Origin: Croceibacter atlanticus HTCC2559
GTDB lineage: Bacteria; Bacteroidota; Bacteroidia; Flavobacteriales; Flavobacteriaceae
Direction of reading: 5' to 3'
DNA length: 64,000 bases
NCBI RefSeq assembly: GCF_000196315.1
Contig: NC_014230.1
Location: 2,814,501-2,878,500 of the forward strand
Below the pieces are notes generated by a model. It saw only the letters and a list, made by a program, of their open reading frames with translations. It made no database searches and was not told the DNA's origin. Each line of letters starts with the position of its first letter. The stretch's first letter is position 1. The position numbers were made by a program, and so were the translations under genes. Shown piece after piece: positions 1-64,000 of the stretch.

Positions 1-1084
1 TTCCCGAGCCATTTTCTATTGTGTTAGGTGTTATAAATGGTATCCCAATTACTCTATTTTTATACCGCCACCCTGTTCTGTAAAAACTATTACTAAAGTA
101 ATTATCCCGACCACTTATTCCAGTTGAACCACTTTGATTTAGTGTATACACATACTCATATAATATTGATGATAACCAAGACGCTTTGTTCGTTAAATTA
201 ACACCCCAAATGCCATCAGGAAAATTTTTAAATGCAGACCCAGAACCATCTTCAAATAAATGTTGATGGTATAACTCTAATTTAGAATTTTTAAATTTAT
301 AGCTGTATTTGATATCATAAAGCCCTAAATGGTTTCCAAGGGCGTTTACTTTCTCTCCATCTATTGCATTTTCGTCTCCAGCTTTCTTTGCAAAAAATAT
401 ATCTATAAAATCGGAAACCCCACTTGGTGCTTTTCCAAAAGCTTCAGTGTCTCCTGCCCATTGTACATAATGTTTAATTCCTAACTGTAATTGGCTTTTT
501 TTATTAAATTTAATAAAAGCACCTAAACTTTTGTAATGAATTTTAGCACCTTTAGCATACCTATCATTACCAAGCTCATAATGACCTATCCCCCAATTTA
601 AAGCTATAGCCTTCGTGATTTTTATTGGTGTGTTTGCTTTTAAAAGTAGCCCAGGAATTGCTCTAGTATTTCCTGACCATAATATATTACCGTTACTAGA
701 TGATAAGCCATTATACTTAATATTTGGATGTTTTGCACCTAATGTTGCATTAAGCCATCTGTTACTATAATTTATGTACAACTGATCTATTTGAAATTTA
801 CTCGCTGCTTGATTTACATATTGGACATTGGCACCACCTGAAAAATTATGTTTTGTAGCAGTATCATAGTTAAATTTATAATCGGTCGACACCAAAACAT
901 TAGTGCTATCACTTATTCTTCCTCTTTGGTTGTGCGTAAACCAATATGGCAATTCCTCTGTATTTGAATAAAAACTTTTGATTTGAGAGATTACTGCGTG
1001 CTCACCAGTTTGACCAAATGATTGTAGTGTACCGCACACGATACTTACTATTATTACTATACACTTATTATTAAAATTTTTGAT
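1..1084 (-). CDS. Wzi-like capsule assembly outer-membrane protein (partial, C-terminus missing)
   Basis: The reading frame stays open from just after the preceding glycosyltransferase stop to the window edge, giving about 361 codons, so the C-terminus is missing. The N-terminus has a lysine/asparagine-rich start, a hydrophobic stretch and a cleavage-like SFGQ, which is a signal peptide. The segment after it (ELPYWFTHNQRGR) and the later GIPFITP are what I expect in Bacteroidota Wzi-family capsule assembly proteins, which are outer-membrane beta-barrels that hold capsule on the surface. The frame has no ATG, GTG or TTG before the signal sequence: TAA is followed by ATA at 1093 and ATC AAA AAT at 1084. 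I place the start at the ATC, which gives a normal M-K-N-type signal peptide. The first canonical codon, GTG at 1039, would delete the hydrophobic core. It is the last gene of the cluster visible here. Confidence 0.7.
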   Translation of the reverse strand, partial: MKNFNNKCIVIIVSIVCGTLQSFGQTGEHAVISQIKSFYSNTEELPYWFTHNQRGRISDSTNVLVSTDYKFNYDTATKHNFSGGANVQYVNQAASKFQIDQLYINYSNRWLNATLGAKHPNIKYNGLSSSNGNILWSGNTRAIPGLLLKANTPIKITKAIALNWGIGHYELGNDRYAKGAKIHYKSLGAFIKFNKKSQLQLGIKHYVQWAGDTEAFGKAPSGVSDFIDIFFAKKAGDENAIDGEKVNALGNHLGLYDIKYSYKFKNSKLELYHQHLFEDGSGSAFKNFPDGIWGVNLTNKASWLSSILYEYVYTLNQSGSTGISGRDNYFSNSFYRTGWRYKNRVIGIPFITPNTIENGSG

Positions 1085-1093
1085 ATCCTCTAT

Positions 1094-2245
1094 TTATTGT
1101 TTATCTAAACTTTTATACTCTTGTAGTAATGCCTTCCAAAACACCTTTCGTTCATATTTCTCTTGTATTAATTTTCTAGCGTTGACTCTTAATTTATTAA
1201 ATAGTATTGGATTTTTAATTAGAACGATCATTGCATCTGCTAAAGCATCAGTGTTTTTTTTAGGAACTATAATTCCGTTTAAATTATCTGTAATGATTTC
1301 ATTACAGCCATTTATATTAGTTACAATGCAAGGTAACCCCATGGCACTAGCTTGTAATACTACATTTGGAAAGCCTTCTCTATAACTTGGAAATGTTAGC
1401 ATGTCGCTAATTGCAAACCATGGACGTACATCTTTTTGAAACCCTAAACTGATTATATGTTGATTACTCTTTATTATATTTAATGTTTGCTTGTGCAATG
1501 GGTCTAAATCAGACTCCAAAGGGCCTACTAATAATAATTTTATATTTTGATGATTTTGTTGAAGTTTATTAAAAGCGGTTATCAGTTCATTAATCCCTTT
1601 ATCTGACACTAGACGACCGACAAAAATAAATACTTTATCAGTTTCTGATATTCCTAATTTTAGTTTGAGTTCGTTTTTAAACGTCTTTGTATAACGATCG
1701 GGGTCAAAATAAGTTGTATCAATACCATTTGAACTCCCATTACCAATTATTTTTAATTTTGAAGGTTTCGTGAAATTTTCTTTTAAAATAACATCCTGAA
1801 GTCCTTTAGAATTCGGATACACCTTTGTTGCACAAGCGTAAGTCAATTTTTCTACAACATTTAGAACTTTTCGTTTAATGCCAGTGGCTTCCATCAATGG
1901 TAACCCTGCAACAGTATGCAGCCTATGAGGCACTCTAGCTATATACGCTGCAAGCATTCCTACAATACCAGCTTTAGGTGTATGTGTGTGTACTATATAT
2001 GGTTTGTTTTTTTTGAGAAATTTAATAAGTTTCCAAACCGCCAAAAGGTCTCTAACCGGCGTTATTTTTCTTGTAAGATTTATGGAGAACGTTTTCACAT
2101 TTTGATTTTCACCATACTTCTTTAAACGGTTTTTATCTGAAGAAATAGCAGTTACCTCAAAATAATCTGACATAAAGTTAAGCTGATCCTCTAGTAGCTT
2201 TTCTAAGGATATAGGGACTGTAGTAATACGGATTAATTTATGCAT
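1094..2245 (-). CDS. Family 4 glycosyltransferase (GT-B, PglA-like)
   Basis: A 383-residue GT-B glycosyltransferase that should add one sugar to the undecaprenyl-linked repeat unit at the cytoplasmic membrane. The N-terminal domain has VHTHTPKAG (about residue 85), as in PglA/CapM-like transferases. The C-terminal donor domain has FVGRLVSDKG and the EGFPNVVLQASAMGLP loop, whose conserved acidic residues contact the nucleotide-sugar. The length is full for the family, and the ATG start lies 2 bases after the stop of the ligase gene upstream in the operon. It is one of three GT4 enzymes in this cluster. Donor and acceptor cannot be read from sequence alone. The resemblance to PglA hints at a HexNAc donor, but this is inference. 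Confidence 0.85.
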   Translation of the reverse strand: MHKLIRITTVPISLEKLLEDQLNFMSDYFEVTAISSDKNRLKKYGENQNVKTFSINLTRKITPVRDLLAVWKLIKFLKKNKPYIVHTHTPKAGIVGMLAAYIARVPHRLHTVAGLPLMEATGIKRKVLNVVEKLTYACATKVYPNSKGLQDVILKENFTKPSKLKIIGNGSSNGIDTTYFDPDRYTKTFKNELKLKLGISETDKVFIFVGRLVSDKGINELITAFNKLQQNHQNIKLLLVGPLESDLDPLHKQTLNIIKSNQHIISLGFQKDVRPWFAISDMLTFPSYREGFPNVVLQASAMGLPCIVTNINGCNEIITDNLNGIIVPKKNTDALADAMIVLIKNPILFNKLRVNARKLIQEKYERKVFWKALLQEYKSLDKQ

Positions 2246-2247
2246 TA

Positions 2248-3639
2248 CTATACAGTTTTTTCGATTAAATCCTTTATATTATTTAATACAACTCTATGTT
2301 TACCGCTACTCTCAACATTTATACTATTGACATAATTAATATTAAATTCCATGTTATCACCAACTCTATCTCTCCAATTTTTTTTGAACAGTTTTTCTTC
2401 TTCGTTGTTATAAATACTCTTATCGATAATAATGTTAAAATTCAAACAGTTTATTTCATTTTGAATAATTTGATATGAAATAATGCCTTTAACATCTTTT
2501 ATAGCGTTTGCTATATTTACAATATTTATTTTACCATTTTCTGGTGAATAAACATAGTCTGCTACTCTCCCATTAATTGACTTTACGATAGGATTGTTAT
2601 TTCCGCAGCTGCAGATTAAATTTTGGTTTTTCAAGGTAATAGAATCACCTATATCATAACGTATTAGTGGCGTACCTTCTGTAGTAAAAGAAGTTACTAC
2701 TAACCTTCCTGTGGTTGAAGGGTTATTACATTCGTCTAATACTTCGAATACACCGCTTTGTAATTCTAAATGTAAGTTACCATTTTTACATTCAAAAATG
2801 AATGGTGCTCCTTCGGAAGATGCATATTGATTATAAACAGCAGTATGGAAGAATTTTTCAATTAACTCTCTCATTTGTTTAGTCAAGTTTTCTGCAGTAG
2901 GAAAAACTGCTTTAACTGTATTATCAGGAAATAAGTAATTATTATCTAAACCATAACGTGCTATTTCTGCTATGGTTGATGGAAACCCAACAAGATATTT
3001 GGGTTTAAATTTTATTAAATTTTCTACATAATATTGTAAAAAATTATTTTTTAAATGGAATGTTGAATAATATTTCGTTTTATTAAAATAATCATATTTC
3101 CAAAACTTTTTTTCATTTACATCCTTTATAGTTAGAATTTTTTTACCTGAAAACCAAGCAGTCTTTTTTCCTAATTTATAACCAAATCTAGATCTAAAAT
3201 CATCCAAAAGTGCAAATCGTTCTTGTAGGTTTACTTCTTTATAATGCACTTCCAAAGATTTTCCAGTTGTACCACCTGTTTTTGAACTAACTAGTTTTTT
3301 CCTTGACTTAATTGTGATATCATTAATATTAGTTCGAAATAGCTCTTTATCAATTATAGGCAAGCGTTGTATATTATCTAAATCTTGAGGATTTTCTATA
3401 TCACTATAAAGTTTTCTATAAAATTCTGAGTTTGCTATAGCTTGTTCAATAAAATTTTTATAGCGAGATTTTTGAGATCTTAATAAATCTTCACGTGATA
3501 AGCTCCTATTCAATTTATATAAGTCTCTAAAGGCTTTATATTTCCCTCCATAACGTTTTTTGTAAGCTAAAATATTATAACCACTGACAAATAAATTCTG
3601 AATGAAGTGTGGTGAACAATCATATATTTTATCTAACAT
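2248..3639 (-). CDS. PaaK/CapK-like adenylate-forming ligase family protein
   Basis: A 463-residue member of the phenylacetate-CoA ligase / coenzyme F390 synthetase-like family often found in capsule and O-antigen clusters (CapK-like). It has the Ser/Thr/Gly-rich ATP loop SKTGGTTGKS (about residues 120-130), the adenylate motif YASSEGAP, and TPLIRYDIGD, where the aspartate usually binds ATP ribose. A Cys-x-Cys-Gly (CSCG) near residue 345 may be part of a metal site. No signal peptide is visible, so it should be cytoplasmic. It overlaps the upstream glycosyltransferase gene by 7 bases. Family members activate a carboxylate as acyl-AMP, and some act in polysaccharide decoration. The substrate here is unknown; amino-acid or acyl modification of the glycan is possible. 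Confidence 0.78.
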   Translation of the reverse strand: MLDKIYDCSPHFIQNLFVSGYNILAYKKRYGGKYKAFRDLYKLNRSLSREDLLRSQKSRYKNFIEQAIANSEFYRKLYSDIENPQDLDNIQRLPIIDKELFRTNINDITIKSRKKLVSSKTGGTTGKSLEVHYKEVNLQERFALLDDFRSRFGYKLGKKTAWFSGKKILTIKDVNEKKFWKYDYFNKTKYYSTFHLKNNFLQYYVENLIKFKPKYLVGFPSTIAEIARYGLDNNYLFPDNTVKAVFPTAENLTKQMRELIEKFFHTAVYNQYASSEGAPFIFECKNGNLHLELQSGVFEVLDECNNPSTTGRLVVTSFTTEGTPLIRYDIGDSITLKNQNLICSCGNNNPIVKSINGRVADYVYSPENGKINIVNIANAIKDVKGIISYQIIQNEINCLNFNIIIDKSIYNNEEEKLFKKNWRDRVGDNMEFNINYVNSINVESSGKHRVVLNNIKDLIEKTV

Positions 3640-4763
3640 AATATGTCTTTTAATTGTGGGTATATTCTCTCTAAATTAAAATCTTTCGATCTATCATACG
3701 CCAATTTAGCATAGTAATCTCTCTCTGATTTATTATCATAAAAATATTCGATTGCTTTAGCTAATGCAATTGAATCATTAATATTAATTAATATTCCATA
3801 TTTCGCTAAATAAAATTCTCCCTTCTTAATTACAATTGTTTCATTCTCGTTTAAAATTTCTAAAGGACCAGATTTACAATTTGTTGATATCACAGGTAAG
3901 CCTACAGACATAGCTTCGAGTAAAACATTAGGAAAGCCTTCTGAATTTGATGTTAAAATAAAACAATCTGATTTAAGTAAATAATCATCTACATTCTTAA
4001 CCTTTCCAACAAAATTTATTTTAGAATCAAGATTTGATGTTTTAGATTTAAATTTTAGTTTTTCCATATCAACCCCATTACCAACAAAATAAAGTTTACA
4101 ATTAAATTTTATATTCGCTAAAGCATTAATTAATAAAGATTGATTTTTTATAGCATATAATGACCCTACATTTATTAATGTATAATCACTTGGTGCCTCC
4201 GTACTATGTGAGGTTTTGAATGTTTTTTTAATAACTGGATTGTAAATTACATTCATCGGTAACTTTACTCCAAAATTTTCATTAAGATCTTTATTTATTT
4301 CATAAGAATTAGAAAATAACACATCAGCTTTATTATAAAGCTTTGGTATTAAAAATTTATAGAGTTTTAATCTATAAGATTTTGAACTATATGCGATAGA
4401 AGGATAACAGCGTTCGCTAATAATAACTTTTACATTTTTATTAAATAACTTAATAAGACCATTTAATAAATTAGGCCTTGTTAATAAGGATAATGATATT
4501 TCTATATTATTTTGTTGTAAAAAACGATTATATAAAAAAACTAATTTTGGAAATAAAAATATCTTACTAATTAAATTCAAGTTAGTATTAGAATTCAATA
4601 CAACAACATTAACTTCCTTTGGAATTGTAAAGTGAATTATTTCATTAAATAAAACTAAATTAACCTGATAATCATTTATCAGGTTAGGTAATAATAAACT
4701 AACAAACTTCTCTGCTCCACCACTACCAAAGGTTATTAAAAGAATTGATACGTTTTTTTTAAT
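3633..4763 (-). CDS. Family 4 glycosyltransferase with a non-canonical start
   Basis: A GT-B glycosyltransferase of about 376 residues. An ORF call from the first canonical codon (TTG at 4598) gives only 321 residues and begins in the middle of the N-terminal domain. The frame continues upstream and encodes VSILLITFGSGGAEKFV, the opening strand and glycine-rich acceptor loop of GT4 enzymes. The gene at 7103-8200 has the matching GGGVEKM. Between the upstream stop (TAA at 4789-4787) and 4598 there is no ATG, GTG or TTG. Candidate starts are ATT AAA AAA at 4763 or ATA at 4778. The C-terminal domain has VGSLYAIKNQ, FVGNGVDMEK and SEGFPNVLLEAMSVGLP, so the donor site is complete. The donor sugar is unknown. 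It may be a working gene with a rare start codon or one whose start has been lost. Confidence 0.8.
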   Translation of the reverse strand: MKKNVSILLITFGSGGAEKFVSLLLPNLINDYQVNLVLFNEIIHFTIPKEVNVVVLNSNTNLNLISKIFLFPKLVFLYNRFLQQNNIEISLSLLTRPNLLNGLIKLFNKNVKVIISERCYPSIAYSSKSYRLKLYKFLIPKLYNKADVLFSNSYEINKDLNENFGVKLPMNVIYNPVIKKTFKTSHSTEAPSDYTLINVGSLYAIKNQSLLINALANIKFNCKLYFVGNGVDMEKLKFKSKTSNLDSKINFVGKVKNVDDYLLKSDCFILTSNSEGFPNVLLEAMSVGLPVISTNCKSGPLEILNENETIVIKKGEFYLAKYGILININDSIALAKAIEYFYDNKSERDYYAKLAYDRSKDFNLERIYPQLKDILC

Positions 4764-4774
4764 AGCTTTAAATT

Positions 4775-5287
4775 TTATTTTTTAATAAATCTATTTTCAT
4801 TTTGCTCAAGTAAGTGTTTTTTCTTAGAATTATAATCTAGTTGTTTTGACTTTAGATTGTATGGTAAAACTTTAATTTCAAATTCTTTGAGATTACCGAT
4901 AACTTTAGCTGGATTCCCAGCGACTATGGAATTTTCTTTAACGCTTTTTGTTACAACAGAACCAGAGGCTATTATTACATTTGATTCAATAGTAACGCCA
5001 GGCATAATTAAGCAATTATTACCAACATAAATATTATTTTTAAGAGTTACTTTTCCAAAAAAATCTAGATCCGGGTATTTCTTTCTTAAGGGCCAAGCGC
5101 CACCGTGTGTAAAGATTTTTGTCCCATTAGTAATTTGAACATGATTTCCTATTTCAATAAGGTATGGTTCTGAACCAAATGATACATTTTGAATATTACA
5201 ATTTGCACCTATTTTAACACCTAAAGATTTTGCATAATTCTCATGGCTTAAAATCTTTTTTTTTAAAAAGTTTATTATTTTAATCAT
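4775..5287 (-). CDS. Hexapeptide-repeat (LbH) acyltransferase
   Basis: A 170-residue left-handed beta-helix acyltransferase of the maltose/galactoside O-acetyltransferase type. Hexapeptide turns run from about residue 25 to 140 (VKIGANC, VGNNCLIMPGVTI, VIIASGSVVTKSV). The ending VAGNPAKVIG is the usual acetyl-CoA-site signature. The HGG at about residue 61 sits where the catalytic histidine is expected. No membrane segment is visible, so it should act in the cytoplasm on a nucleotide-sugar or lipid-linked sugar, most simply by O-acetylation. Its start codon overlaps the asnB stop as ATGA, so the two are probably co-translated. The exact target hydroxyl or amine cannot be deduced. Confidence 0.82.
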   Translation of the reverse strand: MIKIINFLKKKILSHENYAKSLGVKIGANCNIQNVSFGSEPYLIEIGNHVQITNGTKIFTHGGAWPLRKKYPDLDFFGKVTLKNNIYVGNNCLIMPGVTIESNVIIASGSVVTKSVKENSIVAGNPAKVIGNLKEFEIKVLPYNLKSKQLDYNSKKKHLLEQNENRFIKK

Positions 5288-7101
5288 AAATCTTCTTGTT
5301 TATAGTAACGTTTGAACCAAAGAGCTAAAATATATAATTTCCATATATTACTTGAATGATCAATTTTATTTTGATAAAATTGATTTAATTGATGTTTAAA
5401 AAGTTTTACATTTAAATTTGGAACCCTTAAAAGAAATTCATCATTTAGTTCTTTGAGAACATTTTCCTTGAGATCACCTTGAAGCCAATTAAAAAGGGGA
5501 ATACCAAAACCTTTTTTAGGTAAATCAAATAAATGTTTTGGTAAGTATTCGCTTAGTATGTCTTTTAATATTTTCTTTTTATTCCCTTTATAATATCTAT
5601 AACCAACAGGCAAGGACCTTGCAAATTCAATAACTCTATAATCTAAAAAAGGGCTTCTCACTTCCATAGAGTAAGCCATGCTGGCCCTGTCAACTTTTAC
5701 ATTACTGTCATTTTCAAGCCAAAGTTTTATATTTAAATCGGCCATTTTTTGATAAGGGTTATTGGATTTTAATTTATAGTTTTCATAATGACTAAACCAT
5801 TTAGTTTTTAAATCTTTTTTTTGTAAAGTTTTAAAACTTATAAAAATGTTTTCCGTAAAACCATCAGTACTAGATTTAAAAAGTGATTTTAATCTAGCTT
5901 TATTATATCTAAATATATAATCTAAAGGAAGTCGAGCCATCGCAGCCCTACACCATTTGGGTAATTTATTTACTTGTATTTTATTTGATAGGTAATCAAA
6001 ATTTCTATACCCCATGAAGCTTTCATCTCCACCATCTCCAGAAAGTGCAACTGTTACATCTTCTTTAGTGTTTTTACACAATAAAAGTGACGGCAATGCA
6101 GAACTATCTGCAAAAGGCTCATCATACACTTCAATTAATTTAGGTATTAAATCCAACAAGTCATTAGTAACCAAATGTTTGACTTTATGTTTTGTTTTTA
6201 AAGCCTTTGCAAATGCAGTAGAAGTACTACTTTCGTCAAATCTCTTTTCATTAAATCCAATTGTATAAGAACTAACTTTTCTCTCTGAAATACTTGCTGC
6301 AATACTAGTGACTAATGCTGAATCAATACCACCAGATAAAAAAGTTCCTAAAGGTACATCTGATTGCATTCTAATTCTAGTTGCATCAACAAGCAATTCA
6401 TGCAATTTATTTTTTGCGTCATTATAGGATATTTTTAAAGTCTCAGTTTTTTTTATATCCCAATATTTATCTATAAGTATTGCCTTTTTTGTTAAATCTA
6501 TAATCATTTTACTCCCAGGTTCTAATTTAAAAATATTTTCAAATATTGAAAAAGGAGATGGAACGTATCCACAATCTAGGTAAACCGAAATAGCAATTTC
6601 AGAAAGTTTATTATTAGAATCTAACAGAGGTTGAATTTGACTGCATATTTCAAATTTATTATCCAAATATTTATAATAAAATGGTTTTACACCTAACCTA
6701 TCTCTGGCGCAAAAAATAGTATCTTTTATACTATCATATATAACGAAGGCAAACATACCATTTAGTTTATCTAAAACTCTCTCACCCCATTCATAGTAAC
6801 CAATTAATAATACTTCAGTATCACTTTCAGTGTAAAAAGTATAACCAATATTTGCTAGTTCTTTTTTTAAATCATTAAAATTATAAATTTCTCCATTGTA
6901 TGAAATTGATAAATTTTTATAACTAAATGGTTGATTCGATCTAGAATCTAAATCTAATATTGAAAGTCTTAAATGAGCAAGTTTAACTTTATTGAAAGTT
7001 TTCATCTCATAATTATCTGGCCCTCTAAATTCAATTGACTTTAATTTGGCTTGAATTTCAGAATTTTTGAAATTCATATTTGTAGCGTATATACCGCACA
7101 T
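5284..7101 (-). CDS. asnB: Asparagine synthase-like glutamine amidotransferase
   Basis: A 605-residue class II glutamine amidotransferase plus synthetase protein. The N-terminus is MCGIYAT, with Cys2 as the glutaminase nucleophile, followed by RGPD and SYNGEIYN, which line the glutamine site. The synthetase half has the ATP-pyrophosphatase P-loop LSGGIDSA (about residue 256), SGDGGDE, and MEVRSPFLDYR. Length and motifs match AsnB. Its position inside a polysaccharide cluster is like that of WbpS-type proteins, which are thought to amidate hexuronic acids. The cluster makes UDP-ManNAcA and UDP-GalNAcA, so a uronamide is a reasonable product, by inference. It overlaps the downstream acyltransferase by 4 bases. 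Ordinary asparagine synthesis remains the alternative. Confidence 0.88.
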   Translation of the reverse strand: MCGIYATNMNFKNSEIQAKLKSIEFRGPDNYEMKTFNKVKLAHLRLSILDLDSRSNQPFSYKNLSISYNGEIYNFNDLKKELANIGYTFYTESDTEVLLIGYYEWGERVLDKLNGMFAFVIYDSIKDTIFCARDRLGVKPFYYKYLDNKFEICSQIQPLLDSNNKLSEIAISVYLDCGYVPSPFSIFENIFKLEPGSKMIIDLTKKAILIDKYWDIKKTETLKISYNDAKNKLHELLVDATRIRMQSDVPLGTFLSGGIDSALVTSIAASISERKVSSYTIGFNEKRFDESSTSTAFAKALKTKHKVKHLVTNDLLDLIPKLIEVYDEPFADSSALPSLLLCKNTKEDVTVALSGDGGDESFMGYRNFDYLSNKIQVNKLPKWCRAAMARLPLDYIFRYNKARLKSLFKSSTDGFTENIFISFKTLQKKDLKTKWFSHYENYKLKSNNPYQKMADLNIKLWLENDSNVKVDRASMAYSMEVRSPFLDYRVIEFARSLPVGYRYYKGNKKKILKDILSEYLPKHLFDLPKKGFGIPLFNWLQGDLKENVLKELNDEFLLRVPNLNVKLFKHQLNQFYQNKIDHSSNIWKLYILALWFKRYYKQEDL

Positions 7102-7102
7102 A

Positions 7103-8200
7103 TTATTGAAATAAAAAATTAAGATATTGTTGGCTTATAATATTGATGCTAAAATCTTTAGATCTTTTTTTAATGTCTGGATGTTTTTTTCTACTCAATG
7201 ATTTCTCTATAGCTTTAGCTAAAATTTGAGGTTTATTTAGTGGTACCAATTCACCAAATTTTCCATTACACAGGATTTCTCTTGGTCCTCCTAAGCAATT
7301 AGTTACAACAACTGGCACACCAGCAGCCATTGCTTCTATTATAACGTTCCCAAAACCTTCTTGAGTAGACGTTGATATAAATAAATTAGATACTTTTAAA
7401 TATGATTCTGGGTTATCAACAAATCCAAGCAAACTAACGTTCTTATTTAAATTCAATAAATTAATTTGATTAACTAATGATTCTTTTTCTTCACCGTCAC
7501 CTAATAATATTAAATGGGTATTATTTAAGTTTTTTAAATGTACTAAAGAGCTAATTAAGTATTGAAAGTTTTTATATTTATCTAATCTCCCTATAGCAAT
7601 TAATAAATTATTAGTGGTTTTGATTCCTAGTTGTTTTCTTATCGATTCATCTGGAATAACTTTATTTATTTTATTAATATTAACCATATTATAAATCACT
7701 TTAATTTTTTTTGATTTGACATTAAAATTATTCTCTAAATCTGTTTTTACATCAGTAGATATAGCTACAATTTTTTTAGGATATTTATAAAATAACTTTA
7801 TTAATATTTTCATTAAAAAAGAATATCGTGATTGTATTATATTCAATGATGTAATCGCTCTTTCACTTATAATAATATTAATTTTATTATAGGATAAAAT
7901 ACATGATACTATAGCTATAATATTTACATAATTCATAGCGGTAAGTAAAGCATCAGGCTTATTATTATTTAAATATTTTGTTAGAGGAAAAATTGTATTC
8001 AAAATCCTCTTTTTTCTTAAGTCAACTATATTAACTTGACTTGACAATAATTTTTTGTAAGGCCCAGAATTGTTTATTACTATATAATCAACAGTATAGT
8101 TTTTGCCGACAAAATTATTGGCTAGATAAACCATCATTTTCTCAACACCACCTCCTAGAAATGAAGGTACAAAAATTGCAATGTGTTTACTGTTTTTCAT
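7103..8200 (-). CDS. Family 4 glycosyltransferase
   Basis: A 365-residue GT4 enzyme. It opens with IAIFVPSFLGGGVEKMM, the N-terminal strand and glycine loop for acceptor binding. A central VAISTDVKTDL is followed by AIGRLDKYKNF and LGDGEEKESL, and the donor-site loop TQEGFGNVIIEAMAAGVPVV contains the E-x7-E pattern. It is full length and probably associates with the inner membrane through basic and hydrophobic patches, with no clear transmembrane helix. It overlaps the wzy gene by 14 bases and ends 1 base before asnB, so it is tightly packed in the operon. It adds one sugar of the repeat unit; donor unknown. Family assignment is firm and specificity is not. Confidence 0.86.
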   Translation of the reverse strand: MKNSKHIAIFVPSFLGGGVEKMMVYLANNFVGKNYTVDYIVINNSGPYKKLLSSQVNIVDLRKKRILNTIFPLTKYLNNNKPDALLTAMNYVNIIAIVSCILSYNKINIIISERAITSLNIIQSRYSFLMKILIKLFYKYPKKIVAISTDVKTDLENNFNVKSKKIKVIYNMVNINKINKVIPDESIRKQLGIKTTNNLLIAIGRLDKYKNFQYLISSLVHLKNLNNTHLILLGDGEEKESLVNQINLLNLNKNVSLLGFVDNPESYLKVSNLFISTSTQEGFGNVIIEAMAAGVPVVVTNCLGGPREILCNGKFGELVPLNKPQILAKAIEKSLSRKKHPDIKKRSKDFSINIISQQYLNFLFQ

Positions 8201-9359
8201 TATTTATAACGTTTTGTATTGATATAAAACTAAACATAAAAATCATCAAAAATCTATTATCATAAATTCTTTGGGCATTAGCAATTAACATAAAACAAAA
8301 TAAGCTTATAATTAATATTACCTTTAATTGGATATTATAAATCTTTAAAGTAGACCAGAATATTGTTAAGATTGCATAAAGGAAAAAGCCAAAACCTAAA
8401 ATACCCGTTCCAGCTAAAATTTCTACAAAATTATTATGTGTATAAGTTCCAAGGTAAGCTCTTGTATTCTCTAAACCAATACCTATTATTGGATTTTCAT
8501 AAAATATTGACAACCCCTTACTAATTAAGTAGCTTCTATATCCAGTCATGTATTCAGAATCAATATAACCTATTTCAGAACTACCTCCAAAAAGCACAGA
8601 TAATCTAGAAGTTATTCTTAAAACTGAATAGTTATTTAAATACTCAGTATCTTTTAAAAAGTAAATACATACTATTATAAATAGTACTGTAAAAAAACTA
8701 TTTAAGAATATTTTTTTTAAACTTATGGAAGATTTTAAAACGTAAAATGAAAGGATTAAAATCGTAGAAACTACAATGGATTTAATTGAAGCAGTAAAAA
8801 AAATAGAAACATAAAAATATAACGTAAATACTATGGAAATTAAATGAGATTTAATTAATTGATCTCTTAATAAATTAACAACTAAACCAATGAATAAGAT
8901 TACTGCTGAAGAATTTTTACCAAAGGAGTCTGACTCAATAAAATTAAATGTAAAACCATCAAATGATATAAAATAAAGTATAGATGCAAATACTACACAT
9001 GTATAAAAGATACTATTTAAAAAATCAAAAAGTTCACTTTTAGTTTTTAATCGTAAGGCAACAAAATAACATGCTAATATTATAGAAATTATATTTAATG
9101 CATTTTTAACTGGATATAAAGGATCTATTGAAATTATACCACTAAATATAACTATACTTAGAAAAAATAATAATGCTATTAGGAAATTTTTCTCAAGCCT
9201 AAATACTTTTAACGATTTTGGAATTCTATATAGTAAAAAAGGGCCTAATAGTATAACTAACCAATTTAAAGAAGCATTTAAGTATCCAATAGGAATTAAC
9301 AAAAAATATAAAGTATATTTAATTACATTCCATTTTATTGTTAAGTTTATAAAGCCCAT
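8187..9359 (-). CDS. wzy: O-antigen polymerase/ligase family membrane protein (probable Wzy)
   Basis: A 390-residue polytopic membrane protein with roughly ten to twelve hydrophobic helices. It carries the hallmark of the Wzy_C/WaaL family near the C-terminal third: YTHNNFVEILAGTGILGFGFFL, following a large periplasmic loop with GIGLENTRAYLG. Such proteins sit in the inner membrane and act on undecaprenyl-PP-linked oligosaccharide in the periplasm, as polymerase (Wzy) or ligase (WaaL). Location between wzx-linked sugar genes and glycosyltransferases favours the polymerase. It shares one base with the upstream KpsS-like gene and overlaps the downstream GT4 by 14 bases. Poor sequence conservation in this family means Wzy versus WaaL cannot be settled by eye. 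Confidence 0.78.
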   Translation of the reverse strand: MGFINLTIKWNVIKYTLYFLLIPIGYLNASLNWLVILLGPFLLYRIPKSLKVFRLEKNFLIALLFFLSIVIFSGIISIDPLYPVKNALNIISIILACYFVALRLKTKSELFDFLNSIFYTCVVFASILYFISFDGFTFNFIESDSFGKNSSAVILFIGLVVNLLRDQLIKSHLISIVFTLYFYVSIFFTASIKSIVVSTILILSFYVLKSSISLKKIFLNSFFTVLFIIVCIYFLKDTEYLNNYSVLRITSRLSVLFGGSSEIGYIDSEYMTGYRSYLISKGLSIFYENPIIGIGLENTRAYLGTYTHNNFVEILAGTGILGFGFFLYAILTIFWSTLKIYNIQLKVILIISLFCFMLIANAQRIYDNRFLMIFMFSFISIQNVINNEKQ

Positions 9360-10738
9360 TATTGGTTTGTTTCTAATAAGAGCTTAATTAATTTTAGATG
9401 CCCAATAATTCTATATTCCGCTTTATAAAAGTTATTTTCTTCAAATATTTCTTTATTGATTCCACTTATAGTTTTTTTATTTATTTCATTTAATTTATTA
9501 AAGTTATCTTCCTGTACGTATTCCATAATCTTATTAAAAGCTAAAATTAAATCATTATTTGATTGTATAGAATATACATTTTTAATGTTACGATAAGAAG
9601 CCACACCAAATGTTAAAACTGGTTTGTTTCTAATAAGAGCCTGTACACCTACAGTACCTGTAATGGTTGCTATTCCTTGTGAATTATCAATTAACTTAAA
9701 GGTGTCAAAACTTAAATTAATTAATTCAACATTGTGCAAAGAATTAATGTCTTTATATAGTTTTGAATTTCTATACCTAAAATCTAAATGGTTTGTATAT
9801 ATAGAAGGATGCTCTTTTACAAGCAACCTCCATCCCTTCGGTAAAGTGTTTGAAATCATTCTAATTATTAACCATTGATTAGAAAAGGCCAAACCTTCTG
9901 GCATTGATGTTCTTTCCGGTTGAAAATGTAGAAAGAAAATAATATATTTCTTACTTAAACTTGGGGCAATAGATAGCTTACTATAAAGTCTATATAAATT
10001 GTATTTAGTGGGTAAATAAATCAGAAATTTTGGGTTTTTTATAACCTTATGTAATTCTTTACTCCAAGACCAAAATTTTCCTTTAGACTGATCTAAACGT
10101 TTTTTCTCATATTCTGGTAAAGCATTATTATAATCTGCTTGATTTAATTTTATATAGGTTTTTGAAAGGTAAGTATCAAACTCATTAACAGGAAATGTTT
10201 TTGGAAATACAGGTTTTTGAATATCAAGACCCTCAACAATCCAATAGCGCCATGGCAGTGGAGAAGTTTGAATCATTCTAACGGGGATTCCTAGGTATTC
10301 TGCCACCTTTGACAAAACCCAGTTGGGTAAATTGTGAGGAGTTGCCTGAAATAAGATATAATCTATTTTATTTTCTTGAAAGTAAAATAAACTATTGTAC
10401 ACAATTTTTTCAATTGTTGAGGTGATTGAAAATAAACTGTTCCAAGCTATAATTTTGTTAACGCGCTCTGCAATTAAAAGTGTACGATGATCATTTAGGA
10501 CATCGTTTAGTATATCGGTATATTTTGATAAATATTCTTTTTTTAATTTTTGATTTTGAAAAATAAGTTTAAAATCTTCATAATATAAAATTTTAGAATA
10601 TATATTTGATTTTAATACTTTGCTTTCAGAACCCTTATTCGTTAATAATGTTAAATTATTTTTCTCTGAAAACCTATCAAAAATATCACTTAGTTGATTT
10701 GAGGGTAACATTCCCGGATCTAACAAAACATGCTTCAT
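9359..10738 (-). CDS. KpsS-like capsule polysaccharide biosynthesis protein, candidate pseudaminyltransferase
   Basis: A 459-residue soluble protein. The C-terminal half has two patches typical of the Capsule_synth (KpsS/KpsC-like) superfamily of GT-B enzymes: LLVKEHPSIY (about residue 310) and ITGTVGVQALIRNKPVLTFG (about residue 365). The KEHP and TGT/E-A-x2-KP-type motifs line the nucleotide-sugar site in relatives that use CMP-Kdo or CMP-nonulosonate donors. It lies directly after pseI, with 7 bases between them. From memory, KpsS1-type proteins are assigned as pseudaminic acid transferases in some Acinetobacter capsule loci. That makes it the best candidate here for transferring the nonulosonate, since the other three glycosyltransferases are GT4. 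The N-terminal 150 residues are not recognised. Confidence 0.62.
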   Translation of the reverse strand: MKHVLLDPGMLPSNQLSDIFDRFSEKNNLTLLTNKGSESKVLKSNIYSKILYYEDFKLIFQNQKLKKEYLSKYTDILNDVLNDHRTLLIAERVNKIIAWNSLFSITSTIEKIVYNSLFYFQENKIDYILFQATPHNLPNWVLSKVAEYLGIPVRMIQTSPLPWRYWIVEGLDIQKPVFPKTFPVNEFDTYLSKTYIKLNQADYNNALPEYEKKRLDQSKGKFWSWSKELHKVIKNPKFLIYLPTKYNLYRLYSKLSIAPSLSKKYIIFFLHFQPERTSMPEGLAFSNQWLIIRMISNTLPKGWRLLVKEHPSIYTNHLDFRYRNSKLYKDINSLHNVELINLSFDTFKLIDNSQGIATITGTVGVQALIRNKPVLTFGVASYRNIKNVYSIQSNNDLILAFNKIMEYVQEDNFNKLNEINKKTISGINKEIFEENNFYKAEYRIIGHLKLIKLLLETNQ

Positions 10739-10745
10739 ACAATTA

Positions 10746-11762
10746 CTATTCTAAAATAGACAAAGACAATGGGTCTCCTTTATCTAAATCCTTATTGGTT
10801 TTTTTTCCAATAATTTCGTTTAAGTATTTAGGGTGTAGGCCAAAACCTGGTCTAACAGATCTTACATTTTTTTCAGTTATTTTTTCTCCTGCAGAAATAG
10901 GCTCTGTAACATACAAAGATCTTGAAAAAACCTTTCCAGATTGTTGTTTAGCCGTAAGCTCATAGGTTTCTTTACCTATAGCAATTTCCGCATTACGAAC
11001 TTCAGAAACCATTTGTGTAAATTCTTCTTCATCTAAAGAAAAGCTAGCATCTGGACCGCCTATACTTTTATCTAAAATAAAGTGTTTTTCTATGACTTTT
11101 GCACCCAATGCAGTTGCTACAACCGGTAAGGTTGTCCCTAAGGTATGGTCTGAAAGCCCCACTTTAACATTAAAATCTTTAGCAAAGCGTTGCATCATTA
11201 CCAAATTAGCCTCATCAATTGGTGCTGGGTATGATGATGTGCACTTTAATAACGTGATATCATTATTACCAGCTTCTCGACATGTATCCACTGCTAATTG
11301 TATATCTTCTTTCGTTGCTATACCTGTGGACATTATCATTGGTTTACCTTTAGATGCAGCATAAGCAATTAAATTTACATCTGTAATCTCGAAAGACGCA
11401 ATTTTGTATATAGGGCATTCTAAGTCTTCTAAAAAATCTATAGCAGTAACGTCAAACGGTGAAGAAAAACATACTAATCCTTCTTCTTTTGCAGTTTCAA
11501 ATAGTTCTTTGTGCCATTCCCAAGGCAAAGAAGCTTCTTTATATAAATCATATAGTTTCCTATCTTCCCATATAGTTCCCTTTATAATAAAGTCATCCTT
11601 CTCAGAATTTAAAGTAATTGTATCTGGAGTATAGGTTTGTAACTTAATAGCATCTGCACCAGTTCTTTTAGCTGCTCTAATCGTGTTCTTAGCTATTTCT
11701 ATATTTCCACCATGGTTTGCGGAGAGTTCTGCTATAATAAATACTGTATTTAAATTTTTCAA
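10746..11762 (-). CDS. pseI: Pseudaminic acid synthase
   Basis: A 338-residue member of the NeuB/PseI/LegI family, which condenses a 2,4-diamino-trideoxy-hexose with phosphoenolpyruvate to form a nonulosonic acid. The TIM barrel is seen as IAELSANHGG, GADAIKLQTYTPDT, FSSPFDVTAIDFLE, YKIASFE, STGIA and GLSDHT. EKHFILDKS and GPDASFS follow, and an SAF antifreeze-like domain covers about residues 280-338 (RSLYVTEPISAGEKIT, RPGFGLHP). The wording LSANHGG, SFEITD and GPDASFSLDEEEF matches PseI better than NeuB or LegI. Mn-binding histidines are present (SDHT, EKHF). It lies 4 bases after the MaoC-like gene. With PseB, PseC, PseH and PseF in the same operon, the product should be a pseudaminic acid. 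Confidence 0.92.
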   Translation of the reverse strand: MKNLNTVFIIAELSANHGGNIEIAKNTIRAAKRTGADAIKLQTYTPDTITLNSEKDDFIIKGTIWEDRKLYDLYKEASLPWEWHKELFETAKEEGLVCFSSPFDVTAIDFLEDLECPIYKIASFEITDVNLIAYAASKGKPMIMSTGIATKEDIQLAVDTCREAGNNDITLLKCTSSYPAPIDEANLVMMQRFAKDFNVKVGLSDHTLGTTLPVVATALGAKVIEKHFILDKSIGGPDASFSLDEEEFTQMVSEVRNAEIAIGKETYELTAKQQSGKVFSRSLYVTEPISAGEKITEKNVRSVRPGFGLHPKYLNEIIGKKTNKDLDKGDPLSLSILE

Positions 11763-11766
11763 TATA

Positions 11767-12189
11767 TTAAATTATAAAATTTCTATTTTGAATTAAAGCT
11801 TCTCCCGACACCACTAAAGTCGCATCTGAATCAAAAATTTCTGTTAAAACAAGTGCTCTATGCTTATTAAGCCTAATATCCTTAACTAAAAAGTAAGCTT
11901 TATACTGCTGATCTGCATACATTGGTTTTAAAAATTTAAGATCTTGCTTAAGATATATAGTTCCCTCTCCTGGAAAATTAGTTGCAAAAACTTTAGAGAA
12001 AATACTCGTTCCTAAATATCCGTGCACAATTCTTCTACCAAAAATTGATTTAGATGCATAAACTTCGTCTAGGTGTATAGGATTTTTATCTCCTGAAATT
12101 TCAGCGAAGTTATCTACATCTTTTTGAGAATAAGAGAATAACTCATGATAAGTATCTCCTTCATTTAATTTACTTATAAACTTGTTCAT
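11767..12189 (-). CDS. MaoC-like (hot-dog fold) hydratase in the pseudaminate module
   Basis: A 140-residue single hot-dog-fold protein with the MaoC / (R)-specific enoyl-CoA hydratase signature SGDKNPIHLDEVYA (about residues 31-44). The catalytic Asp and His of that motif are both present, and GRRIVHGYLG follows. Relatives such as PhaJ hydrate trans-2-enoyl-CoA to (R)-3-hydroxyacyl-CoA. The gene overlaps pseH by 20 bases and sits between pseH and pseI, so it is embedded in the sugar module and is not part of fatty-acid genes. Pseudaminic acids carrying (R)-3-hydroxybutyryl groups are known from other bacteria. I infer this enzyme may supply such an acyl-CoA. A direct role on a sugar intermediate cannot be excluded. 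Confidence 0.8.
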   Translation of the reverse strand: MNKFISKLNEGDTYHELFSYSQKDVDNFAEISGDKNPIHLDEVYASKSIFGRRIVHGYLGTSIFSKVFATNFPGEGTIYLKQDLKFLKPMYADQQYKAYFLVKDIRLNKHRALVLTEIFDSDATLVVSGEALIQNRNFII

Positions 12190-12712
12190 GTATTATATTT
12201 TTTAGTAACAACCATTCTCGTTTTAAAAGTGCAAGACCTACAACATTATGCCATTGATTGTTTTTAAAGCAGTGTTCGCGATAAAATGCTTCTCTTCGAA
12301 ATCCATATTTTTCATGCATTCTTATAACTTTGTCATTGAACTCAAAGACCTCACATCTCAATTTATTTAAGTTTAATTCTTCAAATACATATTTTAATAC
12401 ATTAAACTCAACTTTCCCACCAATTCCAGCTCCACGTATAGATGACTCACCAAGATAGAACGCCCAATAACAACTGCTAAGGGTTTTATTAATATCTGTT
12501 AAACTAGCTAGTCCAAGATAGTTTCCATTAAACTCAATCAACCAATATTTACAAGATTCACTTTGTTTTACGTTTTTAAACCACTCTACCTGTTGTTTTT
12601 TAGTAATTTTTTTATCAGTATACATATAATAAGAAACCTCATCGGAGTTTCTCCAGTTTCTTACCATTTCCAAATGCTCTTCACTTAAGGAAACTAGTTT
12701 TATATCGTTCAT
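12170..12712 (-). CDS. pseH: UDP-4-amino-4,6-dideoxy-N-acetyl-beta-L-altrosamine N-acetyltransferase (PseH)
   Basis: A 180-residue GNAT-fold protein with the PseH pattern. It begins LVSLSEEHLEMVRNWRNSDEV, then has a YWAFYLGE strand, the acyl-CoA pyrophosphate loop RGAGIGGKVEF (about residues 95-105), LNKLRCEVFEFN and YGFRREAFYREH. PseH acylates the 4-amino group of the altrosamine intermediate from acetyl-CoA, the third step of CMP-pseudaminate synthesis. Its ATG overlaps the stop of the upstream GNAT gene as ATGA, and its end overlaps the MaoC-like gene by 20 bases, so all three should be co-translated. The acyl donor may differ from acetyl-CoA, given the MaoC neighbour; that part is inference. 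Confidence 0.88.
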   Translation of the reverse strand: MNDIKLVSLSEEHLEMVRNWRNSDEVSYYMYTDKKITKKQQVEWFKNVKQSESCKYWLIEFNGNYLGLASLTDINKTLSSCYWAFYLGESSIRGAGIGGKVEFNVLKYVFEELNLNKLRCEVFEFNDKVIRMHEKYGFRREAFYREHCFKNNQWHNVVGLALLKREWLLLKNIIHEQVYK

Positions 12713-13275
12713 AAGTATTTAATTTTTGAATGAATAATAACATCTTTATATTCTCCATTAAACAAGCAATGATCTTTTAAAACTGCATCTTTTAAATAAC
12801 CAAACTCCTCTAATACTTCATATAATAATGGCCTTAGGTCGAAAGCATAAGTGTAAATCTTATGTAACATTAACTCTTCAAAAGCCATTTTTTCAAGTAA
12901 ATTCAAATAAATTTTCCAATTTTTTTTAAACTCATTTTTTTCTAATTCAGTTTTCATAATAAATGATATTTCTGCATTTTTATCAAACCAATTAATATGC
13001 ACTAAACCACCATATCCAATACACTCATTATTTTTTAAATAGGAAAATAAAAGTTGATTTGGTTTTTCTTGCTCAAAGAGCTTAGCCACTACATTTCTAA
13101 AATAGTTTTCTTGATCTTTTTCTGTAAGTGGTTTTACCTGTCGTAAATGAAAGAGCTGTTCATTACGCCATTGCATGATTTTAAAACGATCTTTATACCG
13201 TATGGGAACAATGGAATACTCCAACTCCGATAAGCTTTTAATTTTCAAAGCTTTATATTTGTCAGGAAAAACCAT
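12709..13275 (-). CDS. Second GNAT-family N-acyltransferase of the pseudaminate module
   Basis: A 188-residue GNAT protein of RimJ/RimL-like layout. It has an N-terminal WRNEQLFHLRQVKPLT, the central strand CIGYGGLVHINW, an acidic INW...AEISFIM core, and the end GYLKDAVLKDHCLFNGEYKDVI, which resembles the YGF...EH ending of PseH. The usual acyl-CoA loop (Q/R-x-x-G-x-G/A) is poorly kept: where it is expected I see LEKNEFKKNWK. This GNAT may be degenerate or may bind its acyl-CoA differently. It occupies the place where pseG or a PseF-PseG fusion is often found, but it shows no nucleotide hydrolase motifs. It overlaps pseF by 14 bases and pseH by 4. The function is not known. Confidence 0.72.
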   Translation of the reverse strand: MVFPDKYKALKIKSLSELEYSIVPIRYKDRFKIMQWRNEQLFHLRQVKPLTEKDQENYFRNVVAKLFEQEKPNQLLFSYLKNNECIGYGGLVHINWFDKNAEISFIMKTELEKNEFKKNWKIYLNLLEKMAFEELMLHKIYTYAFDLRPLLYEVLEEFGYLKDAVLKDHCLFNGEYKDVIIHSKIKYL

Positions 13276-13954
13276 GTACTAGTTTATATTTTAATTCTGC
13301 TAATTTCCAATCTTTAGTATTATCAATATCTTGAACTTCTAATTCAGATAAAACTAATACACCAGTGTTATTGGTAAATAAGCCTTTATTTTTAATAATT
13401 TTTTTAACCACAAACCAATAAAATTGACCCGCATCGTGATAACTTTCTTTTAAGTCTTGAGAACGGGTAGTTTCATACTCAGGTTGAAAAAACATTACTT
13501 TACCATCTTTATCCTTAAGTAATGCACGCTGAATAGGAAAACTATACTTGACTACTGGAAAAGCTACGTCAAAGCTATCTAATTTATCATGAGCTTCTTG
13601 TAATTTTTCAAAAGTAATTAATGGCGCACACGGATATAAACAGCAAGCTTTTTCAAAATTCATATCCATTTTTTCATAATTATCAAGTACCTCTTCAATC
13701 ACTTCATAAGTCGTAGCAAAATCATTTGCTTTTTCCTTACTGCGCATAAATGGGATTCTGGCACCATATTGTTTAGCGATTTCTGCGATTTCACTATCCT
13801 CAGTAGACACCATAACCTCATCAAACAAATTACTTTTAATTGCAGCTTCAATAGAATAAGCTATAATTGGTTTCCCTAAAAAGTCCTTTATGTTTTTTCT
13901 TGGTATACGTTTACTTCCACCCCTAGCTGGTATTATACAAAGTGATTTAACCAT
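13262..13954 (-). CDS. pseF: Pseudaminic acid cytidylyltransferase
   Basis: A 230-residue CMP-nonulosonate synthetase that activates pseudaminic acid with CTP. The N-terminal CTP-binding motif IIPARGGSKRIPRKN (about residues 7-21) is intact, followed by LGKPIIAYSIEAA, VSTEDSEIA, YPCAPL and DAGQFYWF, all typical of PseF rather than NeuA (which has a different QLQPTSPL-type middle motif). The length is that of PseF alone, with no PseG-like C-terminal extension. It overlaps pseC by 8 bases and the second GNAT gene by 14 bases. The product, CMP-Pse, should be used by a transferase such as the KpsS-like protein at 9359-10738. Confidence 0.92.
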   Translation of the reverse strand: MVKSLCIIPARGGSKRIPRKNIKDFLGKPIIAYSIEAAIKSNLFDEVMVSTEDSEIAEIAKQYGARIPFMRSKEKANDFATTYEVIEEVLDNYEKMDMNFEKACCLYPCAPLITFEKLQEAHDKLDSFDVAFPVVKYSFPIQRALLKDKDGKVMFFQPEYETTRSQDLKESYHDAGQFYWFVVKKIIKNKGLFTNNTGVLVLSELEVQDIDNTKDWKLAELKYKLVHGFS

Positions 13955-15140
13955 TGTAAAAATCGTTAATTTTAGATATCACAAAACTTTGCTCCTCATT
14001 TGTTAGTGTTGGAAACATAGGTAAGCTTATGCAATGCTTATAATAATTTTCCGCATTAGGCATGTCTCCTTCATCCCAACCTAATTGCCTATAGTATGGC
14101 ATAAGGTGTGTAGGGATGTAATGAATTTGTGCATAAATATTATGCTCTCTCAAGAAATTATAAAGCTCTAACCTTTTATTGACTTCTATAATATATAAAT
14201 GATACGCATGGCCTTCAACAACACCAGATTGTCCTATAATAAAATCTTTATTCCTGAAGTTTTCAAAATATGTTGCCGCTATTTCTTTACGTCTCACTAA
14301 ACCTTTTTCTGCTCTATTAAGTTGGCTCAAACCTAGTGCTGATTGAAAGTCTGTAATCCTATAATTATATCCTAAGTCTTGCATTTCCATGTACCACCCA
14401 GGATAGGTAGTGTCACTTTCACCTGCAGACGCAAACATTTGGGAATTGGTATAGGCATTATCATCTTTATAAATCCCATGTGTACGAAGCGCCATAAGTT
14501 TCTTATAAAGTGCTTCATCATTAGTAGTAATCATTCCTCCTTCACCACTTGCAATATGTTTGACTGGGTGAAATGAAAAAATTGCTAAATCAGCAAATTT
14601 ACCGTTACCGCAATGTTGTTTGTCACCTTTAGAATCTATAAAATAACCACCAGGAGAGTGACAACTGTCTTCAATTATCCAAAGATCATACTCATCTGCT
14701 AATTTTTTAAAGGCTTCTAAGTTTACTGAGCGACCTGCGAAGTCCACGGGAATTATACCTGAATACGTTCCTTTAGGAGACGCTTCAAGTAATTTCTTGA
14801 CTGCATTAATGTCTAACAAATATGTATCTGGATTTATATCTGCAAATACAACCTCGCCACCACAATAGCGCACACAATTTGCAGATGCTGCAAAAGTAAT
14901 AGGTGTTGTAATGACTTTAGTTCCTTTTTTTACACCTAAAGCTAATGCATTTAAGTGTAATGCTGCAGTACCATTTGATACCGCAATAGCATATTTGGAA
15001 TTAACATAATTTGCAAAGGCTTTCTCAAACTCAAGTATTCTAGGACCTTGAGTTAGATAGTCTGCTTTTAAAGCTTCAACTACAGCATCTATATCTTCTT
15101 GAGTAATGTTTTGCTTACCGTATGGAATAGAGAAACTCAT
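13947..15140 (-). CDS. pseC: UDP-4-amino-4,6-dideoxy-N-acetyl-beta-L-altrosamine transaminase
   Basis: A 397-residue PLP-dependent aminotransferase of the DegT/DnrJ/EryC1/StrS family. It converts the 4-keto product of PseB to the 4-amino sugar, with glutamate as usual amino donor. The N-terminal IPYGKQNITQEDIDAVVEAL is typical of PseC. Other motifs are SNGTAALHL, TTPITFAASANC, the PLP phosphate/ring contact EDSCHSPGG, and the internal aldimine lysine in FHPVKHIASGEGG (about residue 190). LGYNYRITDFQSALG contacts substrate. Length matches the family. It shares one base with pseB and overlaps pseF by 8, forming a tight pseB-pseC-pseF block. Confidence 0.93.
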   Translation of the reverse strand: MSFSIPYGKQNITQEDIDAVVEALKADYLTQGPRILEFEKAFANYVNSKYAIAVSNGTAALHLNALALGVKKGTKVITTPITFAASANCVRYCGGEVVFADINPDTYLLDINAVKKLLEASPKGTYSGIIPVDFAGRSVNLEAFKKLADEYDLWIIEDSCHSPGGYFIDSKGDKQHCGNGKFADLAIFSFHPVKHIASGEGGMITTNDEALYKKLMALRTHGIYKDDNAYTNSQMFASAGESDTTYPGWYMEMQDLGYNYRITDFQSALGLSQLNRAEKGLVRRKEIAATYFENFRNKDFIIGQSGVVEGHAYHLYIIEVNKRLELYNFLREHNIYAQIHYIPTHLMPYYRQLGWDEGDMPNAENYYKHCISLPMFPTLTNEEQSFVISKINDFYNG

Positions 15141-16150
15141 TATAAAGAAAAATTAGGATCAACGTGTTCTTTAATCAGATTTCTTAGTCCTTCCACTGTC
15201 TCCCAATCCTCATTTTCACCACTATTATATTTAAAACCGTCTGCTACTCTCTTCGCGCTAAATTTAGTTATAAATTCTTCTAACTTCCATCTATGTGTAG
15301 CTGGAATAATGGTGTAATATTTACCTAAATCGTATGTATAGTAACTATCTGATGATGTTATCATTTCTTCATGAATTTTTTCACCAGGCCTTATTCCAAC
15401 AACGGGTTTTTCACATTCTGGACCTATAGCCTCTGCTACATCTGTGATACGATAACTAGGGATTTTTGGGACAAAAATTTCACCTCCCCAAGCATTTTCT
15501 AATGCGTGCATTACCATATCTACACCACCCTGTAATGATATATTAAAGCGTGTCATTGTTGTATCTGTAATTGGAAGCACACCTTCTTTTTTCTTTTTTA
15601 AGAAAAATGGAATTACAGAACCATTAGAACCCATCACATTACCATACCTGACAACACTAAATTTAATGGGATTCCAACCCGTAATGTTATTTGCGGCTAC
15701 AAATAATTTATCTGAAGCTAATTTAGTTGCTCCATAAAGGTTTACAGGTGCTGCAGCTTTATCTGTAGATAATGCTACTACCCTAGAAACCTCGGTTTCT
15801 AAACAAGCATTAATTATATTCTCTGCACCCATAATATTTGTCTTAACACATTCCATTGGGTTATATTCAGCAATTGGCACGTGTTTCATTGCTGCAGCAT
15901 GAATCACATAGTCAATCCCCTTTAATGCTCTTTTAACTCTATCATAGTCTCTTACATCACCAATAAAAAAACGAATTTGAGGAAACTCATTTGCAGGAAA
16001 CTCTTGAGCCATCTCAAATTGCTTTTGTTCATCTCTAGAAAAAATGACTAATCGTTTAATTGAAGGGTATAACTCTAATATATGTGATGTTAAAGCTCTA
16101 CCCAATGATCCTGTACCTCCAGTTATAAGTAATGATTTGTCTCTAAGCAT
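15140..16150 (-). CDS. pseB: UDP-N-acetylglucosamine 4,6-dehydratase (inverting)
   Basis: A 336-residue short-chain dehydrogenase/reductase of the PseB/FlaA1 type. This inverting 4,6-dehydratase performs the first committed step from UDP-GlcNAc to pseudaminic acid. The NAD(P) loop is TGGTGSLG (about residues 10-17), followed by VIFSRDEQKQFEM, GDVRDYDRV, HAAAMKHVP, STDKAAAPVNLYGATK with the catalytic Tyr-x3-Lys, and VRYGNVMGS. The short length and lack of membrane helices separate it from the retaining PglF-type dehydratases. It begins 6 bases after wzx. This protein and PseC define the altro series, so pseudaminic acid is favoured over legionaminic acid. Confidence 0.93.
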   Translation of the reverse strand: MLRDKSLLITGGTGSLGRALTSHILELYPSIKRLVIFSRDEQKQFEMAQEFPANEFPQIRFFIGDVRDYDRVKRALKGIDYVIHAAAMKHVPIAEYNPMECVKTNIMGAENIINACLETEVSRVVALSTDKAAAPVNLYGATKLASDKLFVAANNITGWNPIKFSVVRYGNVMGSNGSVIPFFLKKKKEGVLPITDTTMTRFNISLQGGVDMVMHALENAWGGEIFVPKIPSYRITDVAEAIGPECEKPVVGIRPGEKIHEEMITSSDSYYTYDLGKYYTIIPATHRWKLEEFITKFSAKRVADGFKYNSGENEDWETVEGLRNLIKEHVDPNFSL

Positions 16151-16156
16151 TGTATT

Positions 16157-17683
16157 TTATTTTTTTATTTTTTTTAAAGTATTAAGTATTAAAACTCTTT
16201 GGTAATTATTCATTCCAAAAAACCAAGTTAGAAGTATTAGGATAATTGATGTGACAGCTGTATATATAAAAAGTAAAAGCCAAGTTTCAACATTAATTAA
16301 TAAAGATAAGTAACTAGATAATAGTATTATAATAAATCCGACAAGACTTAAGCGAGAAAAATATAAATTTTTAAACACACTTTTATTTGAAGTAAATCTC
16401 ATTACTAAGAAGGTATTTGAAAATGCCAAAAACAATATCCCAATAAAAATACTAATTAACATACCTAAAGTTTGAAAATAAGGTATCAATACAAATGATA
16501 ATATAACAGATATGGTTGCTGATAATAATGTTAATAGAATTTTTCGTTTAATGTTTAAACTTGAGTTTATAATACCACTATCAACTTGATATAAAACCAT
16601 AACTAAAGAAATCATAACTATAAAAAAAGTTTCTAGTTGACCAGAAAATAAATCATCTTCAGTCCAAATGCTAACAAATGATTTATTATATAAACAAACT
16701 AAAGAACCACCTACAATAATTAACACCCATTGTATAGAAACTATTTGGGATCGTGCTTCAATTAATTTTTCAAATTTTTTTTCTCCTATAAATTTACTTA
16801 TTCCAATTGAAGTTGAATTAGAAACCGTTCTGACAATTCCAGAAGTAGCCATCATCATATATTTAGAAATTGCATAAGCAGCTACATATTTAGGACCTGC
16901 TAAAAACCCTAATAAAATCATATCTATTGATTGACTAAATAAATCCGAAAATTTTAAAAGCATATACCAACCACTTAGCCTTATAAAACTTACAACATTA
17001 GATTTTTTTACTTTAACAAATTCAAACCAAGGTATGTTCTTCTTCACTATCCACCAAAAAGATAAACCTATTGTTGTAGCTATAAATATTTGTATAGCTG
17101 CCATTCCAATAATACCAAAACCTAAGTATAAAACTACAGCTGTTAATATCCCTCCAAGTATGACAATAATTGCTCTTATACCAATTCTTTTATAAGACAA
17201 ATTCATACCGTGTAAGGTAGATTCGAATAAAAAAAAGAATTGAGTTATTATAAATGATAATACCAAAAGTGAAGATGCTATTCTAACATTGTTGAAATAT
17301 TGTTTATCAACACCTGCAAGAATTGGTGCGAACCAAATTATAACAAGTCCTATTATTAGATAAAAAGGAATAAATATTAGATTTGCATATAATGCTGAAG
17401 AAACAGATTTTTTTAATTCTAATTCATTACTAACACTCCGGTCTCTGGATAATATGAACTTAAGTGATGTTGCTGCCCTAATATCTGCAGTAGCCATATA
17501 AGAATTCAATTGACTTATAACTTGCCAAGCCCCATAATATACGGGACCTAATACGGCTACCATGATAGGATTTAAAAAAAAACCAACACCTATTTTAGAG
17601 ATGTAATCTATCATGCCTGTTAAACTGTTTAAAAAGGCACTTCGTCTTAAGTTTTCTATTGGCTTAGAATTACTCTCTGTCAA
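16157..17683 (-). CDS. wzx: Wzx-type polysaccharide flippase
   Basis: A 508-residue polytopic inner-membrane protein with about twelve to fourteen hydrophobic helices, typical of the MATE/MVF-like polysaccharide flippases (Wzx/RfbX). The N-terminal stretch SAFLNSLTGMIDYISKIGVGFFLNPIMV followed by GPVYYGAWQVISQL is the usual first part of the fold. Its role would be to flip the undecaprenyl-PP-linked repeat unit to the periplasm for Wzy. The start is TTG at 17683; the next ATG is at about residue 24, inside the first helix. The gene appears more AT-rich than its two neighbours. It is separated from the dehydrogenase gene by 37 bases. Confidence 0.88.
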   Translation of the reverse strand: MTESNSKPIENLRRSAFLNSLTGMIDYISKIGVGFFLNPIMVAVLGPVYYGAWQVISQLNSYMATADIRAATSLKFILSRDRSVSNELELKKSVSSALYANLIFIPFYLIIGLVIIWFAPILAGVDKQYFNNVRIASSLLVLSFIITQFFFLFESTLHGMNLSYKRIGIRAIIVILGGILTAVVLYLGFGIIGMAAIQIFIATTIGLSFWWIVKKNIPWFEFVKVKKSNVVSFIRLSGWYMLLKFSDLFSQSIDMILLGFLAGPKYVAAYAISKYMMMATSGIVRTVSNSTSIGISKFIGEKKFEKLIEARSQIVSIQWVLIIVGGSLVCLYNKSFVSIWTEDDLFSGQLETFFIVMISLVMVLYQVDSGIINSSLNIKRKILLTLLSATISVILSFVLIPYFQTLGMLISIFIGILFLAFSNTFLVMRFTSNKSVFKNLYFSRLSLVGFIIILLSSYLSLLINVETWLLLFIYTAVTSIILILLTWFFGMNNYQRVLILNTLKKIKK

Positions 17684-17720
17684 ATCGTGAATAGTATAAT
17701 TTTACTAAAAAGTAAATTAG

Positions 17721-19022
17721 TTATAATTTATTATCTGCTTTGCCGCCTAAAATACCTTTAACATCGTAGACAACAGCGTTATTTGATTTGTAATCATCTA
17801 AATTTAATTCTAAAAATTGCTTATGTGCTACTGTGAGTACGATCGCATCGTAGGCTTTATGAGATGCTGAATCGAGTTCAGCATGACAAGGTAGACCATA
17901 CTCATGTTGTACTTCTTCTGGATTTGCCCAAGGATCGTAAATAGTTACGTTAGTTCCATAGTCTTTTAGATGCTTAACCACATCAACCACCTTGGTATTT
18001 CTTACATCAGGACAATTTTCTTTAAACGTAATTCCTAACACTAAAATTTTAGCATTCTTTACTTTTAAATCATGTTTTAGCATCAACTTCACCACTTCAC
18101 TTGCCACATACTGCCCCATACTGTCATTCATACGACGGCCTGCTAATATAATTTCAGGATGATAGCCTAGTTCTTGTGCTTTTTGTGCCAGATAATACGG
18201 ATCTACCCCTATACAATGTCCTCCTACTAAGCCTGGTTTGAAGGGTAAGAAATTCCATTTTGTACCTGCAGCTTCAAGAACATCATGGGTATTAATATCC
18301 ATCATATTGAAAATCTTAGCCAGCTCATTTACAAATGCAATATTAATATCACGTTGTGAGTTTTCAATCACTTTAGCCGCTTCTGCTACTTTGATTGTAG
18401 GTGCAAGGTGCGTTCCTGCAGTAATCACTTCTGCATAGAGTGCATCTACTTTTTTTCCTATCTCGGGTGTTGAACCTGACGTTACTTTTAATATTTTTTC
18501 GACTGTGTGCTCTTTATCACCTGGATTAATTCGCTCTGGTGAATATCCTACAAAGAAGTCCTCATTAAATTTAAGATTGCTAGTACGTTCTAACACTGGC
18601 ACGCATTCTTCTTCTGTGGCACCAGGATATACTGTCGATTCATAAATTACAATATCGCCTTTCTTTAACACGCCACCAATAGTCTCGCTAGCTTTGTATA
18701 ATGGTGTTAAAATTGGTCTGTTATTTTTATCTACAGGTGTAGGCACCGTTACTATAAAAACATTACAATCTTTAATATCACTAACTTCTGAAGTACACAA
18801 AAGCCCTTGGCCTTTGTTTTCTAATTGACTCTTGTCTTGAACCAGTACCTCTTGCAAAATATCATCTTCAACCTCTAGTGTATCGTCATGACCCTTGTTT
18901 AACTTAGCTACTCTATTTTCATTTATATCAAACCCTATTACGGGATACTTAGTAGCAAAAAGTCTTGCTAATGGTAATCCTACGTAACCTAATCCAATAA
19001 TAGCAATTGTTGTTTTTGCCAT
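17721..19022 (-). CDS. wbpO: UDP-N-acetylhexosamine 6-dehydrogenase (WbpO/TviB-like)
   Basis: A 433-residue NAD-dependent nucleotide-sugar dehydrogenase. It oxidises C6 of UDP-GlcNAc or UDP-GalNAc to the uronic acid. The Rossmann loop is GLGYVGLPLARLFA, followed by VPTPVD, ESTVYPGATEEECVP, YSPERINPGDKEH and the catalytic cysteine loop GGHCIGVDPYYL (about residue 272). The C-terminal UDP-binding domain has GITFKENCPDVRNTK. The wording matches the Vi-antigen TviB/WbpO branch, not WecC. It follows the C4 epimerase by 2 bases, so the pair should make UDP-GalNAcA. Near residue 384 the segment CHAELDSASH is encoded by a palindromic repeat element and looks foreign to the family. Confidence 0.9.
   Translation of the reverse strand: MAKTTIAIIGLGYVGLPLARLFATKYPVIGFDINENRVAKLNKGHDDTLEVEDDILQEVLVQDKSQLENKGQGLLCTSEVSDIKDCNVFIVTVPTPVDKNNRPILTPLYKASETIGGVLKKGDIVIYESTVYPGATEEECVPVLERTSNLKFNEDFFVGYSPERINPGDKEHTVEKILKVTSGSTPEIGKKVDALYAEVITAGTHLAPTIKVAEAAKVIENSQRDINIAFVNELAKIFNMMDINTHDVLEAAGTKWNFLPFKPGLVGGHCIGVDPYYLAQKAQELGYHPEIILAGRRMNDSMGQYVASEVVKLMLKHDLKVKNAKILVLGITFKENCPDVRNTKVVDVVKHLKDYGTNVTIYDPWANPEEVQHEYGLPCHAELDSASHKAYDAIVLTVAHKQFLELNLDDYKSNNAVVYDVKGILGGKADNKL
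17864..17884. repeat. Palindromic repeat element inside the dehydrogenase gene
   Basis: The left arm atgctgaa (17864-17871) and right arm ttcagcat (17877-17884) are perfect inverted repeats around the 5-base centre tcgag. With flanks it reads as TGTCATGCTGAAC on the minus strand, a sequence I recognise as a common dispersed palindrome in Bacteroidota and other genomes. It is read in frame as CHAELDSASH, a phrase that recurs in unrelated Bacteroidota proteins, so the element is probably mobile or an invading repeat tolerated in a surface loop. I noticed no second copy in this window. Confidence 0.7.
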
Positions 19023-19024
19023 GA

Positions 19025-20032
19025 TTATTTATTTAAATTATTCCAATACCAGTCTACAGCTTCCTTTAACCCATCATTAAATTCGTGGGTTGGTTTGTAG
19101 TCTAATAATCTTTTTGCTTTATCTATAGAGGCCAATGAATGTGGTACATCACCTTTTCTAATTGGGCCATTTAATATTTCTACTTCTTTAATTTTAGTGT
19201 CAAATTTCGAAAGTTGCTTTCTTAATTGTGTCGCTACATCTTTAATGGTTGTTCTGTCTCCTACAGCCGTATTGTACACCTTATTTAATGCGTCTTCATT
19301 ATCTGTTGTAATGGTTAACATATTCATTTGAATGACATTGTCTATATATGTAAAATCTCTAGAAAATGTACCGTCTCCGTTAATGGTAGGGCTTTCATGA
19401 TTCATAAATTGAATGACAAACTTAGGTATCACTGCTGCATATGCACCCTTTGGATCTTGTTTCCTGCCAAATACATTAAAATAACGCAAGCCTACCGTAT
19501 CTAAACCATAAGTTAGCTTAAAATTGGTCGCGTATAACTCATTTACATATTTGGTAATTGCGTAAGGCGATAGTGGCTGTCCTATCTCTTCTTCTATCTT
19601 AGGTAATTTTACAGAATCGCCATACGTTGATGAACTTGCTGCATATGTAAAACGCTTCACCTTTTGATCTCTTGCAGCAATCAACATATTAAGAAACCCA
19701 CCAACATTAACGTCGTTAGACGTAATCGGATCATTAATAGATCTTGGTACCGAGCCTAAAGCCGCTTGGTGTAAAATATAATCTTGACCATTTGCAGCGT
19801 TTTGACATGTTTCTACATCTCTAATATCTCCTTCAACTAAACTGAAGTTTTCATGAGTCATAAGATGCGCTATATTGTGTTTATGTCCTGTCGCAAAATT
19901 ATCTAAACAAGTCACTATTGCATTTTGCTTTAAAAAGAATTCGCATAGATTTGATCCTATAAAACCAGCACCGCCGGTTATAAGGATTTTTGCTCCCTTA
20001 AGTTTTTCTTTTTGTTGATTGGTTAAGTTCAT
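19025..20032 (-). CDS. wbpP: UDP-GlcNAc 4-epimerase (WbpP/TviC-like)
   Basis: A 335-residue extended SDR epimerase that interconverts UDP-GlcNAc and UDP-GalNAc, or their uronic acids. The NAD loop is TGGAGFIGSNL (about residues 18-28), then CLDNFATGHKHNI, HQAALGSVPRSI, ASSSTYGDS and YAITKYVNE with Tyr-x3-Lys. KQDPKGAYAAVIPKF and RDFTYIDN are typical of WbpP/TviC and Gne of the larger-pocket type. It shares one base with wecC and lies 2 bases from the dehydrogenase gene, the same pairing as tviC-tviB in the Vi antigen locus. Whether epimerisation precedes or follows oxidation cannot be told from sequence. Confidence 0.9.
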   Translation of the reverse strand: MNLTNQQKEKLKGAKILITGGAGFIGSNLCEFFLKQNAIVTCLDNFATGHKHNIAHLMTHENFSLVEGDIRDVETCQNAANGQDYILHQAALGSVPRSINDPITSNDVNVGGFLNMLIAARDQKVKRFTYAASSSTYGDSVKLPKIEEEIGQPLSPYAITKYVNELYATNFKLTYGLDTVGLRYFNVFGRKQDPKGAYAAVIPKFVIQFMNHESPTINGDGTFSRDFTYIDNVIQMNMLTITTDNEDALNKVYNTAVGDRTTIKDVATQLRKQLSKFDTKIKEVEILNGPIRKGDVPHSLASIDKAKRLLDYKPTHEFNDGLKEAVDWYWNNLNK

Positions 20033-21249
20033 TAAAGTTTATTTTGTGAGATTCCGCAAAAGTCTAATACTATCTTACTATTTAAGTTTGTCAAGTATTT
20101 AAACTGATTATGAGCCACCAAAAATACAATTATATCTGCATTCTCCGCTGCTTTATTATACTCTGTTAATTTAAACACTTTGTGCTCTTGAATGTTTGGC
20201 TCCACAATGTAGTATTCTTCATCTTGTGCGTCTTGTAATACTTTTTGTGCTATGTATTTAGCTGGAGACTCTCTTAAGTCATCTATATTTGGCTTAAATG
20301 CCAAGCCCATTAACGCAATTTTAGGTTTTTTACCATGGTCCAATTGAAATTGCAGTTTAGCATTTTTTACTTGCTCTGCACACCAAAATGATTTGTAGTT
20401 ATTTATTTCTCGAGCTTTACCTATAATTTGAGATTCCATTGGAAAATCTGCAACAATAAAATAAGGATCTACTGCAATACAGTGCCCTCCTACACCACTT
20501 CCTGGTTGTAAAATATTTACTCTAGGATGTTTATTTGCCAGTTTAATTAATTCCCAAACATTTATGCCTGCTTTGTGACATATTAAAGACAATTCATTAG
20601 CAAAAGCGATTTGCACATCTCTAGACGAATTTTCTACTAGTTTGCACATTTCTGCGGTACGTGCATTTGTCGCGTGAAGTTCACCTTTTACATAGTTTTT
20701 ATAAAATGCCAAAGCACGATCTGTACTTTCTTTATTTACACCTCCAATGACGCGATCATTATGTACCAACTCATGCATGACATTTCCAGGCAACACACGT
20801 TCTGGACAATATGCGATGTGCAGTTTCCCTTCAAGTTCTGGACGTTCTGCATATATATAATTCATCATTTTTTCCGTAGTCCCTACTGGCGATGTTGATT
20901 CTATTATGTATAGGTCATTCTCCTTTAACAATGGTAAAATACCTATTGTAGCAGCCTCGACAAAAGAGATATCTGGCTCATTCTTGTCTTTAAATGGGGT
21001 AGGTACTACAATTAAATACGTGTTGGCTTCCTGTGCTTTAAGACCTGCTTTTAAAAACCCATTTTTTACAGCATTAGCCACTGCACTATCTAATTCTGGC
21101 TCTACAATATGAATCTCTCCTCTATTGATAGTCTCAACTACATCTGAATTAATATCAACTCCATAAACAAAAACCTTGTTTGAAGCAATAAGTGCTGCTG
21201 TAGGTAGACCTATATAGCCTAACCCAATCATTACGACTTCTGGTTTCAT
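20032..21249 (-). CDS. wecC: UDP-N-acetyl-D-mannosamine dehydrogenase
   Basis: A 405-residue nucleotide-sugar dehydrogenase that converts UDP-ManNAc to UDP-ManNAcA with two NAD. It has GLGYIGLPTAALIA at residues 8-21, VPTPFKDKNEPD, ESTSPVGTTEKM, AYCPERVLPG and VHNDRVIGG, the last being typical of WecC. The catalytic cysteine loop is GGHCIAVDPYF (about residue 256), and GLAFKPNIDDLRESPA follows. It begins 4 bases inside the end of wecB (ATGA-type overlap), so substrate supply and use are coupled. Distinct wording from the dehydrogenase at 17721-19022 shows the cluster makes two different HexNAcA precursors. Confidence 0.94.
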   Translation of the reverse strand: MKPEVVMIGLGYIGLPTAALIASNKVFVYGVDINSDVVETINRGEIHIVEPELDSAVANAVKNGFLKAGLKAQEANTYLIVVPTPFKDKNEPDISFVEAATIGILPLLKENDLYIIESTSPVGTTEKMMNYIYAERPELEGKLHIAYCPERVLPGNVMHELVHNDRVIGGVNKESTDRALAFYKNYVKGELHATNARTAEMCKLVENSSRDVQIAFANELSLICHKAGINVWELIKLANKHPRVNILQPGSGVGGHCIAVDPYFIVADFPMESQIIGKAREINNYKSFWCAEQVKNAKLQFQLDHGKKPKIALMGLAFKPNIDDLRESPAKYIAQKVLQDAQDEEYYIVEPNIQEHKVFKLTEYNKAAENADIIVFLVAHNQFKYLTNLNSKIVLDFCGISQNKL

Positions 21250-22373
21250 GATTCTAAAGATTGAATATGGTTTACTATACGCTCACAAGCCTTGCCATCT
21301 CCATAAGGATTATGTAGTGTACTCATATGCTTAAAACGTTCTGTATTATTTAGCAAATCTAAGGTTTCTGATACAATTAGCTCGGTATTTGTACCTACTA
21401 AGATCACGGTACCAGCATCGACTGCTTCAGGACGTTCTGTTGTATCACGCATAACTAAAACTGGCTTTCCTAAACTTGGCGCTTCCTCTTGTACGCCGCC
21501 GCTATCTGTAATAATTAATTTTGAGCGATTCATCATCCAAATAAAGTCTTGATATGCCAACGGGTCTATTAACATAATATTACTTATTTCGCCTAATATT
21601 CTGTTTACTGGCTCTTTTACTTTAGGATTTAAATGTACCGGATATACAATTAGTAGCTCTGGCTTTTGAATCGCTATCGTTTTTAATGCCTTACAAATCT
21701 TCTCAAAACCATCGCCATGATTTTCACGTCTATGTCCAGTCACTAAAATAATATCTTTCTTTCCTAAGGTTTTTTCTAAGTCTTGAATTGTTTTTGAAGG
21801 CTTTTCTGTTACTTTCTCCACACTTTCCATTAGGGCGTCAATAACGGTGTTTCCTGTTATTACTACAGACTCCTTATTTATATTTTCTAACAGTAAATTT
21901 GCCTTAGACGTTTCAGTTGGTGCAAAATGAATATCTGCAATCCTGCCCGTTACTTGTCTATTAATCTCTTCTGGAAACGGCGACCATTTGTTATGCGTTC
22001 TTAAGCCTGCTTCTACATGACAGACTTTTGCACCAGAATAAAACGCTGCAATACTTGTGGCCATAGTTGTACTTGTGTCTCCGTGTACATACACATAATC
22101 GGGCTTAAACTCCTCTAGAACCTCTTTTAGCTGCACAATAATTTCAGCTGTAAGATTGTATAAGTTTTGATTGGGTTTCATTAAGTCTAAATCGAAATCT
22201 GGTGTGATTTCAAAAAACTCTAAAACCTGATCCAGCATTTCTCTATGTTGTGCTGTTACACACACTTTAGTCTCAAAATGTAAGTTATTCTTAAGAAATT
22301 CTTTTACTAAAGGTGCCATTTTAATAGCTTCAGGACGTGTACCGAAGACTATTAAGTGTTTTGTTTTTGCCAT
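21246..22373 (-). CDS. wecB: UDP-N-acetylglucosamine 2-epimerase (non-hydrolysing)
   Basis: A 375-residue GT-B-fold enzyme that converts UDP-GlcNAc to UDP-ManNAc. Motifs are FGTRPEAIKMAPLV at the N-terminus, TAQHREMLDQ, YVHGDTSTTM, HVEAGLRT, PFPEEINRQVTGRIAD, TGHRREN, and TDSGGVQEEAPSLGKPVLVMR with the conserved acid residues. Length is standard. This is the non-hydrolysing form, not NeuC. It starts 2 bases before rmlA ends its own frame (1-base gap) and overlaps wecC by 4 bases. The product feeds WecC, and thus ManNAcA in the repeat unit. Confidence 0.95.
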   Translation of the reverse strand: MAKTKHLIVFGTRPEAIKMAPLVKEFLKNNLHFETKVCVTAQHREMLDQVLEFFEITPDFDLDLMKPNQNLYNLTAEIIVQLKEVLEEFKPDYVYVHGDTSTTMATSIAAFYSGAKVCHVEAGLRTHNKWSPFPEEINRQVTGRIADIHFAPTETSKANLLLENINKESVVITGNTVIDALMESVEKVTEKPSKTIQDLEKTLGKKDIILVTGHRRENHGDGFEKICKALKTIAIQKPELLIVYPVHLNPKVKEPVNRILGEISNIMLIDPLAYQDFIWMMNRSKLIITDSGGVQEEAPSLGKPVLVMRDTTERPEAVDAGTVILVGTNTELIVSETLDLLNNTERFKHMSTLHNPYGDGKACERIVNHIQSLES

Positions 22374-22374
22374 C

Positions 22375-23235
22375 CTATTTTATATTTACCAACAGGTTAT
22401 TGCCATAACCACTTTTTAATAGGGGCTCTATTAATTTTTTAAGTTGTTCTTTATTTATATAACCCATTTCATAGGCGATAGCCTCAATAGCTCCAACTTT
22501 TAAACCTTGTCTTTCTTCTATAACCTCAACAAATTGAGAAGCTTGCATTAATGATTCGAATGTTCCTGTATCTAACCACGCAGTACCTTTATCTAGAATA
22601 CTTACTTTTAGTTTTCCTCTTTTTAGGTATTCTCGATTAACATCTGTAATTTCTAGCTCTCCTCTCTGGCTTGGCTTAATACTTTTTGCAATGCTAATAA
22701 CTGAGTTGTCATAAAAGTATATTCCAGGAACCGCATAATTACTTTTAGGAGATTTGGGCTTTTCCTCGATAGACACTACGTCTCCATTATCATTAAAATC
22801 TACTACTCCATAACGTTCTGGATCATGTACGTGGTATGCATAGATAATACCGCCGTCTGGCTCTAAATTACTTTGTAATAGTTGTGAAAGACCAGAGCCA
22901 TAAAAAATGTTATCTCCTAAAATAAGTGCTACAGCATCATCTCCTATAAAATCTTCTGCTATGATAAAAGATTCTGCTAAGCCGTTGGGATTTTCTTGGG
23001 TTGCGTAGGAAAACTGACATCCTAATTGCTCTCCATTTCCTAAAAGTTCTTTAAACTGATGTTTGTCTCTTGGGGTCGTAATGATAAGAATTTCCTGTAT
23101 TCCTGCAGACATTAATGTAGACAATGGATAATATATCATCGGCTTATCATAAACAGGTAATAACTGTTTTGATGTCACTTTTGTTAGTGGATGTAAACGT
23201 GTACCAGAACCACCAGCCAATATAATTCCCTTCAT
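22375..23235 (-). CDS. rmlA: Glucose-1-phosphate thymidylyltransferase
   Basis: A 286-residue nucleotidyltransferase that makes dTDP-glucose, the first step to dTDP-L-rhamnose. Motifs are [13 protein letters not shown] (residues 5-17), [51 protein letters not shown] and [10 protein letters not shown]. It is full length. Unusually, it is separated from rmlB-rmlC-rmlD by 121 bases that contain a candidate -7 element, so it may head a transcript covering the rest of the cluster. The downstream neighbour wecB follows after one base. Identification is firm. Confidence 0.96.
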
Positions 23236-23289
23236 TTTAAATAATTTAAAGTCACAATTTGACCTTATATTGTTATTCCTTTAAGATGG

Positions 23290-23297
23290 CAAATGTA
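23290..23297 (-). promoter_or_regulatory. Candidate -7 promoter element upstream of rmlA
   Basis: On the minus strand this reads TACATTTG, a full match to the Bacteroidota -7 consensus TAnnTTTG, in the only sizeable gap of the biosynthesis cluster. A start of transcription near 23284 would leave a leader of about 49 bases before the rmlA ATG. I see no TTG at the expected -33 distance, so support is partial. Confidence 0.4.
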
Positions 23298-23356
23298 AGA
23301 TAGTTAAACGACTTATTCTTTTAATCTTAGCATGAAATCTCAAGATTACAATTAAC

Positions 23357-24223
23357 TTATAATCGACTAATCATCTCTTTTAAAGCACTTTGCCAATTCC
23401 TAATTTCAACATTTAATGTTTCCTTAACCTTTTTAGTTTCCAGAACACTGTATTTAGGACGTATTGCTCTGCTTGCAAATTGCTTAGATGTCGTTTTATG
23501 TAAGCGTATATCTTGATTTTGCAACTTAAAAATTTCTGCTGCAAAATTATACCACGTGGTTGCTCCATGGTTTGAAAAATGATACAGCCCATAGCTTGTT
23601 GAAGATGATGCTATAAACGTAAGCAATATATGCGCTAAATCTATTGCATAGGTCGGTGATCCGTATTGATCTGCCACAATGCTTAATTCTTTTTTTTCTT
23701 GCCCTAATCTCACCATTGTTTTTACAAAATTATTTCCAAATTCTGAGAATAACCAAGACGTCCTAATTATAACATATTTACTTAATGCTTGTTGAATAAT
23801 TTGTTCGCCGTTTAGTTTTGACGCTCCATAATAATTTAAAGGGTGCGTGCTATCTCTCTCTAGGTACGGTGCATTTTTTTTTCCATCAAACACGAAATCT
23901 GTCGACACATGAAGTAGTGTACTGGAAAAACGCTTGCATGCAATAGTTAGGTTTTCCACAGCTTTAGCATTAATCTCAAAAGCCTTCTCTTTGTTATCTT
24001 CGGCCAGATCAACTGCAGTGTAAGCTGCGCAATTTATAATATAGTCAAATTGTGAATTTGACATGTATTGCACTACTTGATTTCTGTTTGTAATATCTAA
24101 ACTGGAACTGTCTTCAAATACAACGTTACAAGAGGGATAGTTATTAGCTATTGCTTTTATACAGGTTCCTAATTGACCATTAGCTCCTGTTACTAAAATT
24201 GTATTTGCTTTGGAAGACTTCAT
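23357..24223 (-). CDS. rmlD: dTDP-4-dehydrorhamnose reductase
   Basis: A 288-residue SDR enzyme performing the last step of dTDP-L-rhamnose synthesis with NAD(P)H. Motifs are VTGANGQLGTCI (about residues 11-22), INCAAYTAVDLAEDN, HVSTDFVFDG, YGASKLNGE with Tyr-x3-Lys, RTSWLFSEFG and DQYGSPTYA. Length matches RmlD. Its start shares one base with the end of rmlC. After its stop comes the 121-base gap before rmlA. Confidence 0.95.
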   Translation of the reverse strand: MKSSKANTILVTGANGQLGTCIKAIANNYPSCNVVFEDSSSLDITNRNQVVQYMSNSQFDYIINCAAYTAVDLAEDNKEKAFEINAKAVENLTIACKRFSSTLLHVSTDFVFDGKKNAPYLERDSTHPLNYYGASKLNGEQIIQQALSKYVIIRTSWLFSEFGNNFVKTMVRLGQEKKELSIVADQYGSPTYAIDLAHILLTFIASSSTSYGLYHFSNHGATTWYNFAAEIFKLQNQDIRLHKTTSKQFASRAIRPKYSVLETKKVKETLNVEIRNWQSALKEMISRL

Positions 24224-24771
24224 TAAAAGTAAATTGCGCTTTTGAAATCAGGTAAGTGTTTATCTTTATCATTAACTATAATTTCACCATCCTTTAGTTG
24301 CCAATCTATATTTAAAGTTTCGTCATTATATTTAATCCCTGTTTCACTCTCTTTATTATAATATGCATCACATTTATAAAAGAAACGTGCTGTTTTACTT
24401 AATACAGAAAAGCCATGAGCGAAGCCTTTTGGTACAAATAATTGTTTTTTATTTTCTGAAGATAAAATCATAGAGAACTGCTTGCCAAAGCTTGGCGAGT
24501 TTTTTCTTAAGTCTATAGCCACATCTAAAACTTCGCCTTCTAAAACAGTCACTAATTTAGCTTGCGAATGCATCCCTTGTTGATAATGTAACCCTCTAAT
24601 TACTCCAAATTTTGATTCAGATACATTATCCTGAACAAACTTTACATTCAATTTAGTTTCGGCTTGAAATACCTGCTCATTAAATTGCTCATAAAAATAA
24701 CCACGCTCATCATAAAACACCTTAGGTTCTATAATATAACAGTCTTTAAGTGGTGTTTCTTTAATAGTCAT
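24223..24771 (-). CDS. rmlC: dTDP-4-dehydrorhamnose 3,5-epimerase
   Basis: A 182-residue cupin-fold epimerase that inverts C3 and C5 of dTDP-4-keto-6-deoxyglucose. Motifs are VFYDERGYFYE, VQDNVSESKFGVIRGLHYQ with the catalytic histidine in GLHYQ (about residue 63), GEVLDVAIDLRKNSPSFG and VPKGFAHGFSVLS with the second conserved histidine. Length is standard. It lies 9 bases after rmlB and overlaps rmlD by one base. Confidence 0.95.
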   Translation of the reverse strand: MTIKETPLKDCYIIEPKVFYDERGYFYEQFNEQVFQAETKLNVKFVQDNVSESKFGVIRGLHYQQGMHSQAKLVTVLEGEVLDVAIDLRKNSPSFGKQFSMILSSENKKQLFVPKGFAHGFSVLSKTARFFYKCDAYYNKESETGIKYNDETLNIDWQLKDGEIIVNDKDKHLPDFKSAIYF

Positions 24772-24780
24772 AACCCTATA

Positions 24781-25833
24781 TTAACCGTATTGTTCTTTAT
24801 AGTAGTTTTGGTAATTACCAGATGTTACATTTTTAAGCCATTTTTCATTATCTAAATACCAATCTATAGTTTTAGCTAAGCCTTGCTCAAATGTTACACT
24901 TGGCTCCCAACCTAATTCTTTATTAATTTTAGAAGCGTCAATAGCATAACGCAAATCGTGACCTGGTCTGTCTTTTACAAATGTAATAAGCTCTTCTGAA
25001 GTGCCTTTATCACGCCCTAATTTTTCATCCATCTGTTGGCATAGTAATCTTACAAGGTCAATATTTTTCCATTCGTTAAACCCTCCAATATTATACGTCT
25101 CATGGTTCTTACCTTTATGGAATACCAAATCAATTGCAACTGCGTGATCTTCAACAAACAACCAATCTCTTGTATAATTACCATCGCCATAAACTGGCAA
25201 AGGTTTTTCTTGAATAATATTATTGATGAATAGTGGGATTAATTTTTCTGGGAAATGATACGACCCATAATTATTTGAGCAATTTGAAATGACATAAGGC
25301 AAGCCATAGGTCTCTCCATATGCTCTTACAAAATGGTCTGAACTAGCTTTTGACGCTGAATATGGTGAGTTAGGATCATAGGCTGTATCTTCTGTAAATA
25401 ATCCAGTATCTCCTAATGCACCATACACCTCATCTGTACTTACATGGTAAAAACGTTTTCCTTCAAAATCATCTTTCCAGATTGTTTTAGCAGCATTTAA
25501 AAGCGTCATTGTCCCTATAACATTAGTTTTCACAAACGCTAATGGGTCTGTTATTGATCGGTCTACGTGTGACTCTGCAGCAAGATGTATAACACCATCA
25601 AATTGATGTTTCTCAAATAGCGAATTAATAAAAGGCTCATCTGTTATATCACCTTTCACAAAGGTATAATTAGAGGACTCTTCTATATCCTTAATGTTTT
25701 CTAAGTTTCCCGCATAGGTTAAGGCATCAAGATTATAAATGTGGTAGTTAGGGTAATTTTTAACAAACCTCCTAACAACGTGAGACCCTATAAAGCCTGC
25801 GCCTCCTGTAATTAAAATTTGTTTTTTACTCAA
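24781..25833 (-). CDS. rmlB: dTDP-glucose 4,6-dehydratase
   Basis: A 350-residue extended SDR dehydratase that forms dTDP-4-keto-6-deoxyglucose. Motifs are ITGGAGFIGSHVVRRF (residues 7-22), NLDALTYAGNLEN, HLAAESHVDRSI, FYHVSTDEVYG with the Thr-Asp-Glu catalytic triad residues, YSASKASSDHFVRA, CSNNYG and RDWLFVEDH. Full length. It follows cysQ by 4 bases and precedes rmlC, so cysQ-rmlBCD form one unit. Confidence 0.96.
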   Translation of the reverse strand: MSKKQILITGGAGFIGSHVVRRFVKNYPNYHIYNLDALTYAGNLENIKDIEESSNYTFVKGDITDEPFINSLFEKHQFDGVIHLAAESHVDRSITDPLAFVKTNVIGTMTLLNAAKTIWKDDFEGKRFYHVSTDEVYGALGDTGLFTEDTAYDPNSPYSASKASSDHFVRAYGETYGLPYVISNCSNNYGSYHFPEKLIPLFINNIIQEKPLPVYGDGNYTRDWLFVEDHAVAIDLVFHKGKNHETYNIGGFNEWKNIDLVRLLCQQMDEKLGRDKGTSEELITFVKDRPGHDLRYAIDASKINKELGWEPSVTFEQGLAKTIDWYLDNEKWLKNVTSGNYQNYYKEQYG

Positions 25834-25837
25834 AATA

Positions 25838-26644
25838 CTATTGTTTAAATGTTACAATAAAGTTAGGATTATAAAGATTCTCTTTATTATACTCTAATTC
25901 ATTTGTTGAATTTACTTGCATTACTTTGATATTTACAGCGTTGCAAATAGCATGTCCTGCAGCAGTATCCCATTCCATGGTTGGTGCAAATCTAGGATAA
26001 AGATGTGCGTTTCCCTCGGCGATTTGACAAAATTTAAGAGAGCTCCCAATAGATTTTAATTCGATAGGATGCCCTGTCTTTTGCAAATTGTCTATATATT
26101 TTTTTGTTTCATTGCTTGCATGCGATCTACTTACCAACACCTTTAACGATTTATGGTCTCTCTTCGGTGACAATACCTTTACATCTTTTAATAATCTATT
26201 AGAAAATTGATGGTTTATTAACTGTAGTCTAAATGCAAGATTTTGACTTACATCACCAACATATAATAGTTGTTTAACTGGCCAATATATGACACCGAAG
26301 GTAGGCACGCCTCTATTTACTAAAGCAATGTTTACCGTAAATTCTCCATTTCTATTTACAAATTCTTTTGTACCGTCTAAAGGGTCAACAATCCAGCACT
26401 TTGTCCAATGTTTTCTAATCTCAAATGAAATATCTTCGTTCTCTTCTGAAATGATTGGTATTTCAGTTTGCTTTAAAAATTTATTAATACAATCATTAGC
26501 TTTATTATCAGCCTCTGTAATTGGGGAATTATCAGCCTTTTTAGAAACTTCAAACTCCTGCTGATACACTTTCATAATTTCCTTACCAGCCAAAACAGAA
26601 GCTTTAACTGCCACTACAAAATTTGCTTCAAGATTACTATTCAT
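25838..26644 (-). CDS. cysQ: 3'(2'),5'-bisphosphate nucleotidase
   Basis: A 268-residue Mg-dependent, Li-sensitive phosphatase of the inositol monophosphatase superfamily. CysQ dephosphorylates 3'-phosphoadenosine 5'-phosphate, the by-product of sulfotransferases and sulfate reduction. Metal and catalytic motifs are PITEADNKAND, ISEENEDI (about residue 60), DPLDGTKEF (about residue 88) and WDTAAGHAI (about residue 222). It is the first gene of the minus-strand sugar cluster. No sulfotransferase is visible in the window, so its link to the glycan is positional only. Other bisphosphate substrates are possible. Confidence 0.9.
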   Translation of the reverse strand: MNSNLEANFVVAVKASVLAGKEIMKVYQQEFEVSKKADNSPITEADNKANDCINKFLKQTEIPIISEENEDISFEIRKHWTKCWIVDPLDGTKEFVNRNGEFTVNIALVNRGVPTFGVIYWPVKQLLYVGDVSQNLAFRLQLINHQFSNRLLKDVKVLSPKRDHKSLKVLVSRSHASNETKKYIDNLQKTGHPIELKSIGSSLKFCQIAEGNAHLYPRFAPTMEWDTAAGHAICNAVNIKVMQVNSTNELEYNKENLYNPNFIVTFKQ

Positions 26645-26748
26645 TTTACAAAGTTCTTAAATTTTAATGTATATGAGTCTTTAATTCTTCCTGTTGTGCC
26701 TCAGCTTAAAAAAATAACTACTTTAGCTTTTGAAAAGTATATATTTTT

Positions 26749-28476
26749 ATGATTCTATCTGCAATTGACTGGGCATTAATCATCGGCTTCTTTATAATTA
26801 GTTTAACCATTGGTATTGCCGTTGCTAGGCAAAGTGGAAAAGATGCCAAGAGTTTCTTTCTGTCTGGGCGTAATATGCCTTGGTGGCTATTAGGGGTATC
26901 TATGGTAGCTACAACCTTTGCTGCAGACACACCAAACTTTGTAGCAGGAGTTATTAGACAAGATGGAGTTTATGGTAACTGGATATGGTGGAGTTTCCTA
27001 TTAACAGGTATGCTCACCGTTTTCTTTTATGCACGATTGTGGCGCCGAAGTGGTATAACAACAGATCTCGAGTTTTACGAACTTAGGTACTCGGGAAAGT
27101 CTGCTGCTTTTTTACGTGGGTTTAGAGCTATTTATCTCGGTGTATTTTTCAATATTGTTATTATGGCCAATGTTTGTCTTGCTGCCATAAAAATAGGTCA
27201 TGTCATGTTTGGCTTTTCTGAAAGCGAAACCTTAATTGTCGCTTCTATCATCACAGTATTATATTCGATGTTAGGCGGATTGCGAGGTGTATTACTTACC
27301 GATTTCATACAATTTATTATTGCTATGGTAGGTAGTATTTGGGCTACTGTTTATATCGTTAATATGCCAGAAATTGGTGGCTTAGATGCTTTATTATCTC
27401 ATCCTGTTGTTTCTACCAAGACATCCCTGTTCCCAGATTTCACGAATCTCGACATTGTTATTCCACTACTTATTATACCGCTTGCTGTACAATGGTGGAG
27501 TGTTTGGTATCCAGGTGCAGAACCAGGTGGCGGTGGTTATATTGCCCAACGTATGCTTGCCGCAAAAGATGAAAAGCATGCTACTGGTGCAACGTTATTT
27601 TTTAATATTGCGCATTATGCCCTTAGACCTTGGCCTTGGATTATAATTGGATTAGCATCTTTAATTGTTTTTCCCAATCTAGAAAGTTTACAGGCGGCAT
27701 TTCCAAATCTTAGCAGCTCTTATGTAAAAGACGATTTATCTTATCCTGCGATGCTTACGTATTTACCTGCAGGATTATTAGGATTGGTCATTACTTCTTT
27801 AATAGCTGCTTTTATGAGTACAATTTCTACGCATTTAAATTGGGGAAGTTCTTACGTTGTTAATGATTTTTATGCACGCTTTGTAAAACCAAAAGCATCT
27901 GGTAAAGAACAAGTGCTTGTAGGACGTATTTCTACAGTAATTATGATGGTGTTAGCAGGCTGCCTTGCTTTAATTTTAGAAGAAGCAAGAGACGCCTTTA
28001 ACCTCTTATTACAGATAGGTGCCGGTACAGGTTTACTCTTTATTATGAGATGGTTTTGGTATCGTATTAATCCATTTAGTGAAATAACCGCTATGGCAGT
28101 TTCATTTCTTATAGCTGTATTCTTTTTTATTAATGGAAAATTAGAAACCCCAATTGTTGAACTTGCCTCGCATTGGCAACTTGTTTTTGGAGTAGTTGTC
28201 ACTACTATTGCGTGGGTTGCAGTTTCTTTACTAACCAAACCTAGTAACGCAAAGACTATAGCACATTATGAAGACACTGTATTTAAAGGCGACTCAAAAT
28301 TTCATAACTTCGGTTATAAGATCGTTGCTTTTTTTGCCAGTATAATTGGCGTTTACAACCTTTTGTTTACCACAGGATTCTTTATATATGGTGATTTTAT
28401 TTACGCCTGCATAAGTTTAGCAGTTGTTATTCTTTGCGGTTGGATCATATGGACTTTCTGGAAAAAAGTGGTTTAA
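26749..28476 (+). CDS. Sodium:solute symporter family protein
   Basis: A 575-residue inner-membrane transporter of the SSS family, with about thirteen hydrophobic helices. It opens DWALIIGFFIISLTIGIAVARQSGKDAKSFFLSGRNMPWW, the characteristic first helix and the S-x-F-x-L-x-GR-x-MPWW loop. It continues with GVSMVATTFAADTPNFV, YSMLGGLRGVLLTDFIQFII and YLPAGLLGLVITSLIAAFMSTISTHLNWGSSYVVNDFY, the helix containing sodium-site serines. The substrate is unknown; flavobacterial relatives next to cysQ are annotated only as symporters. It is transcribed divergently from cysQ across 104 bases. In that gap a weak promoter-like TAGCTTTTG (26724-26732) has one T too many. Confidence 0.88.
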   Translation: MILSAIDWALIIGFFIISLTIGIAVARQSGKDAKSFFLSGRNMPWWLLGVSMVATTFAADTPNFVAGVIRQDGVYGNWIWWSFLLTGMLTVFFYARLWRRSGITTDLEFYELRYSGKSAAFLRGFRAIYLGVFFNIVIMANVCLAAIKIGHVMFGFSESETLIVASIITVLYSMLGGLRGVLLTDFIQFIIAMVGSIWATVYIVNMPEIGGLDALLSHPVVSTKTSLFPDFTNLDIVIPLLIIPLAVQWWSVWYPGAEPGGGGYIAQRMLAAKDEKHATGATLFFNIAHYALRPWPWIIIGLASLIVFPNLESLQAAFPNLSSSYVKDDLSYPAMLTYLPAGLLGLVITSLIAAFMSTISTHLNWGSSYVVNDFYARFVKPKASGKEQVLVGRISTVIMMVLAGCLALILEEARDAFNLLLQIGAGTGLLFIMRWFWYRINPFSEITAMAVSFLIAVFFFINGKLETPIVELASHWQLVFGVVVTTIAWVAVSLLTKPSNAKTIAHYEDTVFKGDSKFHNFGYKIVAFFASIIGVYNLLFTTGFFIYGDFIYACISLAVVILCGWIIWTFWKKVV

Positions 28477-31400
28477 TTACCACCATCGCCTCCAGGAAAC
28501 TTAATATAATCTGGCGCTAAGGTTTCAGGTTGCTTTTCTGTCTGTATGTCTGCGTCTATCCTAACCTGTCTGTTTGTTATTTTATCAATCAATTCTTTAA
28601 ATGTATTGAAATCGACATTATAAGATAAGCCTGCACCTTGCGTGTACCCTAATTCTTCACCAATGTATTGAATATTATTTTCTCTATTAAAGATGCTTGC
28701 TCTTAAGGTCCCTTCTTCATTTAACAGAAATTCTATTTCCACATCACCTACCACCACACTTTCACTAACACCGCCAATTGGTACCCCAACCTGACCATTT
28801 ATTAATACTCTATTAGAAATTTGTGTTGTTATGGTAAGTCCAAACCTGTCTGCAGTTTCTTGGTCTGGTGTACGATCTCCAGTGGTGTAATTTAAGCCTA
28901 CTTGAAATTTACCATTTTCATCTGAAAAAGCATCATTCACCAAACTAGAAGCACGCTCTGCCAGTGTTCCTGATACAATATTATTACCTAATGCAAATTC
29001 ACTATAAAAAGTTCCTTGCGTTACTAGAGACAAGGCTTGCAGTTCTCTACTTGCTCTATCATCTATTAAATAATCTAACTCTGATCTTACAACTGAGCTA
29101 ACGTTTGGATAATTAATATCAAAACTAATGTCTGGTTGAACAATTTCTCCATTAAGCGAAATAACCACCTCAACCGGAATCTTTCTGTTAATTGAAGGGT
29201 TTTCGAGAATTATTGAGGGGTTTGCCTGTACTTTATATACTGCTTGCACATCTAACTGAGCTCTAGTAGGACTACCATCCCAGTTTATACTTCCTCCTGA
29301 AACCACCTCGAATTGCTTTTGTACCAATCCGCCATATTTAAAATTATAAACTCCTTCATAGGCAACAAAATCTCCCCACATATTAAACTTACCATTGGTA
29401 TCTATTTCAATGAGTAATGTTCCTGCACCTTTTCCTTTTAATGTGCTACCACTAACTTGGTCCACAACAATTTCAACTTCAGCATCTTTATCTATATCTA
29501 AGTCAAAGTTTATAGAGAGTCCTTTTACCTCTTCAAAAATAACTTCTTCTCCTGCTAAGCGTGCTTCTTTTTCTTCTGGACTTAAAAAGTGAATAAATGA
29601 GTTGTCTCCTATACTTTCTGTATCACTTAATGGTATTTTAAATATTGTACCAGGTTCTGTTTCTGCAATAACATCTATCACCAACTCATCTGTTGGCCCT
29701 ACGATGGTAGCTTCACCATCTATAAATGCTGTACCATAGTATAATGCATCCTCCTGATAATCTGTATTTAAGACCAACAACTGGTTACCTCGTATACCCA
29801 AGTCTAAATACCAATCACTAAAACTTTTATGAGAGATAATACCATTTAATTGTCCTTGGGTTTTATACTCGGTATCTTCAATTTTTACTTGATTAAATTT
29901 AAATTGCTGTTTGGTAAGCGTAATTATTGCTTTCTCTTTAAAATCGAAATCTGTATTTAGATATGGTACAAGCAAGCCACCTTTATCTAATATAATTTTA
30001 CCGTCTATATCTGGGTTTTTATAATTACCCGTAACTTTTGCCCTTCCATCTGCTATACCTCTTAAATCACTAATAACAATACCTCCTAATGGGCTGAATA
30101 CAGAAATGTCCAGCTGTTTCATCTCAACATCCATATTTATGGTTGGTTCTTCTCCTACAACATCTATAGTTCCCACTGCAGAAAAGGAATCGAAACCATC
30201 ATCCCGCAACAAGGCATTTATAGCATATTGGGATAAATCTTCGTTACCATCAATATCTATAGATAAATCGCCTAGCTTTCCTTTATTAATAGAAAGTGCA
30301 TCAATTGTTAATTCTGATTTTGGATAATACGCGCCATCTTCTTCTTTAAAGTTTAAGGTACCATTTACATTTCCGGCTAGTGCTAAGCTGTCTATATCCG
30401 GTGTGATTTTACCTAGATCTACATCTTTAAACGCAATATTGAAATCTTTATAGGTACTATCTCGCATTTGTCCTGCAAGCCTTATTTCTTCACTTTGATG
30501 ACTTAAAACTAAAGAGTCTATTTTGAGATCTTTAAAGTTATTCTCAAAGATTATTTTATTCGATTTATTTTCTTGGGCATTTAAATACCAAACCTTCTCT
30601 TTAAACTTAACATCAGATTTTTGAATACCCACAACAGAGTTTCCATTTTCATTTATGGTATGGTATAAGTTTAGGTTAAATGCATCATCATTAGATTTAC
30701 CGCCAACAATTTCGGAGCGTATAAATAACGTGTCCTTTAAGGTTACATTAATTAAATTGAATTCTGATACATTGTAATAGTCTGTGCTTATGCTATCTGC
30801 TTCGACATAGGTATTAAATAACGGGTTTTTATTATCTACTTGAATGTTTACTTTTTCTACTCGGTTACCAAATGCTTCAATTAAAGGAGACCTGAAGGTG
30901 AGCTTAAATTCACTTTCATCACTCTCTACTCGACCACGAATAAAGGTTTCTGGGCCAAAATTTATTTCAGGATAAAAGACCTCAACAATTTTGTTGTAAA
31001 TATCAAAATCGAATTCTAAGAATTGATTAGTAGTTATGGTATTTGGCTTATAGTTGGTATACAAACTACCTACCGCATTTTCAAACAAAGCTGGCACCTC
31101 TTCAACAGCAAAAACTCCTACCACTTTTCCGTTTATAACATCTGGAGAGTTAATGTCTATTGTTCTTACACCATTATCAAAACTGGATTGAATCCTTAAA
31201 TCTTCGAATGCATAAATATCATTCTGATTTTCGTAGGTAGCATTAGATAGTGAGATGGTTCCAAAGGCATCATTAATGGTTGTACCCTTCATCCTCATAA
31301 AGACATCACCCTGAAAATTGGAAATACTGTCTCTGCGTACAAAGTTTAGTGCATTAAGGTCTGCATTTCTTACAGAAGCTTCAAAATCATAAATATTTAT

Positions 31401-32909
31401 ATCTTTTGAAACATCTGCCAAACCATTAAACTCCATTTGAAGATTAGGATCATCAATAAGTAAGTTTCCATTAAAAACAGGGTTTCTTAACGTTCCTAAA
31501 ACCTTTATATTTTTATAGGTGTAATTATTAAACTTTAGCTTTGTAATGGTTCCCTTTACATTGGTATTTAAACTTTCTGTAGTAAAGCCTTTACCATCTA
31601 CATCTAGATTAAATGTGGTTGTTCCTAAATTAGTGGTCTTTGCCAAACGCCCTACATTAAAATCTTTAAAGTTTAAGTTTCCTTTATAAGTGGCATTTTC
31701 AGAATCGTTAAGCCTGGCAAGGTCAATATCAACTTTAGCTGTTCCTAGTTGAGAAAATAAATCTGCTTTAGTTGTTACTGTTGTTGGTGTTACTCTTGCC
31801 GTACCTGTTAGCCTTACGTTTCCTAGTTCTTTTAAACTCTCTGGTAAATTAGGTCTTAGAATATTTGGCAATAGAGATACAAGGTCATAGTAATTTGTTG
31901 AAAGGTTGCTTAACGTACCATTAATAATTAAATCTTCAGGATTGGTTACAGCATCTCTTATTCTTATATCACCGTAAATCTCACTACGGTTCATTCCTTG
32001 TAGCTCAAGATTTGTAAGCTCGAAGTCATTTAGGGTTCCTTGCATATTGGAAGCCATTACAAACTGAACGTTATTTCCAAACTCATTATAAAATGGCTTT
32101 AGATCGTTTGTATTTATGACGCTTTCCTCCAAGGTGAAATCCCATTTAACTTTATTTACAAAGTCTGAAAGATCTTCAATAGTATAGTTAAAATAAAGTG
32201 TTCCTTTTATATTTGAGTCTTCTGTAACAATTCTCAGTTCTTCAAAACCCATTTGGGTCGGAGAATATGTAAAATCTCCATTAAGGTTTTTAATAGTTAA
32301 GCCTCGTTCTTCTAGAAAGTCCAATGTGTTAATACTAACACTTACGTTCTTATTATTTACAACAAGATTATCTGCGTTTATATCTACATCATTTAAAAAT
32401 AAGGCTCTAGGATCTGAAATATTTTCATCCTCAAAGCTGTATTTACTGTTTGTTACATCTATATGGCTTACAGAAAGATAAAAATCTGAACTTGGCTTAG
32501 GTTGTTCTGGTTCAAATTTTTGAAGAAACACTGCAAAATTATCTAACTCTTCACCCTTATAACGTTTCATTCTAAAGGTTAAACTATCTATTGATGAATT
32601 TCCTAACGTAGAATGATTGTCCAAAAGACCCGATAAGCTTAGAATCGATGTTTTTAATTCATTCACATAAATTAAAGTATCTTGATGATGATCCTCGACA
32701 AACGCTTTTTCTAATTTAACATCACCAAAATATGTAATGCTTACTTTATCTATTTGTATATTGGTGTTATACGTATCATTAATACTGTTTGCCAGCTTTT
32801 TAGCCACAGTGGTTTGCACCCAAGGAATGGAAAATAAAACCACCAAAATGATAAAAAGCAGCAAGATGGCTACTATGGTTTTCTTTAGTATGTTCCAAAA
32901 CTTTTTAAT
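28473..32909 (-). CDS. tamB: TamB-like translocation and assembly protein
   Basis: About 1478 residues: a single N-terminal membrane anchor (KKTIVAILLLFIILVVLFSI) followed by a long periplasmic beta-rich protein. It ends with a TamB/DUF490 domain in about the last 400 residues (INWDGSPTRAQLDVQAVYKV, GEIVQPDISFDI). TamB-like proteins bridge the envelope and act in outer-membrane protein assembly or lipid transport. The start is uncertain: the frame has no ATG. TTG at 32948 overlaps a candidate -7 element, so I favour ATT AAA AAG at 32909, directly before the anchor. The 3' end overlaps the symporter gene by 4 bases in convergent orientation. It is divergent from tsaD. Confidence 0.88.
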   Translation of the reverse strand: MKKFWNILKKTIVAILLLFIILVVLFSIPWVQTTVAKKLANSINDTYNTNIQIDKVSITYFGDVKLEKAFVEDHHQDTLIYVNELKTSILSLSGLLDNHSTLGNSSIDSLTFRMKRYKGEELDNFAVFLQKFEPEQPKPSSDFYLSVSHIDVTNSKYSFEDENISDPRALFLNDVDINADNLVVNNKNVSVSINTLDFLEERGLTIKNLNGDFTYSPTQMGFEELRIVTEDSNIKGTLYFNYTIEDLSDFVNKVKWDFTLEESVINTNDLKPFYNEFGNNVQFVMASNMQGTLNDFELTNLELQGMNRSEIYGDIRIRDAVTNPEDLIINGTLSNLSTNYYDLVSLLPNILRPNLPESLKELGNVRLTGTARVTPTTVTTKADLFSQLGTAKVDIDLARLNDSENATYKGNLNFKDFNVGRLAKTTNLGTTTFNLDVDGKGFTTESLNTNVKGTITKLKFNNYTYKNIKVLGTLRNPVFNGNLLIDDPNLQMEFNGLADVSKDINIYDFEASVRNADLNALNFVRRDSISNFQGDVFMRMKGTTINDAFGTISLSNATYENQNDIYAFEDLRIQSSFDNGVRTIDINSPDVINGKVVGVFAVEEVPALFENAVGSLYTNYKPNTITTNQFLEFDFDIYNKIVEVFYPEINFGPETFIRGRVESDESEFKLTFRSPLIEAFGNRVEKVNIQVDNKNPLFNTYVEADSISTDYYNVSEFNLINVTLKDTLFIRSEIVGGKSNDDAFNLNLYHTINENGNSVVGIQKSDVKFKEKVWYLNAQENKSNKIIFENNFKDLKIDSLVLSHQSEEIRLAGQMRDSTYKDFNIAFKDVDLGKITPDIDSLALAGNVNGTLNFKEEDGAYYPKSELTIDALSINKGKLGDLSIDIDGNEDLSQYAINALLRDDGFDSFSAVGTIDVVGEEPTINMDVEMKQLDISVFSPLGGIVISDLRGIADGRAKVTGNYKNPDIDGKIILDKGGLLVPYLNTDFDFKEKAIITLTKQQFKFNQVKIEDTEYKTQGQLNGIISHKSFSDWYLDLGIRGNQLLVLNTDYQEDALYYGTAFIDGEATIVGPTDELVIDVIAETEPGTIFKIPLSDTESIGDNSFIHFLSPEEKEARLAGEEVIFEEVKGLSINFDLDIDKDAEVEIVVDQVSGSTLKGKGAGTLLIEIDTNGKFNMWGDFVAYEGVYNFKYGGLVQKQFEVVSGGSINWDGSPTRAQLDVQAVYKVQANPSIILENPSINRKIPVEVVISLNGEIVQPDISFDINYPNVSSVVRSELDYLIDDRASRELQALSLVTQGTFYSEFALGNNIVSGTLAERASSLVNDAFSDENGKFQVGLNYTTGDRTPDQETADRFGLTITTQISNRVLINGQVGVPIGGVSESVVVGDVEIEFLLNEEGTLRASIFNRENNIQYIGEELGYTQGAGLSYNVDFNTFKELIDKITNRQVRIDADIQTEKQPETLAPDYIKFPGGDGGN

Positions 32910-32925
32910 AGGCGAGCTTATATTG

Positions 32926-32933
32926 TAACTTTG
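32926..32933 (+). promoter_or_regulatory. -7 promoter element for tsaD
   Basis: TAACTTTG matches TAnnTTTG. A start near 32940 would leave a leader of about 30 bases before the tsaD ATG at 32970. The TTG at 32931, an alternative in-frame start for tsaD, lies inside this element. No clear -33 TTG is seen. Confidence 0.5.
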
Positions 32934-32935
32934 CT

Positions 32936-32943
32936 CAAAATTA
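32936..32943 (-). promoter_or_regulatory. -7 promoter element for tamB
   Basis: On the minus strand this reads TAATTTTG, a match to TAnnTTTG, only 2 bases from the tsaD element and nearly its mirror image. A transcript starting near 32929 would exclude the TTG at 32948 and leave about 20 bases before the ATT at 32909. Confidence 0.45.
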
Positions 32944-32969
32944 TACAATTTTTATGCCCTAATTCTTTA

Positions 32970-33992
32970 ATGAGTTCACAAAAAATATACATTCTTGGCA
33001 TTGAGTCGTCTTGTGACGATACTGCAGCAGCTGTGATTTGCAACGGAGAGATTTTAAGCAACGTTGTAGCCACACAGCAAATACATATTAAATATGGTGG
33101 TGTTGTACCAGAACTTGCTTCTAGAGCACACCAACAACATATTGTTCCTGTTGTTCATCAAGCTTTAGAACAAGCAGGAATAACAAAAGAAGATTTGCAC
33201 GGTATTGCGTTTACCAAAGGTCCTGGTTTAATGGGGTCACTTTTGGTAGGTGTCTCATTCGCAAAGTCTTTAGCAATGGGATTAAATATTCCGCTATTAG
33301 ATGTTAACCATATGCAAGGTCATATTTTAGCCCATTTTATAGAAGAAGATGGCTATACCTTACCAACATTTCCTTTTTTGGCCATGACCATAAGTGGAGG
33401 TCATACTCAAATTGTAAAGGTTAATGATTATTTTGATATGGATGTTATAGGCCAAACACTTGATGATGCTGTAGGCGAAGCTTTTGATAAAAGTGGAAAA
33501 CTTCTTGGTTTAAAATATCCTGCAGGTCCAGAAATAGACAAACTTGCAAAACAGGGCAATCCTAAAGCATTCCCTTTTTCGAAACCCAAAGTTGGTGGAT
33601 TAGACTTTAGCTTTAGTGGCCTAAAAACTGCCATTCTCTATTTTATACAAAAGAAGGTAAAAGAAAATCCAAATTTTATTGAAGAGAACCTAGCAGATAT
33701 TTGTGCCTCTATACAATATACCATCATTAGCATATTAATGGCTAAGCTTAAAAAAGCTGTTAAAGAGACTGGAATTACACAAGTTGCAATTGGTGGTGGT
33801 GTTTCTGCAAACTCTGGCATTAGAGATGCACTAAAGCAAGCAGAACATACGTTAGGTTGGACAACGTATATTCCGAAGTTTGAATATACCACAGATAATG
33901 CCGGAATGATAGCCATTACTGGATATCATAAATATTTAAAACAAGATTTTGCAGACATTACAGTGGTTGCAAAAGCGAGATTAGCCATATAA
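32970..33992 (+). CDS. tsaD: tRNA N6-threonylcarbamoyladenosine transferase TsaD
   Basis: A 340-residue Kae1/TsaD ASKHA-fold protein. With TsaB and TsaE it transfers the threonylcarbamoyl group to A37 of ANN-decoding tRNAs. Motifs are ILGIESSCDDTAAAV at the start, KYGGVVPELASRAHQQHIVPV with the His-x3-His region, GPGLMGSLLVG, NHMQGHILAHF (iron-binding histidines), TISGGHTQIV and DNAGMIAITGY. I choose the ATG at 32970 because the encoded MSSQKIYILGIESSCDD fits the family start. The upstream in-frame TTG at 32931 would add 13 residues and lies in the promoter. The stop overlaps the rsmE start by one base. Confidence 0.96.
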   Translation: MSSQKIYILGIESSCDDTAAAVICNGEILSNVVATQQIHIKYGGVVPELASRAHQQHIVPVVHQALEQAGITKEDLHGIAFTKGPGLMGSLLVGVSFAKSLAMGLNIPLLDVNHMQGHILAHFIEEDGYTLPTFPFLAMTISGGHTQIVKVNDYFDMDVIGQTLDDAVGEAFDKSGKLLGLKYPAGPEIDKLAKQGNPKAFPFSKPKVGGLDFSFSGLKTAILYFIQKKVKENPNFIEENLADICASIQYTIISILMAKLKKAVKETGITQVAIGGGVSANSGIRDALKQAEHTLGWTTYIPKFEYTTDNAGMIAITGYHKYLKQDFADITVVAKARLAI

Positions 33993-34699
33993 TGCAGCTA
34001 TTTTATCAAGAACATATAGATAACAAAAGCATAAACGTTCATTTTGAAAGAGATGAAAGTAAACACATTGTAAAAGTTCTGCGTAAAAAAGCTGGAGATA
34101 CTCTACATGTAACCAATGGCAAGGGATGGTTGTTTACTGTAGAAATCATTAGTGATAACCATAATAAATGTGTTGGTGTAATTACAGAGAAAAAATATCA
34201 GGAGTCACAACAACTGTATTTACACGTTTTAATAGCGCCTACTAAAATGAACGACCGTATGGAATGGTTCTTAGAGAAAGCTACCGAAATAGGAATTTCA
34301 GAAATAACGCCAATTCTTTGTGACCATAGCGAACGAAAGACTATTAAGACTGATAGATTTGAGCGTGTCTTACAAAGTGCAATGAAGCAATCTTTACAGT
34401 TACACCTACCAAAATTAAATGCACTTACTCCATTTTCAGAAGTCATTGGCCAGAATATTGAAGGCCAAAAGTTTGTAGCACACTGCGAAAACGATAAGAA
34501 ACGATTGCCAATGCAAAATGAAATTACTTCAAACCGACTTACAATTCTTATAGGTCCAGAAGGCGATTTTTCTTTAGAAGAAATACAGCAAGCGTTAGAT
34601 TATAATTGGTTGCCCGTAACTTTAGGAAACACAAGGTTACGCACAGAGACTGCAGGAATTGTTGCAACAACCATAGCCAACCTAAAGTTTACCGATTAA
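33992..34699 (+). CDS. rsmE: 16S rRNA (uracil1498-N3)-methyltransferase
   Basis: A 235-residue SPOUT methyltransferase. It has an N-terminal PUA-like domain (about 1-70, FERDESKHIVKVLRKKAGD) and a C-terminal trefoil knot. Knot motifs are IAPTKMNDRMEWFLEKATEIG, SERKT, LIGPEGDFSLEEI (about residue 186) and LGNTRLRTETAG, which bind S-adenosylmethionine. It methylates U1498 of 16S rRNA. Translation is coupled to tsaD through a TAATG junction. The end overlaps the convergent DUF1223 gene by 4 bases. Confidence 0.94.
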   Translation: MQLFYQEHIDNKSINVHFERDESKHIVKVLRKKAGDTLHVTNGKGWLFTVEIISDNHNKCVGVITEKKYQESQQLYLHVLIAPTKMNDRMEWFLEKATEIGISEITPILCDHSERKTIKTDRFERVLQSAMKQSLQLHLPKLNALTPFSEVIGQNIEGQKFVAHCENDKKRLPMQNEITSNRLTILIGPEGDFSLEEIQQALDYNWLPVTLGNTRLRTETAGIVATTIANLKFTD

Positions 34700-35445
34700 A
34701 GCTCGTATTGTGAAGCTGCATTAACACGTAGGTCTTTATCTTGAGAAAAAGCAATTAACATCACCTCATCTTCTTCAGTAACAATTTCAGGGATCTTTAA
34801 GGCTACTGAAGCATTTTTAGAATTAGAGATTACTTCTCTTGCCACCACGATGTTTGTGTTTAATAGCGTTCTATCACGGTTTTCTCCTCTTGGTATTTTA
34901 GTTTCACGTTCTTTAATTACTAACACAACCGTTAACAATTCTGCTAGAGCCTCAGTTTCTAATGACAAATTAATACTGCCATTTACGCTTTCAACAGATT
35001 TAAATGTGATGGCATTTGAAACATAATTACTTTCCTCATTAAGTTTTCTATTTAATTTTAAAGCATCACTTCCTGTAAAATGTGAACTACCATTAACAAC
35101 CAATTGAGGTGTGTAAATTGAAGAAGACTTAAACTTGCTCCCATAGGCACGCTGGTAGTTAGAGTAAACTTTAGAACTAAACGGATCTTTCCAACCTATA
35201 TAATTCCAGTAATCTACGTGATAAGACAACCCTATTACATTCTTATGATTTGCTAAAGTTTTATCTAATAACCTATCTGCTGAAGGACAGCTCGAACAAC
35301 CCTGAGATGTAAATAGCTCCAATAATATAACTTGGTCTGTACGCGTGTTGGACGTCGGATTTTCTTCTGAAACTTCTGTAGTTGTAAACTGAAATGCGAG
35401 AACAATACCTATTGCCAAAAGTATTGTGAACAATATCTTTTTCAT
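34696..35445 (-). CDS. DUF1223 family thioredoxin-fold protein
   Basis: A 249-residue exported protein. An N-terminal hydrophobic segment (ILFTILLAIGIVLAFQF) is a signal anchor or signal peptide. The DUF1223 core starts at about residue 40 with ILLELFTSQGCSSCPSAD, where the C-S-S-C pair is a thioredoxin-like redox motif, then GLSYHVDYWNYIGWKDPF, RQ-type YTPQLVVNG and a beta-rich C-terminus. Its function is not established. The fold and the CxxC suggest a periplasmic disulfide or sensing role. It is convergent with rsmE and divergent from the DUF4159 gene. Confidence 0.85.
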   Translation of the reverse strand: MKKILFTILLAIGIVLAFQFTTTEVSEENPTSNTRTDQVILLELFTSQGCSSCPSADRLLDKTLANHKNVIGLSYHVDYWNYIGWKDPFSSKVYSNYQRAYGSKFKSSSIYTPQLVVNGSSHFTGSDALKLNRKLNEESNYVSNAITFKSVESVNGSINLSLETEALAELLTVVLVIKERETKIPRGENRDRTLLNTNIVVAREVISNSKNASVALKIPEIVTEEDEVMLIAFSQDKDLRVNAASQYEL

Positions 35446-35472
35446 AACTAATTTCTTTGTTACTTTTAGACG

Positions 35473-36117
35473 ATGAAATGCCTAAAACTTACACTTATTG
35501 CCCTACTCACACTTGGGTTTTGTAATGCACAAGACATTGCTACCCTAAAATATGGTGGCGGTGGAGATTGGTACGGAAACCCAACAGGATTGCCTAATCT
35601 CATTGCGTTTTGCAATGCACAGATAAACACATCTATCTCCGAAAAACCCAATGTGGTAGATACTGGCAGTATTGATATTTTTCAATACCCTTTTCTTCAT
35701 ATGACAGGACATGGTAATGTTTTCTTTTCTGAAGAAGATGCAGACAACTTAAGAAGCTATCTTATAAGTGGAGGCTTCCTGCATATAGACGATAATTACG
35801 GTATGAACGAGTTTATACGTAAAGAGTTGGTAAAGGTATTTCCAAATAAGGAGTTGCAAGAGTTACCAGCAAATCATCCTATTTTTTCAATAGCATATCC
35901 ATTTCCTAATGGCTTGCCAAAAATTCACGAACATGATGGCTTAAGGCCGCAAGCGTTTGGAATATATCACGAAGACAGATTGGTACTTTTATTTACGTTT
36001 GAAAGTGATCTTGGCGATGGTTGGGAAAATCCTGAAATACATAACGACCCAGAGTCTGTTAGGCTTAAAGCATTACAAATGGGCGCCAATATTATTAAAT
36101 ACGCTTTTGAACATTGA
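35473..36117 (+). CDS. DUF4159 family secreted protein
   Basis: A 214-residue protein with a signal peptide (LTLIALLTLGFCNAQ). The mature part begins IATLKYGGGGDWYGNPTGLPNLIAF, then YPFLHMTGHGNVFFSEED, GGFLHIDDNYGMNEFIRKEL and HPIFSIAYPFPNGLPKIHEHDG, all typical of DUF4159. This fold resembles glutamine amidotransferase-like domains without the catalytic cysteine. Its function is unknown. A near-consensus -7 element TACTTTTA lies at 35461-35468, 5 bases before the ATG. The end overlaps the next gene (TTGA), so the two are co-transcribed. Confidence 0.84.
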   Translation: MKCLKLTLIALLTLGFCNAQDIATLKYGGGGDWYGNPTGLPNLIAFCNAQINTSISEKPNVVDTGSIDIFQYPFLHMTGHGNVFFSEEDADNLRSYLISGGFLHIDDNYGMNEFIRKELVKVFPNKELQELPANHPIFSIAYPFPNGLPKIHEHDGLRPQAFGIYHEDRLVLLFTFESDLGDGWENPEIHNDPESVRLKALQMGANIIKYAFEH

Positions 36118-36629
36118 GCCAACTTACACACCACCAAACCGAATTTCCGAACACACAATTTCCTATTGTTCTTGTTTTAGATCAACTTACAAGTCCTGCA
36201 AATCTTGGAAGTATTTTTAGGCTAGCAGATGCTTTTGGAATAACCAAAATTGTACAATATCGCTGTGATATTGACATGAATAGTTCCCGCTTTAAACGAA
36301 CCGCTAGAACTACCAATACAACTGTGCCTTCTGAACGTATTGATGACATTAGTAGCTATATAACCTCTCTAAAATCTGATGGATATACAACAATAGCTCT
36401 AGAAATAACAGACTCCAGCAAACCTATCGATGCTATACCATTATCATCAGAAAACAAACTTATTTTAATTATAGGTTCTGAACGTAAAGGAGTTTCTGAG
36501 CAACTTCTTAAGCATTGTGATTTTGCTACACATATAACCATGTTTGGTAAAAACAGTAGTATGAATGTTGCGCAGGCAACTGGTATTGCATTATTTCAAA
36601 TTACCAAAACCTTAACACCAAAGCTTTAA
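36114..36629 (+). CDS. TrmH/SpoU-family RNA methyltransferase (short form)
   Basis: A 171-residue SPOUT methyltransferase, without the N-terminal substrate-binding domain of full-length TrmH. Motif 1 is LDQLTSPANLGSIFRLADAFG (about residues 23-43, with the conserved N and R), motif 2 LILIIGSERKGVSEQLL, and motif 3 MNVAQATGIALF, which together form the SAM-binding knot. The start is TTG overlapping the preceding stop as TTGA, with no better ATG. The size suits a single-domain tRNA or rRNA 2'-O-methyltransferase, but the target nucleotide cannot be named. Confidence 0.88.
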   Translation: MSQLTHHQTEFPNTQFPIVLVLDQLTSPANLGSIFRLADAFGITKIVQYRCDIDMNSSRFKRTARTTNTTVPSERIDDISSYITSLKSDGYTTIALEITDSSKPIDAIPLSSENKLILIIGSERKGVSEQLLKHCDFATHITMFGKNSSMNVAQATGIALFQITKTLTPKL

Positions 36630-36637
36630 TTTTAAAA

Positions 36638-36645
36638 TATCTTTG
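36638..36645 (+). promoter_or_regulatory. -7 promoter element, possible leaderless start
   Basis: TATCTTTG fits TAnnTTTG exactly. The ATG of the AI-2E family gene begins at 36652, only 6 bases downstream, where transcription itself would be expected to start. The transcript would then have little or no 5' leader. Confidence 0.5.
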
Positions 36646-36651
36646 TACGCA

Positions 36652-37740
36652 ATGACTTACAAAACTATTTCTTACGGGATATTAAAGGCCTTAGGTATTA
36701 TTCTTGGTATCTTAATACTACTTTTCTTTTTGTGGGAAATACAATCGGTTATTATTTATATAGGTATTGCCGCTGTACTTTCATTAATAGGAAGACCAGC
36801 AGTCTTATTTATGAGGCACAAATTAAAATTGCCAAACCTTGTGGCAGTTATCATTGTACTCGTCATATTCCTCAGCATATTTATTGGTCTTATCTTGTTA
36901 TTTGTTCCCATAATTGTAGAGCAGAGCCAAAATCTTAGCCAAATAGACATAGATGCTTTTAGAACAGATTTAAATGACTTAAACCGACAAATTAATGAGT
37001 TCTTAGGGGTAAATCAAATAAACATTGTTGAAGGCTTTAAACAGTCTGATTTTGTCAAGAATTTTGAAATCACATCTGTCCCAAAGTTTTTAAATAATGT
37101 CTTTGGTAGTTTAGGATCAGGATTAATTGGGTTGTTCTCAATTATTTTTATTTCTTTCTTCTTATTAAAGGATAGCAAACTACTATTAAACAGTGTTTTG
37201 GCATTTTCTAACAGAGGAGATGAAGATCGTTTTAAACGCGTGTTTCATACTATTAAGATATTACTTTCTAGATACTTTGTAGGGTTAACGTTTCAAATAA
37301 CGATATTGTTTCTATTATATGCCATTATACTTATGTCCTTTGGTATAGATAACGCTATTGCAATTGCATTTATCTGTGCTTTCCTTAATTTAATCCCGTA
37401 TTTAGGACCAACTATTGCTGGAGTTTTAATGATGATGTTTGTTATCTCAAGCAATTTAGGATCTAATTTTTCAGCTATAATTCTACCTAAATTAATTAAA
37501 GTTGGGTCGTTGTATATTGCGTGTCAAATACTAGATAACTTTATATTTCAGCCATTAATTTTTGGAAAGAGTGTACGCTCGCATCCTCTTGAAATATTCT
37601 TAGTTATACTAATAGCAGGCTTGGTGTTTGGAGTACTAGGAATGGTAGTAGCTGTACCTGCTTATACAGCCTTAAAAGTAATTGCAAAAGAATCTTTGGG
37701 TGAGTATAAAATTGTTAGAAACCTTACCAGAAACCTTTAG
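36652..37740 (+). CDS. AI-2E/PerM family membrane transporter
   Basis: A 362-residue protein of the AI-2E transporter (PerM/YdiK) family, with about seven hydrophobic helices. A cluster of N-terminal helices (LGIILGILILLFFLWEIQSVIIYIGIA) precedes a soluble loop at about residues 95-140. The family-typical PYLGPTIAGVLMMM (about 250) and a final FGVLGMVVAVPAYTALKVI follow. Proteins of this family have been linked to autoinducer export, proton antiport or other solutes, so the substrate is open. I choose the ATG at 36652; the upstream TTG at 36643 lies within a -7 element. A second family member is at 57542-58561. Confidence 0.85.
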   Translation: MTYKTISYGILKALGIILGILILLFFLWEIQSVIIYIGIAAVLSLIGRPAVLFMRHKLKLPNLVAVIIVLVIFLSIFIGLILLFVPIIVEQSQNLSQIDIDAFRTDLNDLNRQINEFLGVNQINIVEGFKQSDFVKNFEITSVPKFLNNVFGSLGSGLIGLFSIIFISFFLLKDSKLLLNSVLAFSNRGDEDRFKRVFHTIKILLSRYFVGLTFQITILFLLYAIILMSFGIDNAIAIAFICAFLNLIPYLGPTIAGVLMMMFVISSNLGSNFSAIILPKLIKVGSLYIACQILDNFIFQPLIFGKSVRSHPLEIFLVILIAGLVFGVLGMVVAVPAYTALKVIAKESLGEYKIVRNLTRNL

Positions 37741-37742
37741 TA

Positions 37743-38933
37743 TTGTCTTATTTAAATTTAGCCTTATTAAATGCTGAAGTTGTTAATTATTTAAAAGACA
37801 ACGCCTCTTTATCTGCAGCAAATATTGTTTTAAAGGGTAGCCCATTTAAAAACATAACGGCTCAAGAACTGGCACAGCAGCATACAGGTATATTAAAAAG
37901 CAAAGACAAGCTTTCTTTATGGCATAGTACAAAAGGCATTTTATTTCCACCAAAAGTTAATATAGAGCAAACCTCGTCTTCTAAAACGGCACGTTATAAA
38001 GCATCTTTAATTTCCGGAAAAACCATAATTGATATTACTGGAGGTTTGGGAATAGATGATTATTATTTCTCTAAAGTTTTTGATACTGTAACACATTGTG
38101 AACTCAACGTAAGCCTAAGTGCATTAGCCGCTCATAACAGTAATGTTTTAGGAGCTCATAATATAACATTTAAAGTAGGTGATGGCATAAGTATTCTTAA
38201 ACAGGAATCAACTAAATTTGATTGGGTTTACAGTGACCCTTCTAGGCGTGACGATACTGGTGGTAAAGTATTTAAACTAAGTGATTGTGAACCAAACATC
38301 CCTAAACATCTAGATGTATTACTAGAAAAAGGGAAGCGTATTCTTTTAAAAACCTCACCGCTTTTAGATATAACTGCAGGATTAAGAGAGCTTAAGTCTG
38401 TCTCAGAAATACATATTGTAGCTATTAACAATGATGTAAAAGAGCTACTCTGGATTATAGATCAAGAACACAACTCACCTACAGAGATTATAACAGTAAA
38501 TTTTAAAGCTGATTATAAAGAAGAATTTAAGGCAAAGCTAACCTATGAGTCATTAGCGCAAGTTAATTACAGTAAAGCCTTGAGCTATCTTTATGAACCA
38601 AATTCTGCACTTATGAAATCTGGGTTATTTAACACCATAAGTGAACAATACTCCCTTTTTAAACTTCATCAAAATAGTCACTTATACACCTCTGAACGAT
38701 TGATAGATTTCTCAGGAAGGCGATTTAAAATTCTTGAAACTCTTCCATTTCACAAAAAATCATTGAAGCGAGTTTTTAAAAACACAAAAGCTAATATTAC
38801 AACGCGTAATTTTCCGCTTACAGTATCGCAGCTAAAATCTGCGCTTCAAATTAAAGATGGTGGTACAACCTATTTATTTTTCACAACGCAAAACCAATCT
38901 GATAAAGTAGTCTTAGTCTGCGAAAAAATTTAA
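37743..38933 (+). CDS. THUMP-like class I SAM-dependent methyltransferase
   Basis: A 396-residue protein typical of Bacteroidota, annotated there as a THUMP-like / class I methyltransferase. The N-terminal helical part (LALLNAEVVNYLKDN, ITAQELAQQ) is followed by a Rossmann domain with IIDITGGLGIDDYYFSK (about residue 98, the SAM loop), HCELNVSLSALAAHN and VYSDPSRRDDTGGKVF, a DPxRR catalytic-site motif as in the PG_1098-like family. The C-terminal part may bind RNA. The start is TTG at 37743, 2 bases after the preceding stop, with no ATG nearby. The substrate is probably RNA but unproven. Confidence 0.82.
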   Translation: MSYLNLALLNAEVVNYLKDNASLSAANIVLKGSPFKNITAQELAQQHTGILKSKDKLSLWHSTKGILFPPKVNIEQTSSSKTARYKASLISGKTIIDITGGLGIDDYYFSKVFDTVTHCELNVSLSALAAHNSNVLGAHNITFKVGDGISILKQESTKFDWVYSDPSRRDDTGGKVFKLSDCEPNIPKHLDVLLEKGKRILLKTSPLLDITAGLRELKSVSEIHIVAINNDVKELLWIIDQEHNSPTEIITVNFKADYKEEFKAKLTYESLAQVNYSKALSYLYEPNSALMKSGLFNTISEQYSLFKLHQNSHLYTSERLIDFSGRRFKILETLPFHKKSLKRVFKNTKANITTRNFPLTVSQLKSALQIKDGGTTYLFFTTQNQSDKVVLVCEKI

Positions 38934-38946
38934 GTGAATTTTAAAA

Positions 38947-40341
38947 CTATTCGCCTATCGCAAAATGTTTAAACCCTATTTCTTTCATTGCAGAAGAGTC
39001 TAATATTTTACGCCCATCAAATAAGAAAGCTGGTTTAAGCATATTGTTGTAAATAGTTTCCCAGTTGTAAGTTGTAAACTCATCCCATTCTGTTAATACC
39101 GCTACTGCGTGCGCATCTTTTGTAGCTTCTTCTGGAGAACTAACAACAGTAACTAGTCTTCTATTTTCTTCTTCAGATCTTGTGTTAAGATAATCTAGAT
39201 CTGCGTAAATTTGTTCTTCTTTAACTTTAGGATCATAAACAACTATTTCTGCCTGCTCATCTAAAAGATAATCTGTTACATATATTGCTGCAGATTCTCT
39301 TGTATCATTAGTATCCTTTTTAAAGGCCCATCCAAAAAGCACAATTTTTTTGCCTGCAACAGTATTATACATAGAAGCAATCATCTTCTCTGCAAAACGC
39401 TTTTTTTGATGGTCGTTCATAATAATTACCTGTTCCCAATAATCTGCAACCTTATCTAAACCGTAAGATTTTGCAATATAAACAAGGTTTAAGATGTCTT
39501 TCTGAAAACAAGAACCTCCAAAACCAACTGATGCTTTTAGGAATTTAGAACCTACTCTACTATCTGTACCAATAGCTCTGGCAACCTCATTAACATCTGC
39601 TCCTGTTTCTTCACACAACTCACTAATTGAATTTATGGAAGATACACGCTGTGCTAAAAAGGCATTTGCAGTTAGTTTAGAAAGTTCTGAAGACCAAACG
39701 TTGGTCTGTAAAATACGATCTCTGTCTATCCAATTGGCGTAGACGCTAGTTAATGCATCTTTTGCTTCTTGGCCTTCTGGAGTATTATCACCACCAATTA
39801 AAATTCTATCTGGATTTAATAAATCTTGTACGGCAGTACCTTCTGCTAAAAACTCTGGGTTAGATAATATTTCGAAGTGAACACCATTACCGGTATTATG
39901 TAAAATACTAGTAAGAGTTTCAGCTGTTCTTACTGGTAATGTAGATTTTTCAACAACTATTTTATCTGTAGTAGAAACTCTTGCAATTTGCCTTGCACAA
40001 AGTTCTATATACTTTAAATCTGCAGCCATACCTTTACCCTTACCATAAGTTTTGGTAGGTGTATTTACAGAAATAAAAATCATATCTGCTTTATCAATAG
40101 CAGCATCTACTTCTGTAGTAAAAAATAAATTTCTACCTCTAGCTTCTTTAACAACATCTGCTAAGCCTGGCTCATATATAGGAAGATTATCAAAATTTTC
40201 ATCATTCCAAGCAGCAATACGCTTTTCATTAATATCAACAACAGTTACTGTTATATGTGGACATTTTTGTGCAATAACAGACATTGTTGGTCCTCCAACA
40301 TAGCCAGCACCAATACAACAGATATGAGAAATAGATTTCAT
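38947..40341 (-). CDS. ugd: UDP-glucose 6-dehydrogenase (eukaryotic-type)
   Basis: A 464-residue nucleotide-sugar dehydrogenase resembling animal and plant UGDH more than typical bacterial Ugd. It has [83 protein letters not shown], the catalytic cysteine loop [17 protein letters not shown] (about residue 276) and [16 protein letters not shown]. It oxidises UDP-glucose to UDP-glucuronate for envelope polysaccharides. It stands apart from the sugar cluster, flanked by housekeeping genes, so its end use is unknown. It is the third nucleotide-sugar dehydrogenase in the window. Confidence 0.93.
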
Positions 40342-40391
40342 AGAAATATGTAAATAATCTTAAAAATTGATTCTTAAAAAAATTAAGAGTA

Positions 40392-40399
40392 CAAATATA
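40392..40399 (-). promoter_or_regulatory. -7 promoter element for ugd
   Basis: On the minus strand this reads TATATTTG, a full TAnnTTTG match, in the 241-base gap shared with dps. A start near 40386 leaves a leader of about 45 bases. No -33 TTG is seen at the right distance. Confidence 0.45.
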
Positions 40400-40518
40400 T
40401 AATTTCAAATGGCAGTAGCACTGCATAGCTAAGAACAAAAGCCATTTGCATTATTTTTTTGTTTAAATTAGAAGATAATTCCTTAGACGTTAAAGTTATA
40501 TTAAACCAAATTCAATAG

Positions 40519-40549
40519 TTGCTATTCCCTATTTATCATTGTATTTTTG
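40519..40549 (+). promoter_or_regulatory. Promoter for dps with both -33 and -7 elements
   Basis: TTG (40519-40521) and TATTTTTG (40542-40549) are 20 bases apart, fitting the flavobacterial pattern TTG-N17-23-TAnnTTTG. It is the best complete promoter I found in the window. Transcription from about 40556 leaves a leader of about 27 bases before dps. Confidence 0.65.
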
Positions 40550-40582
40550 AATAGAAACAATACAGAACAATAAATAAAAACT

Positions 40583-41074
40583 ATGAACTATCTCAATCTT
40601 GATAAAGAGAAAACACAGAATACAGTTAACGAGCTTAACATTCTGTTAGCCGATTATCATTTATACTATCAAAAACTTAGAAACTTTCACTGGAACATTG
40701 TTGGAAAAAATTTCTTTGATCTTCACGAAAAGTTTGAAGTGATGTATGATGATGCTAAAATGAAAGTTGACGAAATTGCTGAGCGCATCTTAACGCTTAG
40801 GTATCAACCAGTAAGTAACTATTCCGACTATTTAAAGCATAGTAATTTAAAGGAATCTGAAAGTAAATTGTCTGATACCAAAATGATAGATATTTTACTT
40901 GATGACCACGGTAAGATAATTAAGCAAATGCGTAAAACTGTAAATGTTGCAGACGATAATGGTGATGAGGGTACCATAGATTTACTAGGTGCTTACATAG
41001 GTGAGTTAGAAAAGACAAGTTGGATGTTAGATGCTTGGCGAATGAAAACTAACGACACACACCCAACAGCATAA
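40583..41074 (+). CDS. dps: Dps-family DNA starvation/ferritin-like protein
   Basis: A 163-residue four-helix ferritin-like protein. The conserved ferroxidase motif RNFHWNIVGKNFFDLHEKFEVMYDDAKMKVDEIAERI covers about residues 33-70, with the His, Asp and Glu ligands at the dodecamer interface present. Dps proteins store iron using hydrogen peroxide and protect DNA in starvation and oxidative stress. The complete promoter upstream supports independent expression. The mscS gene starts 2 bases after its stop, so both may be stress-regulated together, and the hairpin terminator after mscS closes the unit. Confidence 0.93.
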   Translation: MNYLNLDKEKTQNTVNELNILLADYHLYYQKLRNFHWNIVGKNFFDLHEKFEVMYDDAKMKVDEIAERILTLRYQPVSNYSDYLKHSNLKESESKLSDTKMIDILLDDHGKIIKQMRKTVNVADDNGDEGTIDLLGAYIGELEKTSWMLDAWRMKTNDTHPTA

Positions 41075-41076
41075 TT

Positions 41077-42027
41077 ATGATATTTCTACAAGACGACACC
41101 ACCAAAACTGCCGAAGAGGCCATAGTTAATAATGAACCTTTTAGCTGGAACAATGCCGGAGAGTTAATCTTAGGAAAACTTGGGCGTTGGTTAGATTCTT
41201 TTATAACCAACCTACCAAATATTGTATTAGCTATAGTAGTTTTTATTTTATTTATAATTGCCAGTAAGTATATTGGTAAGCTTTTTAATAAAGTAATTTT
41301 AAAGCGCGTAAAACAAGACTCTATACGCTCTATGACCGTACGTGTTATAAAAGCTCTAGTAATTCTTGTTGGGTTTTTCTTTGCGCTAGGCTTATTAAAC
41401 TTAGATAAAGTGCTTACTTCTGTTTTAGCTGGTGCTGGTGTTGTAGGTTTAGCAATTGGTTTAGCCTTACAAGGCACATTAAACAATACCTTTTCGGGTG
41501 TCATCCTTAGTTTTTTACCAAATATACAATTAGGAGATTGGGTTGAGACTAATGGCTTTGCGGGATCTGTTGTAGATATTAACTTACGAAGTATAATAGT
41601 TAAAGGATCAGACAATAATTTAGTTATGATTCCTAACTCAAAAATTATCGATGAACCTTTTAAAAACTTTTCACAAACACCAAGATCTCGTGTCTTTGTA
41701 AATTGTGGTGTTGGTTATGAAAGTGATTTAGATAGTGTAAGAGATATGACTATTGAATTAATTGAAAAAGTGTTCCCTCAAAAACCTGGTGAAGAAGTAG
41801 AGTTCTTTTATCAAGAATTTGGAGACAGCTCAATTAACTTTGTCTTAAGATTCTGGGTAGATGTTACTAAGAATAGGGACAATCTTGTTGCACAAAACAA
41901 AGCCATCCTAGAAATTAAAAGGCTTTATGATGCTAACGATATTAACATTCCTTTCCCAATTAGAACTTTGGATTTTGGAAAAAACAAATTTAGATCTGAA
42001 ACATTAACTATTTCAAACAAAGAGTAA
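41077..42027 (+). CDS. mscS: MscS-family mechanosensitive ion channel
   Basis: A 316-residue small-conductance mechanosensitive channel. An N-terminal periplasmic stretch is followed by three hydrophobic helices (NIVLAIVVFILFIIASKYIG; VRVIKALVILVGFFFALGLL; pore helix VLAGAGVVGLAIGLALQGTLNN at about residues 108-130, with the Gly/Ala packing typical of TM3). LGDWVETNGFAGSVVDINLRSIIVKGSDN and VMIPNSKI are the hallmark of the cytosolic beta domain. It opens under membrane tension to release solutes during osmotic downshock. It is co-transcribed with dps and ended by the terminator at 42048. Confidence 0.93.
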   Translation: MIFLQDDTTKTAEEAIVNNEPFSWNNAGELILGKLGRWLDSFITNLPNIVLAIVVFILFIIASKYIGKLFNKVILKRVKQDSIRSMTVRVIKALVILVGFFFALGLLNLDKVLTSVLAGAGVVGLAIGLALQGTLNNTFSGVILSFLPNIQLGDWVETNGFAGSVVDINLRSIIVKGSDNNLVMIPNSKIIDEPFKNFSQTPRSRVFVNCGVGYESDLDSVRDMTIELIEKVFPQKPGEEVEFFYQEFGDSSINFVLRFWVDVTKNRDNLVAQNKAILEIKRLYDANDINIPFPIRTLDFGKNKFRSETLTISNKE

Positions 42028-42047
42028 CCGTTTTAGACTTAATTACA

Positions 42048-42079
42048 AACCGAAGTGTTTTACATACTTCGGTTTTTTT
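42048..42079 (+). terminator. Rho-independent terminator after mscS
   Basis: AACCGAAGT (42048-42056) pairs with ACTTCGGTT (42066-42074) around a 9-base loop, followed by a run of T to 42079. It closes the dps-mscS unit before the next plus-strand gene. Confidence 0.85.
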
Positions 42080-42091
42080 ATACCTTAAATT

Positions 42092-42952
42092 ATGAGACTG
42101 CTTTATATATTATTTATCGCAATACTTTCACAACAAACCTACGCTCAAGAGTATGGCAAACTCAAAAAGCTACATCATCTTTCAGATTTAATGATCGAGG
42201 TTAGTGGCGTATCTGTTATTGAAGGCAGTAACCTCATCTGGATGATTAACGATTCTGGAAATACTAATGTGCTATTTGGTTATAATACTAACGGTAGTAT
42301 AGAGCGAGAAATAGTTTTAGATAATGCTGAAAATATAGATTGGGAAGATTTAGCTACAGATGCTTCTGGTGCTTTATATATTGGAAACTTTGGAAACAAT
42401 AAGAACGATCGTAAAACTCTATCAATATACACAGTGTCCGGAATAAGTACTGCAGAAGATACGCATCTTGAAGCCCAACAAACAGAGTTTTATTTTGAAG
42501 ACCAAAAGGAATTTCCTCCTAAGAAAACTGAACGTAATTTTGATGCTGAAGCCTTTATTAAGCTTGGTGACTACTTTTACATCTTCACGAAAAACCGATC
42601 TAAAGATTTTAATGGCGTTACTAAAGTATATAAAGTGCCAGCTAAAAAAGGAGATTTTAAAGCTAAACTCATTGCATCTTATTCTACTTGTAATGATCCA
42701 GAAGATTGTTTTATAACTAGTGCTACTATTAGCAAGGATAATAAAACACTTGTGCTGTTAACTTATAATAAGTTATTTGTGATCACAGATTTTAAAGGCG
42801 ACGATTTCTTTAATGGCACAATTAAAACAATAGATTTAGAACATACGAGCCAAAAAGAAGGTGTTACCTTTAAAGAAGATAACACCCTTTATATAACAGA
42901 TGAACGCCGTAAAAAAACTGGCGGTAATCTTTATGAATTCACTTTAGAGTAG
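42092..42952 (+). CDS. Secreted protein, probable beta-propeller, function unknown
   Basis: A 286-residue protein with a signal peptide (LLYILFIAILSQQTYAQ) and no membrane segment after it. The mature part has repeating strand pairs: VSGVSVIEGSNLIWMINDSGNTNVLFGYN, DWEDLATDASGALYIGNFGNN, FDAEAFIKLGDYFYIFTKNRS, ATISKDNKTLVLLTY and EGVTFKEDNTLYITDE. These suggest a six-bladed propeller of the phytase-like or NHL type. The WEDLA and DAEAF phrases recall esterase-like phytase domains, but I cannot name an activity. It should be periplasmic or surface exposed. It is convergent with the next gene, with one base between stops. Confidence 0.68.
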   Translation: MRLLYILFIAILSQQTYAQEYGKLKKLHHLSDLMIEVSGVSVIEGSNLIWMINDSGNTNVLFGYNTNGSIEREIVLDNAENIDWEDLATDASGALYIGNFGNNKNDRKTLSIYTVSGISTAEDTHLEAQQTEFYFEDQKEFPPKKTERNFDAEAFIKLGDYFYIFTKNRSKDFNGVTKVYKVPAKKGDFKAKLIASYSTCNDPEDCFITSATISKDNKTLVLLTYNKLFVITDFKGDDFFNGTIKTIDLEHTSQKEGVTFKEDNTLYITDERRKKTGGNLYEFTLE

Positions 42953-42953
42953 C

Positions 42954-45900
42954 TTAAAATTTAAATCCGAAGCCAAACGAAAATCTTAGTCCATCTTCTC
43001 CTGTAAACAGGTTAAATGTACCGTTAATGGCATCTGCGCTATTTACCCAGAAACCACCACCATAACTTGAGTGCCACTTGTCACTATCCTCACCATCAAA
43101 CCATACTCTACCAGTATCTATACCAGTAAACACCCCAATTTGAAATGGTAAGAAGCTAGTTTTAAATTGGTCAAAGCTATATCGTAAATCTCCACCAAAA
43201 GTAAGTGCAGATTCACCAGAAAAACGCTGTGTTCTATACGCTCTGTTTCCAGTGTTTCCTCCAGAATGTGCTGCTTGATAAAACTCAAACTCATCACCTA
43301 AGTTTACTTGTCCTTGTGCTTTTGTCTTCAATACTAATTTACGATTGTTTGTAAGCGCATTAAAAAAGCCTAGGTAAGGTTTTATATATGCATAGGCATT
43401 TTCATCTTCTAAGCTATACTTACCACCTCCAGACAATTCAAACTTCATACCTCTTGTTGGGTTTAATGTGTTGTCATAACTCTCATAACGAAACATTGCT
43501 TCTGCTCCTAAGAAAAACTCTCTATCATAAAAACTAGCACCTGCGGGTATAAACTGGTCTGTTACAAATCTGTTTGCAGTATCTTCAATTTCAATACCTT
43601 CAATAGAGGCAGTATATTTTAATGTACTACCAAAATCTCCTCTTTTTATGGCTCCAACTTTACCAATTAATTTACCAATTTTCACGCGGTTATAATCCAT
43701 TGAAAGATCATCATCATTATTTACAGTTTCATTTCCGAAGCCAAAGAAGTTTTCAGAGAAATTCTCACTAGTAAACTCTCCACCAACAAAAAGATTGAAG
43801 TTTCCTAACACATTTGCAAACTCACCAGTATACTTTACATCAAAACCACTTGTTGCAAAATAGAAGCCTCCAGATATAGTATGCTGTTGCGTGAATGGGT
43901 TTCTTCTAAAAGAGTTTATGGTATAAATATTTTGTAAGCCTAACCTAAACCCATCATCTGGATTAAACCCGAATCCTGGTAACAATACATTTTGTCTTAC
44001 AATCTTCTTATCCTTGTTATAGTTGTTTACTTCGTAATTATCTGAGAAGCTAAAATTAGCACCACCTTTTTCTTTTACTGTATTAGGCTTAGACTTATAA
44101 TCATAAACTTTAATACGTTTACCTTCTTGAATATCATAAATGTCATTATTCTGACCTCCAATTATTCTGGTAAAAATTGGTCTGTTTCCATCTCCGGTAA
44201 CCGTAAAGACATCATCATCATCTAAACCATAAATCCACAATTCTTTTGTTTCGTCTTTGCTGTATGTTTTATCACTTACAACATCTGCTCTCTCACCATC
44301 TTTGTTACGGGTAATCTTAACACGAGTTTTACCATCTTCTAAACGTGTAATATCTATATAGTCATCTTTATCTGTAGCAGTAATGATAGCTAATTGGGAT
44401 ACATAGTTGTAATAACGTTCTGTAATATTTACAATGTTATCTCTTCTGCCCTTCATCTTTTCAACAAGACTTTCTTTAGTAAGCTCTTGTGCTTCTAAAG
44501 GCATTTTAGAAAAAGCCTCTTCAATAACCTCATCTGTAATATTTTCTTTAATATATCTTGCTTGTGCAAGCCACTCTTCTTTTCCTTTATTCTGAATTAA
44601 AGAACGGTCTAAACCTACAGCCGCAGAGTTAAACCACTTTACATTATCTACATTTTCTCCGTACTCAGCAAATTGATTTGTAAAGCCTATTAAGCCTCTT
44701 AATGTTGAAAAGAATGCGCCATCAAAATTTGAAAATACTTGATCTCTATCTCTAGGAATAGGTTGGAACACATGTGTACCATCTTCTTTTTCAAACTCAC
44801 TCCAACGCCATTGGTCTTGGTGCCTGTCCCAATCTCCAACAAGCATATCAAAAATTCTTGCCTTAATGTAAGCAGGCTCGTCTATCTTATATTTTTCATC
44901 TCTACGCAAACGTTCGTAAACATCTGCTGTACTCTCTATATCGTTAGGCTTTCCAAAACTTTCTACATCGGCGTGATTTTCTTCAGGACGTTCAACAATC
45001 ATATAGATTTCATCTCCATATTCATTATTGTATTTACCGAGAGCTTTTTGCTTAGGCACATAAAACAATTTTGGATTTGTATGATAAAGTCCTATTGCAT
45101 CAGACAATGTTGGTATTGCCATAAACCCATACGGATGTGCAGCCGTATAAAAATCATATAAAATATCTTCTGCAATTGTATTCTTAAAGTCTTCTTCTAT
45201 ATAGCTGTTTTTAAATGCCGTGGTTTGTAAAAACTGTACCGCACTCTTCCTAAGTGCACGCATATTAAAATCTCTTCCGTCTTTAGTTTTTAAACGTAAA
45301 GAACGTGTTTGGTGACCACCACCTTTTCTATCAACAGTCATCCCACCATAAAGTGTATCTAAATTTACAGTTTGCACATCTATGTTTGCGCCATAAACAT
45401 CTCTGTAACGATCTCCCCATATACTTTCATACGTGTCAGACCTATCTGTATCTTCACTCCTATAAACAGAGGCTTTTGTTACTGGGTTAAATGTGTCTGG
45501 CAGTGTTGACACGTCAAAATCTTTAGGAGCTTCATGAACTTCTTTCTGATACAATAATACTGGTTTACCTTTTTCACTGCCATAAAAACTAGCCCAAGAA
45601 GAACCGTCCTTAAAAACATCTAGAACAACAAAACCTTGTCCTGGATGAGAAAACAACCCGTCGTTACTTAATACTGCATAAGAAGCCTTTGATCCAGACC
45701 CTGAAACTATTTGCTTAATATTTTCATTAATAATATACTGTAAACTATGTTCGTGACCAGATGCGAAAATAACGCGGTCGTTATCTTGAGCAAGCGTAGC
45801 TAAACGCTTTACCAATCCTTTATACTTATCATTTTGTCTATCTTGTTTAGACACACCACCACTAGTTCTTATTTGCATAGCTAAAGAACCCAATATTGGT

Positions 45901-46667
45901 AACGGTATTTTTTTCTGGCTAGGATACAAGTGCTTTACTGGTGCATATTGGCCACCGTGAACACCATTTGTATATAATGGATGGTGTAAGGCAAAGATTA
46001 TAGTTTTGTCGTTATTCTTTTTAAGCTCACCTTCAATTTCTAAAAGCACAGCTTCTCTAGATTTAAGTTGAGGACACTTATCATTAATTGTAGGATGCTT
46101 ATCCCAATCTTCTAAATACCATTGAGAATCTAAAACTAGCAGCTGTATATTATCTCCTATCTCAAAACTTTCAAAGGCACAACCATCTGTAGGGTGAAAT
46201 ACTTTTTTGTCTTTTAGGCGTTCTTCAAAGTATTTTTCTTGACGTTCTAACCCTTCTAACCCTTCATTATACCAATCGTGATTTCCTGGAAGGAAAATAA
46301 CTTTACCATCAAAATTTTCAACAGCATCTAATTGAGCATCTAACCTGTATTCTGATTGCGATCTTAGTTTGTCTCCTTTAGGAGGCATTCCTGCAGGATA
46401 AATATTATCTCCTAAGAATACTGCATAATTATCTTTAGATTTTACAGAGTCTAGAAAGGTTTTAAATGCCAATAAGCCTAAAGAGGTTCCGCCTGGCTGG
46501 CTATAACCAGCATCTCCAATAAGAAAAAAGGATTTATCCTTTTCTTTTTGTGTAGGATAATCCCAATTGCTTGTTTTCTCGTCTTCTTTATAAGTAGTTT
46601 GAAATGGCGCACAACCTAAAAGTATTGTAAACACTAGTGCTAGGCAGAGAAGTTTATTGTATTTCAT
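42954..46667 (-). CDS. Lipoprotein metallophosphoesterase with kinase-like segment and C-terminal outer-membrane beta-barrel
   Basis: A protein of 1237 residues. I start it at the ATG at 46667, since MKYNKLLCLALVFTILLGC is a lipoprotein signal with lipobox LLGC; an earlier in-frame start at 46763 would bury it. Residues about 40-400 form a calcineurin-like phosphoesterase with all metal motifs: GDAGYSQ, LGDNIYP, PGNHDWYNEG, ALHHPLYT and SGHEHSLQ. Residues about 450-700 include GDWDRHQDQW and, about 30 residues later, PRDRDQVF, resembling the catalytic and metal-binding loops of Fam20/HipA-like kinases. Residues about 890-1237 are strand-rich and end in Phe, like BamA/D15-type barrels. The three-part layout suggests a surface or periplasmic enzyme held in the outer membrane. 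The substrate is unknown. Confidence 0.75.
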   Translation of the reverse strand: MKYNKLLCLALVFTILLGCAPFQTTYKEDEKTSNWDYPTQKEKDKSFFLIGDAGYSQPGGTSLGLLAFKTFLDSVKSKDNYAVFLGDNIYPAGMPPKGDKLRSQSEYRLDAQLDAVENFDGKVIFLPGNHDWYNEGLEGLERQEKYFEERLKDKKVFHPTDGCAFESFEIGDNIQLLVLDSQWYLEDWDKHPTINDKCPQLKSREAVLLEIEGELKKNNDKTIIFALHHPLYTNGVHGGQYAPVKHLYPSQKKIPLPILGSLAMQIRTSGGVSKQDRQNDKYKGLVKRLATLAQDNDRVIFASGHEHSLQYIINENIKQIVSGSGSKASYAVLSNDGLFSHPGQGFVVLDVFKDGSSWASFYGSEKGKPVLLYQKEVHEAPKDFDVSTLPDTFNPVTKASVYRSEDTDRSDTYESIWGDRYRDVYGANIDVQTVNLDTLYGGMTVDRKGGGHQTRSLRLKTKDGRDFNMRALRKSAVQFLQTTAFKNSYIEEDFKNTIAEDILYDFYTAAHPYGFMAIPTLSDAIGLYHTNPKLFYVPKQKALGKYNNEYGDEIYMIVERPEENHADVESFGKPNDIESTADVYERLRRDEKYKIDEPAYIKARIFDMLVGDWDRHQDQWRWSEFEKEDGTHVFQPIPRDRDQVFSNFDGAFFSTLRGLIGFTNQFAEYGENVDNVKWFNSAAVGLDRSLIQNKGKEEWLAQARYIKENITDEVIEEAFSKMPLEAQELTKESLVEKMKGRRDNIVNITERYYNYVSQLAIITATDKDDYIDITRLEDGKTRVKITRNKDGERADVVSDKTYSKDETKELWIYGLDDDDVFTVTGDGNRPIFTRIIGGQNNDIYDIQEGKRIKVYDYKSKPNTVKEKGGANFSFSDNYEVNNYNKDKKIVRQNVLLPGFGFNPDDGFRLGLQNIYTINSFRRNPFTQQHTISGGFYFATSGFDVKYTGEFANVLGNFNLFVGGEFTSENFSENFFGFGNETVNNDDDLSMDYNRVKIGKLIGKVGAIKRGDFGSTLKYTASIEGIEIEDTANRFVTDQFIPAGASFYDREFFLGAEAMFRYESYDNTLNPTRGMKFELSGGGKYSLEDENAYAYIKPYLGFFNALTNNRKLVLKTKAQGQVNLGDEFEFYQAAHSGGNTGNRAYRTQRFSGESALTFGGDLRYSFDQFKTSFLPFQIGVFTGIDTGRVWFDGEDSDKWHSSYGGGFWVNSADAINGTFNLFTGEDGLRFSFGFGFKF

Positions 46668-46724
46668 ATAAATTTTATCGTTCTTTTTTTTTGTAATTTG
46701 CAGGCAATAAATTATCTTATAATT

Positions 46725-47930
46725 ATGTCTGAAGTCGCTGAAAAACCATCTGAACTTGTTCAAAAAGCCGATGAATTTGTCCTTAAATTATTTAAGGAAA
46801 AACTTCCTAATACCTTTTTGTATCACAACTACAATCATACTTTAAGAGTCGTTAAAAGTACAAAAGAAATTATTGAACACTCTGAAATTCATGTTAAAGA
46901 CAAAGAAGCTCTTTTACTTTCAGCTTGGCTGCATGATACTGGTTATGTGGTTAAAGTAGATGGTCATGAAGAAGAGAGCGCTAGGTTTGCAGAAGAGTTT
47001 TTAAAAGAAAATAATGCAGACAGTGAACTTATTGAAAAAGTTAAAAAACTCATTTTAGCTACTAAATTCGACTTTGAAACTTCAGACGATTTAGAGTCTA
47101 TTTTAAAGGATGCAGATGCTTCTCACTTTGCTAAAGATTATTTTGAAGAAACCAGCGAGTTTTTAAGACAAGAACTACAATTACAAGGTATTGCCAATTA
47201 CACGCCTACAGAGTGGATTAATGAAAACATAAAAATGTTTACAGAGCAGCATAAGTTTCATACAGATTATGCGCTTAAAAACTGGAAGGAGCAAAAAGAC
47301 CAAAACCTTCTAGACTTATTAGAGTCTAAAAAGAAGAAGGCTAAAAAAATAAGGAAAGAAGAAACTAAAGCACAGCTTAAGGCAAAATACAAAAATGAAA
47401 GCCCTGAACGAAGCATACAAACACTTTACAGAGTAACGCTAAGAAACCATATAAAACTAAGTGATATTGCAGATACTAAAGCCAACATATTACTTTCTGT
47501 AAATGCTATAATTATATCTTTAGCACTTGCTAACATAATTCCAAAATTAGATTCTGTTACTAACAGACACCTTATGATCCCTACACTTATTTTAGTTTTA
47601 TTTAGTGTAGCTTCAATCATACTATCTATTATGTCTACAAGACCAAATGTCACTAGTGGAGAGTTCACAAAAGAACAAGTGAAGAAACGAGAGGTGAACA
47701 TTTTATTCTTTGGAAACTTTCACAAAATGGCTTACGACCAATACCAATGGGCAATGAATGAGATTATAAACGATAAAAATTACGTTTATGAGTCTCTTAC
47801 AAAAGATTTGTATTTATTGGGTGTTGTTCTTAATAGAAAGTATAGGCTTTTAAGACTAACCTATACTATATTTATGACAGGTATTATTGTTTCTGTGATA
47901 AGTTTTGTTATTGCATTCTGGTCTATCTAG
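46725..47930 (+). CDS. HD-domain phosphohydrolase fused to a Pycsar-type membrane effector domain (PycTM, DUF5706)
   Basis: A 401-residue protein in two parts. The HD domain (about 20-190) has the full metal-binding set: YHNYNHTLRV, LHDTGY (His-Asp), DGHEEE and KDADASHF. After a charged, Lys-rich linker (about 195-230), the C-terminus LYRVTLRNHIKLSDIADTKANILLSVNAIIISLALA matches the PycTM effector domain of Pycsar systems. It has three hydrophobic helices, at roughly 255-272, 282-302 and 380-400. I start at the ATG at 46725 (MSEVAEKPSEL); an upstream alternative at 46698 lies in the intergenic leader. No cyclase gene is adjacent. It may sense or cleave a cyclic nucleotide and act on the membrane, but this is inference. 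Confidence 0.82.
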   Translation: MSEVAEKPSELVQKADEFVLKLFKEKLPNTFLYHNYNHTLRVVKSTKEIIEHSEIHVKDKEALLLSAWLHDTGYVVKVDGHEEESARFAEEFLKENNADSELIEKVKKLILATKFDFETSDDLESILKDADASHFAKDYFEETSEFLRQELQLQGIANYTPTEWINENIKMFTEQHKFHTDYALKNWKEQKDQNLLDLLESKKKKAKKIRKEETKAQLKAKYKNESPERSIQTLYRVTLRNHIKLSDIADTKANILLSVNAIIISLALANIIPKLDSVTNRHLMIPTLILVLFSVASIILSIMSTRPNVTSGEFTKEQVKKREVNILFFGNFHKMAYDQYQWAMNEIINDKNYVYESLTKDLYLLGVVLNRKYRLLRLTYTIFMTGIIVSVISFVIAFWSI

Positions 47931-47945
47931 ACTGTATTAATCTAG

Positions 47946-50324
47946 TTAATCTAGCTGTTGCATTAACTCCTCATAAGTTATTGTGCTCTTATTGCCAGAC
48001 TCATCATCTGAAGATGTATAGAGGACATTTACTCGTATAGCTTTTAAACCAACAACACCTTGTACATCTTCTAATTCTAGGATTTCAACTTGATCTCCAA
48101 GGTATTTTTTACGCTGTAAAAATTTAATATAGCTTAGGTATTCTCTTTGTTCTGCATCTTGAGTGTATACTATTGCTATTTTACCTTTTTGAGTTACACG
48201 CTCTTCTGTGTTTTTCACAAAGGCTTTATCTATACGTTTTTTGATAATCTCATAGCGTGCATTATAAGCACCATCTATATCAAACTTCTTCTCATCCATT
48301 CTATATCGTATGGAAAGTGTACTGCTAAACACCAATATTAATGATGCAGCATCTAACTGTAACGGCATACTTTCCTGTATACGGTAAAATCTGTTTTCCA
48401 TCTCACACATAGTGCTTAGCTGCCACAATCTGAGATTAGATAGGTAAAGCTCATCAAAAGGCTTATTCTTTTGAGTCATTGAGTTTCCTATATAAATATT
48501 ATGATCTACACCATCTGTTTTATAGCGTTCAAAATAATGAGGATAAATTTTTTGAGCATCTAACTGCTTATTATCTATATATCTTGCTAAGTTCTTATTT
48601 ATACGCTCCACAGTAAGATCATAATCCTTACGGTGATGATAAAATAATCCTGTATCTGGATTAATTGATGTTCTATATTCTAAAATTGCAGCTTTACAGG
48701 ACTTAGAGCGTTTAGAAAGATGTTTAAACAAGGGTTTTATTTCGTGCTTAAACATATTAGAAATATTTTGCTCTGTAGAGGCATTTAAAGAATCTGACAA
48801 TTCATCTTTAACCTCTATAATCTTATATTTTAATTGCTCATAAATAGGCAGCTCTTCTTCAGAACACGCAAGTTCTAAAATATCTAATACTGCATTTAGT
48901 TGTTCATCTAAATCGCGTTGAATGCCATCATTTCGAGCATCAGAAGATCCAACAATATCAATTTGGCCGTATAATGGATACACATCTTCAAAAGCTATAT
49001 CTCTAAAAGATGCAATACCATCATCATCTAAATCTTCAATAAATCGTTTTGCTTCTTGTTCAAAAACCCAATGTACGCTAGGATGTATAGATGTGCATTC
49101 GTTTTGTATAACAGCTTTTATTCTATTTTCATAATCTCTTTTGTTACGCTCTACCGCAGTAACAATATATGGTAAGATGTCTTCTAACTTAATTGCATTA
49201 ATGCTATTTAGCTCATATGGCTTATCAGACACTAGTTCTAATATTCCTAAAAGTTCTCCATTTTTAGCAATAGGAGCCAAAATACAGCTCTTTATATTGT
49301 TTTTTAGAAGGTTTTTAGAGAGTAGGTTATGATCGGTTGCATCTGCATATTTATCTACATCTACAATTGTAAAGTAAGACTTATCTTCTACTAAGTTTTT
49401 ATATGAACTCTCACAAAGTACAGTACCACAATCTTGATTACTCTTTGAATCTAATATATAACTTCTTGCAGACTTGCCTTCTAAATAAGATAGGGTTTCA
49501 TCTGTTTTATTAAAAGCTGTAAATCCAGCTCTTAAATCTCTTAGTCCGAAAATAGATCTAAAGATACTTTGAAAACGTTGCATCTCTTCGTCTGAATTAT
49601 TTTCACGACTTAGAAGTGTAGTTTTTAGATTAGAAATTTCATCATCTATAGTTACATCAGTAAGGTTTACAATTGTAAAGCCTTTTAAAATCCAGCTCTT
49701 AGGAGGAAATTTAGATTTCCAAAGATCTATATCATTATAGTTCTGAATAAGAAGTTCTATATCATCTTTAGAAATATCTATAGAGCGATCTGTTGGTTCA
49801 ATATCTATAAAATCTGCATTCATCGCGATGCGATAATGCCTCATTAATCCATCTTCATCGGGTATATCATAATAAAGCGGTCTAGAAAAATCAATAGGAT
49901 ATTTGTAATACTGCTTTATAATTATGATACAGGCATAGATGTAATATAAGTTCTCATCAAAGTTCCTTGCATCTAACTGAAAGTCTTCTCCTGCGTTATT
50001 AATTATACTTTTAAAACGTTTTGAAGCATTAAAGATAATATCGTGAAATGGGATTGATGCAGCCTTAATCTCATTGTCTGTTAAGATAGACGGAAAAAGA
50101 TCATCCAATAAGATTTTAATAGCAGCTTGGTGTTTTGTAAGCTCTTCTAAGTCATTAATACCTTCTGTAAGCTTAGGGAATGAAGAGGCATACTTAAGTA
50201 TATTCTCCATATTAGCTTTAGCAATACTGCTCGTTACAGAGCCAATCTCAGACTTGTATTGCTCTATAACTTTGTGAAAGCTCACCTTAATATCTAATGG
50301 AAACTCTTCTAGTTGCTGTTTCAT
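47946..50324 (-). CDS. Large GAF-domain protein, function unknown
   Basis: A 792-residue soluble protein without signal or membrane segments. A helical N-terminus (about 1-230) is followed by a GAF-like sensor domain at about 265-395, recognisable by RAGFTAFNKTD, SCILAPIAKNGELLGILELVSDKPYELN and ILPYIVTAVERN. The long C-terminal part (about 400-792) is mostly helical with a final segment KIAIVYTQDAEQREYLSYIKFLQRKKYLGDQVEILELEDVQGVVGL. No histidine kinase, cyclase or HD output domain can be seen. Similar long GAF proteins are widespread in Flavobacteriia but uncharacterised. It is tail-to-tail with the HD-PycTM gene, 15 bases apart. Confidence 0.7.
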   Translation of the reverse strand: MKQQLEEFPLDIKVSFHKVIEQYKSEIGSVTSSIAKANMENILKYASSFPKLTEGINDLEELTKHQAAIKILLDDLFPSILTDNEIKAASIPFHDIIFNASKRFKSIINNAGEDFQLDARNFDENLYYIYACIIIIKQYYKYPIDFSRPLYYDIPDEDGLMRHYRIAMNADFIDIEPTDRSIDISKDDIELLIQNYNDIDLWKSKFPPKSWILKGFTIVNLTDVTIDDEISNLKTTLLSRENNSDEEMQRFQSIFRSIFGLRDLRAGFTAFNKTDETLSYLEGKSARSYILDSKSNQDCGTVLCESSYKNLVEDKSYFTIVDVDKYADATDHNLLSKNLLKNNIKSCILAPIAKNGELLGILELVSDKPYELNSINAIKLEDILPYIVTAVERNKRDYENRIKAVIQNECTSIHPSVHWVFEQEAKRFIEDLDDDGIASFRDIAFEDVYPLYGQIDIVGSSDARNDGIQRDLDEQLNAVLDILELACSEEELPIYEQLKYKIIEVKDELSDSLNASTEQNISNMFKHEIKPLFKHLSKRSKSCKAAILEYRTSINPDTGLFYHHRKDYDLTVERINKNLARYIDNKQLDAQKIYPHYFERYKTDGVDHNIYIGNSMTQKNKPFDELYLSNLRLWQLSTMCEMENRFYRIQESMPLQLDAASLILVFSSTLSIRYRMDEKKFDIDGAYNARYEIIKKRIDKAFVKNTEERVTQKGKIAIVYTQDAEQREYLSYIKFLQRKKYLGDQVEILELEDVQGVVGLKAIRVNVLYTSSDDESGNKSTITYEELMQQLD

Positions 50325-50420
50325 ATTCTAATTCCCTTGGCATTACACCAAATGTTTATAACTACATTCATTTAAAAATAAAGATTTACGTAAATCTTCT
50401 GTAAATAGATGTCTTCTCCT

Positions 50421-50428
50421 TATTTTTG
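50421..50428 (+). promoter_or_regulatory. -7 promoter element for the TlpA-like gene
   Basis: TATTTTTG matches TAnnTTTG. Transcription from about 50435 leaves a leader of about 12 bases before the ATG at 50447. The in-frame TTG at 50426 lies inside this element and is not used as a start here. Confidence 0.5.
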
Positions 50429-50446
50429 TTTACAAAATTACACAAA

Positions 50447-51556
50447 ATGAAAAAGATACTACTTATTGCAACCATAGCATTATGCTTTAGCTGTAAAAAA
50501 GATACAGGCTATGCCGTTAATGGTACTATAGATGAGTCGTTTAATGGCAAAAAAGTTTACATAAGCCACTTAGAAGAAAATAATGCTACTACAAAAATTG
50601 ACTCTGCAGTAATTGCTGAAGGTAAATTTAAATTAGACCCTCAAGACACAGAGAGACAATACCTTGCTTTCTTAAATATTGAAGGTATTAGCCTAAACTT
50701 ACCATTTATAGCAGAAAACGAAGCTATAAGTATGACTGTTTATAAAGACAGTTTACGCCAATCTGTAATTAAAGGTGGTGCTCAAAATAAAGTCTTCAAA
50801 GATTACCTAAATCATTTAACAGAAACTAATAAACGTATTTCTGAAGGCACTCAAAAAGCAAGAGAAGCTATGTCTCAAGGAGATACTGCTACAATCTCTT
50901 CTATTAAAATGGAACGTGAAGAGATTATAGAAAATGACAAGCTTTATAAAATAAACGTAGCTAAAGAACACAAAACATCTTTAGTTGCTGTTTTGGCGCT
51001 TACAGATTTAACTAACCTTAAAACTATTTCGAGTATTGAAGCTAAGGAGATGTTCGATGAGCTTTCTGATGAAGTTAAAACCTCTAGCCTTGGTAAGAAT
51101 TTGTCTAAAATGTTATCTGCTCGTAGCGCTACAGATATAGGTGCAAAAGCTCCAGATTTTTCTGGTCCTACTCCAAATGGAGAAACGCTTTCTTTAAAAG
51201 ATGCGTTGGGCAAAGTTACTATATTAGATTTCTGGGCATCTTGGTGTAAACCTTGTAGAATTGAAAATCCTAATGTTGTAAGGGTGTATGAAAAATATCA
51301 CGATAAAGGTTTAAATATTGTTGGAATCTCTTTAGATAAAAGCACTCAAAAAGAGCGTTGGTTAAAAGCTATTGAAGATGACAACCTTACTTGGCAACAT
51401 GTTTCTAACTTACAGTTTTGGCAAGAACCAATAGCACAACAATACGGTGTAAGATCTATTCCAGCTACATTTATATTAGATGAAAATGGCGTAATTATCG
51501 CAAAAAATTTAAGAGGCAAAGACCTTGAAGATAAAATGGCAGAGCTTTTAAATTAA
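50447..51556 (+). CDS. TlpA-like thiol-disulfide oxidoreductase lipoprotein with DUF4369 domain
   Basis: A 369-residue envelope protein. The N-terminus MKKILLIATIALCFSCKKD is a lipoprotein signal, with the lipid-accepting Cys at about residue 16. Residues about 25-130 are the DUF4369 beta domain (KVYISHLEENNATTKIDSAVI). A helical linker (about 130-230) leads to a thioredoxin/AhpC-TSA domain with ILDFWASWCKPCRIENP, where C-K-P-C is the redox pair, and QYGVRSIPATFILDENG with the cis-proline. It probably reduces or isomerises disulfides in the periplasm. I chose the ATG at 50447 because it gives a normal lipoprotein signal. It ends before a bidirectional terminator. Confidence 0.9.
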   Translation: MKKILLIATIALCFSCKKDTGYAVNGTIDESFNGKKVYISHLEENNATTKIDSAVIAEGKFKLDPQDTERQYLAFLNIEGISLNLPFIAENEAISMTVYKDSLRQSVIKGGAQNKVFKDYLNHLTETNKRISEGTQKAREAMSQGDTATISSIKMEREEIIENDKLYKINVAKEHKTSLVAVLALTDLTNLKTISSIEAKEMFDELSDEVKTSSLGKNLSKMLSARSATDIGAKAPDFSGPTPNGETLSLKDALGKVTILDFWASWCKPCRIENPNVVRVYEKYHDKGLNIVGISLDKSTQKERWLKAIEDDNLTWQHVSNLQFWQEPIAQQYGVRSIPATFILDENGVIIAKNLRGKDLEDKMAELLN

Positions 51557-51585
51557 GCACTTACGATTGATAGTTATCAAAATAA

Positions 51586-51618
51586 AAAAACGCCTAAGTT
51601 TTAAACTTAGGCGTTTTT
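51586..51618. terminator. Bidirectional hairpin terminator
   Basis: A 16-base arm from AAAAACGCCTAAG (51586-51601) is repeated inverted at 51603-51618, with A-run on the left and T-run on the right. It sits between convergent genes and can end transcription from both sides. Confidence 0.85.
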
Positions 51619-51637
51619 ATTTGCGACAATTTAAATA

Positions 51638-52327
51638 TTAGTTGAGTGCAAAAACAACATTAACATCAATCTTAATTGCAATTTCTCCTTTAGCTAAAGT
51701 TTCTTGAGGTTCACTTCCAGCAAAGTCAGACTCCATAGCCATCATTCTTACTTTAGGAACTATAGGATTAGCTGTTCCCTGTTCAGAAATACTTATTGCC
51801 TTACCTATTGTTTGGTTTAATGTACTAGCATACTGCTCTGCTTTATCTTTTGCATTAAGCATTGCTTTTTTACGAGCTTCTACCTGCAAGCTTTCTAAGT
51901 TCTTTGCGCCAAATTCAATTCCATCTATTCTATTAATACCAGACTGCAATAAGCCACTCATTGTTGCATCGTATTGCTCTAAGTCTTCAATCTTTATACT
52001 AATAGATTGGTTTGAAGAATACTTATATTCTTTGGTGTTGTAGTTGTAGCTTTTATCTAAACGTACAAAGTTGGTTTGTATGTTCTTATCTTCAATCTTT
52101 AGCTTTCTCAAAAATTTAATGACATTATCTACAGAGGCATCTGTTTTAGTTTTAACATCAACTGCAGATGTTCCTTCTTCTTCTACCCTAACCTTTACAA
52201 TGACGTGATCTGGAACAACATTAATTACACCTTCTCCTTTTACAGAAATTGTAGGTTGTGGATTTTGTTGAGCTGTCATCATAGTTGTGGTAAAAATTAA
52301 GGCTAATAATACTGTTAGCTGTTTCAT
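51638..52327 (-). CDS. SIMPL (DUF541) domain periplasmic protein
   Basis: A 229-residue exported protein with a signal peptide (LTVLLALIFTTTMMTAQ). The SIMPL/DUF541 domain covers the rest: ISVKGEGVINVVPDHVIVKVRVEEEG, IQTNFVRLDKSYNYNTKEYKYSSNQSISIKIEDL, INRIDGIEFGAKN, and ARKKAMLNAKDKAEQYASTLNQTIGKAI. Family members such as BP26/OMP28-like proteins form periplasmic channel-like assemblies, but their biochemical role is not settled. It is a standalone gene with its own candidate -7 element and the hairpin terminator shared with the convergent neighbour. Confidence 0.9.
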   Translation of the reverse strand: MKQLTVLLALIFTTTMMTAQQNPQPTISVKGEGVINVVPDHVIVKVRVEEEGTSAVDVKTKTDASVDNVIKFLRKLKIEDKNIQTNFVRLDKSYNYNTKEYKYSSNQSISIKIEDLEQYDATMSGLLQSGINRIDGIEFGAKNLESLQVEARKKAMLNAKDKAEQYASTLNQTIGKAISISEQGTANPIVPKVRMMAMESDFAGSEPQETLAKGEIAIKIDVNVVFALN

Positions 52328-52364
52328 AGTTTTTGTTTTCTTTGGTTAATTACAATAAAGATAC

Positions 52365-52372
52365 CAAAGTTA
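52365..52372 (-). promoter_or_regulatory. -7 promoter element for the SIMPL gene
   Basis: Reads TAACTTTG on the minus strand, a TAnnTTTG match. A start near 52359 gives a leader of about 32 bases. A possible -33 TTG (CAA at 52398-52400) is 25 bases away, slightly too far. Confidence 0.45.
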
Positions 52373-52434
52373 AAAACCTGAACCAATTTATAGCTTACAA
52401 GAGTCTCAACTAAACTGCACTTAAATAAAATAAT

Positions 52435-53085
52435 CTATATTTTACCTGTACGATGAAGTAGGTAAAGCACAACTATAGGTAATGCTAGCAACACAACCAT
52501 TAATAAGTTTTGGCTTAAAACCCATGGCGCAAATGCTAATGTCATGATATAACCACCTACTGCGCCGCCAAAGTGCGCATCATGACCAATATTCCCTACT
52601 TGTTTTTTCATTCCATAAATAGAATATAGTAAATACCCTATACCAAAAATATAAGCTGGAATAGGAATTGGAATAAAGAAGAAATACAGGCTCATCTCTG
52701 GATATAATAATATAGAAGCATAAATTACACCAGACACTGCACCACTTGCGCCAACAGCACTATAATGGTATTCATCCTTATGAAAATAGTAAGACAATAA
52801 GCTACCTAAAGCAAGACTTACGAGGTAAATGATTACAAACGAAAAAGTCCCTAGCCTATTAATTACAACATTGGCAAAAAAATATAACGTTATCATATTA
52901 AAAATAAGATGCGGCACGTTGGCGTGCAAAAACCCAGAAGTAATCATTCTTACCTTCTCGCCTCTCTTAATAGCACCAATATTAAATTTGTATGATTCGA
53001 AAAACTCAAAATCATTAAAGCCTTTATAAGACACTAATGCATTTGCTGCAATGATAATAATAGTAACTATGGCTATATCGCCCAT
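52435..53085 (-). CDS. Rhomboid family intramembrane serine protease
   Basis: A 216-residue membrane protein with about six hydrophobic helices. It has the rhomboid signatures: HANVPHLIFNMITLYFFANVV (about residue 54, the HxxxHxxxN-like helix), the catalytic serine in VGASGAVSGVIYAS (about residue 115), and the catalytic histidine in HDAHFGGAVGGYI (about residue 168). It cleaves transmembrane substrates within the bilayer; no substrate can be named. It diverges from the acyltransferase gene across 52 bases that hold a symmetrical promoter pair. Confidence 0.92.
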   Translation of the reverse strand: MGDIAIVTIIIIAANALVSYKGFNDFEFFESYKFNIGAIKRGEKVRMITSGFLHANVPHLIFNMITLYFFANVVINRLGTFSFVIIYLVSLALGSLLSYYFHKDEYHYSAVGASGAVSGVIYASILLYPEMSLYFFFIPIPIPAYIFGIGYLLYSIYGMKKQVGNIGHDAHFGGAVGGYIMTLAFAPWVLSQNLLMVVLLALPIVVLYLLHRTGKI

Positions 53086-53104
53086 AAATATGTAATTTAA
53101 GACT

Positions 53105-53123
53105 CAAAAATACATTATTTTTG
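53105..53123. promoter_or_regulatory. Mirror-image divergent promoter: two identical -7 elements
   Basis: CAAAAATA (53105-53112) and TATTTTTG (53116-53123) are perfect inverted copies separated by 3 bases. Each is a TAnnTTTG element on its own strand. The left one points to the rhomboid gene (leader about 13 bases) and the right one to the acyltransferase gene (leader about 8 bases). The -33 region of each falls on the other's element. Confidence 0.55.
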
Positions 53124-53137
53124 CCGAAATCTTTAAC

Positions 53138-54022
53138 ATGCAAAGACTAGCCTTTATACTTATTTACCCTTTACTTTTGGGGTTATCCAAACTTCCGTTT
53201 TGGTTATTTTATAGAGTTTCAGACTGTTGTTATTTTATTGTGTATTACATTATAAGATACAGACGAAATGTTGTAGACTCTAATCTTAAACGCGTTTTTC
53301 CTAACAAGACTAATTCTGAAATAGCTAAAATTAGAAAAGGGTTTTACAAACATATGTGCGATATGTTTTTAGAGATGATTAAAACGCTTTCTATCTCAGA
53401 CAAAGAATTAAAAAAGCGTTTTGTTTACACCAATCTTGAAGCCCTAAGAGAGTTAGAAAACCTTAACAAAGGAAATATTATTATGTGTGCACACTATGCA
53501 AGTTATGAATGGATACTTTCTGCAGCTTTTTACAACTTTAAATACAAGACTTACGGTATTTATAAAAAAATTAAGAATCCGTATTTTGATAAACTAGTTA
53601 AAGACATAAGAAGCAGATATGACTCTACCATTATCACAACATTAGAGACACCTAAAACTATGATGCGTAACAAGGCTAAAGGTACATTAGCTAGTTATGG
53701 TATGATTGCAGACCAAGCTCCTAAAGGTGGTAAAACAGATTATTGGAGAGAATTTATGGGCATAAATACACCTGTATTTGTAGGTTCTGAAGTTTTAGCC
53801 AAACGCTTAGACCTTGCTGTTACATACCTGCATATAGAAAAAGTGAAACGCGGTCATTATGAAGCTACATTTAAAACTATAACAACAGAACCAAAAACCG
53901 TTGAGAATTATAAAATTACAGATGCTTATTTCAATTATTTAGAAGACCAAATACGAGAAAAACCAGAGCATTATTTATGGACTCATAAACGCTGGAAGCA
54001 TAAAAGACCAGTTAATAGCTAA
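53138..54022 (+). CDS. LpxL/HtrB-like lysophospholipid acyltransferase
   Basis: A 294-residue protein of the lipid A late acyltransferase family. An N-terminal hydrophobic helix (LAFILIYPLLLGLSKLPFWLFYRVSD) anchors it to the inner membrane. The His-x4-Asp/Glu catalytic motif appears as AHYASYEWILSA (about residue 119), with later motifs GMIADQAPKGG and GSEVLAKRLDLAVTYLHI and the C-terminal PEHYLWTHKRWKHKRP typical of LpxL-like enzymes. It transfers an acyl chain to lipid A precursor or, in Bacteroidota, possibly to an aminolipid. The substrate is not certain. It is followed 10 bases later by the broken pyrophosphatase gene. Confidence 0.9.
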   Translation: MQRLAFILIYPLLLGLSKLPFWLFYRVSDCCYFIVYYIIRYRRNVVDSNLKRVFPNKTNSEIAKIRKGFYKHMCDMFLEMIKTLSISDKELKKRFVYTNLEALRELENLNKGNIIMCAHYASYEWILSAAFYNFKYKTYGIYKKIKNPYFDKLVKDIRSRYDSTIITTLETPKTMMRNKAKGTLASYGMIADQAPKGGKTDYWREFMGINTPVFVGSEVLAKRLDLAVTYLHIEKVKRGHYEATFKTITTEPKTVENYKITDAYFNYLEDQIREKPEHYLWTHKRWKHKRPVNS

Positions 54023-54032
54023 ACTTATATTT

Positions 54033-54639
54033 ATGCCAGCAAGCTCTAAAATAATATTAAAAATTACCTGCATTTGCGTAGTCGTGTTGTTTTTTGGTTG
54101 TAAAAACAAAGACCTCAGCAAGATTGATACCTATACTTCACAAGGTTCAATAAATGCAGTTATAGAAATTCCTGCAGGTACCACAAAAAAAATTGAGTAC
54201 AATAAAGAAACACTTGAGTTTAATGTAGACCAAATTGATGGTAAAGATAGGATCATTAAATTTTTACCATACATAGGTAATTATGGTTTTATACCTAGCA
54301 CATTAAGCGATACCGCCAAAGGTGGTGATGGTGATCCTCTAGACATTATTGTCATCTCAGAAACTAAGTCAACTGGGACAATTTTAAGCGTTATTCCTAT
54401 AGCTGTTATAAGAATTGTAGATGAAGGAAGAAGATGATAAAATTATTGCTGTTCCTTCCAACAGCTCAGATCGTATTTTAGATATAGAATCATTTAAAGA
54501 ATGGAAAGATTGTTATCCAGCAAGTATAGAGATGCTTTTAACTTGGTATAACAATTATGATTCTTCTGGGCAAAATGTTATATTAGGCATAGAAGATGAA
54601 ACTGTAGCCAAATCTATAATCAAAAAGTGGCAATTGTAA
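54033..54639 (+). pseudogene. ppa: Lipoprotein inorganic pyrophosphatase interrupted by a frameshift
   Basis: Two overlapping frames together encode one family I soluble pyrophosphatase of about 202 residues. Frame 1 (54033-54437) gives the lipoprotein signal IILKITCICVVVLFFGCKNK, then FLPYIGNYGFIPSTL, the metal-binding GDGDPLDIIV and IPIAVIRIVDEG before a TGA. Frame 2 (54421-54639) continues with EEDDKIIAVP, FKEWKDCYPASIEMLLTWY and the C-terminus. A single extra base in the purine run at 54426-54434 (ggaagaaga) explains the break: DEG is followed by E-D-D-K once one A is skipped. All active-site parts are present but split. A sequencing error in that run, or a recent loss, are equally possible. 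Family members hydrolyse PPi to phosphate. Confidence 0.82.
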
Positions 54640-54674
54640 CCGTATAGCAGTATCACGTTATTAAAACAAGCATC

Positions 54675-56012
54675 ATGAAAATCTTAATTAGCTTTATACT
54701 ATTTATCTGCATAAATATGTCTTTGTTAGCGCAAGACAATTTTAATAATGCAAGAGCAGATGCCTATTTTAATTTATTAGATAAGCATAACAAATTTATG
54801 GGTGCTGTAAAAGTGACAAAAGATGGTGAAAACCTTTACAGTAATGCCATAGGATATGCTTCTGTAACAGATAGCATTAAAAATAATGTAGATACAAAAT
54901 TTAGGATTGGCTCTATTAGTAAAACGTTTACTGCTACTATTATTTATCAACTTATCGAAGCTGGGAAATTATCATTAGACACAAAACTCTCTACATATTT
55001 TCCTAAAATTAAACATTCAGAAGAAATAACCATAAAAGAGCTGCTAAATCATAGAAGTGGTATTTATAATTTCACAACTAGTCCTGCATTTCCTTATATG
55101 ATGTATAATGAAACTTCTCACGAAGATTTATTAGAGTTAATTTATAATTTAGAACCTGCTTTTTATCCAAACGATAAGTCTGAATATAGCAACACCAACT
55201 ATGTACTTTTAAGTTATATAATTGAAGAAATTGAAGGCCAAGACTATGCAAAAAGTTTACAGTCTAGGATAGCAGAACCTTTAGGTTTAAAAAATACGTA
55301 TTATGGTAAGGGAATAGAAATAGCAAATAATGAAGCCTCATCATTTCAATATGTTTCATCTTGGAGTAAATTAGACGATTCTCATTTAAGTATTCCTAGC
55401 GGTGCTGGAGCAATAGTTTCTACAGTTTCAGACTTAACTATTTTTATAAACTCACTTTTAACTACAGAGAAACTTATTACAAGTACATCATTAGATCAAA
55501 TGAAAACTACTATAGATCATTTTGGTCACGGTTTATTTAAAGTTCCTTTTTATGAAGATTCTGGTTTTGGCCATGGCGGCTCTATAGACGGTTTTAAATC
55601 TGAGCTATATTATTTCCCTGCTTCTAAAATTGCAGTTTCAATATTATCTAATGGCTTAGCACTTAACTTAAATGATGTTTTAGTTACAGTGTTAAATATA
55701 GCTTACAATAAAGACGTTGAGTTGCCAGATTTTTCAGAATTCAATATCTCTTCAGAACTATTATCACAGTATGAAGGAACATTTAGCTCACCGAGTTTTC
55801 CTCTTAAAATTACTATATCTTCAGACGGTAATTCACTTAAAGCCCAAGCAAAAGGACAAGGTGCTTTTCCTTTAACAGCAAAATCAAAAACACAATTCGA
55901 GTTTTCTGGTGCAGGTATTAAAATTATGTTTGATAAATTGGAAGAAGGAATTTACAAGGAGTTTACCTTTACCCAAGCAGGACAACAATTTACACTTACA
56001 CAAGAAGACTAA
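54675..56012 (+). CDS. Secreted serine hydrolase, beta-lactamase/penicillin-binding fold
   Basis: A 445-residue exported enzyme. A signal peptide (LISFILFICINMSLLAQ) precedes a class C beta-lactamase-like domain (about 25-350). The nucleophile motif S-x-x-K is in RIGSISKTFTATIIYQL, followed by the LNHRSGIYNF loop, the Y-x-N motif in SEYSNTNYVLLSYI, and HGGSIDGF, the third box. A C-terminal DUF3471-like beta domain follows (LLSQYEGTFSSPSFPLKITISSDG, about 365-445). Relatives are D-aminopeptidases, esterases or peptidases; true beta-lactamase activity is unlikely but cannot be ruled out. It follows the broken pyrophosphatase by 35 bases. Confidence 0.9.
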   Translation: MKILISFILFICINMSLLAQDNFNNARADAYFNLLDKHNKFMGAVKVTKDGENLYSNAIGYASVTDSIKNNVDTKFRIGSISKTFTATIIYQLIEAGKLSLDTKLSTYFPKIKHSEEITIKELLNHRSGIYNFTTSPAFPYMMYNETSHEDLLELIYNLEPAFYPNDKSEYSNTNYVLLSYIIEEIEGQDYAKSLQSRIAEPLGLKNTYYGKGIEIANNEASSFQYVSSWSKLDDSHLSIPSGAGAIVSTVSDLTIFINSLLTTEKLITSTSLDQMKTTIDHFGHGLFKVPFYEDSGFGHGGSIDGFKSELYYFPASKIAVSILSNGLALNLNDVLVTVLNIAYNKDVELPDFSEFNISSELLSQYEGTFSSPSFPLKITISSDGNSLKAQAKGQGAFPLTAKSKTQFEFSGAGIKIMFDKLEEGIYKEFTFTQAGQQFTLTQED

Positions 56013-56026
56013 TTACTAAACATTTC

Positions 56027-56761
56027 ATGGAACCAATTAGAATTAATAAATACTTTACAACAATTGGCTTTTGCTCTCGCAGAAAAGCAGATAAGCTTAT
56101 TGAAGCTGGTTACGTAACCGTAAACGGTAAACGCCCAGAAATGGGTCAAAAAATAGATCCTGCAAAAGATAAAGTACGCGTTAATGGAAAGCTTGTTGGA
56201 CAAGAAGAAGAAAAACCTGTGTACTTAGTTTTTAATAAACCCGTTGGTATTGTTTGTACCACAGATACACACGTAGAGAAAGATAATATTATAGATTACA
56301 TTAATTATCCTAGCCGTATATTCCCAATAGGACGATTAGACAAACCTAGTGAAGGTCTTATTTTCTTAACCAATGATGGAGATATTGTAAACAAAATATT
56401 AAGAGCAAGAAACCACCACGAAAAAGAATACATTGTTACTGTAGATCGTGTTATTTCTGATGATTTTGTAAATAGAATGAAATCTGGAATTCCTATTTTA
56501 GATACTGTAACACGTGAATGCGAAGTAGAAAAAATTACTGATTATATGTTTAAAATTGTGTTGACTCAAGGTCTTAACAGACAAATTAGACGTATGTGTG
56601 AGTATTTGGGTTACGAGGTACTAACCCTTAAACGTATTAGAATTATGAATGTAACTCTAGATATTCCAGTTGGAGAATATAGAGATTTTACAGATCAAGA
56701 ATTTAAAGAGCTGCAAGATTTATTAGAAGACTCAGAGAAAACCGCTCCAGAAAATAACTAA
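56027..56761 (+). CDS. rluF: 23S rRNA pseudouridine(2604) synthase
   Basis: A 244-residue pseudouridine synthase of the RsuA/RluBEF family. An N-terminal S4 RNA-binding domain (RINKYFTTIGFCSRRKADKLIEAGYVTVNG, residues 4-33) is followed by the catalytic domain with YLVFNKPVGIVCTTD, the catalytic aspartate in IGRLDKPSEGLIFLTNDGD (about residue 106), and LTQGLNRQIRRMCEYLGYEV. The wording TQGLNRQIRRMCEYLGYEV and the length favour RluF (U2604) over RluB or RsuA. A charged acidic tail ends the protein. It follows the serine hydrolase by 14 bases. Confidence 0.9.
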   Translation: MEPIRINKYFTTIGFCSRRKADKLIEAGYVTVNGKRPEMGQKIDPAKDKVRVNGKLVGQEEEKPVYLVFNKPVGIVCTTDTHVEKDNIIDYINYPSRIFPIGRLDKPSEGLIFLTNDGDIVNKILRARNHHEKEYIVTVDRVISDDFVNRMKSGIPILDTVTRECEVEKITDYMFKIVLTQGLNRQIRRMCEYLGYEVLTLKRIRIMNVTLDIPVGEYRDFTDQEFKELQDLLEDSEKTAPENN

Positions 56762-56843
56762 AATGCTTAATTGCTAAAGACATATTGGTTTTAAGTTATT
56801 TTTAAATATTTTTTATTTTGAAGCACTTATCTTTAAAATTAAA

Positions 56844-57095
56844 ATGGCAAAGAAGAACGATATACCTAGTGTTAAGAATGAGGAGCAATATGAAGCACTA
56901 AGAGACAAAGGCTATAGTAAAGAAAAATCTGCACGAATTGCCAATACACCAGATTCTGGTAAAAAAGGTGGTAAAGCAGATACTTATGAGGATAGGACAA
57001 AAGACGAATTATATAAGCAAGCCAAAAAAGTAGGTATAGATGGTCGATCAAACATGTCTAAAAAAGAACTTATTAAAGCATTAAGAAATAACTAA
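56844..57095 (+). CDS. Small Rho-N/SAP-like DNA-binding domain protein
   Basis: An 83-residue basic protein. The first half (EEQYEALRDKGYSKEKSARIANTPDSGKKGGKA) matches short proteins annotated as DUF7218. The second half (RTKDELYKQAKKVGIDGRSNMSKKELIKALRNN) is a Rho termination factor N-terminal-like or SAP-like helix-extended-loop-helix motif that usually binds nucleic acid. No signal is seen, so it should be cytoplasmic. It lies 82 bases after rluF with a near-consensus -7 element (TATCTTTA, 56828-56835) just before the ATG. Its function is unknown; similar small proteins are common and are sometimes stress-induced. Confidence 0.75.
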   Translation: MAKKNDIPSVKNEEQYEALRDKGYSKEKSARIANTPDSGKKGGKADTYEDRTKDELYKQAKKVGIDGRSNMSKKELIKALRNN

Positions 57096-57109
57096 CCAAA
57101 CAGTATTAA

Positions 57110-57535
57110 ATGTCTAAAATTAACCCTTTTCACTTAGCAATACCAGTACACAACCTTCAGAAAGCGCGTGAGTTTTATAGAGACGTTTTAGGTTGCCAGG
57201 AAGGAAGAAGCTCAGACCATTGGGTAGATTTTAATTTCTTTGGGCACCAATTAGTTATTCATTATAAAGAACAATCTAAATCTGAATCAAGCAATACTAA
57301 TCCTGTTGATGGTAAGGATGTACCTATACCCCATTTTGGCGTTGTGTTACATTGGGCTGTATTTCAAAAATTTTCAAAAGACCTAAAGAGTAAACATATT
57401 GATTTTGTAATTGAGCCCTATATTAGGTTTGAAGGAAAAACTGGTGAACAGGCGACTATGTTTTTTTATGATCCTTGTGGCAATGCATTAGAATTTAAAG
57501 CCTTTAAAGATATGTCTCAACTTTTTGCATCCTAA
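57110..57535 (+). CDS. VOC/glyoxalase-family protein
   Basis: A 141-residue vicinal oxygen chelate fold protein. It opens [27 protein letters not shown] with the first metal-ligand histidine, then [13 protein letters not shown] and HFGVVLHW, and ends [22 protein letters not shown] with the glutamate ligand. This two-module layout matches glyoxalase/dioxygenase-like proteins of unknown substrate. It is cytoplasmic. It lies 14 bases after the small Rho-N-like gene and 6 bases before an AI-2E family gene, so probably co-transcribed. Confidence 0.86.
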
Positions 57536-57541
57536 CAACCC

Positions 57542-58561
57542 ATGAAAAAACTTTCTCCAACACTTGTAAGACAACTATTTGTCATAATTATTATCCTGTT
57601 TTTACTTATTTTAATTTTTAGAGAAATTATCCCTTATCTGGGTGGTGTTTTAGGTGCTATTACATTTTATGTTCTTCTAAGAAAATGGATGGTAATATTA
57701 TTGCGTAAAGGTTGGAACGAAAACCTAGCAAGCGGTTTATTAATGCTTGGTTCATTTGTAGGGATCTTAGTCCCAATTAGTTTAATTATCATTATGCTAA
57801 CCTCAAAGATTGGTAAAGCTGTAGATAACTCTGAACGTGTTATTGAAGCTGTAAAAACACAAGTTGACAAATGGGAGTTAAGCGTTGGTTATGACCTAAG
57901 CTCACAAATAGATACTGGAAAAATAGCAAGTTGGGTTGGAGATAATCTAAAGAATTTAGCTGGAGGTACTTTTGATGCTTTTATTGCAATAGGTATATTA
58001 TATTTTATGTTGTATTATATGCTTACCAACCGTAGCCAACTAAGAGAAGCTTTAGATGAATATATACCAATTGGTCACGATAATTTAATTCTTATTGGTA
58101 AGGAAAGTAGTGATTTGGTAAGAGCAAATGCAATTGGTATTCCATTAGTTGCAATTTGCCAAGGTATTATAGCTCTTATTGGGTTTTTAATATTTGGTGT
58201 ACCAGATCCTTTCTTTTGGTTTGTTATAACTACCATAGGATCTATGATTCCTTTTATTGGTACAGCAATTGGTATCATACCTGTCACAATTTTACTTTAT
58301 GCACAAGGTATGCATTGGCAAGCTATAGCTATATTTATTTACGGTATGGTAGTCGTGGGTGCTACAGATAATTTTATACGTTTATATATGTTACAAAAGC
58401 TTTCTAATGTACACCCATTAATTACATTATTTGGAGTAGTTGTAGGTGTACCACTTTTCGGATTTATTGGTTTAATTTTTGGACCATTATTAATCTCTCT
58501 TTTCTTGTTAATTGTGAAAATTTATAAGAATGAGTATGGAAAGAATGAAGCTCGTCTTTAA
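57542..58561 (+). CDS. AI-2E/PerM family membrane transporter (second copy)
   Basis: A 339-residue membrane protein with about seven helices. N-terminal helices (LFVIIIILFLLILIFREIIPYLGGVLGAITFYVLL) are followed by a soluble loop at about 85-135, then FDAFIAIGILYFMLYYMLTN, the conserved GSMIPFIGTAIGIIPVTILL (about 240) and HPLITLFGVVVGVPLFGFIGLIFGPLLISLFLLI. This is the family layout. It differs from the paralogue at 36652-37740 and is closer to the ordinary YdiK-like group. The substrate is unknown. After it comes a 149-base gap with no gene and no clear promoter match. Confidence 0.87.
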   Translation: MKKLSPTLVRQLFVIIIILFLLILIFREIIPYLGGVLGAITFYVLLRKWMVILLRKGWNENLASGLLMLGSFVGILVPISLIIIMLTSKIGKAVDNSERVIEAVKTQVDKWELSVGYDLSSQIDTGKIASWVGDNLKNLAGGTFDAFIAIGILYFMLYYMLTNRSQLREALDEYIPIGHDNLILIGKESSDLVRANAIGIPLVAICQGIIALIGFLIFGVPDPFFWFVITTIGSMIPFIGTAIGIIPVTILLYAQGMHWQAIAIFIYGMVVVGATDNFIRLYMLQKLSNVHPLITLFGVVVGVPLFGFIGLIFGPLLISLFLLIVKIYKNEYGKNEARL

Positions 58562-58710
58562 AATTTGATTCCTCAAAAAATCAATCTCTCAACGAAGTAT
58601 TTTACCTTTCATCAGTAAGTTTAGTTGTATTATATTAAATAATATTAAATTATTATTATGTTAATCAGATAATTAATATCATTGATAGTTATTAAAAAAT
58701 CAATAGTATT

Positions 58711-61700
58711 ATGAACTTGAAAACTACCTTACTTTTCTCTGTGTTAGCCTGCTTATTCTTGTCAGGATTGCACGCTCAAAACGGGAACGATTGGTCTAGA
58801 TCGACTAGACAAATTACACAACAAGAAGTTGGCTTTAGAAATGATCATATGCCAACAACTTTTGAGCTTTTCAATTTAGATATTGAAAACTTAAAAAGCA
58901 AATTATATAACGCGCCTAAACGAGGTGAGTTTTTCGGAAAATCTAATCATATTATTAGTGTTCCTACAACTGGAGGAAATTTTGAAAGATTTGGAGTTTT
59001 AGATACTCAAACATTACATCCAGAGCTACAAGCTAAATATCCAAACATAAGAAGTTATGTTGCTCAGTCTTTAGACAATCCTGGTAACTATATGCGTTTT
59101 AGTGTTACTAATAGCGGTTTACATGCTAGTATTTCAAGACCTGGACAATCTACAGTTTACATTGACCCTTATACAAAAGACAAGTCTGTCTATATGGTTT
59201 ATAAAAGAGACCATTTGGTAAACTTGTCTGTAGGAGAATTTTCTTGTGAGACAGACAATTCTTTTGTAGAAGTAGATAGAGGTTCTTTCCCTTCTAACAC
59301 GTTAAGAGCTACAAACGACACTAAAATTAGAGTGTTTGAGCTAGCATTATCTTGTACTGGAGAATATGCTCAACTTTTTGCAGGCACTGGTGATGAAGCT
59401 ACACAGAAAGCTAATGTACTATCCGAAATGGTGGTTGCTATGAGCCGAGTAAATAGTGTTTATGAAAAAGAAATGGGAATTACATTTGAGTTGATACCAA
59501 ATACAGACCTAATCATTTATTTAGATCCAGAGACAGATCCATGGGATGGTGAGTATAATGACAAAACTCAAGAGGTAATAGATATGGTAATTGGTGACGA
59601 GAATTATGATATAGGTCATAATTTTAATACTTCTGGTGGTGGTAATGCTGGATGTATAGGGTGTGTTTGTAATTCAGGAAATAAAGGTAGTGGTTATACA
59701 GGTCTTCCAAACCCAACAGGCGATCCTTTTTATATTGATTACGTAGCACATGAAATGGGACACCAAATTGGAGGATACCACACCAACAATGGAACACTAA
59801 CGTGTTTAAAATCTGGTAATAATACTGAAGTAGAACCAGGAAGTGGCTCTACAATAATGGGGTATGCTGGGATTTGCCTTGGTCAAAATGTTCAAGATCA
59901 ATCTGATGATTATTTTAACTACGTAAACATAAGAGATATAAGTGCTAATATACAATCTGGGGTAAGCTCATTTTGTCCTGATATAATAGAAACATCTACA
60001 ATTAACAATGCACCAACAGCAGATGCTGGCGCAGATTATACAATTCCTATTAACACTGCATTTCAACTTACCGGTGTTGGTGAAGATCCAGATTCAGATG
60101 ATATATTAACTTACACTTGGGAACAAAATGACAATGAAGACATGCAATCACCATTACTTCCTATAGCTTTAGCTACAGCTGGACCTATGTTTAGATCTAG
60201 AAGAGGTACTGTAGAACCTTTTAGGTTTTTTCCTCAATTAAGTGATATTTTAGACAACAACCTTACTCCTACTTGGGAAGTAATCCCTAGCAACCAAAGA
60301 GATTTTGAATTTGCATTAACTGTAAGAGATAATGTCATGTATGCAGGGCAAACGGCAGATGATTTGATGACCTTATCTACTGATATTTTAGCTGGTCCTT
60401 TTGAAGTTTCTTCTCAAAACAATGCAACAACTTGGATACAAGGAGAAACAGAAACCATCTCATGGAATGTTGCAGGAACAGATGGCACATCAGTAAATTG
60501 TCAAATTGTAAACATCCTGTTTTCTGCAGCAGGTGATTTTTCTGATACTGTTGTTTTAGCTTTAAACACCCTAAATGATGGTGATGAAGACATTACTGTG
60601 CCGCCAACTTTAACTACTACTGGAAGACTTATGGTAAAGGCAGCAGATAATGTGTTTTTAGATGTTAATGATAGTGCTATTACTATTGAAGAAGCTGTTG
60701 AAGCTACATTCTTTTTAACTGCAAATGAGGTAGAAAAAGACGCTTGTTCTAATGCTGGTTCAGAAACTCTTACATTTACTTACACACCTTCATCATCGTT
60801 TACAGAAACTGTAACATACTCTGCAACAGGATTACCTACAGGAGCTTCTGCTACATTTTCACCAGAGACTTCTAGTACGACTACAGAAACTGTAACAATG
60901 ACAATAAGTGGTTTTGAGAATGCTTCTTCTGGAGATTATGTAATTACATATCAAGGTGATTCTGGTAGCTTATCTAAAACTCAAGATGCTACAATTTCAC
61001 TTATAGGTACAAACTTTGACACACCAAGCTTAAGTGCTCCTGCAAATAACAGCGAGAACCAAAGTACTTCTCCACAATATATGTGGTCTGAAGATTCAAC
61101 AGGTGCTTCAGAATCTTATACTATTGAAGTTTCTACAAACGAAACTTTTACAAATATTATTGAAACAGCTACAGTTGAAACAACAATGTACAATTCTTCT
61201 ATAGTCTTAAATGAATCAACTAACTATTATTGGAGAGTAAAACCATTTAATGATTGCGGTGAAGCTGAGTTTACAAACTCAAATCAATTTACAACTGGTG
61301 TTTCAACATGTAATAGTGAAGAAAATACATCTGCAACACTAACAAGCTCAATAGTTTCAGTAACAAGTTCTATAACAATAGATGATGATTTACCTATCTC
61401 TGATATTAATGTTTTAATAGATTTAAAGCACACATATGTTTCAGACCTTACTTTAGAACTCGAAAGCCCTTCAGGTACAACAGTAGTATTAATTAGTGGT
61501 GCTTGTGGAGAAGAAGATGATATTTTAGCAACATTTGATGATGCTGGTAATGTAAATTCATGTTCTGGAACACCAACAGTAAATGGTACTGTAAGACCAC
61601 AAGATGCCCTTTCTGCTTTTAATAATGAAAGTACTCAAGGAACCTGGACATTAACTATTTCAGATTCATTTATTGGGGATGATGGTACACTTGATTATTG

Positions 61701-61992
61701 GGCTATTGAATATTGTGGCATTGACGAAGTGTTGACAACAAATGATGTAACATTAACTAATGATATCATTATGTACCCTAATCCTTCTAATACAACTGTA
61801 AACTTTAGTTTCTCTAATTCTAAAAATTTAGATGTGAAATTATTTGATATGTTAGGAAGATCTGTTTTAAAAACAACACTATCTCAAGCTAACAATACGG
61901 TTAATGTTTCTAACTTAGCAACAGGTGCTTACTTAGTGCAAATTAAAACTGATAATGGTAAGACTACTACTAAACGATTAATTGTAGAGTAA
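58711..61992 (+). CDS. Secreted reprolysin-like zinc metalloprotease with T9SS sorting domain
   Basis: A 1093-residue secreted enzyme. The signal peptide is about residues 1-22 (LLFSVLACLFLSGLHAQ). A propeptide-like region leads to a catalytic domain at about 205-430 with the zinc motif HEMGHQIGGYH (residues 347-357) and a Met-turn-like IMGYAG near 390, so it belongs to the metzincins (M12B-like). Ig-like/fibronectin-like beta domains follow to about 870. A proprotein-convertase P-domain-like region (about 870-1005, ITIDDDLPISDINVLIDLKHTYVSDL) precedes a type A T9SS C-terminal domain (MYPNPSNTTVNF to the end). It is exported through the Sec and type IX systems and released or anchored at the surface. 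Confidence 0.92.
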   Translation: MNLKTTLLFSVLACLFLSGLHAQNGNDWSRSTRQITQQEVGFRNDHMPTTFELFNLDIENLKSKLYNAPKRGEFFGKSNHIISVPTTGGNFERFGVLDTQTLHPELQAKYPNIRSYVAQSLDNPGNYMRFSVTNSGLHASISRPGQSTVYIDPYTKDKSVYMVYKRDHLVNLSVGEFSCETDNSFVEVDRGSFPSNTLRATNDTKIRVFELALSCTGEYAQLFAGTGDEATQKANVLSEMVVAMSRVNSVYEKEMGITFELIPNTDLIIYLDPETDPWDGEYNDKTQEVIDMVIGDENYDIGHNFNTSGGGNAGCIGCVCNSGNKGSGYTGLPNPTGDPFYIDYVAHEMGHQIGGYHTNNGTLTCLKSGNNTEVEPGSGSTIMGYAGICLGQNVQDQSDDYFNYVNIRDISANIQSGVSSFCPDIIETSTINNAPTADAGADYTIPINTAFQLTGVGEDPDSDDILTYTWEQNDNEDMQSPLLPIALATAGPMFRSRRGTVEPFRFFPQLSDILDNNLTPTWEVIPSNQRDFEFALTVRDNVMYAGQTADDLMTLSTDILAGPFEVSSQNNATTWIQGETETISWNVAGTDGTSVNCQIVNILFSAAGDFSDTVVLALNTLNDGDEDITVPPTLTTTGRLMVKAADNVFLDVNDSAITIEEAVEATFFLTANEVEKDACSNAGSETLTFTYTPSSSFTETVTYSATGLPTGASATFSPETSSTTTETVTMTISGFENASSGDYVITYQGDSGSLSKTQDATISLIGTNFDTPSLSAPANNSENQSTSPQYMWSEDSTGASESYTIEVSTNETFTNIIETATVETTMYNSSIVLNESTNYYWRVKPFNDCGEAEFTNSNQFTTGVSTCNSEENTSATLTSSIVSVTSSITIDDDLPISDINVLIDLKHTYVSDLTLELESPSGTTVVLISGACGEEDDILATFDDAGNVNSCSGTPTVNGTVRPQDALSAFNNESTQGTWTLTISDSFIGDDGTLDYWAIEYCGIDEVLTTNDVTLTNDIIMYPNPSNTTVNFSFSNSKNLDVKLFDMLGRSVLKTTLSQANNTVNVSNLATGAYLVQIKTDNGKTTTKRLIVE

Positions 61993-62018
61993 TTAATTTA
62001 CCAAGCTCAATACTAATG

Positions 62019-62048
62019 AAAGCCAGCTAAATAGCTGGCTTTTTTTTT
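62019..62048 (+). terminator. Rho-independent terminator after the metalloprotease gene
   Basis: AAAGCCAGCTA (62019-62029) pairs with TAGCTGGCTTT (62032-62042), then T continues to 62048. It is a strong hairpin with a T tail 27 bases after the stop. Confidence 0.88.
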
Positions 62049-62073
62049 ATACTAAGAGATTATATCTGTATTT

Positions 62074-62106
62074 TTAAACCTCAGTTAAACCTCAGTTAAA
62101 CCTCAC
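62074..62106. repeat. Three tandem copies of an 11-base repeat
   Basis: TTAAACCTCAG occurs at 62074-62084 and 62085-62095, and a third copy with a final C lies at 62096-62106. It sits in the 200-base gap between the metalloprotease gene and the convergent DUF5686 gene, after the terminator. The period is about one helical turn. Its role is unknown; slippage or a protein-binding site are both possible. Confidence 0.8.
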
Positions 62107-62192
62107 TTTAAAGAACCTACCAGCATTGCTTAATGTTACTTAAACTTGAAAATACATACTAATTTATTGTATATTTTTTTGTAAATAAAATT

Positions 62193-64000
62193 TTAAAAAC
62201 TAAACCCAAAGGCTCCTGTAACACCAAAACTTCTGGCATCTGTATTATTAAAATAGTTCCCTCTAAAATGAAAATCTAACCTAAATATTCTAAAAATATT
62301 GCCTACTCCGAAACTGTATTCATAGTAAGGTTCTAGGTCTGGTGCTTGTAAAAATATACCTGAAGCATCTAATGCTCTATTTTCATCAGATAGTGTTCCG
62401 TATACACCTCTGACTCCTACAATCTCTCTCAAGTTTAAATCTCTAATCAATGGAATTCTAGAAAAGAACCTTCCATTAAAATTATGTTCTAAATGAAATG
62501 AGGTATAGGTGTCTGTTACAAACTCATAAAAGTTTAATAAAGGAAAAGAATTAAATATAGAGAATAACGTTTGGTTACCAGGTACAACACTTAACAGTGC
62601 CAATGGCACTTCTCCATAAGTTTTACCAGCTTCTAGCGTAGTTGTCATTCTTCCTATTCCACCTATTTTCCAAGGTTGCCTGTAAAACAGTTGTACTTTT
62701 TGGTAATCAAAATCGCTATCAATTAAATTTTTAACACCCAATGTATAATTTAAAAATACATTAGCATATTCACCTTCATTAATAAGCGTGCGCTCCACTC
62801 CGTAACCTGTAGTTTTTCTTCCTGGCGTATAAGATAGCTTTGTAGAAATCTCTGCTTGTTGTAATTCTGAGGCTATCTGTGTTCTTGCTTCATCTATAAA
62901 GTAATCCAAACTAAACGTAGGTGATGCAGATTTTAAAGTTTTATATGTAAAATCTGTCCTGAAGCTAAAATTCTTTTTTGGTTCAAACTCTATGGCAACA
63001 TTGGTAAGATTAATAGAACTTAACCTATCATTACTACCAACTGTAATTAAAGATGATGATGCCAAACTTCTCCCTAGCACATCTGTACTGTTGGTCAAGC
63101 TAGCACCTAATTGCTCTATATCTCGCCTATTACCAGCAGATAGGATAAGCCTAGATTTTCTATCTAAAAGTACTTTTCCAGAAACACCATATTTAAATTG
63201 GTTGTCCTTAAAGCCATAAGCACCGTAACCTTGAAAACGCCAAAGGTCATTAAGTGTTCCATAAGTTCTACCGCCAAAACGTACCCGTAAGCCTTCAACA
63301 GTGTTATATCCAAATGTTGAAAATACAGGACCATAATCCCAACCATCATAATCTATATATCCTGTTGCTAGTATAGTTCCTATATCATAAAGTCTTTTAA
63401 ATGCTTTTACAGTTTTTAAGGTATCTAACATTTTATATACACCCTTTTCATCTTTATTAAGTGCTTCTTGACGCTTGTTATGCCAAAAGGCATCATCCCT
63501 ATTGTAAATAGCTTCATTAAAAGGGTCTACCTCATTATCATAAAAGTCTTTTGGTTTCTTTATATCGAACTTATAATTATCATATAAGGTTGTTCGTTTA
63601 CCATAAATACCTCTAGCCTCTTCTTTCTTTCTAAAAGAAAAGTCTGACATAAAGTAGTCTCTTGTTATAAGGAATGTTGAATCGTTTAAAACATCAAACT
63701 CTTGTTCAATATAAACTTCTTTTACCCAATTGATATTTGCACTTTTAGATACTCTTAAGTTAATATCTTTTATAGCCCAAGTAGAATCATTTACCCAAAA
63801 ATCTCCTTTAAACGTGAGTTCATTTTTACGTCTTGGATAATACACAATATTATAACACCACTTATTGTCTATATAAGCACTATCTGAGAGCACATAATTA
63901 TACACACCTACACCTGTTTTAGATAATGGACTAGTAAAACTTTTATCGAAAAATTTTATGTAGTTATCGTAAACATCATAATCTGCATACAGGTCTTTTA
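62193..64000 (-). CDS. DUF5686-family outer-membrane protein (partial, N-terminus missing)
   Basis: The frame is open from the stop at 62193 to the right window edge, giving 602 codons, so the true start lies outside. The internal GTG at 63905 is not the start: in-frame upstream codons encode KDLYADYDVYDNYIKFFDKSF, which is continuous with the family. The part shown includes the periplasmic region with FKGDFWVNDSTWAIKDINLRVSKSANINWV and a C-terminal beta-barrel rich in alternating strands, ending in GFSF. Full-length DUF5686 proteins usually begin with a signal peptide and a carboxypeptidase-regulatory-like domain. Their function is unknown; they resemble TonB-dependent receptor or Omp85 barrels in shape. 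Confidence 0.85.
   Translation of the reverse strand, partial: KDLYADYDVYDNYIKFFDKSFTSPLSKTGVGVYNYVLSDSAYIDNKWCYNIVYYPRRKNELTFKGDFWVNDSTWAIKDINLRVSKSANINWVKEVYIEQEFDVLNDSTFLITRDYFMSDFSFRKKEEARGIYGKRTTLYDNYKFDIKKPKDFYDNEVDPFNEAIYNRDDAFWHNKRQEALNKDEKGVYKMLDTLKTVKAFKRLYDIGTILATGYIDYDGWDYGPVFSTFGYNTVEGLRVRFGGRTYGTLNDLWRFQGYGAYGFKDNQFKYGVSGKVLLDRKSRLILSAGNRRDIEQLGASLTNSTDVLGRSLASSSLITVGSNDRLSSINLTNVAIEFEPKKNFSFRTDFTYKTLKSASPTFSLDYFIDEARTQIASELQQAEISTKLSYTPGRKTTGYGVERTLINEGEYANVFLNYTLGVKNLIDSDFDYQKVQLFYRQPWKIGGIGRMTTTLEAGKTYGEVPLALLSVVPGNQTLFSIFNSFPLLNFYEFVTDTYTSFHLEHNFNGRFFSRIPLIRDLNLREIVGVRGVYGTLSDENRALDASGIFLQAPDLEPYYEYSFGVGNIFRIFRLDFHFRGNYFNNTDARSFGVTGAFGFSF

Follow-up and report, generated by a model that had tools for sequence, protein, structure and literature searches.

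Within the pathway to pseudaminic acid (Pse), a sugar of bacterial surfaces, PseG, a UDP-6-deoxy-AltdiNAc hydrolase, adopts a two-domain GT-B fold like that of MurG, and the N-acyltransferase PseH acts on a substrate that offers one free amine for acylation. PseH of Helicobacter pylori (4RI1) is a UDP-4-amino-sugar N-acetyltransferase with a GNAT fold, in which Asn131 binds CoA and Tyr138 serves as the general acid, according to the available part of PMC4363471. The canonical Pse pathway is represented by psaABCDEF of Acinetobacter baumannii, where psaD is named as a nucleotidase and psaE as an N-acetyltransferase (available part of PMC11494974). In the A. baumannii variants psaABCGHF and lgaABCHIFG, as described in the available parts of PMC6586298 and PMC9676051, the psaD/psaE pair of the Pse locus is replaced by two genes.

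The locus analysed here is located in a window of 64,000 nucleotides (i.e. the whole stretch of DNA under study) from Croceibacter atlanticus HTCC2559. It shares PseB, PseC, PseF, PseH and PseI with the canonical pathway, while PseG is missing (Table 1). Pse genes were called with NCBIfam profiles and domains with Pfam, and all five proteins scored above the curated NCBIfam cut-offs, in agreement with the initial annotation of this DNA. The gene order, B-C-F-x-H-I, is the same as that of an A. baumannii locus (L155), x representing PseG in A. baumannii and, in the window, a 188-residue GNAT-fold protein which, together with its family, is designated here G188; the window furthermore contains a MaoC-like gene between PseH and PseI. 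All genes are encoded on the minus strand. The tight overlap of genes described in the initial annotation amounts to 1 to 20 bases between adjacent genes, except for the MaoC/PseI junction, where a 4-base gap was observed. The A. baumannii variants resemble the window in that a psaD/psaE-type pair is swapped, a likeness based on the locus descriptions, although in the available descriptions these variants, unlike the window, are linked to a 3-hydroxybutanoyl product.

Table 1. Features of the Pse operon in the window
Feature	Position	Strand	Basis
PseB, UDP-GlcNAc 4,6-dehydratase (inverting)	15140..16150	-	TIGR03589 509.5 bits, cut-off 407.75
PseC, 4-aminotransferase	13947..15140	-	TIGR03588 456 bits, cut-off 423.5
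PseF, CMP-pseudaminic acid synthetase	13262..13954	-	TIGR03584 300.9 bits, cut-off 205.7
G188, 188 aa, GNAT fold, at the position of PseG; putative UDP-sugar hydrolase	12709..13275	-	PseG complementarity, slot/fusion swaps, model fold, CoA-site residues
PseH, N-acyltransferase	12170..12712	-	TIGR03585 158.4 bits, cut-off 93.1
MaoC-like (R)-enoyl-CoA hydratase, 140 aa, accessory	11767..12189	-	PF01575 65.6 bits, GDKNPIH motif
PseI, pseudaminic acid synthase	10746..11762	-	TIGR03586 526.7 bits, cut-off 340.25

We propose, with a probability of about two in three, that this operon encodes a complete Pse pathway in which PseG is replaced by the unrelated G188 family, predicted to release UDP. PseB and PseC would generate UDP-4-amino-6-deoxy-AltNAc, which would be acylated at N4 by PseH. 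G188 would then bind the acylated UDP-sugar in the nucleotide-sugar pocket common to the GNAT fold of PseH and release UDP, after which the free sugar would be condensed with PEP by PseI and CMP-activated by PseF. G188 would represent a non-orthologous replacement of PseG, for which we infer the catalysis, the bond that is cut and the order relative to acylation.

When the PseG profile TIGR03590 was run against the complete genome sequence (2.95 Mb on a single contig, completeness 99.99%), no matches were returned at E 0.001, and the 188-residue protein did not match this profile at E 0.01. The same search retrieved matches in 5 of 14 control genomes, of which two were above the cut-off. The lack of PseG among the operon genes, pointed out in the initial annotation, was thus shown to extend to the entire genome. 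Of the two explanations offered at that time, a PseG encoded elsewhere in the genome is ruled out by this search, while replacement by something new is the reading favoured here, with G188 as the candidate.

The distribution of both proteins was analysed in genomes sampled by two PseI searches that were blind to PseG and G188, covering 149 relatives and 395 genomes from the phylum; in the phylum, up to eight G188 candidates per genome were fully scored. PseI was found above its cut-off in 12 and 56 genomes, respectively (67 distinct genomes), of which 13 encode G188 and 54 encode PseG, with none encoding both and none encoding neither. G188 was therefore present in 13/13 PseG-less PseI genomes, as compared with 0/54 PseG-bearing ones. 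A direct scan with the G188 profile of the PseI regions retrieved from the genomes with PseG gave a best score of 34.6 bits. G188-like matches were observed in two only of the 339 phylum genomes without PseI above the cut-off, both being weak (78.1 and 51.5 bits; up to eight candidates per genome scored). In 13 genomes chosen for encoding G188, PseI was present in all and PseG above the cut-off in none, the best partial PseG match being 25.6 bits. Both states were found inside a single genus (g125 and g146). Few pairs are independent, with five on supported branches (seven on the best tree); PseG goes the opposite way to G188 in all five (sign test, p 0.0625).

Among the 54 PseG genomes, PseG exceeded the curated cut-off in 38 (32/47 from the phylum draw and 6/7 from the relatives' draw) while the remaining 16 genomes gave sub-threshold PseG scores of 86 to 153 bits. 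PseG was located on the same fetched stretch as PseI in 50 of these genomes; the exceptions are G016, which is split over contigs, and G417, G423 and G480, in which PseG is found on another contig. PseG without PseI above the cut-off was observed in 11 further genomes of the phylum draw and in one of the relatives' draw (G009). No G188 match was found in viral contigs, and the sole match of the plasmid search, present in four records, corresponded to the C-terminal part (residue 159 onwards) of the fusion protein of locus L053. Eight Pse loci, hand-picked from 79 plasmid-collection records with a PseI-like match and including two near-identical A. baumannii records, all encode a PseG-like ORF, while their best G188-profile score (25.8 bits) was obtained for a PseH ORF.

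Across related bacteria, G188 occupies exactly the place of PseG and therefore probably performs the missing PseG step, a link between slot and activity that is suggested by gene context. Although PseG and G188 exhibit no sequence match and differ in fold, they take the same position in the locus, and both can be fused to a PseH-type domain or lie next to a formyltransferase. For example, locus L041 is arranged as PseB-PseC-PseF-PseG-formyltransferase-PseI, and L089 displays the identical order with G188 in place of PseG, the two formyltransferases being 57% identical. Fusion to a PseH-type domain was observed for PseG in 28 of the 54 PseG genomes and for G188 in 9 of the 26 members of its family. 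In four minimal loci (L053, L064, L087 and L092), the stretch from PseB to PseI consists of abutting genes that encode only PseB, PseC, PseF, G188, a PseH type and PseI, leaving G188 as the sole protein without an assigned role. L046, which contains a 122-aa ORF between PseB and PseC, was left out of this minimal set. The divergent loci L093 and L094 encode an ATP-grasp protein, and a PseH type was not found in them.

G188 was assigned to the GNAT family by Pfam (PF13420, 47.1 bits), and its match to the PseH profile TIGR03585 was weak (29.5 bits versus a cut-off of 93.1). The predicted structure (pLDDT 91) consists of a single GNAT domain and thus differs from the two-domain GT-B fold of PseG. 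H. pylori PseH (4RI1) was the top Foldseek match of this model (E 2.1e-13, TM 0.74/0.78), with a Z score of 20.1, level with those of spermidine acetyltransferases (up to 20.9). In common with 4RI1, G188 retains the WRN-motif Arg of the uracil pocket and an aromatic residue at the uracil site, and R37, Q55, Y58, H93, E102 and D146 are invariant in 26/26 members.

Residues of G188 were equated with those of H. pylori PseH at the level of sequence, via the Campylobacter jejuni PseH motif and a profile alignment. The GxG of the acyl-CoA loop is present in 9 of 12 PseH-type proteins (absent from three) and in none of the 26 G188 proteins, two of which (L050 and L091) possess a single Gly near the loop position; the window protein, to which a weak acyl-CoA loop had been attributed initially, also lacks GxG. 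The CoA-binding Asn, conserved in 12/12 PseH-type proteins, is replaced in all G188 proteins, by Arg in 25 and by Glu in one. The general-acid position is occupied by a hydrophobic residue (L, I, V or F) in 26/26 G188 proteins, and by Phe in 4 of the 12 PseH-type proteins, the remaining eight having H, S or Y. As deviations from the loop and general-acid consensus are likewise seen among PseH-type proteins, these losses by themselves do not establish that acyl transfer has been lost.

PseI proteins were compared in a quick-method tree of 79 rows, in which 12 of the 25 G188 rows originate from the G188-selected set. Those from G188 loci were shown to be polyphyletic, the tree showing 10 changes of which six or more are forced by supported branches, and a single clade was rejected (p-AU 4.6e-80 for this quick tree), indicating that the PseG/G188 swap has happened several times. 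The PseI of the window exhibits its highest identity (72%) to a PseG-associated PseI (L047).

G188 may constitute a new enzyme class, i.e. a GNAT-fold nucleotide-sugar hydrolase derived from a PseH-like acyltransferase, in which the acyl-CoA site was lost and the UDP-sugar pocket turned to UDP release, and by which the GT-B-fold PseG was displaced several times in Bacteroidota; we consider this proposal almost evenly balanced. To our knowledge, no GNAT-fold nucleotide-sugar hydrolase is known, and a literature search found no report of a G188-type PseG replacement. If G188 is indeed a hydrolase, it would provide a second, unrelated solution for a pathway step that was taken to need PseG, and an acyl-transfer fold would have been turned to UDP-sugar hydrolysis. 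The presence of PseG would then not be a safe marker for Pse in Bacteroidota, and G188-type pathways would be called incomplete, as the profile libraries used name G188 only as GNAT or as a sub-threshold PseH.

Other explanations place the missing activity outside G188. UDP might be removed by a housekeeping hydrolase of Nudix or UshA-like type encoded away from the locus, in which case G188 would partner PseH in a non-catalytic or regulatory role. The presence of a PseH-type protein in 23 of 26 G188 loci and its fusion to G188 in nine are consistent with such a partnership, but the strict alternation of G188 and PseG among the 67 genomes would be left unexplained, and at L089, where G188 lies beside a formyltransferase, no PseH type was found; we consider this explanation unlikely. 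It is highly improbable that PseI itself takes a sugar still linked to nucleotide or phosphate, which would make a hydrolase dispensable and leave G188 to modify the substrate. Several PseI columns do differ in frequency between the G188- and PseG-associated groups, yet none separates them (the best being 76% versus 9%), 58 columns are fully conserved in the G188 group and, with one exception at most, also in the PseG group, and PseI proteins of both groups are intermingled on the tree, which disfavours a PseI that has taken over the PseG step.

According to the initial annotation, one GNAT protein would use the MaoC product. Taken as the 188-residue protein, this would make G188 a second N-acyltransferase using an (R)-hydroxyacyl-CoA and would require another factor in place of PseG. 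The GNAT fold, the proximity of G188 to MaoC in the window, the second G188-PseH-MaoC block at L054 and the deviations of certain PseH-type proteins from the loop and general-acid consensus are in line with this reading. However, G188 lacks both GxG and the CoA Asn and tracks the absence of PseG rather than MaoC, which lies near PseI in 1/67 genomes, and the window already encodes a full PseH for the one free amine. A second acyltransferase is accordingly quite unlikely.

The MaoC-like protein itself was confirmed as an (R)-hydratase type with an intact active-site motif (D-x-N-P-x-H; Pfam cut-off 27 bits), as had been annotated, its nearest solved sequences being the (R)-specific enoyl-CoA hydratases 5CPG and 1IQ6. 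Of the 67 genomes with PseI, 26 gave MaoC matches (E 0.001), but the genome of the window alone has one less than 20 kb from PseI, the next-nearest lying at 20.4 kb (G448). MaoC is thus a rare accessory in Pse loci, and the 188-residue GNAT, present in 13 PseI genomes, does not always occur together with it, a point that the initial annotation had proposed to check; a single cassette linking MaoC to PseG loss is rejected. In the 19.7 kb of L054, no PseB, PseC, PseF or PseI match was found, and PseI of that genome is located on another, longer contig.

A plausible role for MaoC is the supply of (R)-3-hydroxyacyl-CoA. It is tentatively suggested, at somewhat less than even confidence, that MaoC makes this compound and that PseH may place a 3-hydroxyacyl group on N4 (N7 of the final sugar). 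In the eight plasmid-collection Pse loci, no MaoC match was found in the listed part (2.0-10.5 kb each). These include Sinorhizobium meliloti Rm41, whose K antigen carries a hydroxybutyryl-Pse, and MaoC may therefore not be generally needed for this modification. FdhC (5KTC), as far as its available description goes, provides a precedent for a GNAT that adds 3-hydroxybutanoyl to a sugar amine, albeit of a different sugar; its match to the window PseH was weak (28.8 bits).

The 26 members of the G188 family were delimited with L095 and L096 left out. The G188-like protein of L096 scored 52 bits and retains a GNAT loop motif, while that of L095 scored 60.1 bits as PseH and 78 bits as G188, indicative of a soft border between G188 and PseH.

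The absence of PseG, the UDP-sugar hydrolase of the canonical pseudaminic acid (Pse) pathway, from the Pse operon of the window is real, as the initial annotation had stated, and a profile search showed that PseG is also missing from the whole single-contig 2.95-Mb genome. PseB, PseC, PseF, PseH (the N-acyltransferase) and PseI (the Pse synthase) all scored above their curated profile cut-offs, and adjacent genes of the operon overlap by 1 to 20 bases, except for a 4-base gap directly before PseI. In an Acinetobacter baumannii locus (L155), the gene order is PseB-PseC-PseF-PseG-PseH-PseI, whereas in the window the 188-residue GNAT-fold protein (G188) lies between PseF and PseH, and a MaoC-like protein between PseH and PseI. 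The neighbourhood, which encodes a flippase, an O-antigen ligase/polymerase-like protein (slightly above the Pfam cut-off), a glycosyltransferase and nucleotide-sugar dehydrogenases, looks like a surface polysaccharide locus. Proteins with weak similarity to the Capsule_synth protein, a candidate pseudaminyltransferase, are encoded directly downstream of PseI in six other loci (L041, L042, L044, L045, L064 and L090).

Coordinates of features in the window and in two compared loci
Feature	Record	Position	Strand	Content
Pse operon	window	16150 down to 10746	minus	PseB, PseC, PseF, G188, PseH, 140-residue MaoC-like protein, PseI
Capsule_synth gene (PF05159)	window	9359-10738		459 aa; directly downstream of PseI
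G188 fusion	L093	7417-8970		517 aa; G188 with PylC-like/ATP-grasp ligase
Divergent nonulosonic-type locus	L095	3421-11392		NeuB-like, KdsB-like, PseB-like and two PseC-like proteins

Two genome draws, both blind to PseG and G188 status, yielded PseI above the cut-off in 12 of 149 relatives and in 56 of 395 genomes across the phylum, corresponding to 67 distinct PseI genomes, as the window's genome was common to both. When G188 was scored by profile, 13 of these genomes were shown to encode G188 only and 54 PseG only, with none encoding both or neither. Of the 54 PseG genomes, 38 had PseG above its curated cut-off, and 16 scored lower, at 86 to 153 bits. Just two G188 matches, both weak (78.1 and 51.5 bits), were observed in the 339 phylum genomes that lacked PseI above the cut-off. 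In a separate set of 13 genomes chosen for encoding G188, PseI was present in all, and the profile search detected PseG above the cut-off in none; five gave partial hits (≤25.6 bits) in the C-terminal region of the PseG profile.

Furthermore, G188 was found to occupy the position of PseG next to differing partners. Locus L041 reads PseB-PseC-PseF-PseG-formyltransferase-PseI and L089 reads PseB-PseC-PseF-G188-formyltransferase-PseI, a PseH-type protein having been sought in the latter and not found. Fusion to a PseH-type domain was seen for PseG in 28 of 54 PseG genomes and for G188 in 9 of 26 loci; in one PseG genome (L044), the fusion partner of PseG is a formyltransferase. Across these 26 loci (25 plus the window), the G188 partner is of the PseH type in 23, a formyltransferase in one (L089) and an ATP-grasp protein in two (fused in L093, neighbouring in L094), so that G188 is not tied to one kind of N4 acylation, as would be expected for a hydrolysis step rather than an acylation step. 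In L053, L064, L087 and L092, no genes beyond the Pse set with G188 lie between PseB and PseI. The ligase fused to G188 in L093 could link an amino acid to N4. In seven loci (L041, L044, L089, L102, L105, L109 and L116), a formyltransferase is adjacent to PseG or G188, or fused with PseG, and no PseH-type match occurs in the stretch; their product is possibly N-formyl pseudaminic acid.

A tree of 79 PseI proteins (the 67 plus 12 from the G188-chosen set) required the G188 label to change 10 times, at least six of these changes being forced by well-supported branches, and a single G188 clade was rejected (p-AU 4.6e-80); the 67 PseI alone gave seven changes. The window PseI falls within a supported set of four, of which the other three accompany PseG, and both states occur inside each of two genera (g125 and g146). 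All five supported contrasts between independent pairs ran in opposite directions, although five pairs give only p=0.0625. No PseI alignment column separates the two groups, indicative of a PseI substrate that is probably unchanged.

The AlphaFold model of G188 represents a GNAT domain (pLDDT 91; 14 sequences), for which the first Foldseek match was Helicobacter pylori PseH (4RI1), level by Z with spermidine acetyltransferases (20 to 21). In 4RI1, Arg30 and Phe52 are modelled as sandwiching the uracil, CoA is contacted by Asn131, Lys133 and Gly103, and Tyr138 is the general acid (PMC4363471). Transfer of these residues through a Campylobacter jejuni PseH alignment, by motif letters, and a profile-profile alignment placed Arg30 at Arg37 and Phe52 at Tyr58, both invariant in 26 G188 proteins. 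The loop GxG, present in 9 of 12 PseH-type proteins, is missing from all 26, two of which have one Gly at that place; Asn131, found in all 12 PseH-type proteins, corresponds to Arg in 25 G188 proteins and to Glu in one. Every G188 has a hydrophobic residue (Leu, Ile, Val or Phe) at the general-acid position, which is weak evidence, since Phe also occurs in 4 of 12 PseH-type proteins. Mean column identity was 67% for G188 (16 rows) versus 33% for the 12 PseH-type proteins, the latter being of mixed types. These sequence features fit a protein that kept a UDP-sugar pocket, gave up acyl-CoA and came under selection for another chemistry; as a guess based on their conservation, invariant H93, E102 and D146 may be catalytic.

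The likely reason for the missing PseG is its non-orthologous displacement, on several occasions, by a GNAT-fold protein with presumed hydrolase activity; the kind of pathway is already known, and the enzyme solution appears to be new. No report of such a replacement by G188 was found in open-licence literature on missing PseG or on Pse/PseG in Bacteroidetes, nor among the matches listed for flavobacterial Pse synthases.

The MaoC-like protein is a separate matter. Its family, its motif and the closest solved sequences upheld the earlier assignment as an (R)-hydratase and point to a sound enzyme. Constant co-occurrence with G188 did not hold: among the 67 genomes, MaoC lies within 20 kb of PseI in the window only, and 13 encode G188. 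A second G188-PseH-MaoC block was identified in locus L054, with PseH 64-65% and MaoC 58% identical to those of the window. FdhC (5KTC) is, by its structure title, a GNAT with a 3-hydroxybutanoylamino sugar as product; by analogy, and given the hydratase, the window Pse may carry a 3-hydroxyacyl group added by PseH. A. baumannii Pse loci with psaG/psaH in place of psaD/psaE are described, with a predicted or found product of Pse5Ac7 with Ac or 3-hydroxybutanoyl (PMC6586298, PMC9676051); psaD is termed a nucleotidase, and psaE is described as an N-acetyltransferase (PMC11494974).

Seven loci (L045, L049, L058, L059, L088, L091 and L097; six with G188, L097 with PseG) have no PseF match and instead encode a KdsB-like cytidylyltransferase, an aldo-keto reductase and a glutamate-1-semialdehyde-aminomutase-like enzyme; a cytidylyltransferase/aldo-keto reductase fusion is described in a Vibrio Pse cluster (PMC7371886). 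The divergent locus L095 contains a protein intermediate between G188 and PseH, and its genome gave no PseG match at E 1e-9. A psa-type locus was observed in two records (L155 and L156) filed as A. baumannii plasmids, which, at 3.7 and 4.1 Mb, may be misfiled chromosomes.
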